Translations under genes and position numbers: made by a program
Assembly (NCBI RefSeq): GCF_004135385.1
Contig: NZ_CP035493.1
Location: forward strand, 3,105,440-3,169,439
Direction: 5' to 3'
DNA length: 64,000 bases
From: Xylanimonas protaetiae
GTDB lineage: Bacteria > Actinomycetota > Actinomycetes > Actinomycetales > Cellulomonadaceae
In this document: positions 1 through 64,000 of the stretch, in pieces
Numbering within the stretch: position 1 is the first letter of the stretch
How the letters are laid out: every line of letters begins with the position of its first letter
The notes under the pieces: generated by a model
What the model saw: the letters and a program-made list of their open reading frames with translations, nothing else
Told to the model about the DNA's origin: nothing
The model's database searches: none

Positions 1-2093
1 GTGACGGCCGCGACCCGCACGGCGGGCGGCAGGGCGAGCTGGGCCCGTTCGGACAGCTCGCGGTCGGCGAACCCGGCGGGGTCGAAGCGCACGAGCGCGC
101 CCGTGGGGCCGGGCGCGGCGTCGCCGACGAGCAGCACCTGCCCGCCCGCACCCGCCGGGCGCACCAGGTGGGCGGCGGCGAGCCACCGGTGCAGTGCGCG
201 CGTCCCGGCGTCGAGACCGGTGCCTGCGGAGGCGGCCGCGGCGTCGAGCAGGAGGGCGGTGACGTACCCGCCGTCGGCGACGGGCTCCGCGCCGGGCGTC
301 GCGACGACGAGCGCGGGGCGGGCGGGCACCCGGTCGAGGATGCCGCCGGGCGCCGTCGAGGCGGACACGCGCACGGGCACCCCGGGGAACGCCCGGCCGA
401 GCTCCTCGGCCGTGCGCTCGGAGCCGACGCGCACGGCGCGCAGCGCGCCGGACCCGCACTCGCCGCACCGCCACCCGGCGGCGAGCCGCCCGCACCAGCG
501 GCACTGCGGCGCCGCGGCCTGGCCGCTCAGGGCGAGCGGCCCGTGGCACTGCGCGCACGTGGCGGGCGTGCGGCACCGTTCGCAGGCGACGATGGGGAGG
601 TACCCGGTGCGCGGCACCTGCACGAGCACGGGCCCGACGCCCAGGCCGTCGCGCGCGGCGCGCCAGGCCGCCGTCGGGATGCGCGCGCCGGCGCCCGGGC
701 CCTCGGAGGCCAGCTCGACCGACGTCAGCGCCCGCACGCGCGGGGCGCGCGCCCGCAGCACGTCGCGCGGCGCGGCGATCTCGCGGGCCCAGCCGTCCGC
801 GAGCAGCGCCTGCGCCTGGACCGTGCGCCCGGGCGACCCGAGGAGGAACGCCGCACCCTCGAGGTCGCTGCGCAGCGCGAGCACGTCCCGCGCGTGCGGG
901 TAGGGGGCGTGCGGCTCAGCCAGGGTGTCCTCGCCGTCGCCCCACAGCACGACCAGCCCGAGGTGCGCCACGGGTGCGAACATCGCGGCGCGCGTCCCGA
1001 CGACGACACGGGCCCGCCCGCGCGCGGCCGTCAGGAACGCCCGGTAGCGCGGCGCCGCGCCGTCCTCGGCGAGCAGCCGCACGACGTCCGGCACCCCGCC
1101 CGACTCCAGGGCCGCGGCGACCCGGCCCGCGTCCCGGGCGTCCGGCACGACGACGAGCGCGCCGCGGCCCGCGCCGACCGCCGCGCGGGCCGCGGTCGCG
1201 ACGGCCGCGGCCCAGTGCGGCAGGGTCGGCACTCCCCCGGCCTCCGCGGGCGGGGCGAGGCCCGGCAGGGGTGTCCACACGGCCTTGGGCGCGGTGCCGG
1301 CGCCCACGTGCCCCAGGAACGCCTCCCCGCCCCGGTACGCGCCCCACAGGCCCCGCCAGGCGTCCGGAGCGGGGCCGAGCACGGCGACGTCCGCTGGCGC
1401 CGCGACGGCGGCGCGGGACGGCGCCGCGGCGATGGTGGCGTCGTCGTCGTCCGGCACGACCGCGTCGGGCACGGTGGCGTTCGGCGCCTCCTCCCCGGTG
1501 GGCGCCGTCCCGGTCGACGCGTCCTCGGTCGACTCCTTCTCGGTCGGCTCCTTCTCGGTCGGCTCCTTCTCGGTCGGCTCCTTCTCGGTGCGCGCGTGCC
1601 GCGGCGGCACGGCGAGCCGCAGCACGTCCGCCGTGGTCCCGGCCCACCGGGCCGCGACGGCGCGCACCAGCCGCAGCACGGCCGGCGTCAGCACCGGCTC
1701 GGCCGACACGAGCCGCTTGAGCGGCACCAGCCGCCCGTCGTGGTCCGACGCCGCGACCCGCGCGACGACGAACCCGTCGACCTCCTGGGGCCCGAACCGG
1801 GCCCGCACCCGGGCGCCGGGGACGCACCCGTCGGCCATCGCGGCCGGCACGAGGTAGTCGTACTCCCGGTCGAGGTGCGCCGGCTGGAGGTCCAGCAGCA
1901 CCCGCGCGACGGGCAGCTCGGACGCCATCTCCTGCGCCCCGAGGGGCGTCCTGCGCCGCCGCGCCCGGGCGGGCGCCACGACGTCGTCCAGCGCGAGCAG
2001 GGCGTCCTGCTCACCCTTGGCCCCGGCGCCGGCAGCGGCGGCGGGCGCGCTCGCGCGCGCACCACCCGCGGCGACGTCGTCGGACAACCTCAT
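1..2093 (-). CDS. priA: Primosomal protein N' (PriA), actinobacterial helicase-defective form; 3' end outside the window
   Basis: PriA recognises stalled or D-loop forks and reloads the replicative helicase. The frame is open from ATG 2093 to the window edge (about 697 residues seen), with GAGG 8 nt upstream of the start. The N-terminal DNA-binding domain (DREYDYLVP, LRLAVPPRHA) and the paired-cysteine zinc region (CERC, CAQC, CRWCG, CGECG) are present. Where a helicase PriA has its Walker A P-loop, this one reads HVGAGTAPKAVW, and the DEEH box is replaced by WGDGED, so ATP-driven unwinding is unlikely. That loss is known for actinobacterial PriA. Four 15-bp repeats (TEKEP) separate the DNA-binding and helicase-like domains. 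The identity is firm; that it is only a loading platform is inference. Confidence 0.9.
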   Translation of the reverse strand, partial: MRLSDDVAAGGARASAPAAAAGAGAKGEQDALLALDDVVAPARARRRRTPLGAQEMASELPVARVLLDLQPAHLDREYDYLVPAAMADGCVPGARVRARFGPQEVDGFVVARVAASDHDGRLVPLKRLVSAEPVLTPAVLRLVRAVAARWAGTTADVLRLAVPPRHARTEKEPTEKEPTEKEPTEKESTEDASTGTAPTGEEAPNATVPDAVVPDDDDATIAAAPSRAAVAAPADVAVLGPAPDAWRGLWGAYRGGEAFLGHVGAGTAPKAVWTPLPGLAPPAEAGGVPTLPHWAAAVATAARAAVGAGRGALVVVPDARDAGRVAAALESGGVPDVVRLLAEDGAAPRYRAFLTAARGRARVVVGTRAAMFAPVAHLGLVVLWGDGEDTLAEPHAPYPHARDVLALRSDLEGAAFLLGSPGRTVQAQALLADGWAREIAAPRDVLRARAPRVRALTSVELASEGPGAGARIPTAAWRAARDGLGVGPVLVQVPRTGYLPIVACERCRTPATCAQCHGPLALSGQAAAPQCRWCGRLAAGWRCGECGSGALRAVRVGSERTAEELGRAFPGVPVRVSASTAPGGILDRVPARPALVVATPGAEPVADGGYVTALLLDAAAASAGTGLDAGTRALHRWLAAAHLVRPAGAGGQVLLVGDAAPGPTGALVRFDPAGFADRELSERAQLALPPAVRVAAV
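1531..1590 (-). repeat. Four 15-bp in-frame tandem repeats inside priA (TEKEP linker)
   Basis: Units at 1531-1545, 1546-1560, 1561-1575 and 1576-1590 are nearly identical (GGCTCCTTCTCGGTC on the plus strand). They encode Thr-Glu-Lys-Glu-Pro repeats at about residues 168-188, a charged linker after the DNA-binding domain. The last unit carries one change (Pro to Ser). The copy number could vary between strains. Confidence 0.9.
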
Positions 2094-2223
2094 GACGGAA
2101 CCTCACCACATCCCACGGACACGACGTGCCCCGACGACGCACGAAGGTCTCGGGGCGGGCCCCGTCCACGCAGCAGCCGGCCGAGCGGAGCGACCCCGCG
2201 ACGCGCCAGCGCCCGGGGTACGA

Positions 2224-2244
2224 GACGGTCCGACCCCGACCGTC
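2224..2244 (-). terminator. Possible metK terminator hairpin
   Basis: GACGGTC (2224-2230) pairs with GACCGTC (2238-2244) across a 7-nt loop, 28 nt past the metK stop. A second small hairpin (GAGCCC/GGGCTC, 2258-2273) overlaps the stop itself. Neither is followed by a T-run. The rest of 2094-2271 holds nothing I recognise except the priA ribosome-binding site. Confidence 0.35.
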
Positions 2245-2271
2245 CCGAGACGAGCCGGAGCCCTGGAGGGC

Positions 2272-3471
2272 TCAGGACGCGACGGCAGCCTGCAGCGCGG
2301 CGACCCGGTCCGTGCGCTCCCACGAGAACTGCGGCAGCTCGCGCCCGAAGTGCCCGTACGCCGCGGTGCGCGCGTAGATCGGCCGCAGCAGGTCGAGGTC
2401 GGCGATGATCGCCGCCGGGCGCAGGTCGAACACCTGCTCGATGGCGGCCGTGATGCGCTCGACCGGCACGGTCTCGGTGCCGAAGGTCTCGACGTACAGG
2501 CCCACCGGGTGGGCGCGCCCGATCGCGTAGGCGACCTGGACCTCGCAGCGGCGGGCGAGACCCGCGGCGACGACGTTCTTGGCCACCCAGCGCGTGGCGT
2601 ACGCGGCCGACCGGTCCACCTTCGACGGGTCCTTGCCGGAGAACGCACCGCCCCCGTGGCGGGCCATGCCGCCGTAGGTGTCGACGATGATCTTGCGGCC
2701 CGTCAGGCCGGCGTCGCCCTGCGGGCCGCCGACGACGAACTTGCCCGTCGGGTTGACGTAGAGCTTGTAGTCGCTCGCATCGAGCGTGACCTTCTCGAGC
2801 ACCGGGGCGACGACCTTGTCGGCGATCTCCTTGGCCAGGGTCTCCTGGAGGACGTCCTCGTCGTGCTGCGTGGACACGACGACGGCGTCCAGGCGCACTG
2901 GCCGGTCGCCGTCGTAGGCGATGGTGACCTGGGTCTTGCCGTCCGGGCGCAGGCCGGCGACCTCGCCCGTGCGGCGCACCTGCGCGAGCCGCTCCGCGAG
3001 CCGGTGGGACAGCCAGATGGGCAGCGGCATGAGCTCGGGGGTGTCGTCGCACGCGTAGCCGAACATCAGGCCCTGGTCGCCGGCGCCCTGCGCGTCGAGC
3101 GGGTCGTGGTCGGCGGCGTCGTCGCGCTGCTCGGCGGACTTGTCGACGCCCTGCGCGATGTCGGGCGACTGCTGGCCGATCGACACGGACACGCCGCACG
3201 AGCTGCCGTCGAACCCGACCGCCGACGACGTGTAGCCGATGCGCTTGACGACGTCGCGCACGATCTGCGGGATCTCGACGTACGCGGTCGTGGTGACCTC
3301 GCCCGCGAGGTGCACCTGGCCCGTGGTCACCAGCGTCTCGACGGCGACGCGTGCGTGCGGGTCCTGCTCGAGGATGGCGTCCAGGACGGCGTCCGAGATC
3401 TGGTCGCACACCTTGTCCGGGTGGCCTTCGGTCACGGACTCGGACGTGAACAGGCGCAGAGCATCGGTCAT
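2272..3471 (-). CDS. metK: S-adenosylmethionine synthetase
   Basis: Makes S-adenosylmethionine from methionine and ATP; cytosolic tetramer. 399 residues, the usual length. Signature stretches are visible: [17 protein letters not shown] near the N terminus (ATP/metal binding), [16 protein letters not shown] (phosphate-binding P-loop-like motif) and the late [13 protein letters not shown] segment. ATG 3471 has no ribosome-binding site. Instead TAGGGT lies 6 nt upstream, so the mRNA is probably leaderless. It sits between coaBC and priA on the same strand but has its own promoter. I saw no SAM riboswitch in the 91-bp gap upstream. Confidence 0.98.
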
Positions 3472-3477
3472 GGCGAC

Positions 3478-3483
3478 ACCCTA
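3478..3483 (-). promoter_or_regulatory. -10 box TAGGGT of a leaderless metK promoter
   Basis: TAGGGT ends 6 nt before ATG 3471. No purine-rich Shine-Dalgarno sequence fits between box and start, so the transcript would begin at or next to the A of the ATG. No clear -35 is visible. Confidence 0.6.
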
Positions 3484-3562
3484 GGGTCAGACATCGCCCC
3501 GGACCCACCCCATGGAAGCGAAATCCCATCAGTTGGACAGGACAAGTCCGACTTACGGGACG

Positions 3563-4774
3563 CTACCCGCGGACCTTCGCGACGGCGTCCCACAGGACGT
3601 CCGCGACCTGGCGTTTCGTCCCGTTCGCGTGGGCGACCTGCTCCCCTGTGGCGTCCAGCACCCACACCTCGTTGTCGGGCGTGCCGAACCCGCGCCCGCC
3701 GCCGACGGCGTTGACCGCGAGCAGGTCGGCGCCCTTGCGCAGCGCCTTGGCGCGGCCGTGGTCCAGCACGCCGCCGCTCGCGTCGCCCGTCTCGGCGGCG
3801 AACCCGACCACGACCTGACCGGGCCGCAGCCGGTCGCGCACGAGCTCCGCGAGGATGTCGGGGTTCTCCACGAGCTCGATGGGCGCGGGGCCCTGCCCCG
3901 GCACCTTCTTGATCTTCGCCTCGGTGGGCGCCGCCGGGCGGAAGTCGGCCACCGCGGCGGCCATGACGACGACGTCGGCCGCGGCGCCCGCAGCGCGCAC
4001 CGCGTCGCGGAGCTGCACCGTCGACTCGACGCGGACGACCTCGTCGGCGCAGGTCTCCGACCCGGCGGCCTCGAGGTTCGCGGCGACGAGAGTCACGTGC
4101 GCCCCTCGCGCGCGGGCCGCCTCGGCCAGCGCGACGCCCTGCCGCCCGGTCGAGCGGTTGCCGATCCAGCGCACCGGGTCGAGCGGCTCGCGCGTCCCGC
4201 CGGCGGAGACGACGACGCGCAGCCCCGCCAGGTCCTGCGGCGCCTGCGCCGCGGCCAGCACGGCGAGCGCCTCGCGGGCGATGTCCTCGGGCTCGGGCAG
4301 GCGGCCCGGCCCGGAGTCCTTGCCCGTCAGCCGGCCCGACGCCGGCTCGACGACGTGCACGCCGCGGGCGCGCAGGGTGGCGACGTTCGCGCGCGTCGCC
4401 GGGTGGTCCCACATCTCGGTGTGCATGGCCGGCGCCATGACCACCGGGCAGCGCGCCGCGAGCAGCGTCGAGGTGAGCAGGTCGTCGGCGCGGCCCGTGG
4501 CCGCCCGCGCGAGCAGGTCGGCGGTGGCCGGGGCCACGACGATCAGGTCGGCGCCCTGGCCGAGCGCGACGTGCTGGACGTGCTCGACGTCGTCGAACAC
4601 GTCGGTGCTGACGGGCTCCCCCGACAGCGCCTCCCACGTGGGAGGCCCGACGAACCGCAACGCCGCGGCCGTCGGGATGACGCGGACCGCATGACCGGCC
4701 TCGCGCAGCAGACGCAGCAGGAGCACCGCCTTGTACGCGGCGATGCCCCCGCTGACGCCCAGCAGGATCCTCAT
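3563..4774 (-). CDS. coaBC: Bifunctional phosphopantothenoylcysteine decarboxylase / phosphopantothenate-cysteine ligase
   Basis: Carries out two successive steps of coenzyme A synthesis: ligation of cysteine to 4'-phosphopantothenate (CoaB) and decarboxylation of the product (CoaC). 403 residues. The N-terminal flavin-dependent CoaC half begins MRILLGVSGGIAAYKA and contains the PAMHTEMW active-site region. The C-terminal CoaB half has the GGTREPLDPVRWIGNRSTG motif and the lysine-containing AKIKKVPG motif. Start ATG 4774 has GGAG 8 nt upstream, and 14 nt separate it from the rpoZ stop, so the two are probably co-transcribed. Confidence 0.97.
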   Translation of the reverse strand: MRILLGVSGGIAAYKAVLLLRLLREAGHAVRVIPTAAALRFVGPPTWEALSGEPVSTDVFDDVEHVQHVALGQGADLIVVAPATADLLARAATGRADDLLTSTLLAARCPVVMAPAMHTEMWDHPATRANVATLRARGVHVVEPASGRLTGKDSGPGRLPEPEDIAREALAVLAAAQAPQDLAGLRVVVSAGGTREPLDPVRWIGNRSTGRQGVALAEAARARGAHVTLVAANLEAAGSETCADEVVRVESTVQLRDAVRAAGAAADVVVMAAAVADFRPAAPTEAKIKKVPGQGPAPIELVENPDILAELVRDRLRPGQVVVGFAAETGDASGGVLDHGRAKALRKGADLLAVNAVGGGRGFGTPDNEVWVLDATGEQVAHANGTKRQVADVLWDAVAKVRG

Positions 4775-4788
4775 CCGAGACTCCAGGC

Positions 4789-5085
4789 TCAGAAGCCGTC
4801 CGGGACACCCTCGGCGGCGTCGCTCTCCTCGACCGGGGTCGAGGTCAGCAGGCCCTGGTTGATCTCGCGCATCGCGATGGACAGCGGCTTCTCCTGCACG
4901 CGGACGTCGACGAGCGGGCCGACGTTCTCGAGCAGGCCCTCGTTGAGCTGCGAGTAGTAGGCGTTGATCTGGCGGGCGCGCTTGGCCGCGTAGAGGACCA
5001 GGCCGTACTTCGAGTCGGTCTTCGCGAGCAGCTCGTCGATGGGCGGGTCGGTGATGCCGATGGGCTGGGCCACGGTTCCGGCCAT
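4789..5085 (-). CDS. rpoZ: RNA polymerase omega subunit
   Basis: Small RNA polymerase subunit that helps fold and recruit beta-prime. 98 residues; the conserved core ([17 protein letters not shown], then [12 protein letters not shown]) is clear, followed by a long actinobacterial tail. Start ATG 5085 has CTGGAG 9 nt upstream. It sits in the standard gmk-rpoZ-coaBC order, but a TAGACT box overlapping the gmk stop suggests its own promoter as well. Confidence 0.96.
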
Positions 5086-5127
5086 GTTTCACGCTCCAGG
5101 AGGGAGGAAGGACAGAGACTGCCGGAC

Positions 5128-5133
5128 AGTCTA
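5128..5133 (-). promoter_or_regulatory. Candidate -10 box (TAGACT) for rpoZ-coaBC, overlapping the gmk stop codon
   Basis: TAGACT on the minus strand would start transcription near 5121 and give a leader of about 35 nt before ATG 5085. Its TAG is also the gmk stop codon. A 6-bp hairpin (AGACTG/CAGTCT, 5116-5132) covers the same bases. No strong -35 is seen. Confidence 0.4.
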
Positions 5134-5751
5134 CCTGCCGACCTGCGCGTTCCCTCCCACGGCCAGGCCCATGAAGGAGACGAGCCGATCGGTGGCGTGG
5201 CGGACCTCGTCGTTGACGATCGTCACGTCGAACTCCGCCTCCGCGGCCAGCTCGACGCGCGCGGTGGCCAGACGCCGTTCGCGCTCCTCCGCGTCCTCGG
5301 TGCCGCGCCCGACCAGGCGGCGCTCGAGCTCCTCCCAGCTGGGCGGGGCGAGGAACACGAACTGCGCCTCGGGCATGGACTCGCGCACCTGCCGGGCACC
5401 CTGCAGGTCGATCTCGAGCAGGGTCGGCACGCCCGCGGCCAGGTGCTCCTCCACGGGGCCACGGGGCGTGCCGTACCGGTTGCGGCCGTGCACCAGCGCC
5501 CATTCGAGCATCTGGCCCTCGGCGACCATGCGGTCGAACTCCTCGGGGGACACGAACAGGTAGTGCACGCCGTCGACCTCGCCGGGGCGCGGCGCACGCG
5601 TCGTCGCCGACACGGACAGCCACACCTCGGGGTACCGGTCACGGACGTCGGCGGAGACGGTGCCCTTGCCGACGGCCGTGGGCCCGGCGAGGACGGTCAG
5701 ACGGGCGGGTCCGGGCACAGTGCCGGCAGGCGACGCGGAAATCTCAGCCAA
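5131..5751 (-). CDS. gmk: Guanylate kinase
   Basis: Phosphorylates GMP to GDP with ATP. The P-loop is [12 protein letters not shown], followed by [19 protein letters not shown] (GMP binding) and [12 protein letters not shown]. The start is uncertain. TTG 5751 overlaps the mihF stop and gives 206 residues. An upstream GTG at 5793 would add 14 residues over a 50-bp overlap without a ribosome-binding site, and an internal GTG just before the P-loop is also possible. It is translated downstream of mihF, the usual actinobacterial pair. Confidence 0.93.
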
Positions 5752-6055
5752 ACCTCTCGATGAGCGCCGCGGCCTGGTGGGGTCCCAGGCCACGGACGCG
5801 GCGGGTCTCGGCGATCCCGACCTCTTCCATGATCGCCTTGGCCTTCACCTTACCGACGCCGGGGAGGGACTCGAGCAGGGCGACCACCTTGAGCTTGCCC
5901 ACGACGTCGTCCGTCTGGCCCTGCTCGATGACCTCCTTGAGGGAGCCCTGGGAGTACTTCAGCCGGTTCTTGATCTCCGCGCGCACGCGACGCGCCTCGG
6001 CGGCCTTCTCAAGGGCCGCCGCACGCTGCTCCGGGGTAAGAGGAGGAAGGGCCAC
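5744..6055 (-). CDS. mihF: Actinobacterial integration host factor (mIHF)
   Basis: Nucleoid-associated DNA-binding protein, unrelated in sequence to the proteobacterial IHF heterodimer. 103 residues beginning [18 protein letters not shown]. The C-terminal helix-two-turn-helix region ([20 protein letters not shown]) matches the family that contacts DNA. GTG 6055 is preferred to GTG 6064 because GTAGGTGA lies 5 nt before it. A TAGTTT box at 6103-6108 (minus) could supply a promoter with a leader of about 40 nt. Immediately upstream of gmk, as in other actinobacteria. Confidence 0.95.
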
Positions 6056-6164
6056 GCAAGTCACCTACTCAGTCGAGCCGATGGGGCGGTACTGCTCCGT
6101 CGAAACTAACCGTGACCTGCGCCTGCGGCAATCGGGGCGCGCACGGTGGCGCGCGCCGTCGCCC

Positions 6165-6914
6165 TCACGAGGGGCCGAGAGCCGCCGTTCCGTGGTGGTG
6201 GTGCCCGGCGTGCGGGTCCACGGGCGTCGCTCCCGGGCGCGTCCACTGCGGCGTCGGGCGGCCGTCGACCCGCCAGAACCCGCTCGGCCCGAACGGCTGC
6301 GGCCACCCGGCGGGCGAGTCCTCCCAGCGCTCGCCGCGGCCGTACACGCTGCGGTCGATGAGCTGCAGCGACGTCATCATCGCCTCGGTGCCGCGCCCCG
6401 TGACCCGGTACGTGAGGTAGACGCGGTCGTCGCGGCGCAGCAGCCACAGCCACTCGCCGAACTCCGTGCCGAGCGTCGGGTCCTCGACGTCGGCGGCCGA
6501 GTACCAGGGCACGGTGTAGCCCATGAAGTCGCGCAGCTCGCGCGCGAGGTCCCACGGCCCCTCGAAGAGCACCGCGAACGAGATGCCGCGCGCGTGGAGG
6601 TAGGACGGCTCGTGCATCGCGTAGACGCTGAGGGTGCAGCCCTCGCACTGGTCCTCGATCGGCCGGCCCACGTGGGCCATGTGCTTGTAGACCAGGAGCT
6701 GGTCGCGCCCGTCGAACAGGTCGAGCAGGCTCACGGGGCCGTCCGGCCCGACGACGTCGACGACGGGCAGCTCCATCATCGGCATGCGGCGGCGCCGGGC
6801 GGCGAGCTCGTCGCCGGCGTGCGTGTGGGCCTTCTCCAGGGTCAGCAGGTCCTCGTAGGCGGCGTCCCAGGCGACGCGGTCGACGACGGGCGGGGTCGGG
6901 GTGGTGTCGGTCAT
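6165..6914 (-). CDS. DUF899 family protein (thioredoxin-like fold)
   Basis: 249 residues starting MTDTTPTPP. The body has the DUF899 pattern: MPMMELPVVDV, a long LVYKHM-containing strand region, DQCEGCTLSV with two cysteines as in a redox-active CxxC, and WYSAADVEDPTLGTEFG. The family is usually described as having a thioredoxin-like fold, but the substrate is unknown. The tail is histidine-rich (HAGHHHH), which could bind metal. It stands alone between mihF and the pyr operon terminator, with no obvious promoter or ribosome-binding site. Function not assigned. Confidence 0.85.
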   Translation of the reverse strand: MTDTTPTPPVVDRVAWDAAYEDLLTLEKAHTHAGDELAARRRRMPMMELPVVDVVGPDGPVSLLDLFDGRDQLLVYKHMAHVGRPIEDQCEGCTLSVYAMHEPSYLHARGISFAVLFEGPWDLARELRDFMGYTVPWYSAADVEDPTLGTEFGEWLWLLRRDDRVYLTYRVTGRGTEAMMTSLQLIDRSVYGRGERWEDSPAGWPQPFGPSGFWRVDGRPTPQWTRPGATPVDPHAGHHHHGTAALGPS

Positions 6915-6959
6915 GCCCGTCCGACGACGCCGGCGCGCGCGACTCATCGCCCCGGCGAC

Positions 6960-6991
6960 GTGGGGCGGGGCCGACCCCGGTCCCGCCCCAC
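6960..6991 (-). terminator. Terminator hairpin of the pyr operon
   Basis: GTGGGGCGGG (6960-6969) pairs perfectly with CCCGCCCCAC (6982-6991), with a few more possible pairs into the loop. It lies 28 nt past the pyrF stop on the minus strand. There is no T-run, which is common in this phylum. Confidence 0.6.
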
Positions 6992-7018
6992 GCTGTTGTC
7001 GGCCCCGCAGGGCGGTCC

Positions 7019-7859
7019 TCAGCCGCGCAGGGCGGCCCGAGCCTCTGCGGCCGCGGTCTCGGCCGCCGCACGCAGCGCCGCGGCGTCCGGGCCCGCCTGG
7101 AGCACGCCGCGCGACGACGACGCCAGCACCTGGCGGCGCGCACCGCCGAACACGGTCGCGAGCTCCGCGGCGCCTGCGCCCTGGGCGCCCACGCCGGGGG
7201 CCAGGAGCGGTCCGTTGACGGCCTCGAGGTCGGTGCCCGTGGCCGCCACGGCGTCGCCGATCGTCGCGCCGACCACGAGGCCGACCGATCCCATCGGGGT
7301 CGCGCCCGCGTTGAGCACCGCGGCCTGCGCGGCGACGGACGCGGCGAGCGTGATGCCGTCGGCGGTCCGCGCGTGCTGGACCTCGTGGCCCTCCTTGTTG
7401 GAGGTCAGGCACAGCACGAACAGGCCGCGACCGGTCTGCGCCGCGAGCTCGGCCGCCGGGGCGAGCGAGCCGAAGCCCAGGTAGGGCGAGACGGTCAGCG
7501 CGTCGCCCGCCAGCGGCGAGCCGTCGCGCAGGAACGCCTCCGCGTAGGCGCCCATGGTCGAGCCGATGTCGCCGCGCTTCGCGTCGACGATGCACAGCGT
7601 CCCGGCGGCGCGGGAGGCCGCGACGGTCTCCTCCAGCACGGCGACGCCGGCCGAGCCGTGCCGCTCGTAGAACGCTGCCTGCGGCTTGAACGCCGCGACC
7701 CGGCCGCCGACGGCGTCGACGACCCGCAGCGAGAACTCCCGCAGCCCGGCGACGTCGTCGGCCAGCCCCCACGCCGCGAGCAGCGAGGCGTGCGGGTCGA
7801 TGCCGACGCACAGCGGGCCCAGGTCGTCCATGGCGGCGCTCAGGCGCGCGCCGAAGGGC

Positions 7860-7867
<8 letters not shown>
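7019..7867 (-). CDS. pyrF: Orotidine-5'-phosphate decarboxylase
   Basis: Last step of UMP synthesis: OMP to UMP plus CO2. 282 residues, of the longer type 2 family common in actinobacteria. The catalytic [17 protein letters not shown] motif is intact, with CVGIDPH near the N terminus and GVGAQG in the phosphate-binding region. GTG 7867 overlaps the carB stop by 8 bp (GTGGCTGA) and has AGGAGG 6 nt upstream inside carB. It is therefore translationally coupled as the last gene of the pyr operon. Confidence 0.97.
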
Positions 7868-11239
<3,372 letters not shown>

Positions 11240-11240
<1 letters not shown>

Positions 11241-12475
11241 CAGGCGTTCTCCTTCTGACCGAGGTCGGCCAGTGCCGACGTCGGGACGTTCACGGGCGCG
11301 GAAGTCTGCATGAGCTCGACGAAGCGGTCGAACAGGTAGGCCGAGTCGTGCGGGCCGGCCGCGGCCTCGGGGTGGTACTGCACCGAGAAGGCGGGGATGT
11401 CGAGCGCGGTGAGGCCCTCGACGACCTGGTCGTTGAGGCCGACGTGGGACACGATCACGCGCCCGTACTCGCTCTTGTGCGGCGCGTCGCTGATCGTGTC
11501 GAGCGGGGCGTCGACGGCGAAGCCGTGGTTGTGCGCGGTGACCTCGACCTTGCCGGTCGTGCGGTCGAGCACGGGCTGGTTGATGCCGCGGTGGCCGTAG
11601 CCGAGCTTGTACGTGCCGTACCCGAGGGCGCGGCCGAAGAGCTGGTTGCCGAAGCAGATGCCGAAGAACGGGATGCGGGCGTCGAGCACCTGGCGCAGCA
11701 CCTCGACCTCGTGGGTCGCGGCGCCGGGGTCGCCGGGGCCGTTGGAGAAGAACACGCCGCGGGCGCCGTCGGCGGGCAGGAGCGCCGCGATCTGCTCGAA
11801 CGTGTACGACTGCGGGACGACGTGCATGCGCACGCCGCGCTCGGCGAGCCGCTCGGGCGTCATGGACTTGATGCCCAGGTCGAGCCCGACGACGGTGGCG
11901 ACGGGCTCCTTGCCGGCGAACTCCCCGGCGGGCTCCACCGTGTAGGGCTGGTCGGTGGTGACCTCGCGGGCCAGGTCGGCGCCGGCCATGAGCGGGGCGG
12001 CCTGGACGCGGGCCACGAGCTCGTCGACGGGCACGGCGTGGCCGGCCGCGTCGAGCAGGTCCGCGCCGGAGAAGATGCCGGCGCGCATGACGCCGCGCTC
12101 ACGCAGGTGGCGGGTCAAGAAGCGGGTGTCGACGTCGGAGATGCCGACGACGCCCTGCGCCTCGAGGTCCGCGTCGAGCGAGCGGTTCGCGCGCCAGTTC
12201 GACACGCGGCGGGCGGGGTCGCGGACCACCCAGCCGGCCACCCAGATGCGCTCGGACTCGGTGTCCTCGCCGTTCACGCCGGTGTTGCCGATGTGCGGGG
12301 CGGTCATGACGACGATCTGGCGGTGGAACGACGGGTCGGTCAGCGTCTCCTGGTAGCCGGTCATTCCGGTGGCGAAGACGATCTCACCCAGCGTGGTGCC
12401 GCGGGCGCCGTAGGCACGGCCGCGGACGACGGTCCCGTCCTCCAGCACGAGCGCTGCCTTGTCGGTCACGGTCAC
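11240..12475 (-). CDS. carA: Carbamoyl-phosphate synthase small subunit (glutaminase)
   Basis: Releases ammonia from glutamine and channels it to CarB. 411 residues. The class I amidotransferase nucleophile is in [16 protein letters not shown], and the His-Glu pair in [18 protein letters not shown] 12475 overlaps the stop of the PH-like gene (GTGA); a second in-frame GTG at 12469 is an alternative. It ends in ATGA with carB. Some C-terminal residues (about 25) extend past the amidotransferase core. Confidence 0.97.
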
Positions 12476-13077
12476 AGGTTCTCCTTGGGCGATTCGGCGG
12501 TGGGCGATTCGGCGGTGGGCGGTTCGGCGGCGGGCGGTTCGGCGATGGACGACGTGGCGATCAGGTGTCGCACGGCGTCGACGATGCGGGAACGGTCTTC
12601 GGGGTAGCGGGTGCGCAGCCCGGTGTCGAGCTGCAGCGCGCGGACGCGCCCGTCGGACGGGGCGAGCCAGGTGAGCACGACGAGGCCGTCGGCCCCGACG
12701 TACTTGCCCGCCATGCCGGGGGCGAGCCCGGCGCTACGCAGGGCGCTGGTGGGCAGGAACACGGTGGTGGCGCCGGTGCGCTCGACGAGCACGCCGCCGT
12801 CGTGCACGGTCACGCGGGCGGCCGCGCGGTCGCCCAGGCCGTGCGCGCCGACGCGGGCGAGCCAGTCGCCCGCGAGCGTCGTCGAGACGTAGGTGGCCTC
12901 GACCGGGCCGAGGCGGGCGGGCCCGAGCCCGGCGAGGTCCGCCGGCGCGGCGGGCGGCGTCGGGACGAGCTGCCCGGTGCGCTGCGCGACCTTGCGGCGG
13001 CCCGTGAGGACCACGAGGAGCAGCAGGACGCCGATGACGACCCAGATGCCGATCGCGACGGGGGTGGGCAGGTTCAC
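12472..13077 (-). CDS. Membrane-anchored PH-like domain protein of the pyr operon
   Basis: 201 residues with one N-terminal transmembrane helix ([18 protein letters not shown]), then a soluble domain of about 130 residues resembling the PH-like proteins found at this place in many actinobacterial pyrimidine operons. The C terminus is a run of AEPP/AESP repeats made by four 15-bp units. GTG 13077 overlaps the pyrC stop and its own stop overlaps carA GTG, so it is locked into the operon. Its role in pyrimidine synthesis is unknown; a membrane tether or nutrient sensor is only a guess. Confidence 0.8.
12487..12546 (-). repeat. Four 15-bp in-frame tandem repeats at the end of the PH-like gene
   Basis: Units at 12487, 12502, 12517 and 12532 follow GGGCGATTCGGCGGT with few changes and encode Ala-Glu-(Ser/Pro)-Pro-Thr/Ala repeats just before the stop codon. 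Confidence 0.9.
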
Positions 13078-14375
13078 GCGGCCACCACCGGGGTGCCGTC
13101 GAGCACGGTCGCGCGGCCGCGCAGGAACGTGGCGACGACGCGGCCGGGCAGCGTCCGCCCGCGGAACGGCGTGTTGACCGAGGCGGTCTGCTGTGCGGCG
13201 CCGTCGACGACGCGCGTCGCGGCGGGGTCCACCAGCACGAGGTTGGCGGGCTCGCCGACGGCGATGGGCCGGCCGTGCTGGTCGTCGACGCGGCCGATAC
13301 GGGCCGGGTTCGTGGACAGGACGCGGGCGACGTCGGCCCACGTGAGGCGGCCCGTGTCGACCATGGCCTCCTGGACGACCGACAAGGCCGTCTCCAGGCC
13401 GGTCATGCCGAACGCGGCCGACGCCCACTCGCAGTCCTTGTCCTCGACCGGGTGCGGGGCGTGGTCGGTCGCGACGATGTCGATCGTGCCGTCGGCGAGG
13501 CCCTCGCGGACCGCCTCGACGTCGTCGGCCGTGCGCAGCGGCGGGTTGACCTTGAACGTCGGGTCGTACCCGCGGGCGAGCTCGTCGGTCAGCGCGAGGT
13601 GGTGCGGCGTGACCTCGGCGGTCACGGCGATGCCGCGCGCCTTGGCCCAGCGCACGATCTCGACCGAGCCGCGCGTGGACAGGTGGCACACGTGCAGGCG
13701 CGAGCCGACGTGCTCGGCCAGCAGCACGTCGCGGGCGATGATCGCCTCCTCGGCGACGGCCGGCCAGCCGGCCAGGCCGATCTCGGCGGAGACGACGCCC
13801 TCGTGCATCTGGGCGCCCTCGGTCAGGCGCGGCTCCTGCGCGTGCTGGGCGACGACGCCGTCGAACGCCTTGACGTACTCCAGCGCGCGGCGCATGAGCA
13901 CCGGGTCGTGGACGCACTTGCCGTCGTCGGAGAAGACGCGCACGCGCGCCTTGGAGTCGGCCATCGCGCCGAGCTCGGCGAGGTGGTCCCCCGCGAGGCC
14001 CACGGTCACGGCGCCCACGGGGTGCACGTCGACCCAGCCGGCCTCCTGGCCCAGGCGCCAGACCTGCTCGACGACGCCGGCGGTGTCGGCGACGGGCGAC
14101 GTGTTCGCCATGGCGTGGACGGCCGTGAAGCCGCCCGCGGCGGCCGCGCGGGTACCGGACTCGACGGTCTCGGCGTCCTCGCGGCCCGGCTCGCGCAGGT
14201 GCGTGTGCAGGTCCACCAGGCCCGGCAGCAGCACGTGGCCGGTGGCGTCGAGGACGACGGCGCCCTCGGGGGCCGGCGCGTCGGCACCGACCGCGGCGAT
14301 CACGCCGTCGGCGAGGACGACGTCGGTGGCGTCGCCACCGAGCGGACGGACGTTCTTGAGCACGTACGCGGGCAT
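13074..14375 (-). CDS. pyrC: Dihydroorotase (class I)
   Basis: Cyclises carbamoyl aspartate to dihydroorotate; zinc amidohydrolase. 433 residues. Metal-binding DLHTHLREPG is followed by the SDDGKCV, AQHAQEP and HVCHLST histidine motifs and the catalytic VATDHAPHP near residue 300. Class I enzymes of this type have the DHAPH motif and full length. ATG 14375 overlaps the pyrB stop (ATGA) and its stop overlaps the PH-like gene. Confidence 0.97.
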   Translation of the reverse strand: MPAYVLKNVRPLGGDATDVVLADGVIAAVGADAPAPEGAVVLDATGHVLLPGLVDLHTHLREPGREDAETVESGTRAAAAGGFTAVHAMANTSPVADTAGVVEQVWRLGQEAGWVDVHPVGAVTVGLAGDHLAELGAMADSKARVRVFSDDGKCVHDPVLMRRALEYVKAFDGVVAQHAQEPRLTEGAQMHEGVVSAEIGLAGWPAVAEEAIIARDVLLAEHVGSRLHVCHLSTRGSVEIVRWAKARGIAVTAEVTPHHLALTDELARGYDPTFKVNPPLRTADDVEAVREGLADGTIDIVATDHAPHPVEDKDCEWASAAFGMTGLETALSVVQEAMVDTGRLTWADVARVLSTNPARIGRVDDQHGRPIAVGEPANLVLVDPAATRVVDGAAQQTASVNTPFRGRTLPGRVVATFLRGRATVLDGTPVVAA

Positions 14376-15364
14376 CAGATCGAGGTCCCTTCGGCCGAGG
14401 AGCCCCCGGCGAGCAGCAGGTACAGGGCGGCCATGCGCACGGCGACACCGTTCGCGACCTGCTCGACGATCACGGAGCGGGGCGAGTCGGCGGCCTGCGC
14501 GGAGATCTCCAGCCCGCGGTTCATCGGGCCGGGGTGCATGACGATGGCGTGCTCGGGCAGCATCGCGAGACGACGCTGGTCGAGCCCGTAGCGGCGGGTG
14601 TACTCGAGCGGGCTCGGGAAGAACCCGCCCGCCCCGCCCGACATCCGCTCGCGCTGCACGCGCAGCATCATGACGGCGTCGGGCTGCCAGTCCCGCAGCG
14701 TGTCGTCGAGGCTGTACGACGTCGCGCACGGCCAGCTCTCGACGCCCACGGGCAGCAGCGTCGGCGGGGACACGAGCGTGACCTCGGCGCCCAGCGTGCG
14801 CAGCAGGTTGACGTTGGAGCGCGCGACGCGCGAGTGCAGCACGTCGCCGACGATCGCGACCTTGAGACCCTTGAGGTCGCGGCCGACGCCCTCGTCCGGC
14901 ACCAGGTGGCGGCGGATCGTGAACGCGTCCAGGAGCGACTGCGTGGGGTGCTGGTGCGTGCCGTCGCCCGCGTTGAGCACCGCGACGGGGTTGCCGACGC
15001 TGCCGAGCCAGCCCGAGTGGGCTAGCTGGTGCGGTGCGCCCGACGCCCAGTGCCGCACGACGACGGCGTCCGCGCCCATGGCGTGCAGCGTCAGTGCGGT
15101 GTCCTTGAGCGACTCGCCCTTGGACACGCTCGAGCCCTTGGCCGAGAAGTTGATGACGTCCGCGCTCAGGCGCTTGGCCGCCGTCTCGAACGAGATGCGC
15201 GTGCGCGTGGAGTCCTCGAAGAACAGGTTGACCACGGTGCGCCCGCGCAGCGTCGGGAGCTTCTTGATCTCGCGCGACTGCGTGGCCGCCATCTGTGCGG
15301 CCGTGTCGAGCAGCAGGATCGCCTCGTCGACGCTCAGGTCCGCGGCGGAGAGCAGGTGCTTCAC
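14375..15364 (-). CDS. pyrB: Aspartate carbamoyltransferase catalytic subunit
   Basis: Joins carbamoyl phosphate and aspartate. 329 residues. [13 protein letters not shown] is the carbamoyl-phosphate loop, [16 protein letters not shown] the second signature, and [10 protein letters not shown] the C-terminal substrate loop. No pyrI regulatory-chain gene is present in the window. Start ATG 15364 overlaps the pyrR stop (ATGA). Confidence 0.98.
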
Positions 15365-15948
15365 TTCGCCTCCCCCACGTTCTCGGTGGCCTCACGGCCG
15401 CTGATGACGACGGCGTCCACGCCGTCGATCTCGGCGAGCCGCACCTGGACGCGCTCGGTCGTCGACGTGGGCAGGTTCTTGCCCACGAAGTCGGGCCGGA
15501 TGGGCAGCTCGCGGTGCCCACGGTCCACGAGGCACGCCAGGCGCACCGCGCGCGGGCGTCCCAGGTCGCTGATGGCGTCGAGCGCGGCCCGGATGGTGCG
15601 GCCCGAGAACAGGACGTCGTCGACCAGGACGACGGTCTTGCCGTCGATGCCGCCCGCGGGCAGGCGCGTCACGCCGACGGCCCGGGTGGGGTTGCGGTGC
15701 AGGTCGTCGCGGTACATCGTCACGTCCAGCTCGCCCAGCGCGGCGGCCGGGTCGAACGCGGGGTCGATGGCGGCGAGGCGCTCCGCGAGGCGGTGCGCGA
15801 GCGGGACGCCGCGGGTGGGGATGCCCAGCAGGACGACGTCGGCGGCTCCCTTGGAGCGCTCGACGACCTCGTGGGCGATGCGGGTCAGCGCCCGCGAGAC
15901 GTCCTCGGCACCGAGGACGGTCGTGTCTGATGGCAGGCCGAGGCTCAC
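15361..15948 (-). CDS. pyrR: Bifunctional pyr operon regulator / uracil phosphoribosyltransferase
   Basis: UMP-responsive RNA-binding regulator of pyr genes with weak uracil phosphoribosyltransferase activity. 195 residues. The PRPP loop is [20 protein letters not shown], and the family [13 protein letters not shown] stretch is present. GTG 15948 has a strong AAGGAGG ribosome-binding site. It is the first gene of the operon. In the 90-nt leader I could not identify a PyrR-binding stem or an antiterminator; in mycobacteria PyrR acts on translation, which may apply here. Confidence 0.96.
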
Positions 15949-16035
15949 CGGACCTCCTTCTCCGCCTCACAGGACGGGGTTAAAGGGTGTCGTACGGGGG
16001 GATCGTGCGCAGCCAGGGTATCGGAGCAGACACGA

Positions 16036-16066
16036 GCGCCCGCACACCTTTCCGGTGTGCGGGCGC
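16036..16066 (-). terminator. Terminator hairpin of efp-nusB
   Basis: GCGCCCGCACACC (16036-16048) and GGTGTGCGGGCGC (16054-16066) form a perfect 13-bp stem with a 5-nt loop, 21 nt beyond the nusB stop and before the pyrR leader. No T-run follows. Confidence 0.75.
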
Positions 16067-16086
16067 GATCTGTGTCACAGCGTCCG

Positions 16087-16503
16087 TCAGATCAGGAGCG
16101 TCGGCTTGAGCTCCACGATGCGGCCGAGCAGGCCGTTGACGAACGCGGGCGAGTCGTCGGTGGACAGCTGGGAGGCCAGGTCCACCGCCTCGTCGATGGC
16201 GACGGCGTCGGGGACGTCCGCGTTGAAGAGGATCTCCCAGGTGCCGATGCGCAGCAAGGCGCGGTCGACGGCCGGCATGCGCTCGATCGTCCAGCCGTTC
16301 GAGTACGTCTCGAGCAGCTCGTCGATACGCTCGCGGTGCGCCACGACGCCCTCGACGACGTCGGCCGCGTACTGCGGCACGGGAGACTCGGTCAGCGGCT
16401 TCTCGATGCGGTCGCGCAGCAGGCGAACCGGGTCGAACCCGCGCTGCTCGGCCTCGAAGAGGATGTCCGCGGCGCGCTTGCGCGCCTTGGTGCGTGCACC
16501 CAT
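16087..16503 (-). CDS. nusB: Transcription antitermination factor NusB
   Basis: All-helical partner of NusE (S10) that binds boxA in rRNA leaders. 138 residues, normal length. ARKRAADILFEAEQRG starts the family and AVDRALLRIGTWEIL, AIDEAVDLA and FVNGLLGRI follow. The start lies 5 nt after the efp stop, so the two form an operon. Confidence 0.97.
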   Translation of the reverse strand: MGARTKARKRAADILFEAEQRGFDPVRLLRDRIEKPLTESPVPQYAADVVEGVVAHRERIDELLETYSNGWTIERMPAVDRALLRIGTWEILFNADVPDAVAIDEAVDLASQLSTDDSPAFVNGLLGRIVELKPTLLI

Positions 16504-16508
16504 CCGGA

Positions 16509-17072
16509 TCAGTCGTTCACGCGGCCGAGGTACGACCCGTCACGCGTGTCGACCTTGACCTTGACGCCGGCCTCCATGAAGAGCGGCACCTGGATCTCGC
16601 GGCCCGTCTCCAGCGTGGCCGGCTTGGTGCCACCCGTGGAGCGGTCGCCCTGCAGGCCCGGCTCGGTGTGCGTGATCTCCAGGACGACGGAGGCGGGGAG
16701 CTCGACGTAGAGCGGGGTGCCCTCGTTCATCGCGATCATGACCGACATGCCCTCGAGCATGAAGTCCTTCGCGTCACCGACGACGGCAGCCGGGATGTGG
16801 AACTGCTCCCACGTGTCGGTGTCCATGAAGATGAAGTCCTCGCCGTCCATGTACGAGAACTGGTAGTCGCGACGGTCCACGTTGGCGGTCTCGATCTTGA
16901 TGCCCGCGTTGAAGGTCTTGTCGACGGTCTTGCCCGACACGACGTTCTTCATCTTGGTGCGGACGAACGCGCCACCCTTGCCCGGCTTGACGTGCTGGAA
17001 CTCGATGATCGTCCAGAGCTGGCCGTCGATCCGCAGGACGGTGCCGTTCTTGATGTCGTTGGTGGTAGCCAC
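16509..17072 (-). CDS. efp: Translation elongation factor P
   Basis: Relieves ribosome stalling at polyproline. 187 residues in three beta-barrel domains. In the tip loop ([17 protein letters not shown]) the residue that is modified in many bacteria is the lysine in [13 protein letters not shown] and the C-terminal [14 protein letters not shown] close the family pattern. Start GTG 17072. The genome encodes proline-rich linkers in this window (PriA, PH-like protein, cyclophilin) that could depend on it. Confidence 0.97.
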
Positions 17073-17161
17073 GTTCTTCAGTCTTCCCTACGTCGTTCGG
17101 GGGCAGTATGGGGCGCGCGTGAAGCAGCAAGGGCGCGAAGAGCCCGAGCAAGTCTAGCGGC

Positions 17162-17554
17162 TCAGCCGATCCCCGCCACGATCAGATGGATCACAGCGCG
17201 TCCGGCCAGGCCGCACGCGCCCGCCCACGACACCGACGCGAGCGTCCCGACGACGAACCGCTCGCGCGCCGACGGGCGCTCGCGCAGCTCGTACACGCGC
17301 CCCAGGCCCTTGATCGCGACGACGACGGCGAGCCCCTCCGGGTACCCCGCCAGGAGGCTGAGCGTGATGCCCAGCCGCTCCAGCAGGCCGATCCAGACGG
17401 ACCCCGCCAGCGTGCGCGCGGCCGCCGCCTCGGCGTCGATGTCCCCCTCGGTGCGCCGCAGCACCCACGGGACCAGGACGGCACCCACGCCCACCGACAG
17501 CGCGAGCGCACCGACCCAGACGCCGGCGCTCGCGAACAGCTCCCCCACGGTCAT
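17162..17554 (-). CDS. Small membrane protein, probable partner of the adjacent SatD-like protein
   Basis: 130 residues with about three hydrophobic segments (residues 10-30, 50-75 and 100-128). The second half has the pattern G-x-x-x-I-G-x-L-E-R ... A-x-K-x-x-x-R-x-x-E-L-x-x-R-x-x-x-E-x-F-x-x-G-T-L-x-S. I associate this with the C-terminal membrane part of DUF3307 proteins, which often sit beside SatD genes. ATG 17554 has TAGCGT 7 nt upstream and no ribosome-binding site, so it is probably leaderless. No function can be named. Confidence 0.65.
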   Translation of the reverse strand: MTVGELFASAGVWVGALALSVGVGAVLVPWVLRRTEGDIDAEAAAARTLAGSVWIGLLERLGITLSLLAGYPEGLAVVVAIKGLGRVYELRERPSARERFVVGTLASVSWAGACGLAGRAVIHLIVAGIG

Positions 17555-17561
17555 GCTGGTG

Positions 17562-17567
17562 ACGCTA
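17562..17567 (-). promoter_or_regulatory. -10 box TAGCGT of a leaderless promoter
   Basis: TAGCGT lies 7 nt before ATG 17554 of the small membrane protein, with no Shine-Dalgarno sequence between. Confidence 0.5.
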
Positions 17568-17654
17568 GCGGCGGCCGCCGACGCCCCGCCGGCGCCCCGC
17601 CGTGCGCGGCGCGGCCGTGCGCTGCTGACCCGGCCCCGGCCGCCCTGCGCCAGG

Positions 17655-18281
17655 TCAGCGGGCGATCGTCGCCAGGAGGCGCGCCGCGACGGGACGCACC
17701 GCCGCCTCCTCGCCCGCCAGGGCGGCCCGCAGCCGCTGGCTGACGGCCTGCACCGTGACGCCCAGCGCGGCGGCGGCGGCCTTCTGCGAGCCGGTGCGCG
17801 CGACGGCGTCCACGGCCTCCCAGCCGGGGTCGGTGCGCCGGGCGGCCAGGGCGGCGGTCATGCGCAGCAGGGCCTCGACCTCGGCGGCAGCCGCCGCGTC
17901 GTCCGCGCCGACGGCGATCCCCCCGGCGCCGGGCCCGGCGGCCCCGCGCCGCTTGGCGCGCTCGACGGCACGGCGCGCGTGCACGAAGGCTCGGCCGGAC
18001 GCCGCCCGCGACACCGCCGGCAGCGGCTCGACGACCGGCCCGACCCCGATGCCCACCGACCAGCCTCCGCCGCGCGCGAGCGCGAGCGCGAGGTCCACGG
18101 CCAGGGCCGCGCCCTCCGGGGTGCCGTCGAGCAGGCCCTGGAGCTCGTCGCCGACGGTCCGGTCGAAGGGCAGGACGACACCGTCGCGTCCGGCGGACAG
18201 GCGCGCCACGAGCCCGAGCGCCTCGGGCACCCGATCGGTGGTGTGGGTGCTGTCGCGCTGGTCGGCGGTGAGGACGATCAC
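17655..18281 (-). CDS. SatD-like protein with C-terminal helix-turn-helix
   Basis: 208 residues from GTG 18281. The N terminus (VIVLTADQRDS) fits the SatD pattern of a short strand followed by A-D-x-x-x-S. The C terminus (GSQKAAAAALGVTVQAVSQRLRAAL) is a clear sigma-4/MarR-like helix-turn-helix. The middle is Ala/Gly-rich. I chose 18281 over GTG 18296 because TTGACC, a 17-nt spacer and CAGCCT place transcription at 18281, which makes it leaderless. SatD was named in a streptococcal locus linked to acid stress, and its biochemical role is not established. It is upstream of the small membrane gene on the same strand. Confidence 0.7.
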   Translation of the reverse strand: MIVLTADQRDSTHTTDRVPEALGLVARLSAGRDGVVLPFDRTVGDELQGLLDGTPEGAALAVDLALALARGGGWSVGIGVGPVVEPLPAVSRAASGRAFVHARRAVERAKRRGAAGPGAGGIAVGADDAAAAAEVEALLRMTAALAARRTDPGWEAVDAVARTGSQKAAAAALGVTVQAVSQRLRAALAGEEAAVRPVAARLLATIAR

Positions 18282-18287
18282 GCTGCC

Positions 18288-18316
18288 AGGCTGCACCCTC
18301 GAATCGACAGGGTCAA
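18288..18316 (-). promoter_or_regulatory. Promoter of the SatD-like gene
   Basis: The -35 TTGACC (18311-18316), 17-nt spacer and -10 CAGCCT (18288-18293) end 6 nt before GTG 18281. It is one of the few promoters in the window with a recognisable -35. Confidence 0.55.
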
Positions 18317-18347
18317 GGTAGCCGCTTGGAAAGTCTGGGCCTCAGCG

Positions 18348-18947
18348 TCAGCCCTGGAGGGGCAGCAGCTCCCGCAGCGACGCGATGGCGCGGACGGCGC
18401 CCGGGCACGGCCGGCCGCCGTCGAAGTAGATCGCGTCGACGCCGGCCGCCACGGCCGCCGCCACGTCGATCGGCCGGTCGCCGACCGCGACCACGTCGGT
18501 CAGGTCGTACCTCTCGACGAGGTACCGCATCGACGACGGGTCGGGCTTGCGGGGGAACCCGTCGTCGGCGGTGACGACCGCCGTGAAGAGCGCGTCGATG
18601 CCGGTCTCCTCGAGCAGGTGCAGCACCTGCCGGTCGCGGTGCGACACCAGGAAGTTGCGGCCCCCCGCATCGACGACGCCGGCCAGCACCTCGGGAGCGC
18701 CGTCGAACAGCACGGGGGTGGCGAGCTCGCCGGCCTCCGCGCTCTTGTACTCGGCGAGGAAGCCGGGCACGTGCGCGGCGAACGTCTCGACCGCGTGCGC
18801 GGTCGACACGCGCAGCGCGCGGTAGACCTCGTCGCGCGTCGCGGCGATGCCCTCCTCCGCGAGCGTGTCGACGAACGCCGTCGTCGAGCTCGCGTAGCTG
18901 TCGAGCAGCGTGCCGCCGAGGTCCCAGATGTAGTCGCGGTAGGTCAT
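18348..18947 (-). CDS. HAD-family phosphatase-like hydrolase with altered motif I
   Basis: 199 residues with the layout of phosphoglycolate-phosphatase-type HAD enzymes: a cap of about 60 residues, motif II in FLVSHRD, a lysine in FPRKPDPSSM (motif III) and VAVGDRPIDVAAA (motif IV). Motif I reads WDLGGTLLD: the nucleophile Asp9 is present, but the second Asp, which normally acts as general acid/base, is Gly11. The nucleotides support this reading. I believe this DLGGT form recurs in one HAD subgroup, so it may be a true subfamily rather than a dead enzyme. Substrate unknown. Confidence 0.85.
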   Translation of the reverse strand: MTYRDYIWDLGGTLLDSYASSTTAFVDTLAEEGIAATRDEVYRALRVSTAHAVETFAAHVPGFLAEYKSAEAGELATPVLFDGAPEVLAGVVDAGGRNFLVSHRDRQVLHLLEETGIDALFTAVVTADDGFPRKPDPSSMRYLVERYDLTDVVAVGDRPIDVAAAVAAGVDAIYFDGGRPCPGAVRAIASLRELLPLQG

Positions 18948-18992
18948 CGCGGGTGTCCCGGGCCGGATCCGGCTGCGCGGCCGCCGTCGCCG

Positions 18993-19436
18993 CTACGCGA
19001 GCCGGGCCGCGATCGCATCGAGGGCCAGGCGGTAGGACCCGAACCCGAAGCCGGCGATCGTGCCGGTGGCCACGCCCGAGACCACCGAGTAGTGCCGGAA
19101 CGACTCGCGGGTGTGCGGGTTGGACAGGTGCACCTCGACGAGCAGCAGCCCGGACGTGGTGACCTGAGCGGCGGCGTCGCGCAGCGCGTAGCTGTAGTGC
19201 GTGAACGCCGCCGGGTTGAGCACGACGTGGGAGCGGGTGTCCACGGCCTCGTGCAGCCAGCTCACGATCTGCGACTCGTCGTCGGTCTGCCGGGCGTCGA
19301 CGTCGAGGCCGAGCTCGCTCCCCCACCCGCCCGCGGCGGCCACGAGGTCGTCGAGCGTGTCGGCGCCGTAGATCTCGGGCTCGCGCACGCCGAGCCTGCC
19401 GAGGTTGGGTCCGTTGAGCACGAGTACGCGGGTCAC
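18993..19436 (-). CDS. aroQ: 3-dehydroquinate dehydratase, type II
   Basis: Third step of the shikimate pathway. 147 residues, typical of the dodecameric type II enzyme. LVLNGPNLGRLGVREPEIYG holds the flexible loop with the catalytic Tyr and Arg. NPAAFTHYSYALRDA and EVHLSNPHTRESFR supply the substrate-binding Asn and catalytic His. Start GTG 19436 is preferred because TAGCCT lies 7 nt upstream (leaderless). It is 7 kb from the aroE-C-K-B genes and completes that pathway stretch. Confidence 0.96.
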   Translation of the reverse strand: MTRVLVLNGPNLGRLGVREPEIYGADTLDDLVAAAGGWGSELGLDVDARQTDDESQIVSWLHEAVDTRSHVVLNPAAFTHYSYALRDAAAQVTTSGLLLVEVHLSNPHTRESFRHYSVVSGVATGTIAGFGFGSYRLALDAIAARLA

Positions 19437-19443
19437 GGGCGCC

Positions 19444-19449
19444 AGGCTA
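19444..19449 (-). promoter_or_regulatory. -10 box TAGCCT of a leaderless aroQ promoter
   Basis: TAGCCT lies 7 nt before GTG 19436; no ribosome-binding site intervenes. Confidence 0.55.
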
Positions 19450-19546
19450 GCCCCCCGGACCCCGGGCCGGACGCCCACTCGGCGCTGGCGCCGAGGTGGT
19501 GCGGCGTGTCAGCGCCCGCCCGGGCGAGATGTCGACGCTTGGCACA

Positions 19547-19900
19547 CTATTTCTGCCGAGCGTCGATCTCTCCGGCACGCGCGGTCACGATGGCGTCGAC
19601 GACGTCGTCGGGCAGAGGCTTGCCCGGCTGGAAGGACACCGAGCCCTTGGTGGTGCGGAACCCGGTCAGCCGGTCAGCCAGCCCTTCGAGCACCGCCGGG
19701 CTGAACGGGTACAGCCCCAGGTGCTGCTTCGTCACCATGACCGAGAGCAGCGGGCTCCCCCGGTAGCGGAGCGCCGGCATGCCGTAGCTGCGGCCCTCCT
19801 CGACGTCGGGCACCAGGGCGCGGGCCCGGTCCAGGACGCGCGCGACGGCGTCCTGCTCAGGTCCGTCGAGCGTGGCCACGTACTCCGTGACATCTCCCAT
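19547..19900 (-). CDS. DUF1801 / YdhG-like small protein
   Basis: 117 residues starting MGDVTEYVATLDGPEQDAVARVL. The pattern RSYGMPALRYRG...LLSVMVTKQHLGLYPFSP and the late GSVSFQPGKPLPDDVVDAIV match the YdhG/DUF1801 family, whose Bacillus member Fra acts as a frataxin-like iron chaperone. Whether this protein handles iron is not shown by the sequence. It stands alone between aroQ and the terminator of the MFS gene. Confidence 0.8.
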   Translation of the reverse strand: MGDVTEYVATLDGPEQDAVARVLDRARALVPDVEEGRSYGMPALRYRGSPLLSVMVTKQHLGLYPFSPAVLEGLADRLTGFRTTKGSVSFQPGKPLPDDVVDAIVTARAGEIDARQK

Positions 19901-19916
19901 GCGGCCATGGTGCGCC

Positions 19917-19960
19917 GGAGGGGTGGGCGCCGCAGCGCGTGCGGCGGCGCCCACCCCTCC
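19917..19960 (-). terminator. Strong 17-bp terminator hairpin after the MFS gene
   Basis: GGAGGGGTGGGCGCCGC (19917-19933) pairs perfectly with GCGGCGCCCACCCCTCC (19944-19960) around a 10-nt loop. It begins 14 nt after the MFS stop codon on the minus strand. Confidence 0.8.
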
Positions 19961-19974
19961 TCGACGCGTCGTCG

Positions 19975-21384
19975 TCAGGCGGCGGGAGCCTGCTCCTGCT
20001 CACCGCGGAGCGTCAGGAACAGCACCAGGCCCACCAGGATGACCAGGAGGATGCCGAGCGTGCCCCAGATGGTGTGGCCCGTGATCGTGATGAACAGCGT
20101 CCACATGGCCGGGGCCATGAACGACGCCGCCTTGCCCGTGGTCGCGTAGAGCGCGAACATCTCGGACTCGTGGCCGGCCGGGATCTGGCGGGCCAGGTAG
20201 GAGCGCGACGCCGACTGCGCCGGTCCGACCGTGCAGCACAGCAGCAGGCCGCCGATCCAGAACACGATCGGGCCCAGCGAGTGCAGCGCCACGATCAGCA
20301 GGCCCGTGACGACGAGGATCGACAGGGCGCCGATGATCACGCGGCGGGCACCGAGACGGTCGTCGAGGCGGCCGACGGCGATCGTCGAGATGCCGGCGAC
20401 GAGGTTGGCGGCGATGCCGAAGACGAGCACCTCGAGGCCCGAGAAGCCGAAGGCTGCCGAGGCGATGATGGCGCCGAACGTGAACACGCCGCTCAGGCCG
20501 TCACGGAACACGGCCGAGGACACCATGAACCAGAACGTGGTGCGCGAGGTGCGGAACAGGTTCTGGACGGTGCGGAACAGGCCGACGTAGGCCTGGAAGA
20601 AGCCGAGACGCGGCCGCGTCTCGACGACGACCTCGGGCACGTTCTTGAAGAGCGGCCAGCCGAACACCACGCCCCAGACGACGCCGGCGACGGCGATCCA
20701 GCGGTAGGTCATGCCGTTCGCGGCGTCGAGCGGGGCGAGATCGGTCAGGTCGCCGACGGCGATGAGGATGAGCGCGAGCACACCGCCCGAGTAGCCGAGG
20801 CCCCACCCGAGGCCCGACACGCGCCCGATCGTCGTGGGCGTGGCCACCGAGACGATCATCGCGTTGTAGTTGGTCTCGGAGACCTGGTTGAGCACCGCGC
20901 CCAGCGCGATGAGGCCGGCGCCGAGCCAGAAGAACGACGGGTCGGCCTCGACGAACCAGAGCGCCGCCATCGAGCCCAGCAGGGCCAGGGTGGACCAGAA
21001 GAGCCACGTCTTGCGGCGGCCCGACGAGTCGGCCCACTGCCCGAGGATCGGCGCGACGAGGGCGATCACGACGCCGCCGATCGTCGTCGCGAGGCCCAGG
21101 CCCGAGGAGAGCTGCGCGATCGCCGCGTCCATGCCCTGCGCCTCCACGACGGCAGGGTCGACGAACGTCTCCGAGACCAGGTACATGGCCGTGAACACGA
21201 ACGTGAGGATCACTGTGTTGAACGGCTGCATCGCCCAGTCGAAGGCCGCCCAGGACCACACCTTCCTGGGGGCCACCGGGCCGCCCCTCTGGAGCTCCAG
21301 GCCGGTGACCGGCCTGACCGGGGCGGCGTTCTCGGTGGCCGACGACGACCCCGTCGCGGGCGAGGGTTCACTCATGGGCGTCAT
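19975..21384 (-). CDS. MFS transporter of the UMF1 (Atg22-like) type
   Basis: 469 residues with about 12 hydrophobic segments. KVWSWAAFDWAMQPFNTVILTFVF at the first helix is characteristic of the UMF1 group (vacuole effluxer Atg22 relatives), and GQWADSSGRRKTWLFW is the loop 2-3 MFS motif. The C terminus ends in a hydrophilic EQEQAPAA tail. ATG 21384 overlaps the stop of the upstream FMN oxidoreductase (ATGA), so the two are co-translated; a second ATG at 21375 is possible. Substrate unknown, though coupling hints at a hydroxy or keto acid or a product of the partner enzyme. Confidence 0.88.
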   Translation of the reverse strand: MTPMSEPSPATGSSSATENAAPVRPVTGLELQRGGPVAPRKVWSWAAFDWAMQPFNTVILTFVFTAMYLVSETFVDPAVVEAQGMDAAIAQLSSGLGLATTIGGVVIALVAPILGQWADSSGRRKTWLFWSTLALLGSMAALWFVEADPSFFWLGAGLIALGAVLNQVSETNYNAMIVSVATPTTIGRVSGLGWGLGYSGGVLALILIAVGDLTDLAPLDAANGMTYRWIAVAGVVWGVVFGWPLFKNVPEVVVETRPRLGFFQAYVGLFRTVQNLFRTSRTTFWFMVSSAVFRDGLSGVFTFGAIIASAAFGFSGLEVLVFGIAANLVAGISTIAVGRLDDRLGARRVIIGALSILVVTGLLIVALHSLGPIVFWIGGLLLCCTVGPAQSASRSYLARQIPAGHESEMFALYATTGKAASFMAPAMWTLFITITGHTIWGTLGILLVILVGLVLFLTLRGEQEQAPAA

Positions 21385-22673
21385 GATGCCCGAAGCGGAT
21401 GAACGGAAGAAGGCCTGGGCGCGTCGAGGTGCTCCACGCCGATCTCCACGACGTCGCGCACGCCCGCGAGCGCCATGGTGAGGTCGAGCTCGGCGAGCAC
21501 GTTCTCGACGACGGTGCGCACGCCGGTCTGCCCGGCGAGGGCGAGGCCGTAGACCCAGGGGCGGCCGAGCAGGACGGCGTCGGCGCCGAGGGCGAGGGCG
21601 ACGAAGACGTCGGCGCCGGTGCGGATGCCGGAGTCGAAGAGGACGGGTGCCGTGCCGTCGACGGCGGCGACGACGCCGGGCAGGGCGTCGAGGGAGGCGA
21701 CGGCGTTGTCGACCTGGCGGCCGCCGTGGTTGGAGACGACGACGCCGTCGGCGCCGTGGTCGAGGGCGCGGCGGGCGTCGTCGGGGTGCTGGACGCCCTT
21801 GACGACGATCGGGAGGCGGGTGCGCTCGCGCAGGCGGGCGAGGTCGGGCCAGGTGAGGGTGCTGCGGGAGAAGACGTCGAGGAAGGTCTCGACGTCGGCG
21901 CGGGTGGCGCCGTGGCGGCGCATGGTCAGGAGGGCGCGGACGGCGGCGAGCGTAGGGCGCTGGGCGGCGGCGGGGTCGGCGGGGGCGGCGGCGCGGGTGG
22001 CGGCGAGCCGCTGGAAGGCGGGGTCGGAGGTGTACTGGGCGATGCCCTCGCCGTGGGCGAAGGGCAGGTAGCCGAGGTCGAGGTCGCGGGGGCGCCAGCC
22101 GAGCACGTGGGTGTCGAGGGTGACGACGAGGGCGTCGGCGCCGGCGGCCTCGGCGCGGGCGACGAAGGAGGCGGCGACGTCGTCGTCGCGGGACCAGTAG
22201 AGCTGGAACCAGCGGGGGCTGTCGCCGAGGGTGGCGGCGGTGTCCTCCAGGGGGGTGGATGCCTGGGAGGAGATGACGACGGGGAGGCCGAGGTCGCGGG
22301 CGGCGCGGGCGACGGCGGGCTCGGCGCGGTCGGGGCGGCCGCCGACGGCGAGCTCGAGCGCGCCGACGGGTGCGAGGAGCACGGGGGCGGGCAGCGTCCG
22401 CCCGAGGACGGTGGTGGCGAGGGAGCGTTGCTCGACGTCGACCATGAGGCGCGGGACGACGCGGTACCGGCCGAAGGCCTCCCGGTTGGCGGCGAGGGTG
22501 CGCTCGGCGCCCGCTCCCCCGCCGATGTAGGCCCACCCGCGGGCGCCCATGCGGCGGCGGGCGGCGGCCTCGAGGGCGTCGGGGGCGGTGGGGACGGGGG
22601 GCCGGCGCCCGTACACGCCGGCGCGGTAGATGGCGCTCTGGACCGTGCGGCCGACGTCGCTTCGCTGCGTCAC
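21381..22673 (-). CDS. FMN-dependent alpha-hydroxy-acid oxidising enzyme (lactate oxidase/2-monooxygenase-like)
   Basis: 430 residues, a full-length TIM-barrel flavoenzyme. AYIGGGAGAE, LPAPVLLAPVG, VISSQASTPLED, WFQLYWSRDD, the catalytic VVSNHGGRQVDN (His and Arg), FDSGIRTG and LGRPWVYGL are all in place. The family oxidises lactate, glycolate or mandelate; the long loop and GGGAGAE form are closest in my memory to lactate 2-monooxygenases. GTG 22673 is chosen over GTG 22691. Its stop overlaps the MFS start. Confidence 0.88.
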   Translation of the reverse strand: MTQRSDVGRTVQSAIYRAGVYGRRPPVPTAPDALEAAARRRMGARGWAYIGGGAGAERTLAANREAFGRYRVVPRLMVDVEQRSLATTVLGRTLPAPVLLAPVGALELAVGGRPDRAEPAVARAARDLGLPVVISSQASTPLEDTAATLGDSPRWFQLYWSRDDDVAASFVARAEAAGADALVVTLDTHVLGWRPRDLDLGYLPFAHGEGIAQYTSDPAFQRLAATRAAAPADPAAAQRPTLAAVRALLTMRRHGATRADVETFLDVFSRSTLTWPDLARLRERTRLPIVVKGVQHPDDARRALDHGADGVVVSNHGGRQVDNAVASLDALPGVVAAVDGTAPVLFDSGIRTGADVFVALALGADAVLLGRPWVYGLALAGQTGVRTVVENVLAELDLTMALAGVRDVVEIGVEHLDAPRPSSVHPLRAS

Positions 22674-22699
22674 GGCGTGATGCTCCCACACCTGCGGCT

Positions 22700-22705
22700 T
22701 ACGAT
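22700..22705 (+). promoter_or_regulatory. -10 box TACGAT of a leaderless promoter
   Basis: TACGAT ends 6 nt before GTG 22712. It lies in the 38-bp gap shared with the divergent FMN oxidoreductase. Confidence 0.55.
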
Positions 22706-22711
22706 CCGGTC

Positions 22712-23674
22712 GTGCCTGAGACTGCGCCCCCGACCGATGGCCTCGCGTGGCTTCCTGACGCCCTGCTGGGCGACCCGTTCGAGCGGGCCCCGCTGGGCGA
22801 GGCGACGCTGGTGCGGCGGCGCCCCGGGGACGCGGCGGCCGTGCCGCGTGGGGTGGTGCTGCACGTGCACGGGTACAACGACTACTTCTTCCAGGCGCAC
22901 CTGGCGGAGGCGTTCGCGGACGCGGGGTACCTGTTCTACGCGGTCGACCTGCGGGCGGCGGGGCGGTCGCTGCGCCCGGACCAGGTGCCGCACTACGTGA
23001 CGGACCTGCGCGAGCAGGCGTCCGACGTCGGGCGGGCGGCGCACGCGCTGCGCACGGCCCACCCCGGCCTGCCGCTCGTGGTGCACGCGCACTCGACGGG
23101 CGGGCTGACGGCGTCGCTGTGGGCGCACTCCGTCCGGCACGCGACGGGGGCGGGTGCGGGGCCGGACGCGCTCGTGCTGGACTCCCCGTTCCTGGAGCTG
23201 CCCGGGTCGGCGTTCGCGAAGGCGGTCGGGACGCCGCTGCTGGACCGGGTGGGCCCCCTGCGGCCGCTCACGAGGCTGTCGCACAGCCCGTCGTGGTACG
23301 CGACGGCGCTGGCCCGGGACTGGGACTTCGACTCCACGCTGAAGCGGCCGGACGGGCTGCCCGCGCGGGCGGGCTGGCTGCGGGCGGTGCGGCGCGCGCA
23401 GGCGCGCGTGGCGCGCGGGCTGGCGATCGCGTGCCCGGTGCTCGTGGCGGTGTCGGCGGCCTCCAGCGTCGACGGGCCGGACAACCCGCTGGTCTCCTCG
23501 ACGGACACGGTGCTCGACGTCGACCTGATCACGGCGCGCGCTCCCCGCCTGGGCCGCCGTGTGACGGTGGAGCGGTTCGAGGGCGGCGTGCACGACCTGT
23601 CCCTGTCCGCGGAGGGGCCGCGCAAGGCGTATCTCGCGTCGGTGCTGGCGTGGCTCGGTACGGTGCTCCCGTGA
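22712..23674 (+). CDS. Alpha/beta hydrolase (serine aminopeptidase S33-like / monoacylglycerol lipase-like)
   Basis: 320 residues. LHVHGYNDYFF carries the oxyanion His-Gly. HAHSTGGLTASLW is the nucleophile elbow with Ser in HSTGG. The catalytic His is in FEGGVHDLSLS near residue 295, and an Asp in the AVSAASSVDGPDN region is the likely acid. The pattern resembles lysophospholipase/monoacylglycerol lipases (Hydrolase_4). It overlaps the downstream GDPD gene (GTGA). With that partner it could act on lysolipids and their glycerol-phosphodiester products; this is inferred from context. Confidence 0.88.
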   Translation: MPETAPPTDGLAWLPDALLGDPFERAPLGEATLVRRRPGDAAAVPRGVVLHVHGYNDYFFQAHLAEAFADAGYLFYAVDLRAAGRSLRPDQVPHYVTDLREQASDVGRAAHALRTAHPGLPLVVHAHSTGGLTASLWAHSVRHATGAGAGPDALVLDSPFLELPGSAFAKAVGTPLLDRVGPLRPLTRLSHSPSWYATALARDWDFDSTLKRPDGLPARAGWLRAVRRAQARVARGLAIACPVLVAVSAASSVDGPDNPLVSSTDTVLDVDLITARAPRLGRRVTVERFEGGVHDLSLSAEGPRKAYLASVLAWLGTVLP

Positions 23675-24486
23675 CGCACCCCTACTTCGACACGGCGCTG
23701 CCCGACGGGCGGCGCGGCGTCGCCGCGCTGGCCCACCGCGGGTTCGCCCGCCCCGGCGGCGTCGACTCGGGCCTGGAGAACTCGCTGGCCGCGTTCGGCG
23801 CCGCCGTCGCGCTCGGGTTCCGGTACGTGGAGACCGACGCGCACGGCACGGCCGACGGGGTCGCCGTCGCGCTGCACGACGAGTCGCTCGACCGCACCAC
23901 CGACGCTCACGGGCTCGTGGCCGAGCTGCCGTGGTCGGTCGTGAAGCGGGCGCACATCGGCGGCGTCGAGCCCGTGCCCGCGCTCGAGGACGTGCTGGGC
24001 ACGTGGCCAGGGCTGTTCGTCAACATCGACGTCAAGGCGGAGTCCGGCGTCGGGCCCGTCGCCCGCGCCATCGAACGGACCGCCGCGCACGACCGCGTGT
24101 GCGTCACCTCGTTCTCGACGCGGCGCCGCAAGGCGACGCTCGCGAAGCTGTCCCGCCCGGTCGCGACGAGCGCCGGGACGTCCGAGGTGATCGGCTTCCT
24201 CACCGGGGCGCGCCTGCGCGTGCCCGTGCTGGCCGCCCGCGCGCTGCGCGACGTGGACGCGCTCCAGGTGCCCGTCGCCGAGAAGGCCGGGCCGGTGCGC
24301 GTGACCGTCGTCGACGCCGCGACCGTCGCCGCGGCCCACGCCGCCGGGCGCCAGGTGCACGTGTGGACGCCCAACACCAGAGCGGAGATGGAGCGCCTCG
24401 TCGACCTGGGCGTCGACGGCATCGTCACGGACCGGGCGGACCTCCTCAAGGACGTCCTCGTCGAGCGCGGGCTCTGGGCCGGGTAG
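23671..24486 (+). CDS. Glycerophosphodiester phosphodiesterase
   Basis: Hydrolyses glycerophosphodiesters to glycerol-3-phosphate and an alcohol. 271 residues. The AHRGFA start motif, [28 protein letters not shown] and [13 protein letters not shown] hold the catalytic His pair and metal-binding Glu/Asp. FVNIDVKAE and VHVWTPNT later in the chain complete the barrel. No signal peptide is visible, so it is probably cytoplasmic. GTG 23671 overlaps the hydrolase stop, giving a two-gene lipid-turnover operon. Confidence 0.93.
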
Positions 24487-24511
24487 CGCCCCGCGGCGCG
24501 CCCGCGCCGCC

Positions 24512-24517
24512 TACTCT
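24512..24517 (+). promoter_or_regulatory. -10 box TACTCT of a leaderless nhaA promoter
   Basis: TACTCT ends 6 nt before GTG 24524, in the 37-bp gap after the GDPD gene. No ribosome-binding site is present. Confidence 0.5.
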
Positions 24518-24523
24518 CGGACG

Positions 24524-26407
24524 GTGACCGTCGAGCGAACGCGCAGCCGCGGCGACGAGGACTTCAGCGGGCAGGCCGGCACCGCCCTGCGCCGGTTCAT
24601 GCGGACGGAGGCCGGCAGCGCCGGCATCCTCGTCGCCGCCGCCCTCCTCGCCCTCGTCTGCGCCAGCACCCCCCTGTCCGGCGGGTACGAGCGGCTCTGG
24701 GCGATGCCGCTCGCCGTCCGGCTCGACGGGCACGGCCTGGACCTGAGCCTGCGGGAGTGGGTCAGCGACGGGCTCATGGTCGTGTTCTTCTTCCTCGTCG
24801 GGCTCGAGGTGCGCCGCGAGCTCTCCGTCGGCGAGCTCACCGACCGGCGGCGCACGCTCGTGCCGCTCGTAGCCGGCCTGGGCGGCATGGTGGTGCCCGC
24901 GCTGCTCTACCTGGCCCTCAACCATGACGGCGCGGCGGCCCGCGGGTGGGGCGTCGTCATCGGCACCGACACCGCGTTCCTGCTCGGCATGCTCGCGCTC
25001 GTCGGGCCGGCCGTCTCGACGCAGCTGCGGATCTTCCTGCTGACGCTCACCGTCATCGACGACATCGTGGCGGTCAGCGTCATCGGGATCGCGTACACGG
25101 ACGCGGTCCACGTCGGGGCGCTCGTCGTGGCCGCCGTCGCGCTCGCCGGGATCGTCGTGCTGGCCCGTGCGGACGTGTGGCGGTCCGGCGCGTACATCGC
25201 GCTCGTCGTCGTCGCGTGGCTCGCCACGGTCTACTCCGGGCTGCACGCGTCGATCGCTGGCATGGTCGCCGGCCTGCTGATCCCCGCCACGGAGCCGCTG
25301 CGCAGCCAGGTCGAGGCCGCCGCCCAGCAGTTCCGCGTGTTCCGGCAGTCGCCGCTGCCCGGGCTCCAGCGCCGCACTCGGGCGCAGCTCACGCGCACCA
25401 TCAGCGTCAACGAGCGCTTCCAGGCGTCGCTGCACGGCGTCACGAGCTACGTCGTCGTCCCGCTCTTCGCGTTCGCCAACGCTGGGGTGGACCTGCGCGG
25501 CGGCGTCCTCGGCGAGGCGCTGACCTCCCCCGTCACGTGGGGCGTCGTGCTCGGCCTCGTCGTCGGCAAGACGCTCGGCATCACCGCGGGCGCCCTCGGC
25601 GCCACCCGGCTGCGGGTCGGCCGGCTGCCGGAGGGCGTCGGCGGCGGGCACGTGCTCGGCGGCGCCGCGCTGTCGGGCATCGGCTTCACGGTGGCGCTGC
25701 TGATCATCCACCTCGCCTTCGACGACGCCGCGCTGCAGCGCGACGCCGTCGTCGGCGTGCTGCTCTCCGTCGTCGTCGCCAGCGTGCTCGGGCGCCTCGC
25801 GTTCGCCCTGTCCGCCCGGTTCCTCGGGCAGCGCGACGCCGCCCTGCCCACCCGGCTCAGCCGGCCCGTCGACCCCGCGCGCGACCACGTCAGCGGGCCC
25901 GCCGACGCCGAGGTCACGCTCGTCGAGTACCTCGACTTCGAGTGCCCGTTCTGCGCCAAGGCCACCGGCTCGGCCCGGCAGGTGCGCGAGCACTTCGGCG
26001 ACCGGCTCCGCTACGTGGTGCGCAACCTGCCCCTCGACGTCCACCCGCACGCCGAGCTCGCGGCGGTGGCCGCGGAGGCCGCCGGCCGCCAGGACTGCTA
26101 CTGGCCCATGCACGACATGCTGTTCGCCCACCACGACGAGCTCGAGCTCGAGGACCTCGCCGGCTACGCCGGGGACCTCGGCCTCGACGTCGAGCGGTTC
26201 CTGCGCGACCTCCAGGACGAGGACCTCGCGCGCCGCGTCGCCGAGGACAAGGCGTCGGCCGGCGAGAGCGGTGCGCGCAGCACCCCCACGTTCTTCGTCG
26301 GGGAGCGCCGCCACGAGGGCCCGTGGGACGCGGCGACGCTCATCGCCGCGCTCGAGGCCGACGCCGAGGCGCCGCGCGCCGGGCGCGGCGCGCGCACCCG
26401 GCGCTGA
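24524..26407 (+). CDS. nhaA: Na+/H+ antiporter NhaA fused to a C-terminal DsbA-like thioredoxin domain
   Basis: 627 residues against about 390 for a plain NhaA. Residues 20-435 are the antiporter: [15 protein letters not shown], the essential double aspartate in [28 protein letters not shown], and a lysine in VVGKTLGI. After a charged linker, residues 455-615 form a DsbA-type domain with [14 protein letters not shown] (active site Cys474-Pro-Phe-Cys477) and the cis-proline loop STPTFFVG. Such fusions exist in other actinobacteria. By the 12-helix NhaA topology both ends should be cytoplasmic, so the thioredoxin domain would face the cytosol. Leaderless start. Convergent with aroB. Confidence 0.93.
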
Positions 26408-26420
26408 GAGCGGCGCCGGG
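26397..26420. terminator. Possible bidirectional terminator between nhaA and aroB
   Basis: CCCGGCGC (26397-26404) pairs with GCGCCGGG (26413-26420) across an 8-nt loop that contains the nhaA stop. aroB ends at 26428 on the opposite strand. There are no T-runs. Confidence 0.35.
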
Positions 26421-26427
26421 CAGACGG

Positions 26428-29308
<2,881 letters not shown>

Positions 29309-29322
29309 GCGCCGATTCTGTC

Positions 29323-29372
29323 ACGGGCGTCCGCACGTCGGACGCGGCGTCTCACCCGACGACGGGCGTCCG
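29323..29372. repeat. 11-bp direct repeats and a hairpin in the aroE-aroC gap
   Basis: ACGGGCGTCCG occurs at 29323-29333 and 29362-29372. GCGTCCG/CGGACGC (29327-29333, 29339-29345) can also fold into a 7-bp hairpin between aroE and the proposed aroC promoter. It could be a terminator for aroE or a pair of regulator sites. The 96-bp gap contains no gene. Confidence 0.5.
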
Positions 29373-29404
29373 GGCGCGCGGCGTCGCAAGACCGTGCCGG
29401 GGCC

Positions 29405-30259
29405 TCAGGCGCTCAGCACGCCGTCCAGCGCGGCGTCCATGGCCGCGACGGGCGCCGGGCGGCCCGTCATGAGCGTGACCTGCCGGGCCGCCTGGTGCAG
29501 CAGCATCCGCTCGCCTCCGACGACGACGCCGCCCAGGTCGCCCCACGCGTGCGCGAGGGCCGTGGGCCGCGGGTCGTAGACGACGTCGAGCAGGACGCCG
29601 CCCACGGGCCCGCGGTCGCGCAGCGCCGCGGCGAGCGCGTCGGCCGCGTGCGCGGGCAGCGTCGAGACGACGACGTCGGCGTGCTCCAGCGGCTCGACGC
29701 CCGTGACGGCGTCGAGCACCTCGTAGCGCGGGGTGACGCCGAGCCGGGTCGCCGCCGTCTGGAGGTCCGCGGTGCGGGCCAGCGACCGGGCCAGGACCCG
29801 CGGCGTGGCGCAGCCGAGCTCGGCCAGCGCGGCGACGGCGGACGCGGCCGTCGCCCCGGCCCCGAGCACGACGGCGCTGCCCACCTCACGGCCGCGCAGG
29901 CCCTCGCCGAGGGCGGTGACCAGCCCGTACACGTCGGTGTTGTAGCCCACGAGGCTCAGCCCGCACGACGACGGCCGCACGATGACGGTGTTGACCGCCC
30001 CCGTGCCGACCGCCACCGGGTCGATCTCCGCGAGCATCGGGATGATCGTCTGCTTGAGCGGCATCGTCAGGCTCAGGCCCGCCCAGCCGAGGTCGAGGTC
30101 GTCGACGAGGTCCGCGAGCGTCTCCGAGGTGGTGTCGATCGCGGTGTACTGCCAGCCCTCGAGGCCCAGGGCCTCGTAGGCGGCGGTGTGCAGCACGGGC
30201 GAGAGCGAGTGGGCCACCGGGTGGCCCAGCACGGCGGCCCGGCGGGTCGGGGTCGGCAC
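29405..30259 (-). CDS. aroE: Shikimate dehydrogenase (NADP+)
   Basis: Reduces 3-dehydroshikimate to shikimate. 284 residues. AAVLGHPVAHSLSPVLH binds shikimate together with SLTMPLKQT (catalytic Lys) and GYNTD; GTGAVNT and the nucleotide loop VLGAGATAASAVAAL follow. The dinucleotide loop reads GAGATA rather than the common GAGGAA. Start GTG 30259 lies 4 nt after the mltG stop. Confidence 0.95.
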   Translation of the reverse strand: MPTPTRRAAVLGHPVAHSLSPVLHTAAYEALGLEGWQYTAIDTTSETLADLVDDLDLGWAGLSLTMPLKQTIIPMLAEIDPVAVGTGAVNTVIVRPSSCGLSLVGYNTDVYGLVTALGEGLRGREVGSAVVLGAGATAASAVAALAELGCATPRVLARSLARTADLQTAATRLGVTPRYEVLDAVTGVEPLEHADVVVSTLPAHAADALAAALRDRGPVGGVLLDVVYDPRPTALAHAWGDLGGVVVGGERMLLHQAARQVTLMTGRPAPVAAMDAALDGVLSA

Positions 30260-30263
30260 CGGG

Positions 30264-31406
30264 TCAGCCCTTGCCGTTCGCGGCCTGCCAGGCCTGGAAC
30301 TCCTGCTTGAACTGTAGGAACTCGTTGTAGGAGTCGGTGAACTTGGTCTCGCCCGTGTCGAGGTTGACCGTGACGTACCAGAGCCACGACCCGGCCGGCG
30401 GGTTGGCGGCGGCGGCGATCGCCTCGGCGCCGGGGTTCCCGATCGGCGTGGGCGGCAGGCCCTTGTGGACGCGCGAGGCGTACGGCAGGTTCGCGTCGTT
30501 GAACTCGCTCTTGGTGATCTGGTCGCTCGGCTTGCCCAGCCCGTAGGAGTCGATGGCGTCCATGCCCAGCGGCTCGCCGCGCGCGATGCGGTTGTCGACG
30601 ACGCGGGAGACCTCGCCCTGGAACCCGGCGGGCGCCTCGCGCTCGACGATCGAGGCGACCTTGAGTGTGTCGAGGCGGGCCTCGGGCGCGACGCCCTGGG
30701 CGGCCAGGGTGTCGACCGTCTGCTTGACCATCGCCGAGAGCACGGTCGTCGCGGTGTCCTGCGGGGTCACGGTGTACGTGGCCGGGAACAGCCAGCCCTC
30801 GACCTGCCCGCCCGCCTCGGGCGGCAGCCCGATGGAGTCGGGGGCGGCGATGGCCGCGTCGAGGTCGGCCTTGGCGATCCCCGTCACGGACGTGATGCGT
30901 TCGAGCACCTGCGCCGCGGTGAACCCCTCGGGGATGGTCACCTTGGTCTCGACCTTCTCGTTCTTGGCGAGCGTCGCGACGGCGTCGGACGCCTTCATGC
31001 GCGTCATCAGCGCGTAGGTGCCCGGCTGGATCCCGCCCGCGGCGGGGTTCTGCCCGAAGGCCTGCGTGAACGCGGCGACCGAGGCGACGACGCCGGCGTC
31101 GTGCAGCACCTCGCCCATCTGCCGCCCCGACGCGCCCTGCGGGATCTCGACCTGGACCGGGGAGTCGCCCGGGCCGGGGAAGTCCTCGGCGGTGTGCGCG
31201 AACGGGTTCTTCAGGACGCCGGAGAGGTCGCCCAGCGTGGCCCAGCCCACGGCGCCCACGACGGCGGCCACCAGCAGGACGACGACCGTCGTCCGGATCC
31301 GGCGCTGGCGCCGGCGCTTGGCCGCGGAGCGCCTCCGTGCCGCGGTCCGGCGGCTGTCGGGGCTCGGCTGCTGCGCGAAAGCAGGATGGTCGAAGAGGTC
31401 GGTCAC
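30264..31406 (-). CDS. mltG: Endolytic murein transglycosylase MltG, downstream copy
   Basis: Cuts nascent glycan strands at the membrane and so ends glycan synthesis. 380 residues: a basic cytoplasmic N terminus, one transmembrane helix (TTVVVLLVAAVVGAVGWATL, about residues 50-70), then the periplasmic YceG domain. The catalytic glutamate is Glu255 in ASIVEREAP. LPYASRVHKGLPPTPIGNPG and WLWYVTVNLDTGETKF close the fold. TAGGCT 7 nt before GTG 31406 suggests a leaderless promoter of its own. A second full copy lies directly upstream. Confidence 0.95.
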   Translation of the reverse strand: MTDLFDHPAFAQQPSPDSRRTAARRRSAAKRRRQRRIRTTVVVLLVAAVVGAVGWATLGDLSGVLKNPFAHTAEDFPGPGDSPVQVEIPQGASGRQMGEVLHDAGVVASVAAFTQAFGQNPAAGGIQPGTYALMTRMKASDAVATLAKNEKVETKVTIPEGFTAAQVLERITSVTGIAKADLDAAIAAPDSIGLPPEAGGQVEGWLFPATYTVTPQDTATTVLSAMVKQTVDTLAAQGVAPEARLDTLKVASIVEREAPAGFQGEVSRVVDNRIARGEPLGMDAIDSYGLGKPSDQITKSEFNDANLPYASRVHKGLPPTPIGNPGAEAIAAAANPPAGSWLWYVTVNLDTGETKFTDSYNEFLQFKQEFQAWQAANGKG

Positions 31407-31413
31407 GTGGGAG

Positions 31414-31419
31414 AGCCTA
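31414..31419 (-). promoter_or_regulatory. -10 box TAGGCT before the downstream mltG copy
   Basis: TAGGCT lies 7 nt before GTG 31406 in the 60-bp gap between the two mltG genes, so the copies need not share one transcript. Confidence 0.5.
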
Positions 31420-31466
31420 GCCAACCCGCCTGAACGGGCCCACAAGCGTCGCTGACGCGCGGTGGA

Positions 31467-32624
31467 TCAGAAGCCGTTCTCGGCGGCCCACCGCTGGTAC
31501 TCGCGGCGGAAGACGAGGAACTCGGAGTGGTCGTCGGTGAACCTGGTCTCGCCCGTGTGCAGGTTGACCGTCACGAACCACAGCCAGTCGCCGGGCGTCG
31601 GGTTGGCCGCGGCCTCGATGGCCGCCGCGCCCGGGTTGCCGATCGCCGTCGGCGGCAGGCCCCGGTGCACGCGGGACGCGAAGGGCAGGTTCCGGTCCTG
31701 GAACTCGGCGCGCGTGATGAGGTGCGCGGGCCGGCCGAGGCCGAACGCGTCGATCGCGTCCATGCCGAGCGGCTTGTCGATCGCCAGCCGGTTCTCGATG
31801 ACCCGGGCCACCTTGCCGCGGTACTCCGCGGGCGCCTCGCGCTCCACGATGGAGGCCTCGATGAGGATCGTCTGGCGGCGGTCCTCCGGCACGCCGAGCC
31901 GGTCCAGCTCGGCGGTCGTGCGGGCGACCATGCGCCCGAGCACGTCCGCGGCGGACTGCGTCGGCTTGACCACGTACGTGGCGGGGAACAGCCAGCCCTC
32001 GACGACGCCCTCGGCCTTGTCGGGCAGCCCGATCGACGCCGGGTCCGCGACCGCGGCGTCGAGCTCCTCACGCGTCAGGTGGGTCTGCGCCTCCAGGCGC
32101 TCGAGCACCTGGGCGGACGTGAAGCCCTCGGGGATCGTCACGCGCTCCTCGACGCGCCCGCCCGCGGCGAGCGCGGCGACGGCGTCGGCCGCGCGCATGC
32201 CCGTGAGCAGCTCGTAGACGCCCGGCTGGATGCCGGCGGCGCCCGGGTGCTGCCCGAAGGCGGACGTGAACGCCCGCGCGGAGGCGACGACGCCGGCCTC
32301 GACGAGCAGGTGGGCCATCGCCGTGCCCGTGGCACCCGCAGGGATCTCGACGTGCACCGGGTCGCCGCCGGGGCCGGCGTAGTCGGCGGCGCCGAACGGG
32401 TTCTCCAGGCCGCGCAGCGGGTTGGGCAGGACCTCGACGAGCCGCCCGCCCGCGGCGGTGGCGACCCCGCCGACGAACGCGAGGACGACGCACAGCGCGA
32501 GGACCGCGCGAGCACGACGGCGACGCCGCCGGCGCTTCTTCTCGGCGGACCGCCGCGGCGCGCGCGTCGGCGGCTGGTTCGTCGGCTGGTTCGTGGGGGC
32601 GAAGTGCTCGAAGACGTCGGTCAC
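31467..32624 (-). CDS. mltG: Endolytic murein transglycosylase MltG, upstream copy
   Basis: 385 residues with the same plan as its neighbour: short N terminus (with a TNQPTNQP repeat), a very basic stretch, one transmembrane helix (VLALCVVLAFVGGVATAA) and a YceG domain. The catalytic residue is Glu261 in ASIVEREAP. Long stretches match the downstream copy (EGWLFPATY, PLGMDAID, SRVHKGLPP or SRVHRGLPP, IGNPGA), so this is a tandem duplication with both active sites kept. GTG 32624 starts 51 nt after the ruvX stop, the position of the single mltG in most actinobacteria. Confidence 0.95.
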   Translation of the reverse strand: MTDVFEHFAPTNQPTNQPPTRAPRRSAEKKRRRRRRRARAVLALCVVLAFVGGVATAAGGRLVEVLPNPLRGLENPFGAADYAGPGGDPVHVEIPAGATGTAMAHLLVEAGVVASARAFTSAFGQHPGAAGIQPGVYELLTGMRAADAVAALAAGGRVEERVTIPEGFTSAQVLERLEAQTHLTREELDAAVADPASIGLPDKAEGVVEGWLFPATYVVKPTQSAADVLGRMVARTTAELDRLGVPEDRRQTILIEASIVEREAPAEYRGKVARVIENRLAIDKPLGMDAIDAFGLGRPAHLITRAEFQDRNLPFASRVHRGLPPTAIGNPGAAAIEAAANPTPGDWLWFVTVNLHTGETRFTDDHSEFLVFRREYQRWAAENGF

Positions 32625-32675
32625 TCGCTGCGGTCCTCATCAGTCGGCGTCACGGGCGCACGCCGCCGACCGCCG

Positions 32676-33185
32676 TTACGGCGTCGGGACCGCCTCGCCG
32701 GCGCGAGCGCCCGAGGCCCGCTCGGAGTCGAGCGCGGACTGCAGGATGATCACCGCCGCGGCCTGGTCGATGACCGGCCGGTGGCTCTTCGACTTCTTCC
32801 CTGCGGCCCGCAGCTGGCTCGTCGCGGTCACTGTCGACATGCGTTCGTCCACCATACGGACCGGCACCGGGGCCACCGCTGCCGCAAGGCGCGTCGCGAA
32901 CGCGCGCGCGTCCGCCGTCGCTGCACCCTCCTTGCCCGACAGGTGCCGGGGCAGGCCCACGTAGACGACGGCGGCGTCACGCTCGCTCGCCGCTGCGGCG
33001 ATCGTCCGGACGTCGGCGGAGTCCGTCCCGGTCGCCTCCAGCACGCGCGGCACGGTCTCGACCGGGGTGGCGATCAGACCGTCCGGGTCCGACGCCGCCA
33101 CGCCGATGCGGGCCTTGCCGACGTCGACGCCGAGGCGGGCGCCCCTCGGGAACCGAGGAGCGCCCGCCTCGAAGGCGTCGCTCAC
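32676..33185 (-). CDS. ruvX: Holliday junction resolvase-like RuvX / YqgF
   Basis: RNase H-fold protein linked to 16S rRNA 5' maturation and to junction resolution. 169 residues. GVDVGKARIGVAASD holds the first catalytic Asp, VGLPRHLSGKEG and MVDERMSTVTA the second acidic motif, and IDQAAAVIILQ the last. GTG 33185 overlaps the alaS stop (GTGA), the typical alaS-ruvX-mltG order. Confidence 0.95.
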   Translation of the reverse strand: MSDAFEAGAPRFPRGARLGVDVGKARIGVAASDPDGLIATPVETVPRVLEATGTDSADVRTIAAAASERDAAVVYVGLPRHLSGKEGAATADARAFATRLAAAVAPVPVRMVDERMSTVTATSQLRAAGKKSKSHRPVIDQAAAVIILQSALDSERASGARAGEAVPTP

Positions 33186-35893
33186 GCGCCCACGACGGCG
33201 CGCACGCCCGCCGTGACGCCCTCGAGGGCCGCCGGCAGCGCGGCCGCGTCGCGGCCGCCACCCTGCGCGACGTCCGGCTTGCCGCCGCCACCGCCGCCGA
33301 GCACGCCGGCCGCGGCCTTGACGAAGTCGCCGGCCCGCAGGCCCGCGTCACGCGCCCCCGTGTTCGTCGCGACGACGACGAGCGGGCTGCCGCCCGCCAC
33401 ACCGCCGACCGCGACGACGGCCGGGGCCGCGTCGCCGAGGCGGCCGCGCACGTCGAGCGCGAGCGCGCGCAGGTCGTCGGCCGAGGCGACGTCACCGGCG
33501 TCATGGGTGACGACCCTGACGACACCACCGTCGCCGTCGATCTCGTGAGCGTCCGCGGCAAGCCGGCCCGCCGCAGCCAGGAGCTGCCCCTTGCGGAGCG
33601 TCGCGAGCTCCTTCTCGGTCTCCTTGAGCTTGCCCAGGAGCGAGCCGACACGGTCCGCGAGCTCCTCGGGGCGCGCGCCCAGCAGGCCGGTGAGCTGACC
33701 GACCAGGGCGTGCTCCTTGGCCTGGAAGCCGTACGCCCCGTCGCCCACGAGGGCGTCGACGCGGCGCACGCCCGAGCCGATGGACGCCTCGCCCAGCAGC
33801 GCGACGCGGCCGATCTCGCCCGACGCCTTGACGTGGGTGCCACCGCACAGCTCGCGCGACCAGTCGCCGCCGATCGACACGACGCGCACGATGTCGCCGT
33901 ACTTCTCGCCGAACAGCGCCATGGCGCCCAGCTCGCGGGCCGCCGAGATCGACATGAGCTCGTCGGTGACCTCGAGGTTCTCCTGCAGGCGCAGGTTGAC
34001 GCGCTCCTCGATCTCCCCGAGCGCCTGGGCCGGGACGGCCGCGGGCGAGCGGAAGTCGAAGCGCACGCGGCTCGGCGCGTTCTCCGATCCGGCCTGCGTA
34101 CGGTCCTCGCCGACGAGCTCGTGCAGCGCCTTGTGGATCATGTGCGTCGCCGAGTGGGCGCGGCTGATCGCCACGCGACGCTCGACGTCGATCGTGGCGG
34201 TGCCGGGGTCGCCCAGGGCGATGGTGCCCTCGACGAGGCGGCCGCGGTGGACGTTGAGGCCCTTGATGGGGCGCTGCACGTCGTCGACCTCGACCGTCGC
34301 ACCGCCGTCGAGCACGATCGTGCCCTGGTCGGCGAGCTGGCCGCCCGCCTCGGCGTAGAACGGCGTGCGGTCGAGCACGACCTCGACGTCGACGGGCACG
34401 CCGTCGACCGCCGTCGCGACGGGCGCGGGCACACCGTCGACGAGCAGGCCGACCACCGTGACGGCCGAGTCCAGGTCGGTGTAGCCGAGGAACTCGACGG
34501 GCTTGGCCAGCTCGTTCGCGATCGACTCGTACGAGCGCAGGTCGGCGTGGCCGGTCTTCTTGGCGAGCGCGTCCGCGCGGGCGCGCTGCTTCTGCTCCGC
34601 CATGAGGGCGCGGAACGCCTTCTCGTCCACCTGGACGCCCTGCTCGGCCGCCATCTCGAGCGTGAGGTCGATCGGGAAGCCGTAGGTGTCGTGCAGCTGG
34701 AACGCCTCGGCACCGCCGAGCGTCTGCGCGCCGCTCGCCTTCGCCCGGGCCACCGCGACGTCGAGGATCGTCGTGCCCGCCACGAGCGTGCGACGGAACG
34801 CCTCCTCCTCGCCGTAGGCGACGTCGGAGATCTTCGCGAAGTTCGCCTCCAGCTCCGGGTAGCTCGCCTTCATGGCCTCCATGGAGACCGGCAGCAGCGC
34901 CGGGAGCGCCTCGGCGTCGTAGCCGAGCAGGCGCATCGAGCGGACGGCGCGGCGCAGGATGCGGCGCAGCACGTAGCCGCGGCCCTCGTTCGACGGGCGG
35001 ACGCCGTCGCCGATGACCATGAGGCCCGAGCGCACGTGGTCGGCGATGACGCGCATACGCACGTCGTCCTCGGCGTGAGCGCCGTACCTCTTGCCCGTGA
35101 GCTGCTCGACCCGCTCGATGACCGGGTAGGTCTCGTCGATCTCGAACATGTTCTCCTTGCCCTGGAGCAGGAAGGCCATGCGCTCGAGGCCGGCGCCGGT
35201 GTCGATCGCCTTCTTGTCGAGCTCGCCGAGCAGCGGGTAGTCCTTGCCGACGCCCTCGCCGCGCACGAACTGGTCGAAGACGAGGTTCCAGATCTCCAGG
35301 TAGCGGTCGCCGCCCGGGTCCACGTTGCCGCCGACGGCCTCGGGGCCGTAGGCCGGGCCGCGGTCGTAGTGCCACTCCGCGCACGGGCCCGCCGGGCCGG
35401 GCTGGCCCGTGTCCCAGAAGTTCTCCTTGCGGGGCAGGCGGACGATGTGCTTCGGGTCGAGGCCGATGCCCCGGGTCAGCGCGTCGAACGACTCGGTGTC
35501 CTCGTCCCACAGGGTGACCCAGAGGCGGTCGCCGTCGAAGCCGTATCCGCCCTTGTCCTGCTCCGAGGTGAGCAGCTCCCACGCCATCTCGATGGCGCCC
35601 GTCTTGAAGTAGTCACCGAACGAGAAGTTGCCGTTCATCTGGAAGAACGTGCCGTGGCGCGTCGTGCGGCCGACGTTCTCGATGTCGCCTGTGCGGATGC
35701 ACTTCTGGACGCTCGCGGCGCGCGGCCACGGGGCGGGCTCGGTGCCGAGGATGTAGGGGATGAACGGCACCATGCCGGCGATGGTGAACAGGATCGAGGG
35801 GTCGGGCGAGACCAGCGAGACGCTGGGCACGATCTCGTGGTCCTTCGACTCGAAGTAGTCGAGCCAACGCTGGCGGATGTCGGCGGTGCGCAT
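33182..35893 (-). CDS. alaS: Alanyl-tRNA synthetase
   Basis: 903 residues, full length. N-terminal class II catalytic core (RQRWLDYFESKDHEIVPS, FTIAGMVPF, HGTFFQMNGNFSFGDYFK), tRNA-recognition helices, the editing domain with AHSATHMIHKAL and CGGTHV (zinc-binding histidines and cysteine), and the glycine-rich C-Ala domain (GGGGGGKPDVAQGGG). Start ATG 35893 has GAAGGA 7 nt upstream. Confidence 0.98.
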   Translation of the reverse strand: MRTADIRQRWLDYFESKDHEIVPSVSLVSPDPSILFTIAGMVPFIPYILGTEPAPWPRAASVQKCIRTGDIENVGRTTRHGTFFQMNGNFSFGDYFKTGAIEMAWELLTSEQDKGGYGFDGDRLWVTLWDEDTESFDALTRGIGLDPKHIVRLPRKENFWDTGQPGPAGPCAEWHYDRGPAYGPEAVGGNVDPGGDRYLEIWNLVFDQFVRGEGVGKDYPLLGELDKKAIDTGAGLERMAFLLQGKENMFEIDETYPVIERVEQLTGKRYGAHAEDDVRMRVIADHVRSGLMVIGDGVRPSNEGRGYVLRRILRRAVRSMRLLGYDAEALPALLPVSMEAMKASYPELEANFAKISDVAYGEEEAFRRTLVAGTTILDVAVARAKASGAQTLGGAEAFQLHDTYGFPIDLTLEMAAEQGVQVDEKAFRALMAEQKQRARADALAKKTGHADLRSYESIANELAKPVEFLGYTDLDSAVTVVGLLVDGVPAPVATAVDGVPVDVEVVLDRTPFYAEAGGQLADQGTIVLDGGATVEVDDVQRPIKGLNVHRGRLVEGTIALGDPGTATIDVERRVAISRAHSATHMIHKALHELVGEDRTQAGSENAPSRVRFDFRSPAAVPAQALGEIEERVNLRLQENLEVTDELMSISAARELGAMALFGEKYGDIVRVVSIGGDWSRELCGGTHVKASGEIGRVALLGEASIGSGVRRVDALVGDGAYGFQAKEHALVGQLTGLLGARPEELADRVGSLLGKLKETEKELATLRKGQLLAAAGRLAADAHEIDGDGGVVRVVTHDAGDVASADDLRALALDVRGRLGDAAPAVVAVGGVAGGSPLVVVATNTGARDAGLRAGDFVKAAAGVLGGGGGGKPDVAQGGGRDAAALPAALEGVTAGVRAVVGA

Positions 35894-35986
35894 GGTGATC
35901 CTTCGCAGGGTCGTGAGGGTGCTCCGGACATTGTCGCGCGTCGTGCGCGATGCCCGGAACGTGCAAGGTCGGTGGCGCGGAGCGGC

Positions 35987-36349
35987 TCAGAAGGAGTAGC
36001 CGAGCTCCGCCTCGTCGCCGTCGAACGGGTCGACGTCGGCGGCGGGGCCGCCCGCAGGCGAGGGCCTGCGGGCGCCGGTAGCTCGGGCCGCGCGCGTGGT
36101 CGCGGGGTCCTGCTGGCCCTCGGCGAGGAGCGCGGCGGTCAGCTCGGCCTCGCGGCGCGCGCGGGCCTCGCCGAACGTCTCGCGGAACTCCGCGAGGAAC
36201 CCGGTGGCGCGCTCGCCGGCGTCGTGCGCGGCCTTCTCGGCGCGCTCGGCGACCGACGACGGCAGGTACTGCCGCACGACCTTGCGGCCCTTGCGGTAGA
36301 CGACGACGGTGGCGGCGACGCCCACGCCGACCCAGAAGAGGCGGCGCAT
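35987..36349 (-). CDS. Small membrane protein, DUF6167-like
   Basis: 120 residues: an N-terminal membrane helix (RLFWVGVGVAATVVVYRKG) followed by a charged helical region and a disordered Ala/Pro/Gly tail. This is the small protein usually found between the DUF948 gene and alaS in actinobacteria; no function is known. ATG 36349 overlaps the DUF948 stop (ATGA). Confidence 0.8.
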   Translation of the reverse strand: MRRLFWVGVGVAATVVVYRKGRKVVRQYLPSSVAERAEKAAHDAGERATGFLAEFRETFGEARARREAELTAALLAEGQQDPATTRAARATGARRPSPAGGPAADVDPFDGDEAELGYSF

Positions 36350-36711
36350 CAGCGCCTCGCCTTCGTCGAGGCCTTCTCGAACGCCTGCCGCACGCCGTAG
36401 CTGAACGCGGCGACCTTGACGAGCGGGCGGCCCAGCGTCGCGGCGTAGAGCCCGGCGAGCGCGGAGACGTTCTCGGCGACCTGCGCGGCCGACGTCGTGA
36501 TCGTGTCGACCTTGCCGAGCTGGGTGTTCGCGCCGGCGACGGCGTCCTTGGCCTCGTCGAGGATCGGCGTCGAGTGGTCGGTGAGCTCGGTCAGCGAGCG
36601 GGTCGCCGCGTCGAACGTGCGGCCCAGCTTGACCAGCGGCACGGCAAGGAAGCCCACCAGCAGCACGAAGGCGATGGCGGCGATCAGCCCTGCCACGTCA
36701 CCCACGGACAT
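36349..36711 (-). CDS. DUF948-containing membrane protein
   Basis: 120 residues. One membrane helix (VAGLIAAIAFVLLVGFLAVPLV, residues 5-26), then an amphipathic helical region (TRSLTELTDHSTPILDEAKDAV ... TITTSAAQVAENVSALAGL) of the DUF948 type, which resembles a short coiled coil. ATG 36711 has GGGGAG 7 nt upstream. TAGGGT at 36747-36752 (minus) may be the -10 box for this gene, DUF6167 and perhaps alaS. Confidence 0.82.
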   Translation of the reverse strand: MSVGDVAGLIAAIAFVLLVGFLAVPLVKLGRTFDAATRSLTELTDHSTPILDEAKDAVAGANTQLGKVDTITTSAAQVAENVSALAGLYAATLGRPLVKVAAFSYGVRQAFEKASTKARR

Positions 36712-36746
36712 GTTCCACTCCCCTTGACTCGACGGACGCCCTGGTC

Positions 36747-36752
36747 ACCCTA
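36747..36752 (-). promoter_or_regulatory. -10 box TAGGGT upstream of the DUF948 gene
   Basis: TAGGGT lies 35 nt before ATG 36711, directly after the rpsD terminator. Together with a GGGGAG ribosome-binding site it gives an ordinary leader of about 29 nt. Confidence 0.45.
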
Positions 36753-36766
36753 TCCTGCGGGAACGA

Positions 36767-36807
36767 CGACGCCCCGCCGTCCTGCGCTGCAGGTCGGCGG
36801 GGCGTCG
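36767..36807 (-). terminator. Terminator hairpin of rpsD
   Basis: CGACGCCCCGCCG (36767-36779) pairs with CGGCGGGGCGTCG (36795-36807). The loop itself can pair CCTGC with GCAGG. It lies 96 nt beyond the rpsD stop on the minus strand. The remaining bases of 36808-36902 show no gene. Confidence 0.7.
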
Positions 36808-36902
36808 AAGGCAAGGAGATCAGCGAGCGTCGTCGGCGCTTCGCGCCCGTGACGCACGCACGGCCTCGGCCGATACGAGCAAGCTCGATCGGAGCTCGGC
36901 TC

Positions 36903-37529
36903 TTAGCGTGCGTAGAACTCGACGACCAGCTGGACCTCGCAGGTCACGGGGACCTCGGCGCGCTTGGGGCGGCGGGTCAGCGTGGCCTGGAGCTTCTCGA
37001 GCTGGACCTCGAGGTAGCCCGGGACGGCGGGCAGCACGTCGCGGTGGGCGCCGGCGGCGGCGACCTGGAACGGCGTGGTGGCCTGCGACTTCGGCTTGAC
37101 CTGGAGGGTCTGGCCGGGCTTCACGCGGAACGACGGGCGGTCCACGATCTTGCCGTCGACGAGGATGTGGCGGTGCGTGACGGCCTGGCGCGCCTGCAGG
37201 ATGGTGCGGGCGAAGCCGGAGCGCAGCACGAGCGCGTCGAGGCGGGTCTCGAGGTCCTCGACCATGACCTCACCGGTCAGGCCGGCGGTCTTGCGGGCGT
37301 TCTCGTAGACCTTGACGAGCTGCTTCTCGCGCAGCGCGTACTGGGCGCGCAGACGCTGCTTCTCGCGCAGACGCACGGCGTAGTCCGACTCGGTGCGGCG
37401 ACGGGCGCGGCCGTGCTCGCCGGGCGGGTACGGGCGCTTCTCGAAGTGCTTGACGGCCTTCGGGGTGAGGGCGATGCCCAGGGCGCGGCTCAGGCGGACC
37501 TGGCGGCGCGAACGGGTCACAGAGGTCAC
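36903..37529 (-). CDS. rpsD: 30S ribosomal protein S4, zinc-free form
   Basis: 208 residues starting [20 protein letters not shown]. It lacks the N-terminal cysteine cluster, so it is the C-minus paralog type. [10 protein letters not shown], the S4 RNA-binding fold ([39 protein letters not shown]) and [16 protein letters not shown] follow. GTG 37529 has AGGAAG 6 nt upstream, far from the frame's upstream end at 37766. A long structured leader precedes it. Confidence 0.96.
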
Positions 37530-37609
37530 TGTGCTTCCTGTCCTGTAGTGATCTGAAAAGGTCACACCCGGGCCGCGGTCGCATCGAATGATGGTGCCGT
37601 GCCGGGTGC

Positions 37610-37659
37610 GGGACCAGCCGATGTCCTCCCGTTGCGGGGAGGATCGGGGCCGAGGTCCC
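37610..37659 (-). ncRNA. Candidate structured leader RNA of rpsD
   Basis: In the proposed transcript GGGACC (37654-37659 side) pairs with GGTCCC (37610-37615 side). An inner stem TCCTCCC/GGGAGGA (37624-37630 with 37637-37643) has a 6-nt loop, and additional G-C pairs lie between. S4 autoregulates its own mRNA through leader structures in other bacteria, so this could be an S4-binding leader. No family match can be confirmed by eye. Confidence 0.4.
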
Positions 37660-37699
37660 AGGTGGTCGCCCGCCGGAGAACCCGCAAGGCAACCTGAAC

Positions 37700-37705
37700 A
37701 TCTTA
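37700..37705 (-). promoter_or_regulatory. -10 box TAAGAT of the rpsD promoter
   Basis: TAAGAT on the minus strand would start transcription near 37693 and give an rpsD leader of about 165 nt. The remaining part of 37706-37770 shows nothing recognisable. Confidence 0.5.
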
Positions 37706-37770
37706 CCCCAGGCGAGCCGCTGCCCCGCCCGAGAGCCTCGTCACGCGGGCCGCGCGCTCGGGGCACGCAC

Positions 37771-38340
37771 TCACGGCACGCGGCGGATCAGACGGGCGAG
37801 CGGGTACTGCGCCACTGCCACCGGCAGCACGAAGAGGGGCGTGACGGCGGCGTCGGTGGCCCAGTGGACGAGGTCGACCAGCCCGGCGACGCGCGGCTCG
37901 GCGCGGAACCCGTCGCGCGGCAGCACGTGCAGGTACCCGTCCACCGTGAGCGGCGCGGCGGGGTCGGCGACCCGGACGTCGCGCCAGTACCAGCGGGTGC
38001 GCGCCCGCGGGCCGAACGCCATCGACGCGTTGCGCAGGTTCCACGCGTTCTGCCGGTTGACCAGCGCGTAGTACATCGCCCAGTGCGGGTCCGGCGTCGC
38101 GTACACGGCGTGCTGGTTGCCGAAGTCGCGCGTGTCCTTCGCCTGCGTGGTGCGCAGCTCGTCGAGGCGGTGGTTCGAGCCGTGGAACGCGAACGTCTCC
38201 AGCGACGCGAGGTGGTCGAGGTACCGCGTCAGGTCGTCGGGGCGGTCCGGGGCGCCGTCCAGGTGGGCGGCGAGCAGGGCGTCGTAGCGGGCCCGCGTGG
38301 TCCGGTCGAGGCGGCGCCGGCGGTAGGGGCGGATCCTCAT
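37771..38340 (-). CDS. Uncharacterised protein with ADP-ribosyltransferase-like motifs, coupled to rarA
   Basis: 189 residues, not firmly recognised. After a basic N terminus ([13 protein letters not shown]) comes [14 protein letters not shown] (His53-Gly-Ser), then [18 protein letters not shown] (Tyr80-Ala-Thr) and [15 protein letters not shown] (residues 135-149). The order H-G-S, Y-A-T with following A-x-x-x-A/Y residues, then a GYxHVLP strand, is reminiscent of ART/PARP-type or KptA-like folds (H-Y-[E/Q] class); Glu148 could be the third residue. ATG 38340 overlaps the rarA stop (ATGA), so both are co-translated. A nucleic-acid- or protein-modifying role at stalled forks is only inference. 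Confidence 0.55.
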
Positions 38341-39731
38341 CGCCGGTCGAGGATCTCGCGCACGCGCTGCAGGCGGTCCGTGATCTGCCGTTCGTAGCCG
38401 CGGTCGGTCGGCTCGTAGTAGCGGCGGCCCACCAGGTCGTCCGGCAGGTACTGCTGCGGCGCGACGGCGTGCTCGACGTCGTGCGGGTAGACGTACCCCT
38501 TGCCGTGGCCCAGGCCCTTCGCCCCCGCGTAGTGGGCGTCGCGCAGGTGCGTCGGGACGACGCCGATGCGGCCCGCGCGCACGTCCGCGAGCGCCTCCCC
38601 GATGCCGACGACGACGGCGTTGGACTTGGGGGCGGTGGCGATGTGGATGACGGCCTCGGCGAGGATGATCTGCCCCTCGGGCATGCCGACCATCTGCACG
38701 GCCTGGGCGGCGGCGACGGCGGTCTGGAGGGCGGAGGGGTCGGCCATGCCGACGTCCTCCGCGGCGTGGACCATGAGGCGGCGGGCGATGTAGCGCGGGT
38801 CCTCCCCCGCGGCGACCATGCGGGCGAGGTAGTGCAGGGCGGCGTCGACGTCGGACCCGCGCAGCGACTTGATGAAGGCGCTGATGACGTCGTAGTGCTG
38901 GTCGCCGTCGCGGTCGTAGCGGACGGCGGCGACGTCGACGGCGCGCTCGACGGTGGCGAGGCCGATCTCGACCGGGCCGTCGGCGGCGGGGGCCGGTGCG
39001 GCGTCGGCGTCGGACAGCGCGGTGCCGGCGGCGGCCTCGAGGACGGTCAGGGCCTTGCGCGCGTCGCCGCCGGCCATGCGCACGAGCTGGTCCTCGGCGT
39101 CGTCGGCGAGCGTGACGGTGCCGCCGAGGCCGCGCTCGTCGGCGACGGCGCGCCGCACGAGGGCGCGGACGCCGTCGTCGGTGAGCGAGCGGAGCGTGAG
39201 CAGCAGGGAGCGCGAGAGCAGCGGGGAGATGACGGAGAACGACGGGTTCTCGGTGGTGGCGGCGACGAGCGTGACCCAGCGGTTCTCGACGGACGGCAGG
39301 AGGGCGTCCTGCTGGGACTTGGAGAAGCGGTGCACCTCGTCGATGAACAGCACGGTCTCCTCGCCGGAGGAGGCGAGGCGGCGGCGGGCGTCCTCGACGA
39401 CGGCGCGCACGTCCTTGACGCCGGCGGTCACGGCGGACAGCTCGACGAAGCGGCGGCCGGAGACCGTGGCGACGAGGTAGGCGAGCGTCGTCTTGCCGGT
39501 GCCGGGCGGCCCCCACAGGATGACGGAGCCGGGCGCGGCGCGGCGTGCGGCGTCGTCGACGGGCTCGACGAGGCGGCGCAGGGGCGAGCCCGGTGCGAGC
39601 AGGTGGTCCTGCCCGGCGACCTCGTCGAGCGTGGCGGGGCGCATGCGGACGGCGAGCGGGGCGCTCGCGCCGGGACGCGTCACGACGGGGGTCCCGTGCT
39701 CACCCGTGGTGATCGCGTCGAACAGGTCCAT
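38337..39731 (-). CDS. rarA: Replication-associated recombination protein A (RarA/MgsA) AAA+ ATPase
   Basis: Clamp-loader-related ATPase acting at blocked replication forks (WRNIP1 homolog). 464 residues. Walker [15 protein letters not shown], Walker [17 protein letters not shown], sensor 1 AATTENPSF, then [15 protein letters not shown] and the C-terminal tetramerisation domain ending [23 protein letters not shown] lies 6 nt before ATG 39731, giving a leaderless mRNA. Divergent from the nucleoside-kinase-like gene. Confidence 0.96.
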
Positions 39732-39737
39732 GCCCCC

Positions 39738-39743
39738 ACCCTA
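39738..39743 (-). promoter_or_regulatory. -10 box TAGGGT of a leaderless rarA promoter
   Basis: TAGGGT lies 6 nt before ATG 39731, with no ribosome-binding site between. Confidence 0.6.
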
Positions 39744-39824
39744 AGGACCGCCACCGACGCTGGGGCCCCGACCGGCGTGCGACAGGGCGCCGGCGGCCGC
39801 GGCGGGCGGGTGCCGCCGGGTCGG

Positions 39825-39830
39825 TAGGGT
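39825..39830 (+). promoter_or_regulatory. -10 box TAGGGT of a leaderless kinase promoter
   Basis: TAGGGT ends 6 nt before GTG 39837. It is the mirror image of the rarA arrangement across the same 105-bp divergent gap. Confidence 0.6.
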
Positions 39831-39836
39831 CGCCGC

Positions 39837-40484
39837 GTGACCACCCTCCCGAGCACCGCCGCCCTGGTCGCGCGCGCCGCCGCGCTCGCGGACCGGGGCA
39901 CCCGCACGATCCTCGGCATCACGGGCGCGCCCGGTGCGGGGAAGTCGACGCTCGCGGCCGCGCTCGCCGAGGCGCTCGGGCCGTCCCGCGCGGTCGTCGT
40001 CGGCATGGACGGGTTCCACCTGGCGCAGGTGGTGCTGGACGCGCTGGGCCGCGCGGACCGCAAGGGTGCGGTCGACACGTTCGACGACGCCGGGTACGCC
40101 GCGCTCCTGGCGCGGCTGGCCGCACAGCGCCCGGGCGACGGGCCGGTGTACGCACCGGTGTTCCGCCGCGACCTGGAGGAGCCGGTCGCGGCCGGGGTGG
40201 CGGTGCCCGACGACGTCCCGCTCGTCGTCACGGAGGGCAACTACCTGCTGGCGGCGACCGGGGCGTGGCCGCAGGCGCGGGCGCTCATGGCGGAGGTCTG
40301 GTACCTCGACCCGCCCGCCGACCTGCGGCTCGAGCGGCTGGTCGCCCGGCACGTCGCCTTCGGCCGGGAGCCCGGCGCCGCGCACGCGTGGGCGCACGGC
40401 ACCGACGAGGTCAACGCCCGGCTCGTGGCCCGGACGCGCGGCGCGGCGGACCTCGTGGTGACGCACGAGGCCCCCGGCGCCTGA
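39837..40484 (+). CDS. Nucleoside/nucleotide kinase family protein (uridine kinase / pantothenate kinase-like)
   Basis: 215 residues. P-loop ITGAPGAGKSTLA (residues 28-40), then VVGMDGFHLAQVVLDALGR and KGAVDTFDDAGYAALL, the substrate-loop layout of the group containing uridine kinase, YggC/FrcK-type sugar kinases and pantothenate kinase. VVTEGNYLL is the Walker B-like strand and RLVARHVAFGREPGAA the lid. The exact substrate cannot be read from sequence. Leaderless start; it converges on the GNAT gene with one base between stop codons. Confidence 0.85.
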   Translation: MTTLPSTAALVARAAALADRGTRTILGITGAPGAGKSTLAAALAEALGPSRAVVVGMDGFHLAQVVLDALGRADRKGAVDTFDDAGYAALLARLAAQRPGDGPVYAPVFRRDLEEPVAAGVAVPDDVPLVVTEGNYLLAATGAWPQARALMAEVWYLDPPADLRLERLVARHVAFGREPGAAHAWAHGTDEVNARLVARTRGAADLVVTHEAPGA

Positions 40485-40498
40485 CCTACCCGGCGCCG
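40475..40498. terminator. Possible bidirectional terminator between the kinase and GNAT genes
   Basis: CGGCGCC (40475-40481) pairs with GGCGCCG (40492-40498); the 10-nt loop holds both convergent stop codons. Confidence 0.3.
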
Positions 40499-41325
40499 CA
40501 GCCGCCGCGGGTCGACTCGAACTCCTGGACGACCGCGAACCCGACGCGCCGGTAGGTGCGCCGGGCGGCGTCGTTGTCGGCGTACATGCCCAGGGTCACG
40601 ATGGGCGCCTCGCGCAGGCCCGCCCGCACGGCGGCCGCCGTCGTGGCCGCGGCGATGCCCCGTCCCCGCCACGCGGGGTCGGTGCCGATCGACCCGAGCA
40701 CCCACGGCGCGCCCGGGACACGGCGATCCGCGCCGACGACGCCGCGCAGCACGCCCTCGGCGTCCCGCCAGCCCCACCAGCGCGAGCGCGGCTCCGTGGG
40801 CTCGAGCTCGCCGGCGGGGTGCGCGAGGGCCAGGATCGCGCGGACCTCGGCCGGGTCGGTGAGCTCCTCGACCCGCTCCTCGCCGTCGAGCCGGGGCGGC
40901 TCGTGGCCGATGCCGAGCCAGTCCCAGTGCCCCGTGGCGGGGTCGCCGAACGGGGCCGGGACGGCGATGCCCGACGCGGCGGCCAGTGCGGCGAGCGCGG
41001 CGCGGGTGCCGCGCGGCGTCGTCGTGCGGCCGACCGGCGGCCAGCCGTCGCGGGACGCCGCGGCCAGGATCAGGCGGGCCGCGCCGTCGGGCGTGCCGAC
41101 GGCGTACAGGCCGGGGTCCGCCGACGTGCCCGGCTCCTCGACCGCCTGACGGCGCAGGCGCAGCAGCAGGGCGTCGTCGTCGGACCAGGCGGAGACGACG
41201 TCCCAGCCGTGGTGGGCCGACTCGGTGACCACGACGGGATGGGTGGCCCACGCTGCGGGCACCCCGGGGACGGGCAGGGCCCCGCGGAGACGCTCCGCGG
41301 GGCCCTGCAGACCGTGCGTGCTCAC
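40486..41325 (-). CDS. GNAT family N-acetyltransferase
   Basis: Up to 279 residues. The C-terminal half is a standard GNAT domain: [25 protein letters not shown] (acetyl-CoA loop in RGRGIA) and [20 protein letters not shown]. The N-terminal half is less conserved and may be a second, degenerate GNAT fold. GTG 41325 overlaps the aspS stop (GTGA). However, a 16-bp perfect hairpin lies in codons 6-17, so translation may begin further downstream after an aspS terminator. Acyl acceptor unknown. Confidence 0.85.
41274..41308 (-). terminator. Perfect 16-bp hairpin after aspS, inside the GNAT reading frame
   Basis: GCAGGGCCCCGCGGAG (41274-41289) and CTCCGCGGGGCCCTGC (41293-41308) are exact complements with a 3-nt centre. 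It begins 13 nt past the aspS stop, where a terminator would sit, but the GNAT frame from GTG 41325 reads through it. Confidence 0.7.
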
Positions 41326-43115
41326 GCGGCGGTGTCGCCCTTCGGGGCGTCCTTGGCGGCCGGCTTCGCGTCCACGCCGGCCTCCTTGCGCTGCTCCGGG
41401 GTGATCGGCGCGGGCGCCTGCGTCAGCGGGTCGAAGCCGCCGCCCGACTTCGGGAACGCGATGACGTCGCGGATCGACGGCGCCTTGGTCAGCAGGGCGA
41501 CGATGCGGTCCCAGCCGAACGCGATGCCGCCGTGCGGCGGGGCGCCGAACGCGAAGGCGTCGAGCAGGAAGCCGAACTTCTCCTGCGCCTCCTCGGGGCC
41601 GATGCCCATGACGTCGAAGACGCGCTCCTGCACGTCGCGGCGGTGGATACGGATCGAGCCGCCGCCGATCTCGTTGCCGTTGCAGACGATGTCGTACGCG
41701 TAGGCGAGCGCCTCGCCCGGCGACTCCTCGAAGCGGTCGATCCACTCCGGGTTCGGGGAGGTGAAGGCGTGGTGCACGGCCGTCCAGGCCGAGTGACCGA
41801 GGTCGACGTCGTCGTCCTCGCCCGTCGGCTTGAACAGGGGCGCGTCCACGACCCAGACGAACGCCCAGGCGTCGTCGTCGATGGCGTCGGTCTTCTTGGC
41901 GATCTCGATGCGGGCGGCGCCCAGCAGGGCGCGCGCCTCCGACGTCTTGCCCGCGGCGAAGAACACCGCGTCGCCGGGCTGGGCGCCCGTGGCGGCCGCG
42001 AGGCCGTCGCGCTCGGCGTCCGAGAGGTTCTTGGCGACGGGACCGCCCAGCGTGCCGTCCTCGGCGAACGTCACGTACGCGAGGCCCTTGGCGCCGCGCT
42101 GCTTGGCCCAGTCCTGCCAGGCGTCGAACTGACGACGGGGCTGGCTCGCGCCGCCCGCCATCACCACGGCGCCGACGTACTCCGACTGGAACACGCGGAA
42201 CGGCGTGTCCTGGAAGTACTCGGTGAGCTCGACGAGCGGGTTGCCGAAGCGCAGGTCGGGCTTGTCCGAGCCGTACAGGCGCATCGCGTCGGCGAACGTC
42301 ATGCGCGAGATGGGCGTCGGGATGGTCACCCCGACGAGCTCCCACAGCGCGACGAGCACCTTCTCGGCGAGCGCGATGACGTCGTCCTGCTCGACGAAGC
42401 TCATCTCGACGTCGAGCTGCGTGAACTCGGGCTGGCGGTCGGCGCGGAAGTCCTCGTCGCGGTAGCAGCGCGCGATCTGGTAGTAGCGCTCCATGCCGCC
42501 GACCATGAGGAGCTGCTTGAAGAGCTGCGGCGACTGCGGCAGGGCGTACCAGGAGCCGGGCGCGAGGCGCGCGGGGACCAGGAAGTCGCGGGCGCCCTCG
42601 GGCGTCGAGCGCGTCAGGGTCGGCGTCTCGATCTCGACGAAGTCCTCGGCGTCGAGCACGCGGCGGGCGGCCTGGTTGACCTTGGCGCGCAGGCGCATGG
42701 CGTGCTGCGGCGCCGGACGGCGGAGGTCCAGGTAGCGGTGCGCGAGGCGCGCCTCCTCGCCGATCACCTCGGTGTCCGCGAGCGCCGTCGACACCTGGAA
42801 GGGCAGCGGGGCGGACTCGTTGAGCGTGACGACCTTGGTGGCGATGACCTCGATCTCGCCCGTGGCGAGGTTGGGGTTGGCGTTGCCCTCGGGGCGGCCG
42901 GCGACCTCGCCGGTCACCTGGAGGACGAACTCGGCGCGCAGCGGGTGGGCGACGGACTCGTCACGGATGACGACCTGGGCGATGCCCGAGGCGTCGCGCA
43001 GGTCGATGAAGGCCACTCCTCCGTGATCGCGGCGGCGGTCGACCCAGCCCGTGAGGGTGACGGTCTGGCCGATGTGCTCGGCCCGCAGTGAGCCGGCCGT
43101 GTGGGTGCGGAGCAC
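41322..43115 (-). CDS. aspS: Aspartyl-tRNA synthetase
   Basis: 597 residues, bacterial type. OB-fold anticodon domain ([23 protein letters not shown]), class II core ([21 protein letters not shown]), the GAD insertion domain, and motif 3 [13 protein letters not shown]. The tail is a disordered Lys/Ala/Asp stretch. GTG 43115 has AAGGAAGGA 7 nt upstream. Confidence 0.98.
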
Positions 43116-43173
43116 GGAGAGTCCTTCCTTGCTGGTGCGGGGGATGCGGGGCGCTCGGCGCCCCGGCGGGAGT

Positions 43174-44535
43174 TTACCTGGACGACGCGGCGTCGCCCTG
43201 AGCGGGCCGCCACTCGATGTCGACGATGCGCGAGCCCTTGCCCCGGATGTGGAAGATCGCGTTGAAGAACGGGATGAGCACGAGGGCGACGAAGCCGGCG
43301 GAGAACCCGTTGTTGTACAGGTTGAGGCCCGCGTGCAGGAACCCGACGTTGGCGACGAGGGCCAGGTGCAGGAACCCGGCGATGACGCCGTAGCCGAAGC
43401 CGAACACGCCGGCCAGAGGCGCGAGGGTGGTGCCGAACAGCGCGGCGAGCAGCATGTTGGGCGACGCGAGGTCGGCGCCCGTGACGGTCGCGGCGAGCGC
43501 GACGCCGAGGAGGATGGGCACGCAGTTGCGCGGGTGCTTGCCGAACGCGGAGAAGCCGATGACGGTGAAGACGCCGCCGAGGACAGGCCCGTTGAGGTCG
43601 CCGCCGACGAGGATCACGTACCCGACGGCCAGCGCGCCCATGGCGGCCATGTTCATGAGCGTCCGGCCGAGGCCCTCCTGGGCGACGAAGTCGCTGGGGG
43701 TGCGCCCGGACCGGCGGAAGAAGGCGAGCAGCCCGCCGGTCGACCGGTCGTTGAGCACGAACCCGGTGACGAACAGCATCAGGCAGAACGTGAGCGTCGC
43801 GACGGCGAGGGGCACCGTGTTGCCCGACGAGACGAGGTGGACCTCGGGCACGTCCGACCCGATGAGGTTCATCAGGGCGACGATGACCATGCCCACCATG
43901 CCGGCGGCGAAGCCGATGTTGTACAGGACGAGCCCGTGGTGGAACCGGATGACGTGGTCGGACATGGGCGGGATGGCCAGGCCGATGAGCACGCCGACCG
44001 TCAGGCCGAGCGGGATCCCCAGCCCGAGCGGCAGGTCCTTGCCGAAGATCATGAGGCTGACGGCGGGGGCGAGCGCCGTGGCGAAGAGGCTGACGACGGT
44101 GTAGTCGGAGAGCTTCTTGCCCACGAGCTTGGCGTAGAGCAGCACGCCGAGGGTGATGGGGATCGAGTTGACGAGGTTCTTGCCGAAGAGGGCGAACCCG
44201 AAGACGGTGAGCAGGCCGGCGATGACCGCACCGGAGATCCGCACCTTCTTGACCCGCACGTACACGACGCTGGCCAGGGTCAGCAGGCCGGCGTTCAGGA
44301 GCGTCGCGCCGACGCTCGCGATCGCCATGTAGTCGGTCAGGAGGCCGCTGGGCGACGTGAGGATGGTGACGGTCCCCTGCAGCAGCTCGGCGGGGGTGTC
44401 GAGGACGAAGCCGAGGGCGACGGCGCCCAGGCACAGCGTCAGGAGGAGGCCGAAGACGATCGAGTCCTGGTAGAGGCCGCGGGCCCGCGCCGTGTCGGTG
44501 CGGCGGGTCGTCACGCGTACGCGCTCGAGGGTCAC
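43174..44535 (-). CDS. DUF1576 integral membrane protein, copy 2
   Basis: 453 residues with about 12 hydrophobic segments. [28 protein letters not shown] near residue 110 recurs as [24 protein letters not shown] near 325. Likewise [18 protein letters not shown] near 200 recurs as [19 protein letters not shown] near 408, so the protein is an internal duplication. The family is uncharacterised but looks like a transporter. A TACCGT box at 44582-44587 (minus) could serve as its own promoter. A closely related gene of the same length lies directly upstream. Confidence 0.85.
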
Positions 44536-44654
44536 GCGGTGCCCCCTCGCGCTGTCCGGTGTGTGTTCGTCGTCGGGCACCACGGTACCGAGGCACCCAC
44601 CTGCGGTGTCGCGTCGTGCACGCGATCCTGGGCAACGGCGCACGGTGCGGCCGG

Positions 44655-46016
44655 TCAGGCCGCGGGCGCGCGCCGCCTCCTGCGGTGCGCGGACCGTGCG
44701 GCGTGCTTGGCGCGGATCCCGACCATCGTGTGGAGGACGGGGTAGAGCACGATGGCGACGAAGCCCGCCGCGAACCCCTGGTTGTACAGGTTCATGCCCG
44801 CGTGCAGGAACCCGACGTTCGCGACGATCGCCAGGTGCATGACGCCCGCGACGACGCCCCACACGCTCCCGAAGACGCCGCTGATGGGCGCGAGGGTGGT
44901 GCCGAACAGGGCGGCCAGGACCGCCGCGGTGGAGCCGATGTCGGTCGACGTCAGCACGGACGCCAGGGCGACGCCCGCGAGGACGGGCAGGCAGTTGCGC
45001 GGGTGCTTGCCGAACGCGCCGAACCCGATGACGGTGAAGACGGCGCCGAGCACCGGGCCGTTGAGCTCGCCCCCGACGGCGAGCACGTACGTCACCGCCA
45101 TGACGCCCACCAGGCCCATGTTCATGACCGTGCGGCCCACGCCCTCCAGGGCGACGAAGTCGGTCGGCGCCTGCCCGGACCGGCGCATGAGCCCGAGCAT
45201 CCCGCGCACGGACCGCCCGTTGAGGACGAACCCGCAGACGAGCAGGGCCGCGCAGAACGTGAAGGTGAGGACGGCCAGCTCGAGCGTGTGCCCCGTCGAG
45301 ACGTAGGACGCCTCGACCACGTCGAGGTCGAGCAGGTTCATCACGGCGACGACGACCATGCCGACGATGCCGGCCGTGAACCCCACGTTGTACAGGCTCA
45401 GGCCGTGGTGGAACTTCTTGAAGTGCTCCGAGAGGGGAGGCACCACGAGGCCGATGACGACGCCCAGCAGGTAGCCGAGCAGGATCCCGAGCCACAGGGG
45501 CAGGTCCTTGCCGAACGCCATGAAGCTCACGGCCGGGCCGAGCGACGTCGCGAAGAGGCTCTCGACCTGATAGTCGCGGAACCGCTTGTGGTCGAGCCGG
45601 GCGTAGAGCAGCACGCCGAGCGTGATCGGGACGGAGTTGAACAGGTTCTTGCCGAACAGCGCGAACCCGAACACCGTGAACAGCCCGGCGATGATCGGCC
45701 CGGAGAACTCCGTCCGCTCCCGTCGCACGAGGACGACGCTGAGCAGCGTCAGCGCGCCCGCGTTGAGGAACGTCGCCCCGACGCTCGCGATCGCCATGTA
45801 GTCGGTCGTCAGGTTCGACGGCGACGTGAGGATCGCGACGGTGCCGCGCAGCAGGTCCGCGGGCGTCTCGACGACGAACCCGAACGCCATCGCCGCGACG
45901 CACAGCGCGACGAGGAGGCGGAACTTGACCTTCTGCAGGTCGAGGGAGCCGGAGGACGCCGCGGGACGCACGTCCGGCGCCCGGTCGGCGCCGGCAGCGA
46001 GACGTGCAGGCTCCAT
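44655..46016 (-). CDS. DUF1576 integral membrane protein, copy 1
   Basis: 453 residues, same topology and motifs as the next gene ([28 protein letters not shown] and [39 protein letters not shown] and FLHAGMNLYNQGFAAG). The loop after the sixth helix and the basic C terminus differ. ATG 46016 has GAGGAGG 7 nt upstream, and TAAGGT at 46056-46061 is a plausible -10 box. Substrate unknown; the repeated invariant Asn/Gly/His positions are the best candidates for a transport path. Confidence 0.85.
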   Translation of the reverse strand: MEPARLAAGADRAPDVRPAASSGSLDLQKVKFRLLVALCVAAMAFGFVVETPADLLRGTVAILTSPSNLTTDYMAIASVGATFLNAGALTLLSVVLVRRERTEFSGPIIAGLFTVFGFALFGKNLFNSVPITLGVLLYARLDHKRFRDYQVESLFATSLGPAVSFMAFGKDLPLWLGILLGYLLGVVIGLVVPPLSEHFKKFHHGLSLYNVGFTAGIVGMVVVAVMNLLDLDVVEASYVSTGHTLELAVLTFTFCAALLVCGFVLNGRSVRGMLGLMRRSGQAPTDFVALEGVGRTVMNMGLVGVMAVTYVLAVGGELNGPVLGAVFTVIGFGAFGKHPRNCLPVLAGVALASVLTSTDIGSTAAVLAALFGTTLAPISGVFGSVWGVVAGVMHLAIVANVGFLHAGMNLYNQGFAAGFVAIVLYPVLHTMVGIRAKHAARSAHRRRRRAPAA

Positions 46017-46055
46017 GCCGGGCCTCCTCTCGCTGACGTCCGGTCAGGGTCTTCC

Positions 46056-46061
46056 ACCTTA
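46056..46061 (-). promoter_or_regulatory. -10 box TAAGGT of the DUF1576 pair
   Basis: TAAGGT gives a leader of about 33 nt with a good ribosome-binding site. A CACCCC-TCGC-GGGGTG palindrome (46075-46090) sits where the -35 would be and could be an operator. Confidence 0.45.
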
Positions 46062-46151
46062 CGGAGCAGGTGAACACCCCTCGCGGGGTGGGCGCAAGGT
46101 GTCGGGCGTCCGGTCCGGTGGCGCCGGACGGCGCGGTGCACAATGGCGGAC

Positions 46152-46631
46152 GTGCCCCGGACCATCGCCACCACGACCACCGTCGACCGTGCAGCGCTCC
46201 TCGCGACGCTGCGCACCCGCCACGACGGCATCCTCATCACCCGCCGCGCCGCCGGCGCCGAGGGCGCGGGCGTCCAGGCGAGCCCCGTGACGTTCGCCGT
46301 CGACGACGCGGGCCGCGTCGTCGTCTCCACCTACCCGGAGCGCGCGAAGGTCGCCAACCTCCGGCGCGACCCGCGGGCGTCGCTGCTCGCCCTCGGCGCC
46401 ACGTTCGGCGGCTCCTGGGTGCAGGTCGACGGCACGGCGGAGGTCATCGACTCCCCGGACTCGGTCGAGCCGCTGGTCGACTACTACCGCGCCGCCGCGG
46501 GCGAGCACCCGGACTGGGACGAGTACCGCGCGGCGATGGTGACGCAGGGCAAGTCGATCGTGCGCCTCACGATCGAGCGCTGGGGCCCGGTCGCCACGGG
46601 CGGCTTCCCGGCCCGCCTCGCCGACGGCTGA
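46152..46631 (+). CDS. PPOX-class F420-dependent (or FMN-binding) oxidoreductase
   Basis: 159 residues from GTG 46152 (162 from ATG 46143). Split-barrel fold: LRTRHDGILITRR, VQASPVTFAVDDAGRVVVSTYPERAKVANLRRDPRASLLAL and DYYRAAAGEHPDWDEYRAAMV match the TIGR03618-like actinobacterial group that usually binds F420. The substrate is not predictable. GTG is preferred because a weak TGCACAAT -10 ends 7 nt before it. Divergent from the DUF1576 pair and convergent with hisS. Confidence 0.82.
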   Translation: MPRTIATTTTVDRAALLATLRTRHDGILITRRAAGAEGAGVQASPVTFAVDDAGRVVVSTYPERAKVANLRRDPRASLLALGATFGGSWVQVDGTAEVIDSPDSVEPLVDYYRAAAGEHPDWDEYRAAMVTQGKSIVRLTIERWGPVATGGFPARLADG

Positions 46632-46665
46632 CCGCCGCGCCGGCGGGCCCGGGGTCCGCGGGGTG

Positions 46666-48018
46666 TCAGACCGCCGGCACCACGCGCGGCCACCAGTCCT
46701 GCGCCGGCGGCTCCCAGGTCGCGGCGTCGGCCTCGACCTGCTCGCCCGAGCGGATGTCCTTGACCTGGCCGCCGTCCCCGCCCGGGAACCAGACGAACGG
46801 GATGCCGCGGCGGTCGGCGAACTGGATCTGCTTGCCGAACTTGGCGGCCTTGGGCGCGACGTCGACCGGGATGCCGCGGGACCGCAGCGCGGCGGCGACG
46901 GCGTCGGACGCCGCGCGCTCCTCCTCGGTGGTGACGGCGACCAGCACCGCCGTCGGGACGCCGCGCGTCGCGCGGACCAGGCCGGCGGACAGGAGCCGCG
47001 AGACGAGGCGCGAGACGCCGATCGACAGGCCGACGCCCGGGTAGGTGTTCTTGCCGTCCGACGCGAGCGTGTCGTAGCGACCGCCCGAGCAGATCGAGCC
47101 GAGGCCCTCGTGGCCGACCAGCACCGTCTCGTACACGGAGCCGGTGTAGTAGTCCAGGCCGCGGGCGATCTTGAGGTCGGCGACGACGACGCCCGGGGCG
47201 CGCACGGCGGCGGCCTCGACGAGCGCACCGAGCTCGGCCAGGCCCGTCTCGAGCAGCTCCGTGACGGCGCCGTTCGCCTCCGCGAGCGCCCGGACGGCGT
47301 CGATGACCGACGCGTCGGAGCCGGAGATCTCGGCGAGCGCCAGGCACGCCTTGGCCTGCTCGGGGGTCGCGCCGCACTCGGCCTCGAGCAGCGCGGCGAC
47401 GGCGTCGGGCCCGATCTTGTCGAGCTTGTCGATGTTGCGCAGCACGCCCTCGACGTCGTCGAGACCCAGCCCGCGGTAGAAGCCCTCGGCGACCTTGCGG
47501 TTGTTGACGAGGATGCGCACGGGCGGCAGCCCGACGTCGGCGAGCCTGCCGAGCGCCTCCGCCATCACCAGCGGCAGCTCGACCTCGAAGTGGTACGGCA
47601 GCTCGCCCGCGCCGACGACGTCGATGTCGGCCTGGGCGAACTCGCGGAAGCGGCCGTCCTGGGGGCGCTCGCCGCGCCACACCTTCTGGATCTGGAAACG
47701 CTTGAACGGGAAGGTGAGGCGGCCGGCGTTCTCGAGCACGTAGCGCGCGAACGGGACGGTGAGGTCGAAGTGGAGGCCGAGCTGCTTGTCGTTGTCCGGC
47801 GCCTCGGGGTCCGCCTGGAGGCGGCGCAGCACGTAGACCTCCTTGGAGGTCTCCCCCTTGCGCAGCAGCTGGTCGAGCGGCTCGACGGCCCGCGTCTCGA
47901 TGCCCGCGAACCCGTGCAGCTCGAACGTGCGGCGCAGCGTGTCGAGGACGTGCTGCTCCACGACGCGACCGTCAGGGAGCCATTCGGGGAAGCCGGAGAG
48001 GGGGGCGATGCGAGCCAT
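46666..48018 (-). CDS. hisS: Histidyl-tRNA synthetase
   Basis: 450 residues. Class II motifs FPEWLPDGRVVEQHVLDTLRRTFELHGF, DLTVPFARYVLEN, FQIQKVWRGERPQDGRFREFAQADIDVVG, the histidine-specific GLDYYTGSVYETVL and SGGRYD, and a C-terminal anticodon domain. The GERPQDGRFREF form (with Gln) is the variant seen in actinobacteria. The gene lies 18 nt from the upstream MBL gene. Confidence 0.97.
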   Translation of the reverse strand: MARIAPLSGFPEWLPDGRVVEQHVLDTLRRTFELHGFAGIETRAVEPLDQLLRKGETSKEVYVLRRLQADPEAPDNDKQLGLHFDLTVPFARYVLENAGRLTFPFKRFQIQKVWRGERPQDGRFREFAQADIDVVGAGELPYHFEVELPLVMAEALGRLADVGLPPVRILVNNRKVAEGFYRGLGLDDVEGVLRNIDKLDKIGPDAVAALLEAECGATPEQAKACLALAEISGSDASVIDAVRALAEANGAVTELLETGLAELGALVEAAAVRAPGVVVADLKIARGLDYYTGSVYETVLVGHEGLGSICSGGRYDTLASDGKNTYPGVGLSIGVSRLVSRLLSAGLVRATRGVPTAVLVAVTTEEERAASDAVAAALRSRGIPVDVAPKAAKFGKQIQFADRRGIPFVWFPGGDGGQVKDIRSGEQVEADAATWEPPAQDWWPRVVPAV

Positions 48019-48036
48019 GGGCGCGATTCTCCCAGA

Positions 48037-48732
48037 TCACAGGTACGGGTTCGTGGCCATTTCACGTTCCACCGTCGTGGTGGGCCCGTGGCCGGGCACC
48101 ACGTCGAGCGCCGGGTCCAGCGCCCCGACGACGTCGCGCAGCGTCGCGCGCATGGCGGCGTCGTCGCCCCCGGGCAGGTCGGTGCGTCCGATGCCGCCGG
48201 CGAACAGCACGTCGCCGGCGAGCAGGACGCCGTCGGCCTGGTAGAGCGTGGCGCCCTCGGTGTGGCCGGGCGCGGGGATGGCGCGCAGCCGCAGCGCGCC
48301 CGCGACGAGGGTGCCCGCGCCGTCGTCGCCCGCGGCGTCGAACGGGACGACGTCGGCGGGCGCGCGGTAGTCCTCGGCGCGCAGGCCCAGGCCCGCGAGC
48401 GCCTGGCGGAGGGCGTCGCTCACGCCGCCGCGCGTCAGGCCGAGCGTGCCGAAGGGGTCGGCGAGCCGGTAGGCGTCGGCGGCGTGGATGCGCAGCGGCA
48501 CGCCGAACGCGGCGCACAGCGCCGCGGCGTCCCACGTGTGGTCGACGTGCCCGTGCGTGGCGAGCACCGCCCGGACGGTCCAGCCGCGCTCGGCGACGAG
48601 CTCCTGCACCGTCGCGGCGACGCCCGCACCGGCGTCGACGACGACGGCGTCGGCGCCCCGATCCCCCGCGCCGTCGACGACGACACAGCAGTTGGTGGCG
48701 AACACGGGCGCGACGACGAGGTGGACCTGCAC
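48037..48732 (-). CDS. MBL-fold metallo-hydrolase (glyoxalase II-like)
   Basis: 231 residues. The zinc-binding ATHGHVDHTWDAAAL, AIPAPGHTEGATLY, LLAGDVLFAGGIGRTDLPGGD and VVPGHGPTTT motifs match the hydroxyacylglutathione hydrolase-like branch. The thiol substrate in an actinobacterium would more likely be mycothiol-based, which is an inference. TAGCGT 6 nt before GTG 48732 indicates a leaderless mRNA. Probably co-transcribed with hisS. Confidence 0.9.
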   Translation of the reverse strand: MQVHLVVAPVFATNCCVVVDGAGDRGADAVVVDAGAGVAATVQELVAERGWTVRAVLATHGHVDHTWDAAALCAAFGVPLRIHAADAYRLADPFGTLGLTRGGVSDALRQALAGLGLRAEDYRAPADVVPFDAAGDDGAGTLVAGALRLRAIPAPGHTEGATLYQADGVLLAGDVLFAGGIGRTDLPGGDDAAMRATLRDVVGALDPALDVVPGHGPTTTVEREMATNPYL

Positions 48733-48738
48733 CCGGCC

Positions 48739-48744
48739 ACGCTA
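48739..48744 (-). promoter_or_regulatory. -10 box TAGCGT of the leaderless MBL gene
   Basis: TAGCGT lies 6 nt before GTG 48732; no ribosome-binding site intervenes. Confidence 0.55.
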
Positions 48745-48820
48745 GCCGCCGGGGGCGCACCAGAGTGCAGAACTGGCCGATGTCCAGGCCGTGAGGCGGT
48801 GTGACCCAGGTCCCGATGCC

Positions 48821-48826
48821 TAGACT
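48821..48826 (+). promoter_or_regulatory. -10 box TAGACT of the cyclophilin-DUF349 operon
   Basis: TAGACT gives a leader of about 67 nt before GTG 48901, which has a strong AGGAGGAG ribosome-binding site. Confidence 0.5.
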
Positions 48827-48900
48827 GTCCCCCGCACGTGCGAGTGCGCGCGAGGCGATCCATTCGAACCCGTTCCGCGTCGAACCCAGGAGGAGCGTCG

Positions 48901-49668
48901 GTGGCACCGACCCAGCGTGAGCGCGAGGCTGCGCGCAAGCGTCAGGCGAAGTGGGAGGCACAGCAGGCGGCGGCCCGCGAACGGAGGCGCCGCATCGCGG
49001 CGATCGTCGCGGCCGTCGTGGTGCTCGCGCTCGTCGGGACGGGCATCGTCGCGGCGCTGCTCGGAGACAGCCCGGCCCCGGAGCCGACGCCTGCCGCGAC
49101 CGCGCCCACCGCGACGCCGACGCCGACGCCGACGCCTACCGCTCCGGTACCGGACCCCGCGCTCGCCGAGGGCCGCACCTGGACGTCGACGATCCGCACG
49201 TCGGCCGGCGACATCACGCTCGAGCTCGACGGTGCCGCCGCGCCGCAGGCCGTCGCGAGCTTCGTGACCCTCGCCCAGCAGGGCTTCTTCGACGGGACGC
49301 CCTGCCACCGCCTGGTGACGGCCGGCATCTTCGTGCTCCAGTGCGGTGACCCGACGGGCACCGGGACCGGTGGGCCCGGCTACACGTTCGGCCCGATCGA
49401 GAACGCCCCCGCGGACGACTTCTACCCCGCAGGCACGCTCGCCATGGCCCGGCGTGGCGGCGACGGCGCGTCGATGGGCTCCCAGTTCTTCCTGGTGTAC
49501 CAGGATTCCACCATCCCGTCCGACGCTGCCGGTGGCTACACCGTGTTCGGGCGGATCACCCAAGGCCTGGACGTCGTCCAGGCAGTCGCTGACGCGGGTG
49601 TGGCTGGCGGTGCCTCTGACGGCGCCCCCGCCACGCCGGTCACCATCGAAGGAGTTGAGACCCAGTGA
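48901..49668 (+). CDS. Membrane-anchored cyclophilin-type peptidyl-prolyl isomerase
   Basis: 255 residues. A basic N terminus and one transmembrane helix (IAAIVAAVVVLALVGTGIVAALL, about residues 35-57), a Thr-Pro linker, then a cyclophilin domain (SAGDITLELDGAAAPQAVASFVTLAQQGFFDGTPCHRLV, GSQFFLVYQDS, FGRITQGLDVVQAV). It is short for a cyclophilin, and the catalytic FHR is changed to CHR. It would act outside the membrane on exported proteins. The stop overlaps the next GTG (GTGA). Confidence 0.9.
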   Translation: MAPTQREREAARKRQAKWEAQQAAARERRRRIAAIVAAVVVLALVGTGIVAALLGDSPAPEPTPAATAPTATPTPTPTPTAPVPDPALAEGRTWTSTIRTSAGDITLELDGAAAPQAVASFVTLAQQGFFDGTPCHRLVTAGIFVLQCGDPTGTGTGGPGYTFGPIENAPADDFYPAGTLAMARRGGDGASMGSQFFLVYQDSTIPSDAAGGYTVFGRITQGLDVVQAVADAGVAGGASDGAPATPVTIEGVETQ

Positions 49669-51416
49669 GCGATCACGTCACCGGAACGAACGACACGCCC
49701 GAGAAGGACGTCGTCGAGCAGGCCACCGAGAGCGTGACGGCCGAGACTCCCGAGGTGCCCGAGGCTGCGGCCGAGGTCGTCGCCGAGCCCGCTGTCGCCG
49801 AGGCGGAGGCCGTCGAGCCCCCGATCGCCGAGGCTGAGGCTGAGGCCGTCGAGGCTGAGGCCGTCGAGGCTGAGGTCGCAGTGGTCGAGCCCGTCGTGCC
49901 CGAGCCCGTGGCCGAGACGTCCGCCGAGGCGACGGCCACCGAGGCCGAGGCGGCGCCCGTCGTCGAGACCCCGGCCCCCGCCGAGGACGCCGAGCCCGAG
50001 GCTCCTGCCACTGCCACTGCCGCGGCCCCCACCCCGCGCCCGAAGGCCCCCAAGCCGTCGCGCCTCCCGAAGCCGTCGCCCCTGCGCCGCCCGACGCCCG
50101 TCGCTCCTGCGGCGGCCGCCGCCCCCGTCGTCGTCCCGCCGGTGGCCGACGCCGCCGCCGTGGCCGCCGCCGAGGCGTTCGGCCGTGTCGACGAGGAGGG
50201 CAACGTCTTCGTCCGCGAGGCGGCCGGCGAGCGCCCGGTCGGGCAGTTCCCCGACGTCCCGGCGTCGGAGGCAATGAGCCTGTACGTGCGCCGCTACCTC
50301 GACCTCGCCGCGAAGGTGAGCCTGTTCGAGACGCGCCTGGGCAGCGCCGACCTGTCGGTCAAGGAGATCGACCAGACCCTCGCCAAGCTGAGCGAGGAGA
50401 CGGCCGAACCCGCCGCCGTGGGCGACCTGGACGCGCTGCGCGAGCGGGTCGGCGCGCTCGGCGCCGTCGCCAAGGAGCGTCGCGCCGCCCTCGAGGCCGC
50501 CCGCGCCGCCGCGAAGGCCGAGGCCGTCGCCGCGCGCACGGCCATCGTCGAGGCCGCCGAGAAGATCGCCGCGACCGACCCCGCGCGCATGCAGTGGCGT
50601 CCGGCCGGCGAGGAGCTGCGTCAGCTGCTCGACCAGTGGAAGGAGGCGCAGCGTTCGGGCCCGCGCATCGACCGCACCTCCGAGGAGTCCCTCTGGAAGC
50701 GGTTCAGCCACGCCCGCACCGCGTTCGACCGCGAGCGCCGCCACTACTTCGCCGAGCTCGAGTCGCGCAACTCGTCGGCGAAGACCGCCAAGGAGGCGCT
50801 CGTCGCGCAGGCCGAGAAGCTCTCGACGAGCACCGACTGGGGTGCCACGGCGGGCGCGTTCCGCGACCTCATGACGCAGTGGAAGGCTGCCGGCCGTGCC
50901 GCGCGCCGCGACGACGACGCCCTGTGGGCCAAGTTCCGCGCCGCGCAGGACGCGTTCTTCAACGCGCGCGACGAGGAGAACGCCGCCGTCGACGCGGAGT
51001 ACGCGGAGAACCTCACGGTCAAGGAGCAGATCCTCACCGAGGCCGAGGCGCTCGTGCCGGTCAAGGACCTGAACGCCGCCAAGGCCGCGCTGCGCGACAT
51101 CCAGGAGCGCTGGGAGGCCGCGGGCAAGGTGCCGCGCGGGGACGTCCAGCGTGTCGAGGGTCGCCTGCGTGCGATCGAGCAGGCCGTGCGCGACGCCGAG
51201 CAGGCCAAGTGGGACCGCACCAACCCGGAGACGCGGGCGCGCGCCGAGGGTGCCCTCGCGCAGCTCGAGGCGGCGATCGAGGGCCTCGAGGCGGACCTCG
51301 AGACGGCGAAGGCCAAGGGCGACAAGCGCACGGTCGGCGAGCTCGAGACGGCGATCGCCGCCCGCAGGTCGTGGCTGGAGCAGGTCGTCCGCGCCGCCGA
51401 GGACTCGCGCGGCTGA
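49665..51416 (+). CDS. DUF349 domain protein
   Basis: 583 residues. Residues 1-170 are acidic, Ala/Glu/Val/Pro-rich and disordered (with EAEAVEAEAVEAEV from 15-bp repeats at 49836-49880). The rest is helical with several DUF349 repeats, each recognisable by a W-x-x-A-G pattern (LDQWKEAQRSGPR, MTQWKAAGRAARRDDDALWAKFRAAQDAFFNARDE, QERWEAAGKVPRGDVQRVEGRLRAIE). Translationally coupled to the cyclophilin gene, the usual actinobacterial neighbour. No biochemical role is known; long charged helices suggest a scaffold or RNA/protein-binding function. Confidence 0.87.
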   Translation: MSDHVTGTNDTPEKDVVEQATESVTAETPEVPEAAAEVVAEPAVAEAEAVEPPIAEAEAEAVEAEAVEAEVAVVEPVVPEPVAETSAEATATEAEAAPVVETPAPAEDAEPEAPATATAAAPTPRPKAPKPSRLPKPSPLRRPTPVAPAAAAAPVVVPPVADAAAVAAAEAFGRVDEEGNVFVREAAGERPVGQFPDVPASEAMSLYVRRYLDLAAKVSLFETRLGSADLSVKEIDQTLAKLSEETAEPAAVGDLDALRERVGALGAVAKERRAALEAARAAAKAEAVAARTAIVEAAEKIAATDPARMQWRPAGEELRQLLDQWKEAQRSGPRIDRTSEESLWKRFSHARTAFDRERRHYFAELESRNSSAKTAKEALVAQAEKLSTSTDWGATAGAFRDLMTQWKAAGRAARRDDDALWAKFRAAQDAFFNARDEENAAVDAEYAENLTVKEQILTEAEALVPVKDLNAAKAALRDIQERWEAAGKVPRGDVQRVEGRLRAIEQAVRDAEQAKWDRTNPETRARAEGALAQLEAAIEGLEADLETAKAKGDKRTVGELETAIAARRSWLEQVVRAAEDSRG

Positions 51417-51456
51417 CGTTCTCCACAGGCGGGCTCCCTGCCCTCGCGCACGCGAC

Positions 51457-51462
51457 TAGCGT
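51457..51462 (+). promoter_or_regulatory. -10 box TAGCGT before the AbiEi-like gene
   Basis: TAGCGT ends 8 nt before ATG 51471; no Shine-Dalgarno sequence is visible. Confidence 0.45.
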
Positions 51463-51470
51463 GCCAGGGC

Positions 51471-52127
51471 ATGGAGCCCGCCGCCGTTCCCGCCCTCCTC
51501 CGGACCCGCCCGGCCCCGTCGCCCGGGCGGACGCCGCCCGAGGGGGTGCCGCCCGGTGACCTCCCGGTCTCCGCGCTCCTCGCGCCGGAGCGCACCCCGG
51601 GCGTCCTGGTCCGCCCGTCCGACGTCGGCGGCCGGGTCGCGTGGGACGTCCTGGTGCGCGACGGCGCCCTGACCGTCGTGGGCGACGACGCCGCGGTGCC
51701 GGCGCGCGCCGAGGTGAGCGCCGGCACCCGCGCGGCGGTGCTGCGGCCCCGGGTCCCGGCGCGCACCGTGGTCACCGGCGTGACCGCCGCGTGGGTGCAC
51801 TGCGGCGGCCCGATGCCGCAGGTGCTCCACCTCGCCCACCGTCCCGGCACGCACCGGCCCGCCGTGTGGTCGTTCACCACCGTGTGGTCGTGCCCCGGGC
51901 TCGTGGGAGACTCCCTGTCCCTGGGCGGCGTGCGGGTCACCACGCCCGAGCGGACCGCCGTCGAGCTGGCCCTGCGGCTCCCGCCGGCGCACGCCCTGCC
52001 CCTGGTGCTCGGCCTGCGGTCCGCCGGCGCGGACCTCGCCGCGGCGTCTCGGTCGCTCGAGCGCCGCACCCGGGTCGCCGGCCGCCCGCGGGCTCGTCTC
52101 GTGCTGGCCGCGGCCGCCTCTGCTTAG
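51471..52127 (+). CDS. AbiEi-like orphan protein (hypothetical)
   Basis: 218 residues. The middle and C-terminal part (VVTGVTAAWVHCGGPMPQVLHLAHRP ... VTTPERTAVELALRLP) resembles the C-terminal domain of actinobacterial AbiEi-type antitoxins and their many orphan relatives. The usual N-terminal winged helix is replaced by a Pro-rich stretch. No AbiEii-type nucleotidyltransferase toxin is nearby. It could be a solitary regulator or a relic; function unknown. Confidence 0.55.
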   Translation: MEPAAVPALLRTRPAPSPGRTPPEGVPPGDLPVSALLAPERTPGVLVRPSDVGGRVAWDVLVRDGALTVVGDDAAVPARAEVSAGTRAAVLRPRVPARTVVTGVTAAWVHCGGPMPQVLHLAHRPGTHRPAVWSFTTVWSCPGLVGDSLSLGGVRVTTPERTAVELALRLPPAHALPLVLGLRSAGADLAAASRSLERRTRVAGRPRARLVLAAAASA

Positions 52128-52135
52128 GTGGCCCT

Positions 52136-53224
52136 ATGGCCAAGACCGCCGCAGCGTTCGTCACCGTCGGGGACCGCGAGGTCCGCGTCTCCAGCCCGGA
52201 CCGTGTCGTCTACGAGGCGACGGACCGCACGCCCGAGATCACCAAGCTCCAGGTCTGCGAGCACTTCGCCGCCGTGGGCGCGGGGATGATGCGCGCGAAC
52301 GGGAACCGGCCCGTCGCGATGGAGCGCTGGCCGGGCGGCTGGCGGGAGGGCATGACGCTCGCCGTGGGCGCCCAGGGCCAGCAGACCGGCGACGGGTTCT
52401 ACTCCAAGCGGCTCCCGCAGGGCGCGCCCGACTGGGTCGAGACCGTGCGGGTCACGACCCCGAACGGCCGCCCGATCGACGAGCTGTGCCTCACGGAGCC
52501 CGCGGCGGCCGTGTGGGGCGCCCAGATGGGCACGCTCACCTTCCACCCGTGGGCCGTGCGCGCCGACGACGTCGAGCACCCCGACGAGCTCCGCATCGAC
52601 CTCGACCCGCAGCCGGGGGCCACGTTCGCCGACGCGCAGCGCGTCGCCGTCGTCGCCGAGGAGCTGCTGCGCGGGCTGGGCATCCGGGCGTTCGCGAAGA
52701 CGTCCGGCAACCGCGGCATCCACGTCTACGTGCGCACGCAGCGGCGCTGGACGTTCGACGACATGCGGCACGCGGCCATCGGCCTCGGCCGCGAGCTGGA
52801 GCGCCGCGACGGCGGCGTGACCACGCAGTGGTGGAAGGAGAACCGGCCCGAGGGGTCGGTCTTCATCGACTTCAACCAGAACCTGAGGGACCGGACGGTC
52901 GCGGGCGCGTGGAGCCTGCGCCCCAGGCCGGGCGGCCCGGTGAGCACGCCCCTGACCTGGGCGCAGCTCGCCGACCTGAAGGACCCGCGCGACCTCAACC
53001 TGTTCACGGCGCCCGGCGTCCTCGCCGACGGCGACCCGTGGGCCGAGATCGACGACGTCGCCCACGCGGTCGACCCGCTGCTCGACCTCTGGGAGACCCT
53101 GCCCGGCGGGGAGGTCAGCTGGCCGCCGGACTACCCCAAGATGCCGGGCGAGCCGCCGCGCGTGCAGCCGAGCAAGAAGGTGGCCGCGCACTGGGACGAC
53201 GACGGCCGCCGCGTCGCGGACTGA
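52136..53224 (+). CDS. LigD-type polymerase (primase-polymerase) domain protein
   Basis: 362 residues, the stand-alone polymerase module of bacterial NHEJ ligase D. The metal-binding RIDLDPQPG, FAKTSGNRGIHVYV, YSKRLPQGAPDWV and FIDFNQNLRDRTVAGAWSLRPRPGGPVSTPL motifs are intact. It fills gaps and adds ribonucleotides at DNA ends. Convergent with an ATP-dependent ligase on the other strand, so ligase and polymerase are separate proteins here, as in mycobacterial LigC/PolD pairs. No ku gene lies in the window. Confidence 0.92.
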   Translation: MAKTAAAFVTVGDREVRVSSPDRVVYEATDRTPEITKLQVCEHFAAVGAGMMRANGNRPVAMERWPGGWREGMTLAVGAQGQQTGDGFYSKRLPQGAPDWVETVRVTTPNGRPIDELCLTEPAAAVWGAQMGTLTFHPWAVRADDVEHPDELRIDLDPQPGATFADAQRVAVVAEELLRGLGIRAFAKTSGNRGIHVYVRTQRRWTFDDMRHAAIGLGRELERRDGGVTTQWWKENRPEGSVFIDFNQNLRDRTVAGAWSLRPRPGGPVSTPLTWAQLADLKDPRDLNLFTAPGVLADGDPWAEIDDVAHAVDPLLDLWETLPGGEVSWPPDYPKMPGEPPRVQPSKKVAAHWDDDGRRVAD

Positions 53225-53227
53225 CGC

Positions 53228-54364
53228 TCACGCGGTCCCGGGGGCGCCCGGGAGGATCTCGGCCAGGTCGTAGCCGACCGGCTCCTCGAGCTGCGCGTAC
53301 GTGCACGACGCCGGCTCCCGGTCGGGGCGCCAGCGCTTGAGCTGCGCCGTGTGCCGGAACCGGGTGCCCTCCATGTGGTCGTACCCGACCTCCAGGACGC
53401 GCTCCACCCGCAGCGGCGTGAACGACAGGTCCTTGCCCGCGCTCCAGCGCGACTGCGCCCCGGGCCGCCGCTCCCCCGCGACGCCGTCCGCGACGGCGGG
53501 GTCCTGCCAGTCGGCCCAGGGGTGCGCGGCGTGGCCGGGCGACCCGGGCTCGACGACGAGGCCGGCGAGCTCCGTCACGAGCGCCGCCCGGCGCGCGGCG
53601 GGGAACGACGCCGCGACGCCGACGAACTGGAGCTGCCCGCCGTCGTCGTACAGCCCCAGGAGCAGCGACCCGAGCAGGGGCGTCTCCTCCGTGGACGCCT
53701 TGTGCAGCCGGTACCCGGCGAGGACGACGTCGGCCGTGCGGGCGTGCTTGACCTTGAGCCAGCCACGCCGGTTGGGCTGGTAGGTGCCGTCGAGCGCCTT
53801 CGCGACGACGCCGTCGAGGCCGGCGCCCTCGAACTGCTCGAACCACGCGCGCGCGACGGCGACGTCGGCGGTACGCGGCGTGGCGAAGACCTGCGGGCCG
53901 GTGAGGCCGAGCCCGTCGAGCGCGGCCAGCCGCTCGGCGAGCGGGCGGCCGCTGAGGTCCTCGTCGTCGAGCGCGAGGACGTCGAAGACGACAAGGCTCG
54001 CGGGCACCGTCTCGGCCAGCATCGTCACGCGCGACGCGGCCGGGTGGATGCGCTGGGACAGCATCTCGAAGTCGAGCCTCGCCCGGCCCGCCCCGGGCCG
54101 GGCGACGACGATCTCCCCGTCGACGACGCACCGCTCGGGGAGCGCGGCCCTGACGGCCTCGACCACCTCGGGGAAGTACCGCTGCATCGGCTTCGCGTTG
54201 CGGGAGTCGAGCCGCACGTCGTCGCCGTCGCGGTAGACGATCGTACGGAAGCCGTCCCACTTGGGCTCGTAGTCCCAGGCAGGCCCGCCGTCGGGCTGGG
54301 CGGGGACGGACGCGACCGACGTGGCCAGCATGGGCAGGATCGGCGGGGTCAGCGGCAGGGCCAT
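53228..54364 (-). CDS. ligC: ATP-dependent DNA ligase (LigC/LigD ligase type)
   Basis: 378 residues. Adenylation lysine in DYEPKWDGFRTI, motif III VVDGEIVV, motif IV LDGVVAKALDGTYQPNRRG, motif V WLKVKHAR, and an OB domain with FTPLRVERVLEVGYDHMEGTRFRH. The length matches stand-alone LigC enzymes. The upstream frame is open but low-complexity; ATG 54364 is the first start before conserved sequence. It faces the polymerase gene, with 3 bp between stop codons. Confidence 0.92.
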   Translation of the reverse strand: MALPLTPPILPMLATSVASVPAQPDGGPAWDYEPKWDGFRTIVYRDGDDVRLDSRNAKPMQRYFPEVVEAVRAALPERCVVDGEIVVARPGAGRARLDFEMLSQRIHPAASRVTMLAETVPASLVVFDVLALDDEDLSGRPLAERLAALDGLGLTGPQVFATPRTADVAVARAWFEQFEGAGLDGVVAKALDGTYQPNRRGWLKVKHARTADVVLAGYRLHKASTEETPLLGSLLLGLYDDGGQLQFVGVAASFPAARRAALVTELAGLVVEPGSPGHAAHPWADWQDPAVADGVAGERRPGAQSRWSAGKDLSFTPLRVERVLEVGYDHMEGTRFRHTAQLKRWRPDREPASCTYAQLEEPVGYDLAEILPGAPGTA

Positions 54365-54388
54365 GCTCGCGATGCTGCCACGGGGCGA

Positions 54389-54412
54389 CGGTTTCGACAG
54401 GCTCAACCACCG
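54389..54412. repeat. Short intergenic repeat CGGTTTCGACAGGCTCAACC-ACCG
   Basis: This 24-bp sequence (54389-54412) between rel and ligC has the form TTTCGACAGGCTCAACCACCG, which I recall as a frequent intergenic word in Micrococcales genomes. Only one copy is seen in this window. Confidence 0.5.
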
Positions 54413-54425
54413 CGGCCGGACGACG

Positions 54426-56774
54426 CTACAGCGGCGGCAGGTGCGGCGCCTCCGCCGCCTTCGCACCCGTGATGCGGTAGACGTCGAACACGCCGTCCAC
54501 CTTCCGCACGGCCGAGAGCACCTGCGCCAGGTGCGCCGGCTCCGCCATCTCGAACACGTACCGGGACATCGCGATGCGGTCCTGCGTGGTCGAGACGGTC
54601 GCCGACAGGATGTTTACGTGGTTGTCGGACAGCACGCGCGTGATGTCCGAGAGCAGGCGGGACCGGTCGAGCGCCTCGACCTGGATCTGCACGAGGAACG
54701 ACGTGGTGCTCCCCGCGGACCACGACACGTCGACGATGCGCTCCGGCTGCTGGCGCAGCCCGTCGACGTTGGCACAGTCGGCGCGGTGCACCGAGACGCC
54801 CGAGCCGCGCGTGACGAACCCGATGATCTCGTCGCCGGGGACGGGCGTGCAGCACTTGGCGAGCTTGACCCAGATGTCGCCCACGCCGCGCACGACGACG
54901 CCCGGGTCGCCGGCGCGCGTGCGCTTCGACGTCGTCGAGATGCCCGGGACGGCCGCCTCGGCGGTGTCCTCCTCCGTGCCGTCCGCCCCGCCGAGGGACT
55001 TGACCAGCAGCTCGACGACGTGCGGCGCCGAGACGTGCCCCTCGCCCACGGCCGCGTACAGCGCGGACACGTCCGCGAACCGCAGCTCGGTGGCCAGGCC
55101 CACGAGCGCCTCGTGCGAGAGCAGGCGCTGGATCGGCAGGTTCTGCTTACGCATCGCCTTCGTGATGGCGTCGCGGCCCTGCTCGACGGCCTCCTCGCGG
55201 CGCTCCTTGGTGAACCAGGCACGGATCTTGTTGCGCGCCCGTGCCGACTTCACGAACGCGAGCCAGTCGCGCGACGGGCCGGCGGACTCCGCCTTGGACG
55301 TCAGGATGTCGACGACGTCGCCGTTCTGCAGCTGCGAGTCGAGCGGCACGAGGCGGCCGTTGACGCGCGCACCCATGGTGCGGTGGCCCACCTCGGTGTG
55401 CACCGAGTAGGCGAAGTCCACGGGCGTCGACCCGGCCGGCAGTGCCATGACCTGGCCCTTCGGCGTGAAGACGTAGACCTCCGCCCCGCCGATCTCGTAG
55501 CGCAGCGAGTCGAGGAACTCGCTCGGGTCTGCCGTCTCGCGCTGCCAGTCGACGAGCTGGCGCAGCCACGCCATGTCGTTGGTGCGCTGGTCCTCGGGGG
55601 TCACCCCGGGCTTGCCCTGCTTCGCGGGCTCCTTGTACTTCCAGTGCGCCGCGACGCCGTACTCCGCGCGGCGGTGCATGTCGTGCGTACGGATCTGGAT
55701 CTCGACGGGCTTGCCGCCCGGCCCCACGACCGTCGTGTGCAGCGACTGGTACATGTTGAACTTGGGCATCGCGATGTAGTCCTTGAACCGGCCGGGGACC
55801 GGGTTCCAGCGCGCGTGCAGCGCGCCGAGCGCCGCGTAGCAGTCGCGCACCGAGTCCACGAGGACGCGCGTGCCCACCAGGTCGTAGATGTCCGCGAAGT
55901 CGTGCCCGCGGACGATCATCTTCTGGTAGATCGAGTAGTAGTGCTTCGGCCGGCCCGTGACCGTGGCCTTGATCTTCGCGCCGCGCAGGTCCGCCTGGAT
56001 CTGCTCGCGCACCACCGAAAGGTACTCCTCGCGCGCCGGGGCGCGCTCGCTGACGAGGTGGACGATCTCGTCGTACACCTTGGGGTACAGGGCCTGGAAG
56101 GACAGGTCCTCCAGCTCCCACTTGATGGTGTTCATGCCCAGGCGGTGCGCCAGCGGGGCGTAGATCTCAAGCGTCTCGCGCGCCTTGCGCTCCGCCGACG
56201 ACGACGGCACGTACTTCCAGGTGCGCGCGTTGTGCAGGCGGTCGGCGAGCTTGATGACCAGTACGCGGATGTCCTTGGCCATCGCCACGACCATCTTGCG
56301 CACCGTCTCGGCCTGCGCGGCGTCGCCGTACTTCACCTTGTCGAGCTTCGTGACGCCGTCGACCATGAGCGCGACGTCGTCGCCGAACTCGCTGCGCAGC
56401 TGGTCGAGCGAGTAGTCGGTGTCCTCGACCGTGTCGTGCAGCAGCGCGGCCGCGATCGTGGTGCCCTCGAAGCCGAGCTCGGCGAGGATCGTCGCCACCG
56501 ACACCGGGTGCGTGATGTAGGGGTCCCCGGACTTGCGCAGCTGCCCGCGGTGGGCCTTCTCGGCCACCGTGTAGGCGCGCTCGATCACCGCCAGGTCGGA
56601 CTTGGGGTGCGCGGCACGCACCGCCTGCAGCAGCGGCTCGAGGGCCGGGCTGACGCCGCTGCCCCCGCCCAGCACGCCCAGGCGCACCAGCCGGCTGCGG
56701 ATCCCCGTGCCCGACGTCGGGGCGCCCGGTCCGGCGACCGCGTCCGCGCGTGCGACCTTGGTGTCGTCGCTCAT
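54426..56774 (-). CDS. rel: Bifunctional (p)ppGpp synthetase/hydrolase Rel
   Basis: Makes and breaks down the alarmone (p)ppGpp. 782 residues. HD hydrolase domain ([33 protein letters not shown]) and synthetase domain ([47 protein letters not shown]) are both intact, followed by TGS ([25 protein letters not shown]), zinc-finger/ribosome-binding region ([16 protein letters not shown]) and a C-terminal ACT domain. ATG 56774 has GGAGG 8 nt upstream. Confidence 0.97.
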
Positions 56775-56809
56775 GCCCCCACCTCCGTCCGGCTCAGGAA
56801 GGCGTCAGT

Positions 56810-57403
56810 CTACGACGACGCCCGCTCGTCGACGCGCAGCAAGGTCTCCACGACCCGCCCGCTCAGACGCTCGCGGCCGCCGAGGCCGTCGAGCTCGAGC
56901 AGGAACGCCGTCGCGACGACCTTGCCGTCGCACCGTTCGACGAGCTCGGCCGCCGCGGCGGCCGTGCCGCCCGTGGCGAGCACGTCGTCCACCAGGAGAA
57001 CACGCGCGCCCTGCGGAAGCGTCCCGGTGCGCAGCTCGATGGCCGCCGAGCCGTACTCGAGGTCGTAGTCGACCCGCTCGACGGGTGGCGGCAGCTTGCC
57101 CGCCTTGCGCAGCGGGACGAACCCGACGCCCAGGCGGGTGGCCAGGGGCGCCCCGAGCAGGAACCCGCGCGCCTCCATACCCGCGACGATGTCGATCGCG
57201 TGACCGTCATCGCCCTCGCACAGCCGCGCGAAGGCCTCCACGACGTCGCGCAGCGCCGCACCGTCGGCGAGCAGCGGGGTGATGTCACGAAAGACGATCG
57301 GGTCGTGCGGGTAGCCCGGCACGTCCCGGATCAGGGCGCGGATCTCCGTCGCCCTGTCCGGCCCGAGGCCGGACAGGGCGACGAGGGAGATGTCGTCAGA
57401 CAT
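56810..57403 (-). CDS. apt: Adenine phosphoribosyltransferase
   Basis: Salvages adenine to AMP with PRPP. 197 residues. IVAGMEARGFLLGAPLATRLGVGFVPLRKAGKLP and the PRPP loop VLLVDDVLATGGTAAAAAELVE are clear. It sits 12 nt after the secF stop and just before rel, the typical sec-apt-rel order, linking purine salvage with alarmone metabolism. Confidence 0.96.
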   Translation of the reverse strand: MSDDISLVALSGLGPDRATEIRALIRDVPGYPHDPIVFRDITPLLADGAALRDVVEAFARLCEGDDGHAIDIVAGMEARGFLLGAPLATRLGVGFVPLRKAGKLPPPVERVDYDLEYGSAAIELRTGTLPQGARVLLVDDVLATGGTAAAAAELVERCDGKVVATAFLLELDGLGGRERLSGRVVETLLRVDERASS

Positions 57404-57415
57404 CGGCGGGTCGCC

Positions 57416-58501
57416 TCAGCGCTTCCGCCGCGGCTGCGCGGCCTGGCCGAGGTGGTGCCCCGGGCGGAGCTGGCTCGCGATGCTGCCGACCACGTTGAGC
57501 TCGGCCGCGTCGTCGATCGCGCCGGCGCGACGCGCCAGGACCTCGGCCGTGTGGGCCGCGATCCTCGGCTCCCGCTCCCGCAGGGCCACGTCGAGCGGCG
57601 TCGCCAGGAACAGCGACGACACGGTGCCGACGGCGATGCCGACGAACAGGGACAGCGACAGGTCGCGCAGCGTGCCCGCGCCCAGGAGCAGCGCCCCCAC
57701 GAAGAGGATGCCGCCGACCGGCAGCAGCGCCACCACCGAGGTGTTGATCGAGCGGACCAGCGTCTGGTTGACGGCGAGGTTCGCGCGCTCCGCGTAGGTG
57801 GTGCGGGTCTGGTCCAGGACGCCGTCGGCGTTCTCGCGGACCTTGTCGAACACGACCATCTTGTCGTAGAGCGAGAAGCCCAAGATCGTCAGGAAGCCGA
57901 TGATCGTCGACGGCGTGACCTCCCAGCCGACGAGCGCGTACACGCCGGCGGAGATGAGCAGGTCGGCGAGCATCGAGACGATGGCCGCGACCGACATGCG
58001 CCAGGCCCGGAAGTAGACGGCCATGAACGCGGCCGCCGCGAGGACGAACACGATGACGCCCCACAGGGCGCGCACGGAGACGCCCTGGCCCCAGGTCGGG
58101 CCCACCGTCGAGACGCTCAGGTCGGTCGCCGGGTCGATGCCGTAGGCGTCGGCCAGGGCGGACTTGACCTGCGCGACCTGCTCGTCCTTCAGCGTGACGG
58201 TCTGGATGCGCAGCGCGTTGCTGCCCACCGACGCCACGCGGGGCTCGTCGCCCGGCACGACGGCCTGCACGGCCGCGATGGCCGGGCCCTGCGCGGTCGT
58301 CGAGGCGTTCTCGATGCTGATCTCCGTGCCGCCGCGGAAGTCGATGCCCAGCGACAGCGGCTTGAAGAGCAGCAGGGCGACCGACGCGATCGCGAGCACG
58401 CCCGCGACGGCGAACCACCGCTTGCGGCGGGCGACGATCGGGTAGGAGCGGCGACCGGTGTACAGGTCGTTGCCCCAGGCCGCAAAGCTGAACCCGGCCA
58501 T
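57416..58501 (-). CDS. secF: Protein translocase subunit SecF
   Basis: Works with SecD to pull proteins across the membrane using the proton gradient. 361 residues, six transmembrane helices. LGIDFRGGTEISIEN is the family motif in the first periplasmic part, and ISAGVYALVGWEVTPSTIIGFLTILGFSLYDKMVVFDKVREN is the conserved D-x-x-V-x-x-D-x-x-R-E-N region. ATG 58501 overlaps the secD stop. Confidence 0.97.
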   Translation of the reverse strand: MAGFSFAAWGNDLYTGRRSYPIVARRKRWFAVAGVLAIASVALLLFKPLSLGIDFRGGTEISIENASTTAQGPAIAAVQAVVPGDEPRVASVGSNALRIQTVTLKDEQVAQVKSALADAYGIDPATDLSVSTVGPTWGQGVSVRALWGVIVFVLAAAAFMAVYFRAWRMSVAAIVSMLADLLISAGVYALVGWEVTPSTIIGFLTILGFSLYDKMVVFDKVRENADGVLDQTRTTYAERANLAVNQTLVRSINTSVVALLPVGGILFVGALLLGAGTLRDLSLSLFVGIAVGTVSSLFLATPLDVALREREPRIAAHTAEVLARRAGAIDDAAELNVVGSIASQLRPGHHLGQAAQPRRKR

Positions 58502-60492
58502 CAGTGGCCCTCCTCGTTCTCGGTCCCGGCGGCGGCCTTGCGCTCGGCGGCGCGGCGCTCGGCGATGGTCAGGCGGCGTCCGGACTCGTCGGTCGCCGCG
58601 GCGGGGAGCGGCGTGCGTCCCACGGCCCCGACGAGCGCGGGCTCGGTGGGCTCCTCGTCGACCTCGGCGGCGACCTCGGCCGCCACCTCCTCGGCGATCG
58701 TCTCCGGGCCGGCCACGCGGCCGGCGCCGACGTACCGCGGCTTGGCCGCCGTGAGCGCGAGCCGGGCGCGGTTGAGGCCCGAGGCGATGTGACCGTCACG
58801 GAAGAACGGCACCTTGGCGATGAGCTCCATGACCGGGTGGGTGAACCACACGACCACCATGACGTCGATGATCGTCGTCAGGCCGAGCGTGAACGCGAAG
58901 CCCTGCACGCCGCCGACGGCGAGGAAGTACAGGATGATCGCGGAGATCAGGTTGACGGCCTTGGCCGCGTAGATCGTGCGGCGGGCGCGGGCCCAGCCGT
59001 GCTGCACGGCGAAGTGCAGCGTGCGGCCGTTGCGCAGCTCGTCACGGATGCGTTCGAAGTACACGATGAACGAGTCCGCCGTGAAGCCGATCGCCACGAT
59101 CATGCCGGCGACGCCGGGCAGGGAGAGGCGGTAGCCCATCCCCCAGCTCAGCAGCGTGATCGACACGTACGTGATGACGCCGGCCACGAGGAGCGAGGCG
59201 ACAGTGAGCAGGCCCAGCGTGCGGTACTGGAACAGCGAGTAGACGACCACGAGCACGAGGCCGATGAGGCCGGCGATGAGGCCCTTCTGCAGCTGCTCGG
59301 AGCCGAGCGTCGCCGAGATCTCCTGCTGGCTCTGGACGTCGAACTGCAGCGGCAGCGCGCCGAAGCTCAGCTGGTTGGCCAGGGCCGCGGCGGAGTCGCG
59401 CGTGAACGAGCCCGAGATCATGGCGCGACCGTCGCGGATGGGCTCGTTGGTGCCGGGGGCGGAGACCACCAGGCCGTCGAGCACGATCGCGAACTGGTTC
59501 TGCGGGCTGCCGTCGCCGAACGCGGCCAGGCGCTCCGTCGTCGCGGCGAACTGCTTGGCCCCCGTCGAGTCGAGCGTCAGGTTGACGCCCCACTCGTTGG
59601 TCACCGTGCCGTTCGGCCCCGGGACCAGGCCCGAGGACGCGCTGCTGATGTTCGTGCCCTCGATCTCGACGGGGCCGAGGATGTACTTGAACAGGCCGTC
59701 CGTCGAGCACGTGACGAGCGGGGCGTCGGCGGCGTCGCCGCCGCGGCCCACGAGGGCGCCGTCGGCGGTGCAGTCGAGGTCGTCGAACTGCTGCTGGATC
59801 TCCGGGGTGATCTGCGCGAGGTCGCTCGGGTTCGACGCCGTCGCGGTCGCCGCGGCGTCGTCGGTGGGCGTCGGGCTGGGCGACGCGCCGTCGGCCGCGG
59901 GCAGCACCACAGGGCTGCCGGCGGACCGGCCGGCGGGGCTGACGCTCGGGTCGGCCGGGGCACCCTGCGCGGGCGCGTCCGTCGCACCGTCAGCGGGGGC
60001 GTCGGTCGCACCGTCAGCAGGGGCGTCGGTCGGCGTGGGCGACGGGGTCTCCTCCGCCACCGGGAACCCGTAGCCCGTCTGCAGCACGGGGCGGAAGCGC
60101 ATGTGCGCGGACTGGCTGACCAGGTTGATCGTGTCCTGGTCCGGCTTGCCCGGGATGCCGACCACGATGTTCTGGCCGCCCTGGCTGGTGATCTCTGCCT
60201 CGGAGACACCGTTCGCGTCGATGCGCTGACGGATGACGTTGATCGCCTCGGCGACCGTGGCGTCCGTGATCTGGGAGCCGTCCGTGGTCGTCGGCGTCAG
60301 GATGATCTGCGTGCCGCCCTCGAGGTCGAGCGCGAGCCCGGGGGCGAAGCTCGCCCCGCCCGGGTTGTCGGCGCTCCGGCCGTCGAGGAAGGTACCGGTG
60401 AGCAGACCGGCGAGCGGCAGCAGCATCGTCAGGATCGCAAAGACGACGAGGGTGCGTACCGGCCGCGATCGTCGCGTGCTGGAGTTGGCCAA
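58501..60492 (-). CDS. secD: Protein translocase subunit SecD
   Basis: 663 residues from TTG 60492 (frame open to GTG 60576). Six transmembrane helices, with a large extracellular P1 domain opened by GLALDLEGGTQIIL. The first external loop carries a long Asp/Ala/Pro/Thr insertion (from 24-bp repeats) with many Asp and Ser. VAIGFTADSFIVYFERIRDE is the conserved helix. The TTG start is chosen because two hairpins lie between yajC and this point; the GTG 60576 alternative would translate through both. Purine-rich AGAGAAG precedes TTG. Confidence 0.9.
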   Translation of the reverse strand: MANSSTRRSRPVRTLVVFAILTMLLPLAGLLTGTFLDGRSADNPGGASFAPGLALDLEGGTQIILTPTTTDGSQITDATVAEAINVIRQRIDANGVSEAEITSQGGQNIVVGIPGKPDQDTINLVSQSAHMRFRPVLQTGYGFPVAEETPSPTPTDAPADGATDAPADGATDAPAQGAPADPSVSPAGRSAGSPVVLPAADGASPSPTPTDDAAATATASNPSDLAQITPEIQQQFDDLDCTADGALVGRGGDAADAPLVTCSTDGLFKYILGPVEIEGTNISSASSGLVPGPNGTVTNEWGVNLTLDSTGAKQFAATTERLAAFGDGSPQNQFAIVLDGLVVSAPGTNEPIRDGRAMISGSFTRDSAAALANQLSFGALPLQFDVQSQQEISATLGSEQLQKGLIAGLIGLVLVVVYSLFQYRTLGLLTVASLLVAGVITYVSITLLSWGMGYRLSLPGVAGMIVAIGFTADSFIVYFERIRDELRNGRTLHFAVQHGWARARRTIYAAKAVNLISAIILYFLAVGGVQGFAFTLGLTTIIDVMVVVWFTHPVMELIAKVPFFRDGHIASGLNRARLALTAAKPRYVGAGRVAGPETIAEEVAAEVAAEVDEEPTEPALVGAVGRTPLPAAATDESGRRLTIAERRAAERKAAAGTENEEGH
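59976..60023 (-). repeat. 24-bp tandem repeats in secD
   Basis: Units 59976-59999 and 60000-60023 (GCGTC-GTCGCACCGTCAGC-GGG type), plus a partial third, encode Ala-Pro-Ala-Asp-Gly-Ala-Thr-Asp repeats in the first extracellular loop. Confidence 0.85.
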
Positions 60493-60513
60493 CTTCTCTG
60501 TCTTCTCTCGTAG

Positions 60514-60567
60514 CGCACCGCCGGGTGGCGGTGCGAGGTGCGCCGGCCGGGAGACCCCGGCCGGCGC
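60514..60567 (-). terminator. Two tandem hairpins between yajC and secD
   Basis: GCGCCGGCCGGG (60540-60551) pairs with CCCGGCCGGCGC (60556-60567) with a 4-nt loop. CGCACCGCC (60514-60522) pairs with GGCGGTGCG (60527-60535) with a 4-nt loop. Both lie after the yajC stop and before the proposed secD start. They may terminate or attenuate transcription into secDF. Confidence 0.6.
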
Positions 60568-60572
60568 TCGCT

Positions 60573-60980
60573 TCACTTGCCCTCGTCGTCCTTGCTCTGC
60601 TGCTCGCGGTACTCGCGCTGGGCGGTGTCGAGACCAGAGAGGTCGTCAGGGACGTCGACGGCTTCTGCGGGCGCGATAGTACCCGTCTCGGCCGACCGGT
60701 CGGTGACGAGGTCGCTGGCCGGAGCGTCGACACGCTTGGCGATCGCGGCGCGCAGCCACACGGAGCGCGAGCCCGCGGAGTCGAGCGTGATGCGGTCGTT
60801 CGACTCGTCGATCTCGACGACGGTGCCGAACAGACCCGAGGCCGTCATGACCTCATGGCCGGGGGCGAGGTCGTTGCGGAACTCGGCCTGGGCCTTCTGC
60901 TGCTTGCGCTGGCGCGACGACATGAAGAACATCAGGCCGAGCATGCCGACGAGGAGGATAGGGAAAGCAAGGCCTTCCAT
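60573..60980 (-). CDS. yajC: Preprotein translocase subunit YajC
   Basis: 135 residues. One transmembrane helix (FPILLVGMLGLMFFMSSRQRKQQK) followed by the YajC core HEVMTASGLFGTVVEIDESNDRITLD and an acidic tail. ATG 60980 has AAGGAA 7 nt upstream. TAGACT at 61043-61048 (minus) may be a promoter between ruvB and yajC. Confidence 0.95.
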   Translation of the reverse strand: MEGLAFPILLVGMLGLMFFMSSRQRKQQKAQAEFRNDLAPGHEVMTASGLFGTVVEIDESNDRITLDSAGSRSVWLRAAIAKRVDAPASDLVTDRSAETGTIAPAEAVDVPDDLSGLDTAQREYREQQSKDDEGK

Positions 60981-61042
60981 GGCACTTCCTTACATGGTGG
61001 TGGGGGCAGCGCTGGTCAGCTCGCCTGCGACGGAACCGATCC

Positions 61043-61048
61043 AGTCTA
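61043..61048 (-). promoter_or_regulatory. -10 box TAGACT upstream of yajC
   Basis: TAGACT lies in the 86-bp ruvB-yajC gap and would give a leader of about 55 nt. Its -35 is not obvious. Confidence 0.4.
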
Positions 61049-61066
61049 TTCGGTCGCCCCAACGCC

Positions 61067-62170
61067 TCAGCGCTCCCCCTGGTTCCCGGCCTCGACGTCG
61101 GTGTCCTCGAAGAGGGTGCCCGCTGTCGCGCCGGGCACCCCTGTCGGTGCCGTGAGCCCCAGGTGCTCCCACGCGAGCGGGGTGGCGACGCGGCCGCGCG
61201 GCGTCCGCGCGACGAAGCCCTCGCGCACCAGGTACGGCTCCGCGACCGTCTCGACGGTGTCCGGCTCCTCCCCCACGGTCATGGCCAGGGTGGACAGCCC
61301 GACGGGGCCGCCGCCGAACCGCCGGCACAGCGCGTCGAGCACGGCCCGGTCGAGCCGGTCCAGGCCCACGGGGTCGACCTCGTACACCTCGAGGGCGGCC
61401 CGGGCCGCCGCAAGGTCGAGGCGGCCGTCGCCGCGCACCTGCGCCCAGTCGCGCACGCGCCGCAGCAGGCGGTTGGCGATACGGGGCGTGCCGCGGGACC
61501 GTCCGGCGATCTCGTGGGCCGCCGCGTGCTGGAGCTCGACGCCCAGCAGCCCGGCGGAGCGCAGGATGACACGCTCGAGGTCGGCGGCGTCGTAGAAGTC
61601 GAGGTGACCCGTGAACCCGAAGCGGTCGCGCAGCGGGGCCGGGAGCAGGCCGGAGCGCGTGGTCGCGCCGACGACGGTGAACGGCGGCAGCGCGAGCGGG
61701 ATCGCGGACGCACCGGCGCCCTTGCCGACGATGACGTCGACGCGGAAGTCCTCCATCGCCACGTACAGCAGCTCCTCGGCCGGTCGCGCGAGGCGGTGGA
61801 TCTCGTCGATGAAGAGCACCTCGCCCTCCTCGAGTGAGGACAGCACGGCCGCGAGGTCGCCGGCGTGCTGGATCGCGGGGCCCGACGTGACGCGCAGCGA
61901 CGTGCCGAGCTCGCCCGCGATGATCATCGCCAGGGTCGTCTTGCCCAGCCCGGGCGGTCCGGAGAGCAGCACGTGGTCGGGCGCGGCGCCGCGCGCGAGG
62001 GCCGCCTGGAGCACGAGCGAGAGCTGGTCGCGCACCACCGGCTGGCCCACGAACTCGTCCAGCCGCTTGGGGCGCAGCGCGGCCTCGGCGGCCCGCTCGA
62101 CGTCGTCGGCCGACGCCGTGACGATGCGCTCGCTCGTGAACTGCGGCTCCTCGTAGCGGCCCTCAGCCAC
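61067..62170 (-). CDS. ruvB: Holliday junction branch migration helicase RuvB
   Basis: AAA+ motor of branch migration. 367 residues. Walker [17 protein letters not shown], Walker [17 protein letters not shown], sensor 1 [21 protein letters not shown], then the winged helix with arginine motif [16 protein letters not shown] 62170 overlaps the ruvA stop by 8 bp (GTGGCTGA), the same junction as carB-pyrF. Confidence 0.97.
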
Positions 62171-62780
62171 GGCGGCCGCCCAGCATGCGCAGCGTCGCGC
62201 GCAGCGTCGCGGCGACGTCGGCCTCCGCGACCGTCTCAGTGCCGGCGTCGGTCAGCACGCGCCCGACGGCGTCGTCCGCGACCTTGACCGGGTACCCCAG
62301 GCCGACGAGCGCCTCGACGACCTTCTCGCGCTGGTCCCCGCGCGTCGCCGGGGCGGCCGCGGCCTGCCCGTCGCCGTGCGGGGCGCCGAGCTTGCCGCCC
62401 AGCTCCAGCAGGATGCGCTGCGCCACCTTGGGCCCGATGCCCGGGACGCGGGTGAGCGCCTTGACGTCCTGCGTGTGCACCGCGAGGCGGACGGCGTCGG
62501 GCGTGTGCACGGCCAGCACGGCGAGCGCGATGCGCGGGCCCACGCCGGAGACCGACTGCGCCGTCTCGAACAGGTCGCGCTCGTCGTCGTCGGCGAACCC
62601 GTACAGGGTCATGGACTCCTCGCGGACCACCATCGTGGTGAAGACCATCGCCGCCTCGCCGTGGCGCAGCCGCGCCAGCGTGCCGGGCGTGGCGTGGACC
62701 AGGTACCCGACGCCGCCGACGTTGATGACGGCCCTGTCGAGCGAGACGTGCTCCACGATCCCGGTCAGCGACGCGATCAC
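62163..62780 (-). CDS. ruvA: Holliday junction DNA helicase RuvA
   Basis: 205 residues. OB-fold domain ([29 protein letters not shown]), tandem helix-hairpin-helix region ([15 protein letters not shown] and [16 protein letters not shown]), and the C-terminal RuvB-contacting domain ([17 protein letters not shown]). GTG 62780 has AAGGAG 6 nt upstream. Confidence 0.96.
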
Positions 62781-62937
62781 CCGGACTCCTTCCGATCGAG
62801 CTGTGTGGGTCGAACCCTGCGGGTCGAACACCCGTACGACGGGGCCCAACCTACCAACCGGGACCGACAGAACCCGGCGTGACACGGCGGGGCGCAGACC
62901 CGGGTCCGCGACCTCGCGCCGGACGAGGGGGCACGGG

Positions 62938-63513
62938 TCAGCGGGGGCGGCGCGGGGGCGTGCGGCGGGCCGCGAGCTCGGCCGCGGCCCAGGCGCGCTG
63001 GGCGGGCGTGAGCTCGTTGCGCTCCCCGCCCTGCAGGGCGCCCGACGGACGCCACAGGTGCGTGATCGCGAGCGCGAGCGCGTCGGCGGCGTCGGCGGGC
63101 CGCGGGGGCTCGGCGAGCCGCAGCAGGCTCTGGACCATGCGCTGCACCTGCTCCTTGCCGGCACGGCCGGAGCCGGTCACGGCCGCCTTGACCTCCGACG
63201 GCGTGTGCAGCGCCACGGGGACCCCGCGGCGGGCCGCCGCGACCATCGCCAGGCCCGCGACCTGCGCGGTGCCCATGACCGTGCCCACGTTGTGCTGCGC
63301 GAACACGCGCTCGACGGCGACGACGTCGGGGACGTGCGCGTCGAGCCACTCGTCGAGCTCGCGCGCGACGGTCAGGAGGCGCAGGTCGACGCTCACGGCG
63401 GGGTCCGAGCGGATGACGCCGACGGCGACGAGCTGCGCGCGGCGGCCCGGCAGGGAGTCGACGACGCCGACGCCGCACCGGGTCAGGCCAGGGTCGACTC
63501 CGAGGACGCGCAC
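62938..63513 (-). CDS. ruvC: Holliday junction endonuclease RuvC
   Basis: 191 residues. Catalytic Asp in [19 protein letters not shown], Glu in [18 protein letters not shown], the [17 protein letters not shown] motif and [13 protein letters not shown] with the remaining acidic residues. TAGGGT 6 nt before GTG 63513 gives a leaderless mRNA. Transcribed with ruvA-ruvB. Confidence 0.97.
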
Positions 63514-63519
63514 GACGTC

Positions 63520-63525
63520 ACCCTA
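63520..63525 (-). promoter_or_regulatory. -10 box TAGGGT of a leaderless ruvC promoter
   Basis: TAGGGT lies 6 nt before GTG 63513, immediately after the yebC terminator. Confidence 0.6.
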
Positions 63526-63535
63526 CGTACGACGA

Positions 63536-63584
63536 CGGCCGAGCCCGCCGTGGCCACGCGCACGTGGCCCGAAGGGCTCGGCCG
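63536..63584 (-). terminator. Branched terminator hairpin of yebC
   Basis: CGGCCGAGCCC (63536-63546) pairs with GGGCTCGGCCG (63574-63584). The loop contains a second stem GGCCACG/CGTGGCC (63552-63558, 63563-63569). It lies 11 nt after the yebC stop. Confidence 0.65.
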
Positions 63585-63594
63585 CCGGTCCGGG

Positions 63595-64000
63595 TCAGTC
63601 TTCCTCGAGCTCCGCCATGACCTCGTCGGAGGCGTCAAAGTTCGCGTAGACGTTCTGGACGTCGTCGAGGTCCTCGAGCGCGTCGATGAGGCGCATGATC
63701 TTGCGGGCGCCCTCGACGTCGACGGGGATGAGGAGGTTCTGGTCCGGGTGGAAGATGACGTCGGCCGAGTCGTAGTCGATGCCGGCGTCGACGATGGCCG
63801 TGCGGACGGCGTGCAGGTCGGTCGCCTCGCACAGCACCTCGATGGTGTCGCCCTCGTCCGTGACCTCCTCGGCCCCGGCCTCGAGCGCCGCCATCATGAC
63901 CTCGTCCTCGCCGACGCCGTCGGACTTCGGGACGACGATCAGGCCCTTGCGGGCGAACAGGCGCTGGACGGAGCCGATGTCGTCCGCGACCTTGCCGCCG
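63595..64000 (-). CDS. yebC: YebC/TACO1-family transcriptional regulator, 5' end outside the window
   Basis: Only the last 135 or so residues are here. [24 protein letters not shown] matches the middle domain of YebC proteins, and [44 protein letters not shown] and [23 protein letters not shown] the C-terminal domain. The frame is open to the window edge. The gene lies before ruvC as in other actinobacteria. Members bind DNA or help ribosomes with proline stretches. Confidence 0.94.

What the first reader, a model, noticed from the sequence alone, without database searches (positions are those of the whole stretch)
37771..39731. rarA is translationally coupled to an unknown ART/PARP-like protein
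The ATGA overlap at 38337-38340 ties the RarA fork ATPase to a 189-residue protein with His53-Gly-Ser, Tyr80-Ala-Thr and a GYxHVLP strand in the order seen in ADP-ribosyltransferase or KptA-type folds. If it is such an enzyme, it could modify DNA ends, RNA ends or a replisome protein when RarA meets a stalled fork. I know of no described RarA-ART system.
Basis: inference. Interest (0 to 1): 0.62.

Follow-up and report, generated by a model that had tools for sequence, protein, structure and literature searches.

The report
Lone ADP-ribosyltransferase-like gene behind rarA
Directly behind a DNA-repair gene this bacterium carries a single extra gene whose protein is predicted to fold like enzymes that transfer ADP-ribose from NAD; it belongs to a scattered protein family without a curated model, and its place next to the repair gene looks like an accident of insertion.

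Summary
In detail: a 189-aa ORF (37771-38340, minus) starts inside the rarA stop codon (ATGA, 38337-38340) and holds the motifs named. The fold guess is supported too. I collected relatives from Actinomycetota, Chloroflexota, Deinococcota and Pseudomonadota. An AlphaFold model from 41 sequences (pLDDT 87) has Arr, an ADP-ribosyltransferase (ART), as its top two Foldseek PDB hits; 31 of 35 entries in the structural second look are ARTs, all at Z under 8. His53 is in 45 of 45 members with a letter there; position 80 is Tyr in 39 and Phe in 7 of 46.

The rarA link is not supported. The search found the gene in none of 220 other genomes of the same GTDB family. rarA lies near none of 57 other family loci. 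In four same-genus genomes rarA is followed directly by the rpsD leader, so this is a one-gene insertion. The closest relative found (45% identical, same order) lies between rpoC and rpsL.

Best reading: an acquired stand-alone mono-ADP-ribosyltransferase-like enzyme, Arr-like in architecture, beside rarA by position only; substrate unknown. NAD use, activity and the third catalytic residue are unproven, and no sequence-level match to a known ART family is significant.

The parts
37771..38340 (-). ART-fold protein, 189 aa plus stop; divergent short member of a family without a curated model
38337..39731 (-). rarA (MgsA/WRNIP1-type AAA+ ATPase), upstream neighbour
   Evidence: Pfam MgsA_C E 6.2e-71
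38337..38340 (-). ATGA overlap: start codon of the ART gene and stop codon of rarA
   Evidence: sequence read directly
38176..38184 (-). motif I, His53-Gly-Ser
   Evidence: H in 45 of 45 members with a letter at this column, 1 gap
38095..38103 (-). motif II, Tyr80-Ala-Thr
   Evidence: Y 39, F 7 of 46
38080..38091 (-). family signature D84-x-x-W87
   Evidence: D 45 of 46, W 46 of 46
37918..37938 (-). third strand motif G135-Y-L-H-V-L-P141
   Evidence: G135 46 of 46, L140 and P141 43 of 46 each
37897..37899 (-). Glu148, candidate third catalytic position (Q in most members); assignment by eye
   Evidence: Q32 E5 M4 I2 S2 L1 among 46; inference
37532..37662 (-). conserved upstream region (leader) of rpsD, downstream of the insertion
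   Evidence: alignment with 4 same-genus genomes
36903..37529 (-). rpsD (ribosomal protein S4), downstream neighbour
   Evidence: Ribosomal_S4 E 2.8e-18, S4 E 6e-17; start by reading

Best explanation
The ORF is a single gene acquired in this lineage and inserted between the end of rarA and the leader of rpsD (shown by the site without it in four same-genus genomes). It encodes a stand-alone protein with the ADP-ribosyltransferase fold (shown by prediction only), a short divergent member of an ART-like family that has no curated model. Most likely it binds NAD+ in the ART cleft, with His53 holding the ribose and Tyr80 packing on nicotinamide (inferred from what is known of other ARTs), and transfers one ADP-ribose to one acceptor, as Arr does: a small molecule or one housekeeping protein (inferred). 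The start/stop overlap would give it expression from the rarA transcript by coupled translation (inferred). No work at stalled forks needs to be assumed.
For: Fold: models of the window protein (pLDDT 87.1, pTM 0.85) and of a family representative, L044 (pLDDT 94.5, pTM 0.90). Foldseek's top two PDB hits are Arr for both (window: prob 0.90 and 0.82; L044: 0.82 and 0.41). In the VIA second look of the window model 31 of 35 listed entries are ARTs: TreX Z 7.0 (rmsd 3.9, 99 aligned), Tpt1 Z 6.7 (2.7, 78), Arr Z 6.6 (3.6, 100), tankyrase Z 5.6 (4.5, 123); for L044 49 of the 50 shown. Residues: H53 45 of 45, aromatic at 80 in 46 of 46, W87 46 of 46, D84 45 of 46. The one weak Pfam hit of the window protein is DUF3990 (E 0.0057, 16.8 bits against a cut-off of 32.2, aa 52-96), a family of the ART clan (PMC7955679, passages). 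Insertion. No shared specific neighbour. Closest relative in another place: rpoC-[gene]-rpsL, 45% identity.
Against: All VIA Z-scores are under 8 and no Foldseek PDB hit has E below 0.001; of the 50 Foldseek rows shown for the window only 4 are ARTs (two Arr, TreX prob 0.47, PARP16 prob 0.14), the rest unrelated at prob 0.11 or less. The VIA lists repeat the same proteins many times (PARP14, tankyrase). Profile comparison with Arr and with KptA gave probability 0.1 each, no better than an unrelated control (0.5). No Pfam match of any of 46 members is better than E 0.0057. The third catalytic residue is not fixed: column 148 is Q/E in 37 of 46, otherwise M, I, S or L. The window copy has a very long branch (3.25 changes per column) and lacks Arg65 (R in 41 of 46) and the C-terminal HDD...FPW end of most members, so it may have another activity or none.
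Confidence: 0.6

Rival explanations
1. A dedicated RarA partner: the ART modifies DNA ends, RNA ends or a replisome protein when RarA meets a stalled fork.
For: Four-base start/stop overlap with rarA; Arr of mycobacteria, the top Foldseek PDB hit, is induced by DNA damage (PMC3138739, abstract and passages). That DNA ADP-ribosylation can stall replication is the title of a paper seen only as a cited reference.
Against: Not found in 220 other same-family genomes; no rarA match in 57 other loci of the family; the closest relative sits between rpoC and rpsL.
Confidence: 0.04
2. A toxin of a toxin-antitoxin or interbacterial system (ART acting on a host protein, DNA or RNA).
For: VIA ranks 1-3 are the Rhs ART toxins TreX/TreTu; sporadic distribution, two Deinococcus and two Arthrobacter plasmids. 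On one of these plasmids an annotated toxin and ribbon-helix-helix pair lies about 1.2 kb away.
Against: No gene family recurs beside the 49 loci as an antitoxin or immunity gene would (crude gene calls); no PADLOC match of the window protein; most members read are about 225-235 aa from their likely start, without a delivery domain.
Confidence: 0.12
3. A pseudoenzyme: an ART fold that lost NAD transfer and binds a nucleotide or protein.
For: Position 80 is Phe in 7 of 46, column 148 is not Q or E in 9 of 46; the window copy lacks Arg65 and the family's usual C-terminal end.
Against: His53 is kept in all 45 with a letter there; D84 and W87 are nearly invariant, which fits a kept active site.
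Confidence: 0.2
4. RNA 2'-phosphotransferase of the Tpt1/KptA type.
For: Tpt1 is among the top VIA rows of the window model with the lowest rmsd of these: Z 6.7, 2.7 A over 78 and Z 6.4, 2.5 A over 76.
Against: No PF01885 match in 46 members at E<=1; the second His of the three KptA members fetched (VHLS) is Tyr/Phe here; hhalign probability 0.1; no Tpt1 row among the 50 shown for L044.
Confidence: 0.04

Closest known systems
Arr, rifamycin ADP-ribosyltransferase (PF12120)
   Same: Top two Foldseek PDB hits; small ART; HGT ... VY strand order as in 8 family members fetched
   Different: No PF12120 match at E<=1 and hhalign probability 0.1; longer N-terminal helical part; the Asp of Arr (Asp84, PMC13246000 passage) would be Gln/Glu if my by-eye alignment is right
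TreX/TreTu Rhs ART toxins
   Same: Highest VIA Z (7.0)
   Different: No Rhs carrier in the members read and no recurring neighbour that could be an immunity gene
Tpt1/KptA
   Same: ART core, Z 6.7 for the window model
   Different: Lacks the second His and any PF01885 match at E<=1
PARP catalytic domains
   Same: ART core, many VIA rows at Z 4 to 5.6; H-Y order
   Different: No PARP Pfam match at E<=1, no conserved Glu in the third strand motif
DUF3990 / DUF6886 (Pfam)
   Same: Weak matches around motif I: DUF3990 in 1 of 46, DUF6886 in 16 of 46, best E 0.0057 and 0.0084
   Different: Below the curated cut-off where bits were shown; a single DUF6886 member gave hhalign probability 1.6

Membership tests
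ADP-ribosyltransferase superfamily | ART fold (split beta sheet with NAD cleft) | tested here: met
   predicted models: 31 of 35 and 49 of 50 listed VIA entries are ARTs, Foldseek top hits Arr; but all Z under 8
ADP-ribosyltransferase superfamily | motif I His (H-Y-[EDQ] and H-H-h clades) | tested here: met
   45 of 45 with a letter
ADP-ribosyltransferase superfamily, H-Y-[EDQ] clade | motif II Tyr | tested here: met
   Y in the window; Y 39, F 7 of 46, and F in the closest relative
ADP-ribosyltransferase superfamily, H-Y-[EDQ] clade | motif III Glu/Asp/Gln | tested here: inconclusive
   column 148 Q/E in 37 of 46, but its equivalence to motif III was set by eye only
ADP-ribosyltransferase superfamily | NAD+-dependent transfer | not testable with these tools
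   needs an assay
Arr (PF12120) | Pfam signature | tested here: not met
   no match at E<=1 in 46 members; hhalign probability 0.1
KptA/Tpt1 (PF01885) | Pfam signature and second catalytic His | tested here: not met
PARP | Pfam PARP signature | tested here: not met
   no match at E<=1 in 46 members
DarT | Pfam DarT signature | tested here: not met
   no match at E<=1 in 46 members; window protein has no PADLOC match either
RarA-ART system | conserved adjacency to rarA | tested here: not met
   0 of 57 other distinct loci within the flanks held; site without the gene in 4 same-genus genomes

The most novel reading that the evidence does not exclude
The family is a new clade of bacterial ARTs with an H-[YF]-[QE] centre that modifies the transcription or translation machinery under stress: the window copy and its closest known relative sit beside rpsD and between rpoC and rpsL, and mycobacterial Arr has been tied to RNA polymerase, protein L11 and ribosomal gene control. 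In this strain the rarA overlap would switch it on with fork stress.
Probability: 0.08. Interest if true: 0.65.

Novelty: new member of a known kind. Interest (0 to 1): 0.36.

Why it matters
It adds a widely scattered family to the ART superfamily for which no Pfam or NCBIfam model gave a significant match, with stand-alone members in free-living bacteria and on plasmids. Knowing its acceptor would show whether it inactivates small molecules, as Arr does, or regulates a cell component. It also shows that an operon-like overlap with a repair gene can be a single lineage-specific insertion.

Tried and rejected
Single-protein scans gave nothing in genome contigs, viral contigs and phages, and no NCBIfam, PADLOC or PHROGs match. 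Sequence searches of solved structures gave only chance hits. Alignment-based scans of viral contigs found no relative. hhalign against Arr, KptA and one DUF6886 member gave no support; an unrelated RarA alignment as control scored about the same. DUF3990 members could not be collected (0 of 119 genomes), so that profile comparison was not made. A phylum-wide profile search found only the window copy among 396 genomes. Limits: in the family search at most 13, in the phylum and order searches at most 7 first-look candidates per genome were scored, so misses are possible; the profile recovered the two known genomes used as a check. The BFVD search had one hit at E<=0.001, an uncharacterized Megaviridae protein (E 1.7e-4); 5 of the 50 rows shown bear PolyVal ART labels, most others no function. 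The promoter/terminator scan was empty and says little at 74% GC. Considered and put aside: decaying pseudogene (the closest relative, shares the short end and motifs).

An own error, mended: the rpsD query was translated in the wrong frame. One search repeated it with the right frame and gave the same four same-genus loci.

Papers: PMC7955679, PMC3138739, PMC13246000, PMC13175385 and PMC10287957 were seen as passages, the abstract of PMC3138739 among them; all others only as search listings. Searches for a RarA-ART link listed papers, mostly on the human gene RARA; the two on bacterial RarA that I opened mention ADP-ribosylation only in a reference title. Searches that might have named this family gave no title about it. 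One held library only.

Rows dropped: L027, L028, L029, L031, L034, L060, L070 and L073 of the 49 loci were left out of alignment A4 (near copies, broken frames or an unknown residue). L024 was left out as a copy of L023, and L002 because it is the same place as L026. For the folds (A5, A6) L003, L021, L022, L023 and L059 were also left out. The three order-level relatives came after A4 and are not in its counts.

Full report
Observation. The minus strand carries rarA (38337-39731, 464 aa) and, starting inside its stop codon, an ORF of 189 codons (37774-38340; stop 37771-37773). RarA is secure by Pfam (MgsA_C E 6.2e-71).

What the protein is. Alone it matches nothing above threshold: the only Pfam hit is DUF3990 at E 0.0057, below cut-off, and NCBIfam, PADLOC and PHROGs give none at E<=1. 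A genome search found two clear relatives among 393 other genomes of the class: G261 (34% identity, E 5.9e-15) and G253 (32%, E 1.1e-11); 92 further genomes with rows between E 0.001 and 1 look like chance. Four plasmids hold relatives: two of Deinococcus (E 4e-6 and 2e-7) and two of Arthrobacter (E 0.1 each). An alignment of three of these relatives brought 49 loci from Streptomyces, Amycolatopsis, Actinomadura, Microlunatus, many Chloroflexota, Devosia, a Deinococcales bin and others; one of them, L026, is the G261 place again. The joint alignment of 46 sequences shows a clear family: HG[ST], FGN, [YF]A..D..WAM, N, Y.F, G.VY.LP...F, and in most members a C-terminal HDD...PW end.

Fold. AlphaFold2 gave a confident model of the window protein (pLDDT 87.1, pTM 0.85, 41 sequences) and a better one of the L044 member (94.5, 0.90). 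Foldseek against PDB has no hit at E<=0.001. Its top two hits are Arr for both models (window: 9iaf prob 0.90, 2hw2 prob 0.82; L044: 0.82 and 0.41). Of the 50 rows shown for the window, TreX (0.47) and PARP16 (0.14) are the only other ARTs, and the rest have prob 0.11 or less. In the VIA second look of the window model, 31 of 35 listed entries are ARTs: TreX/TreTu, Tpt1, Arr, the PARP family, CARDS toxin, typhoid toxin, exotoxin A (that several of these are ARTs, and that the typhoid chain is the ART subunit, is recalled). The other four are CC0527, CNFy, OspC3 and lymphostatin. For L044, 49 of the 50 entries shown are TreX, Arr or PARP-family, with no Tpt1; the last is CNFy. The lists repeat the same proteins, and all Z are under 8, a level the tool calls middling. 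My argument is that one superfamily fills the lists, not a single score.

Active site. Of 46 sequences, H53 is present in 45 (one gap), position 80 is Y in 39 and F in 7, D84 is in 45, W87 and G135 in 46. This fits motifs I and II of the H-Y-[EDQ] clade as described in PMC7955679 (passages). Motif III is open. By eye, the VYVVEPTGPFEDDP stretch of eight Arr-family members lines up with the family's VY.LP...F..QP, which would put Glu148 of the window (Q in 32, E in 5, other in 9 of 46) at the place of an Arr aspartate. hhalign did not reproduce this, so it is inference only.

The rarA link. The family profile finds the gene in the window genome and in none of 220 other genomes of the GTDB family, the 10 other genomes of the genus among them; a protein search of 58 relatives also found none. 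In the order, 3 of 395 other genomes have a relative. The rarA protein has no match in 55 family loci nor in the three 18-kb regions of the order hits; these are 57 distinct places, as L002 and L026 are one. Flanks were 1.5 to 6 kb in the 55, shorter where contigs end, so a more distant rarA is not excluded. Eight other genomes of the genus gave a rarA match. In four of them (L076, L077, L078, L083) rpsD lies 180-210 bp behind the rarA stop, against 807 bp in the window, with no ART gene between. In the other four no rpsD and no ART match fell in the fetched flank. Alignment shows that the extra 0.6 kb lies between the last rarA codons and the conserved rpsD upstream region; a fifth sequence, L079, does not share that region. 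It reads as if the insertion gave rarA its present stop codon. The nearest relative, in G1226 (45% identity, 206 aa, same short C-terminus, Phe at position 80), lies on the opposite strand between rpoC and rpsL (Pfam: RNA_pol_Rpb1 domains and Ribosom_S12_S23). So rarA is not a kept partner. Clustering of crude gene calls around 49 loci found, besides the family itself, only two-component and ABC-transporter domains, antisense frames over the gene itself, and three-locus sets, at least one of them confined to related species.

How it most likely works. Stand-alone, scattered, partly plasmid-borne, without a recurring partner or carrier: this pattern resembles Arr more than a toxin system. I propose NAD+-dependent mono-ADP-ribosylation of one acceptor, expressed with rarA through the overlap. 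Shown: ORF, family, conserved residues, predicted fold, insertion. Inferred: NAD use, transfer, acceptor, coupling. Arr in mycobacteria is induced by DNA damage and affects ribosomal protein genes partly without catalysis (PMC3138739, abstract and passages); this makes a stress role thinkable but is no evidence for this gene.

The window copy is an outlier (branch 3.25 changes per column, place unsure). It lacks Pro64 and Arg65 of the family and the C-terminal end. The G1226 copy shares the short end and the RWY and YP.AR.I stretches, which speaks for a subfamily, not for decay.

Verdict. A real member of an ART-like family without a curated model; the RarA-ART system is not supported.

Noticed in passing
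window 37532-37662 (-): The region upstream of rpsD (S4) is highly conserved in 5 genomes of the genus and folds into hairpins with variable loops (GGGACC...GGTCCC, GCACCCG...CGGGTGT). 37 pairs predicted, 5 with two-sided changes, but the covariation term is +0.36, so covariation gives no net support; no Rfam match at E<=1 in 37400-37900. Possibly an S4 autoregulatory leader not in Rfam.
   Followed up: partly
L109 8619-9239 (G1226): The closest relative of the window protein sits antisense between rpoC and rpsL, again next to a ribosomal protein operon; two cases only.
   Followed up: partly
L003 1129-2352; L066, L068, L069, L071, L072: A subfamily carries extra C-terminal residues, and L003 also an extra N-terminal part; domain unknown.
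   Followed up: no
L034, L070, L073: Some family copies look broken (frame lost), which would fit a dispensable accessory gene; sequencing errors are not excluded.
   Followed up: no
L083 (G006): rarA in this same-genus genome matches in three main pieces, either a broken gene or assembly errors.
   Followed up: no
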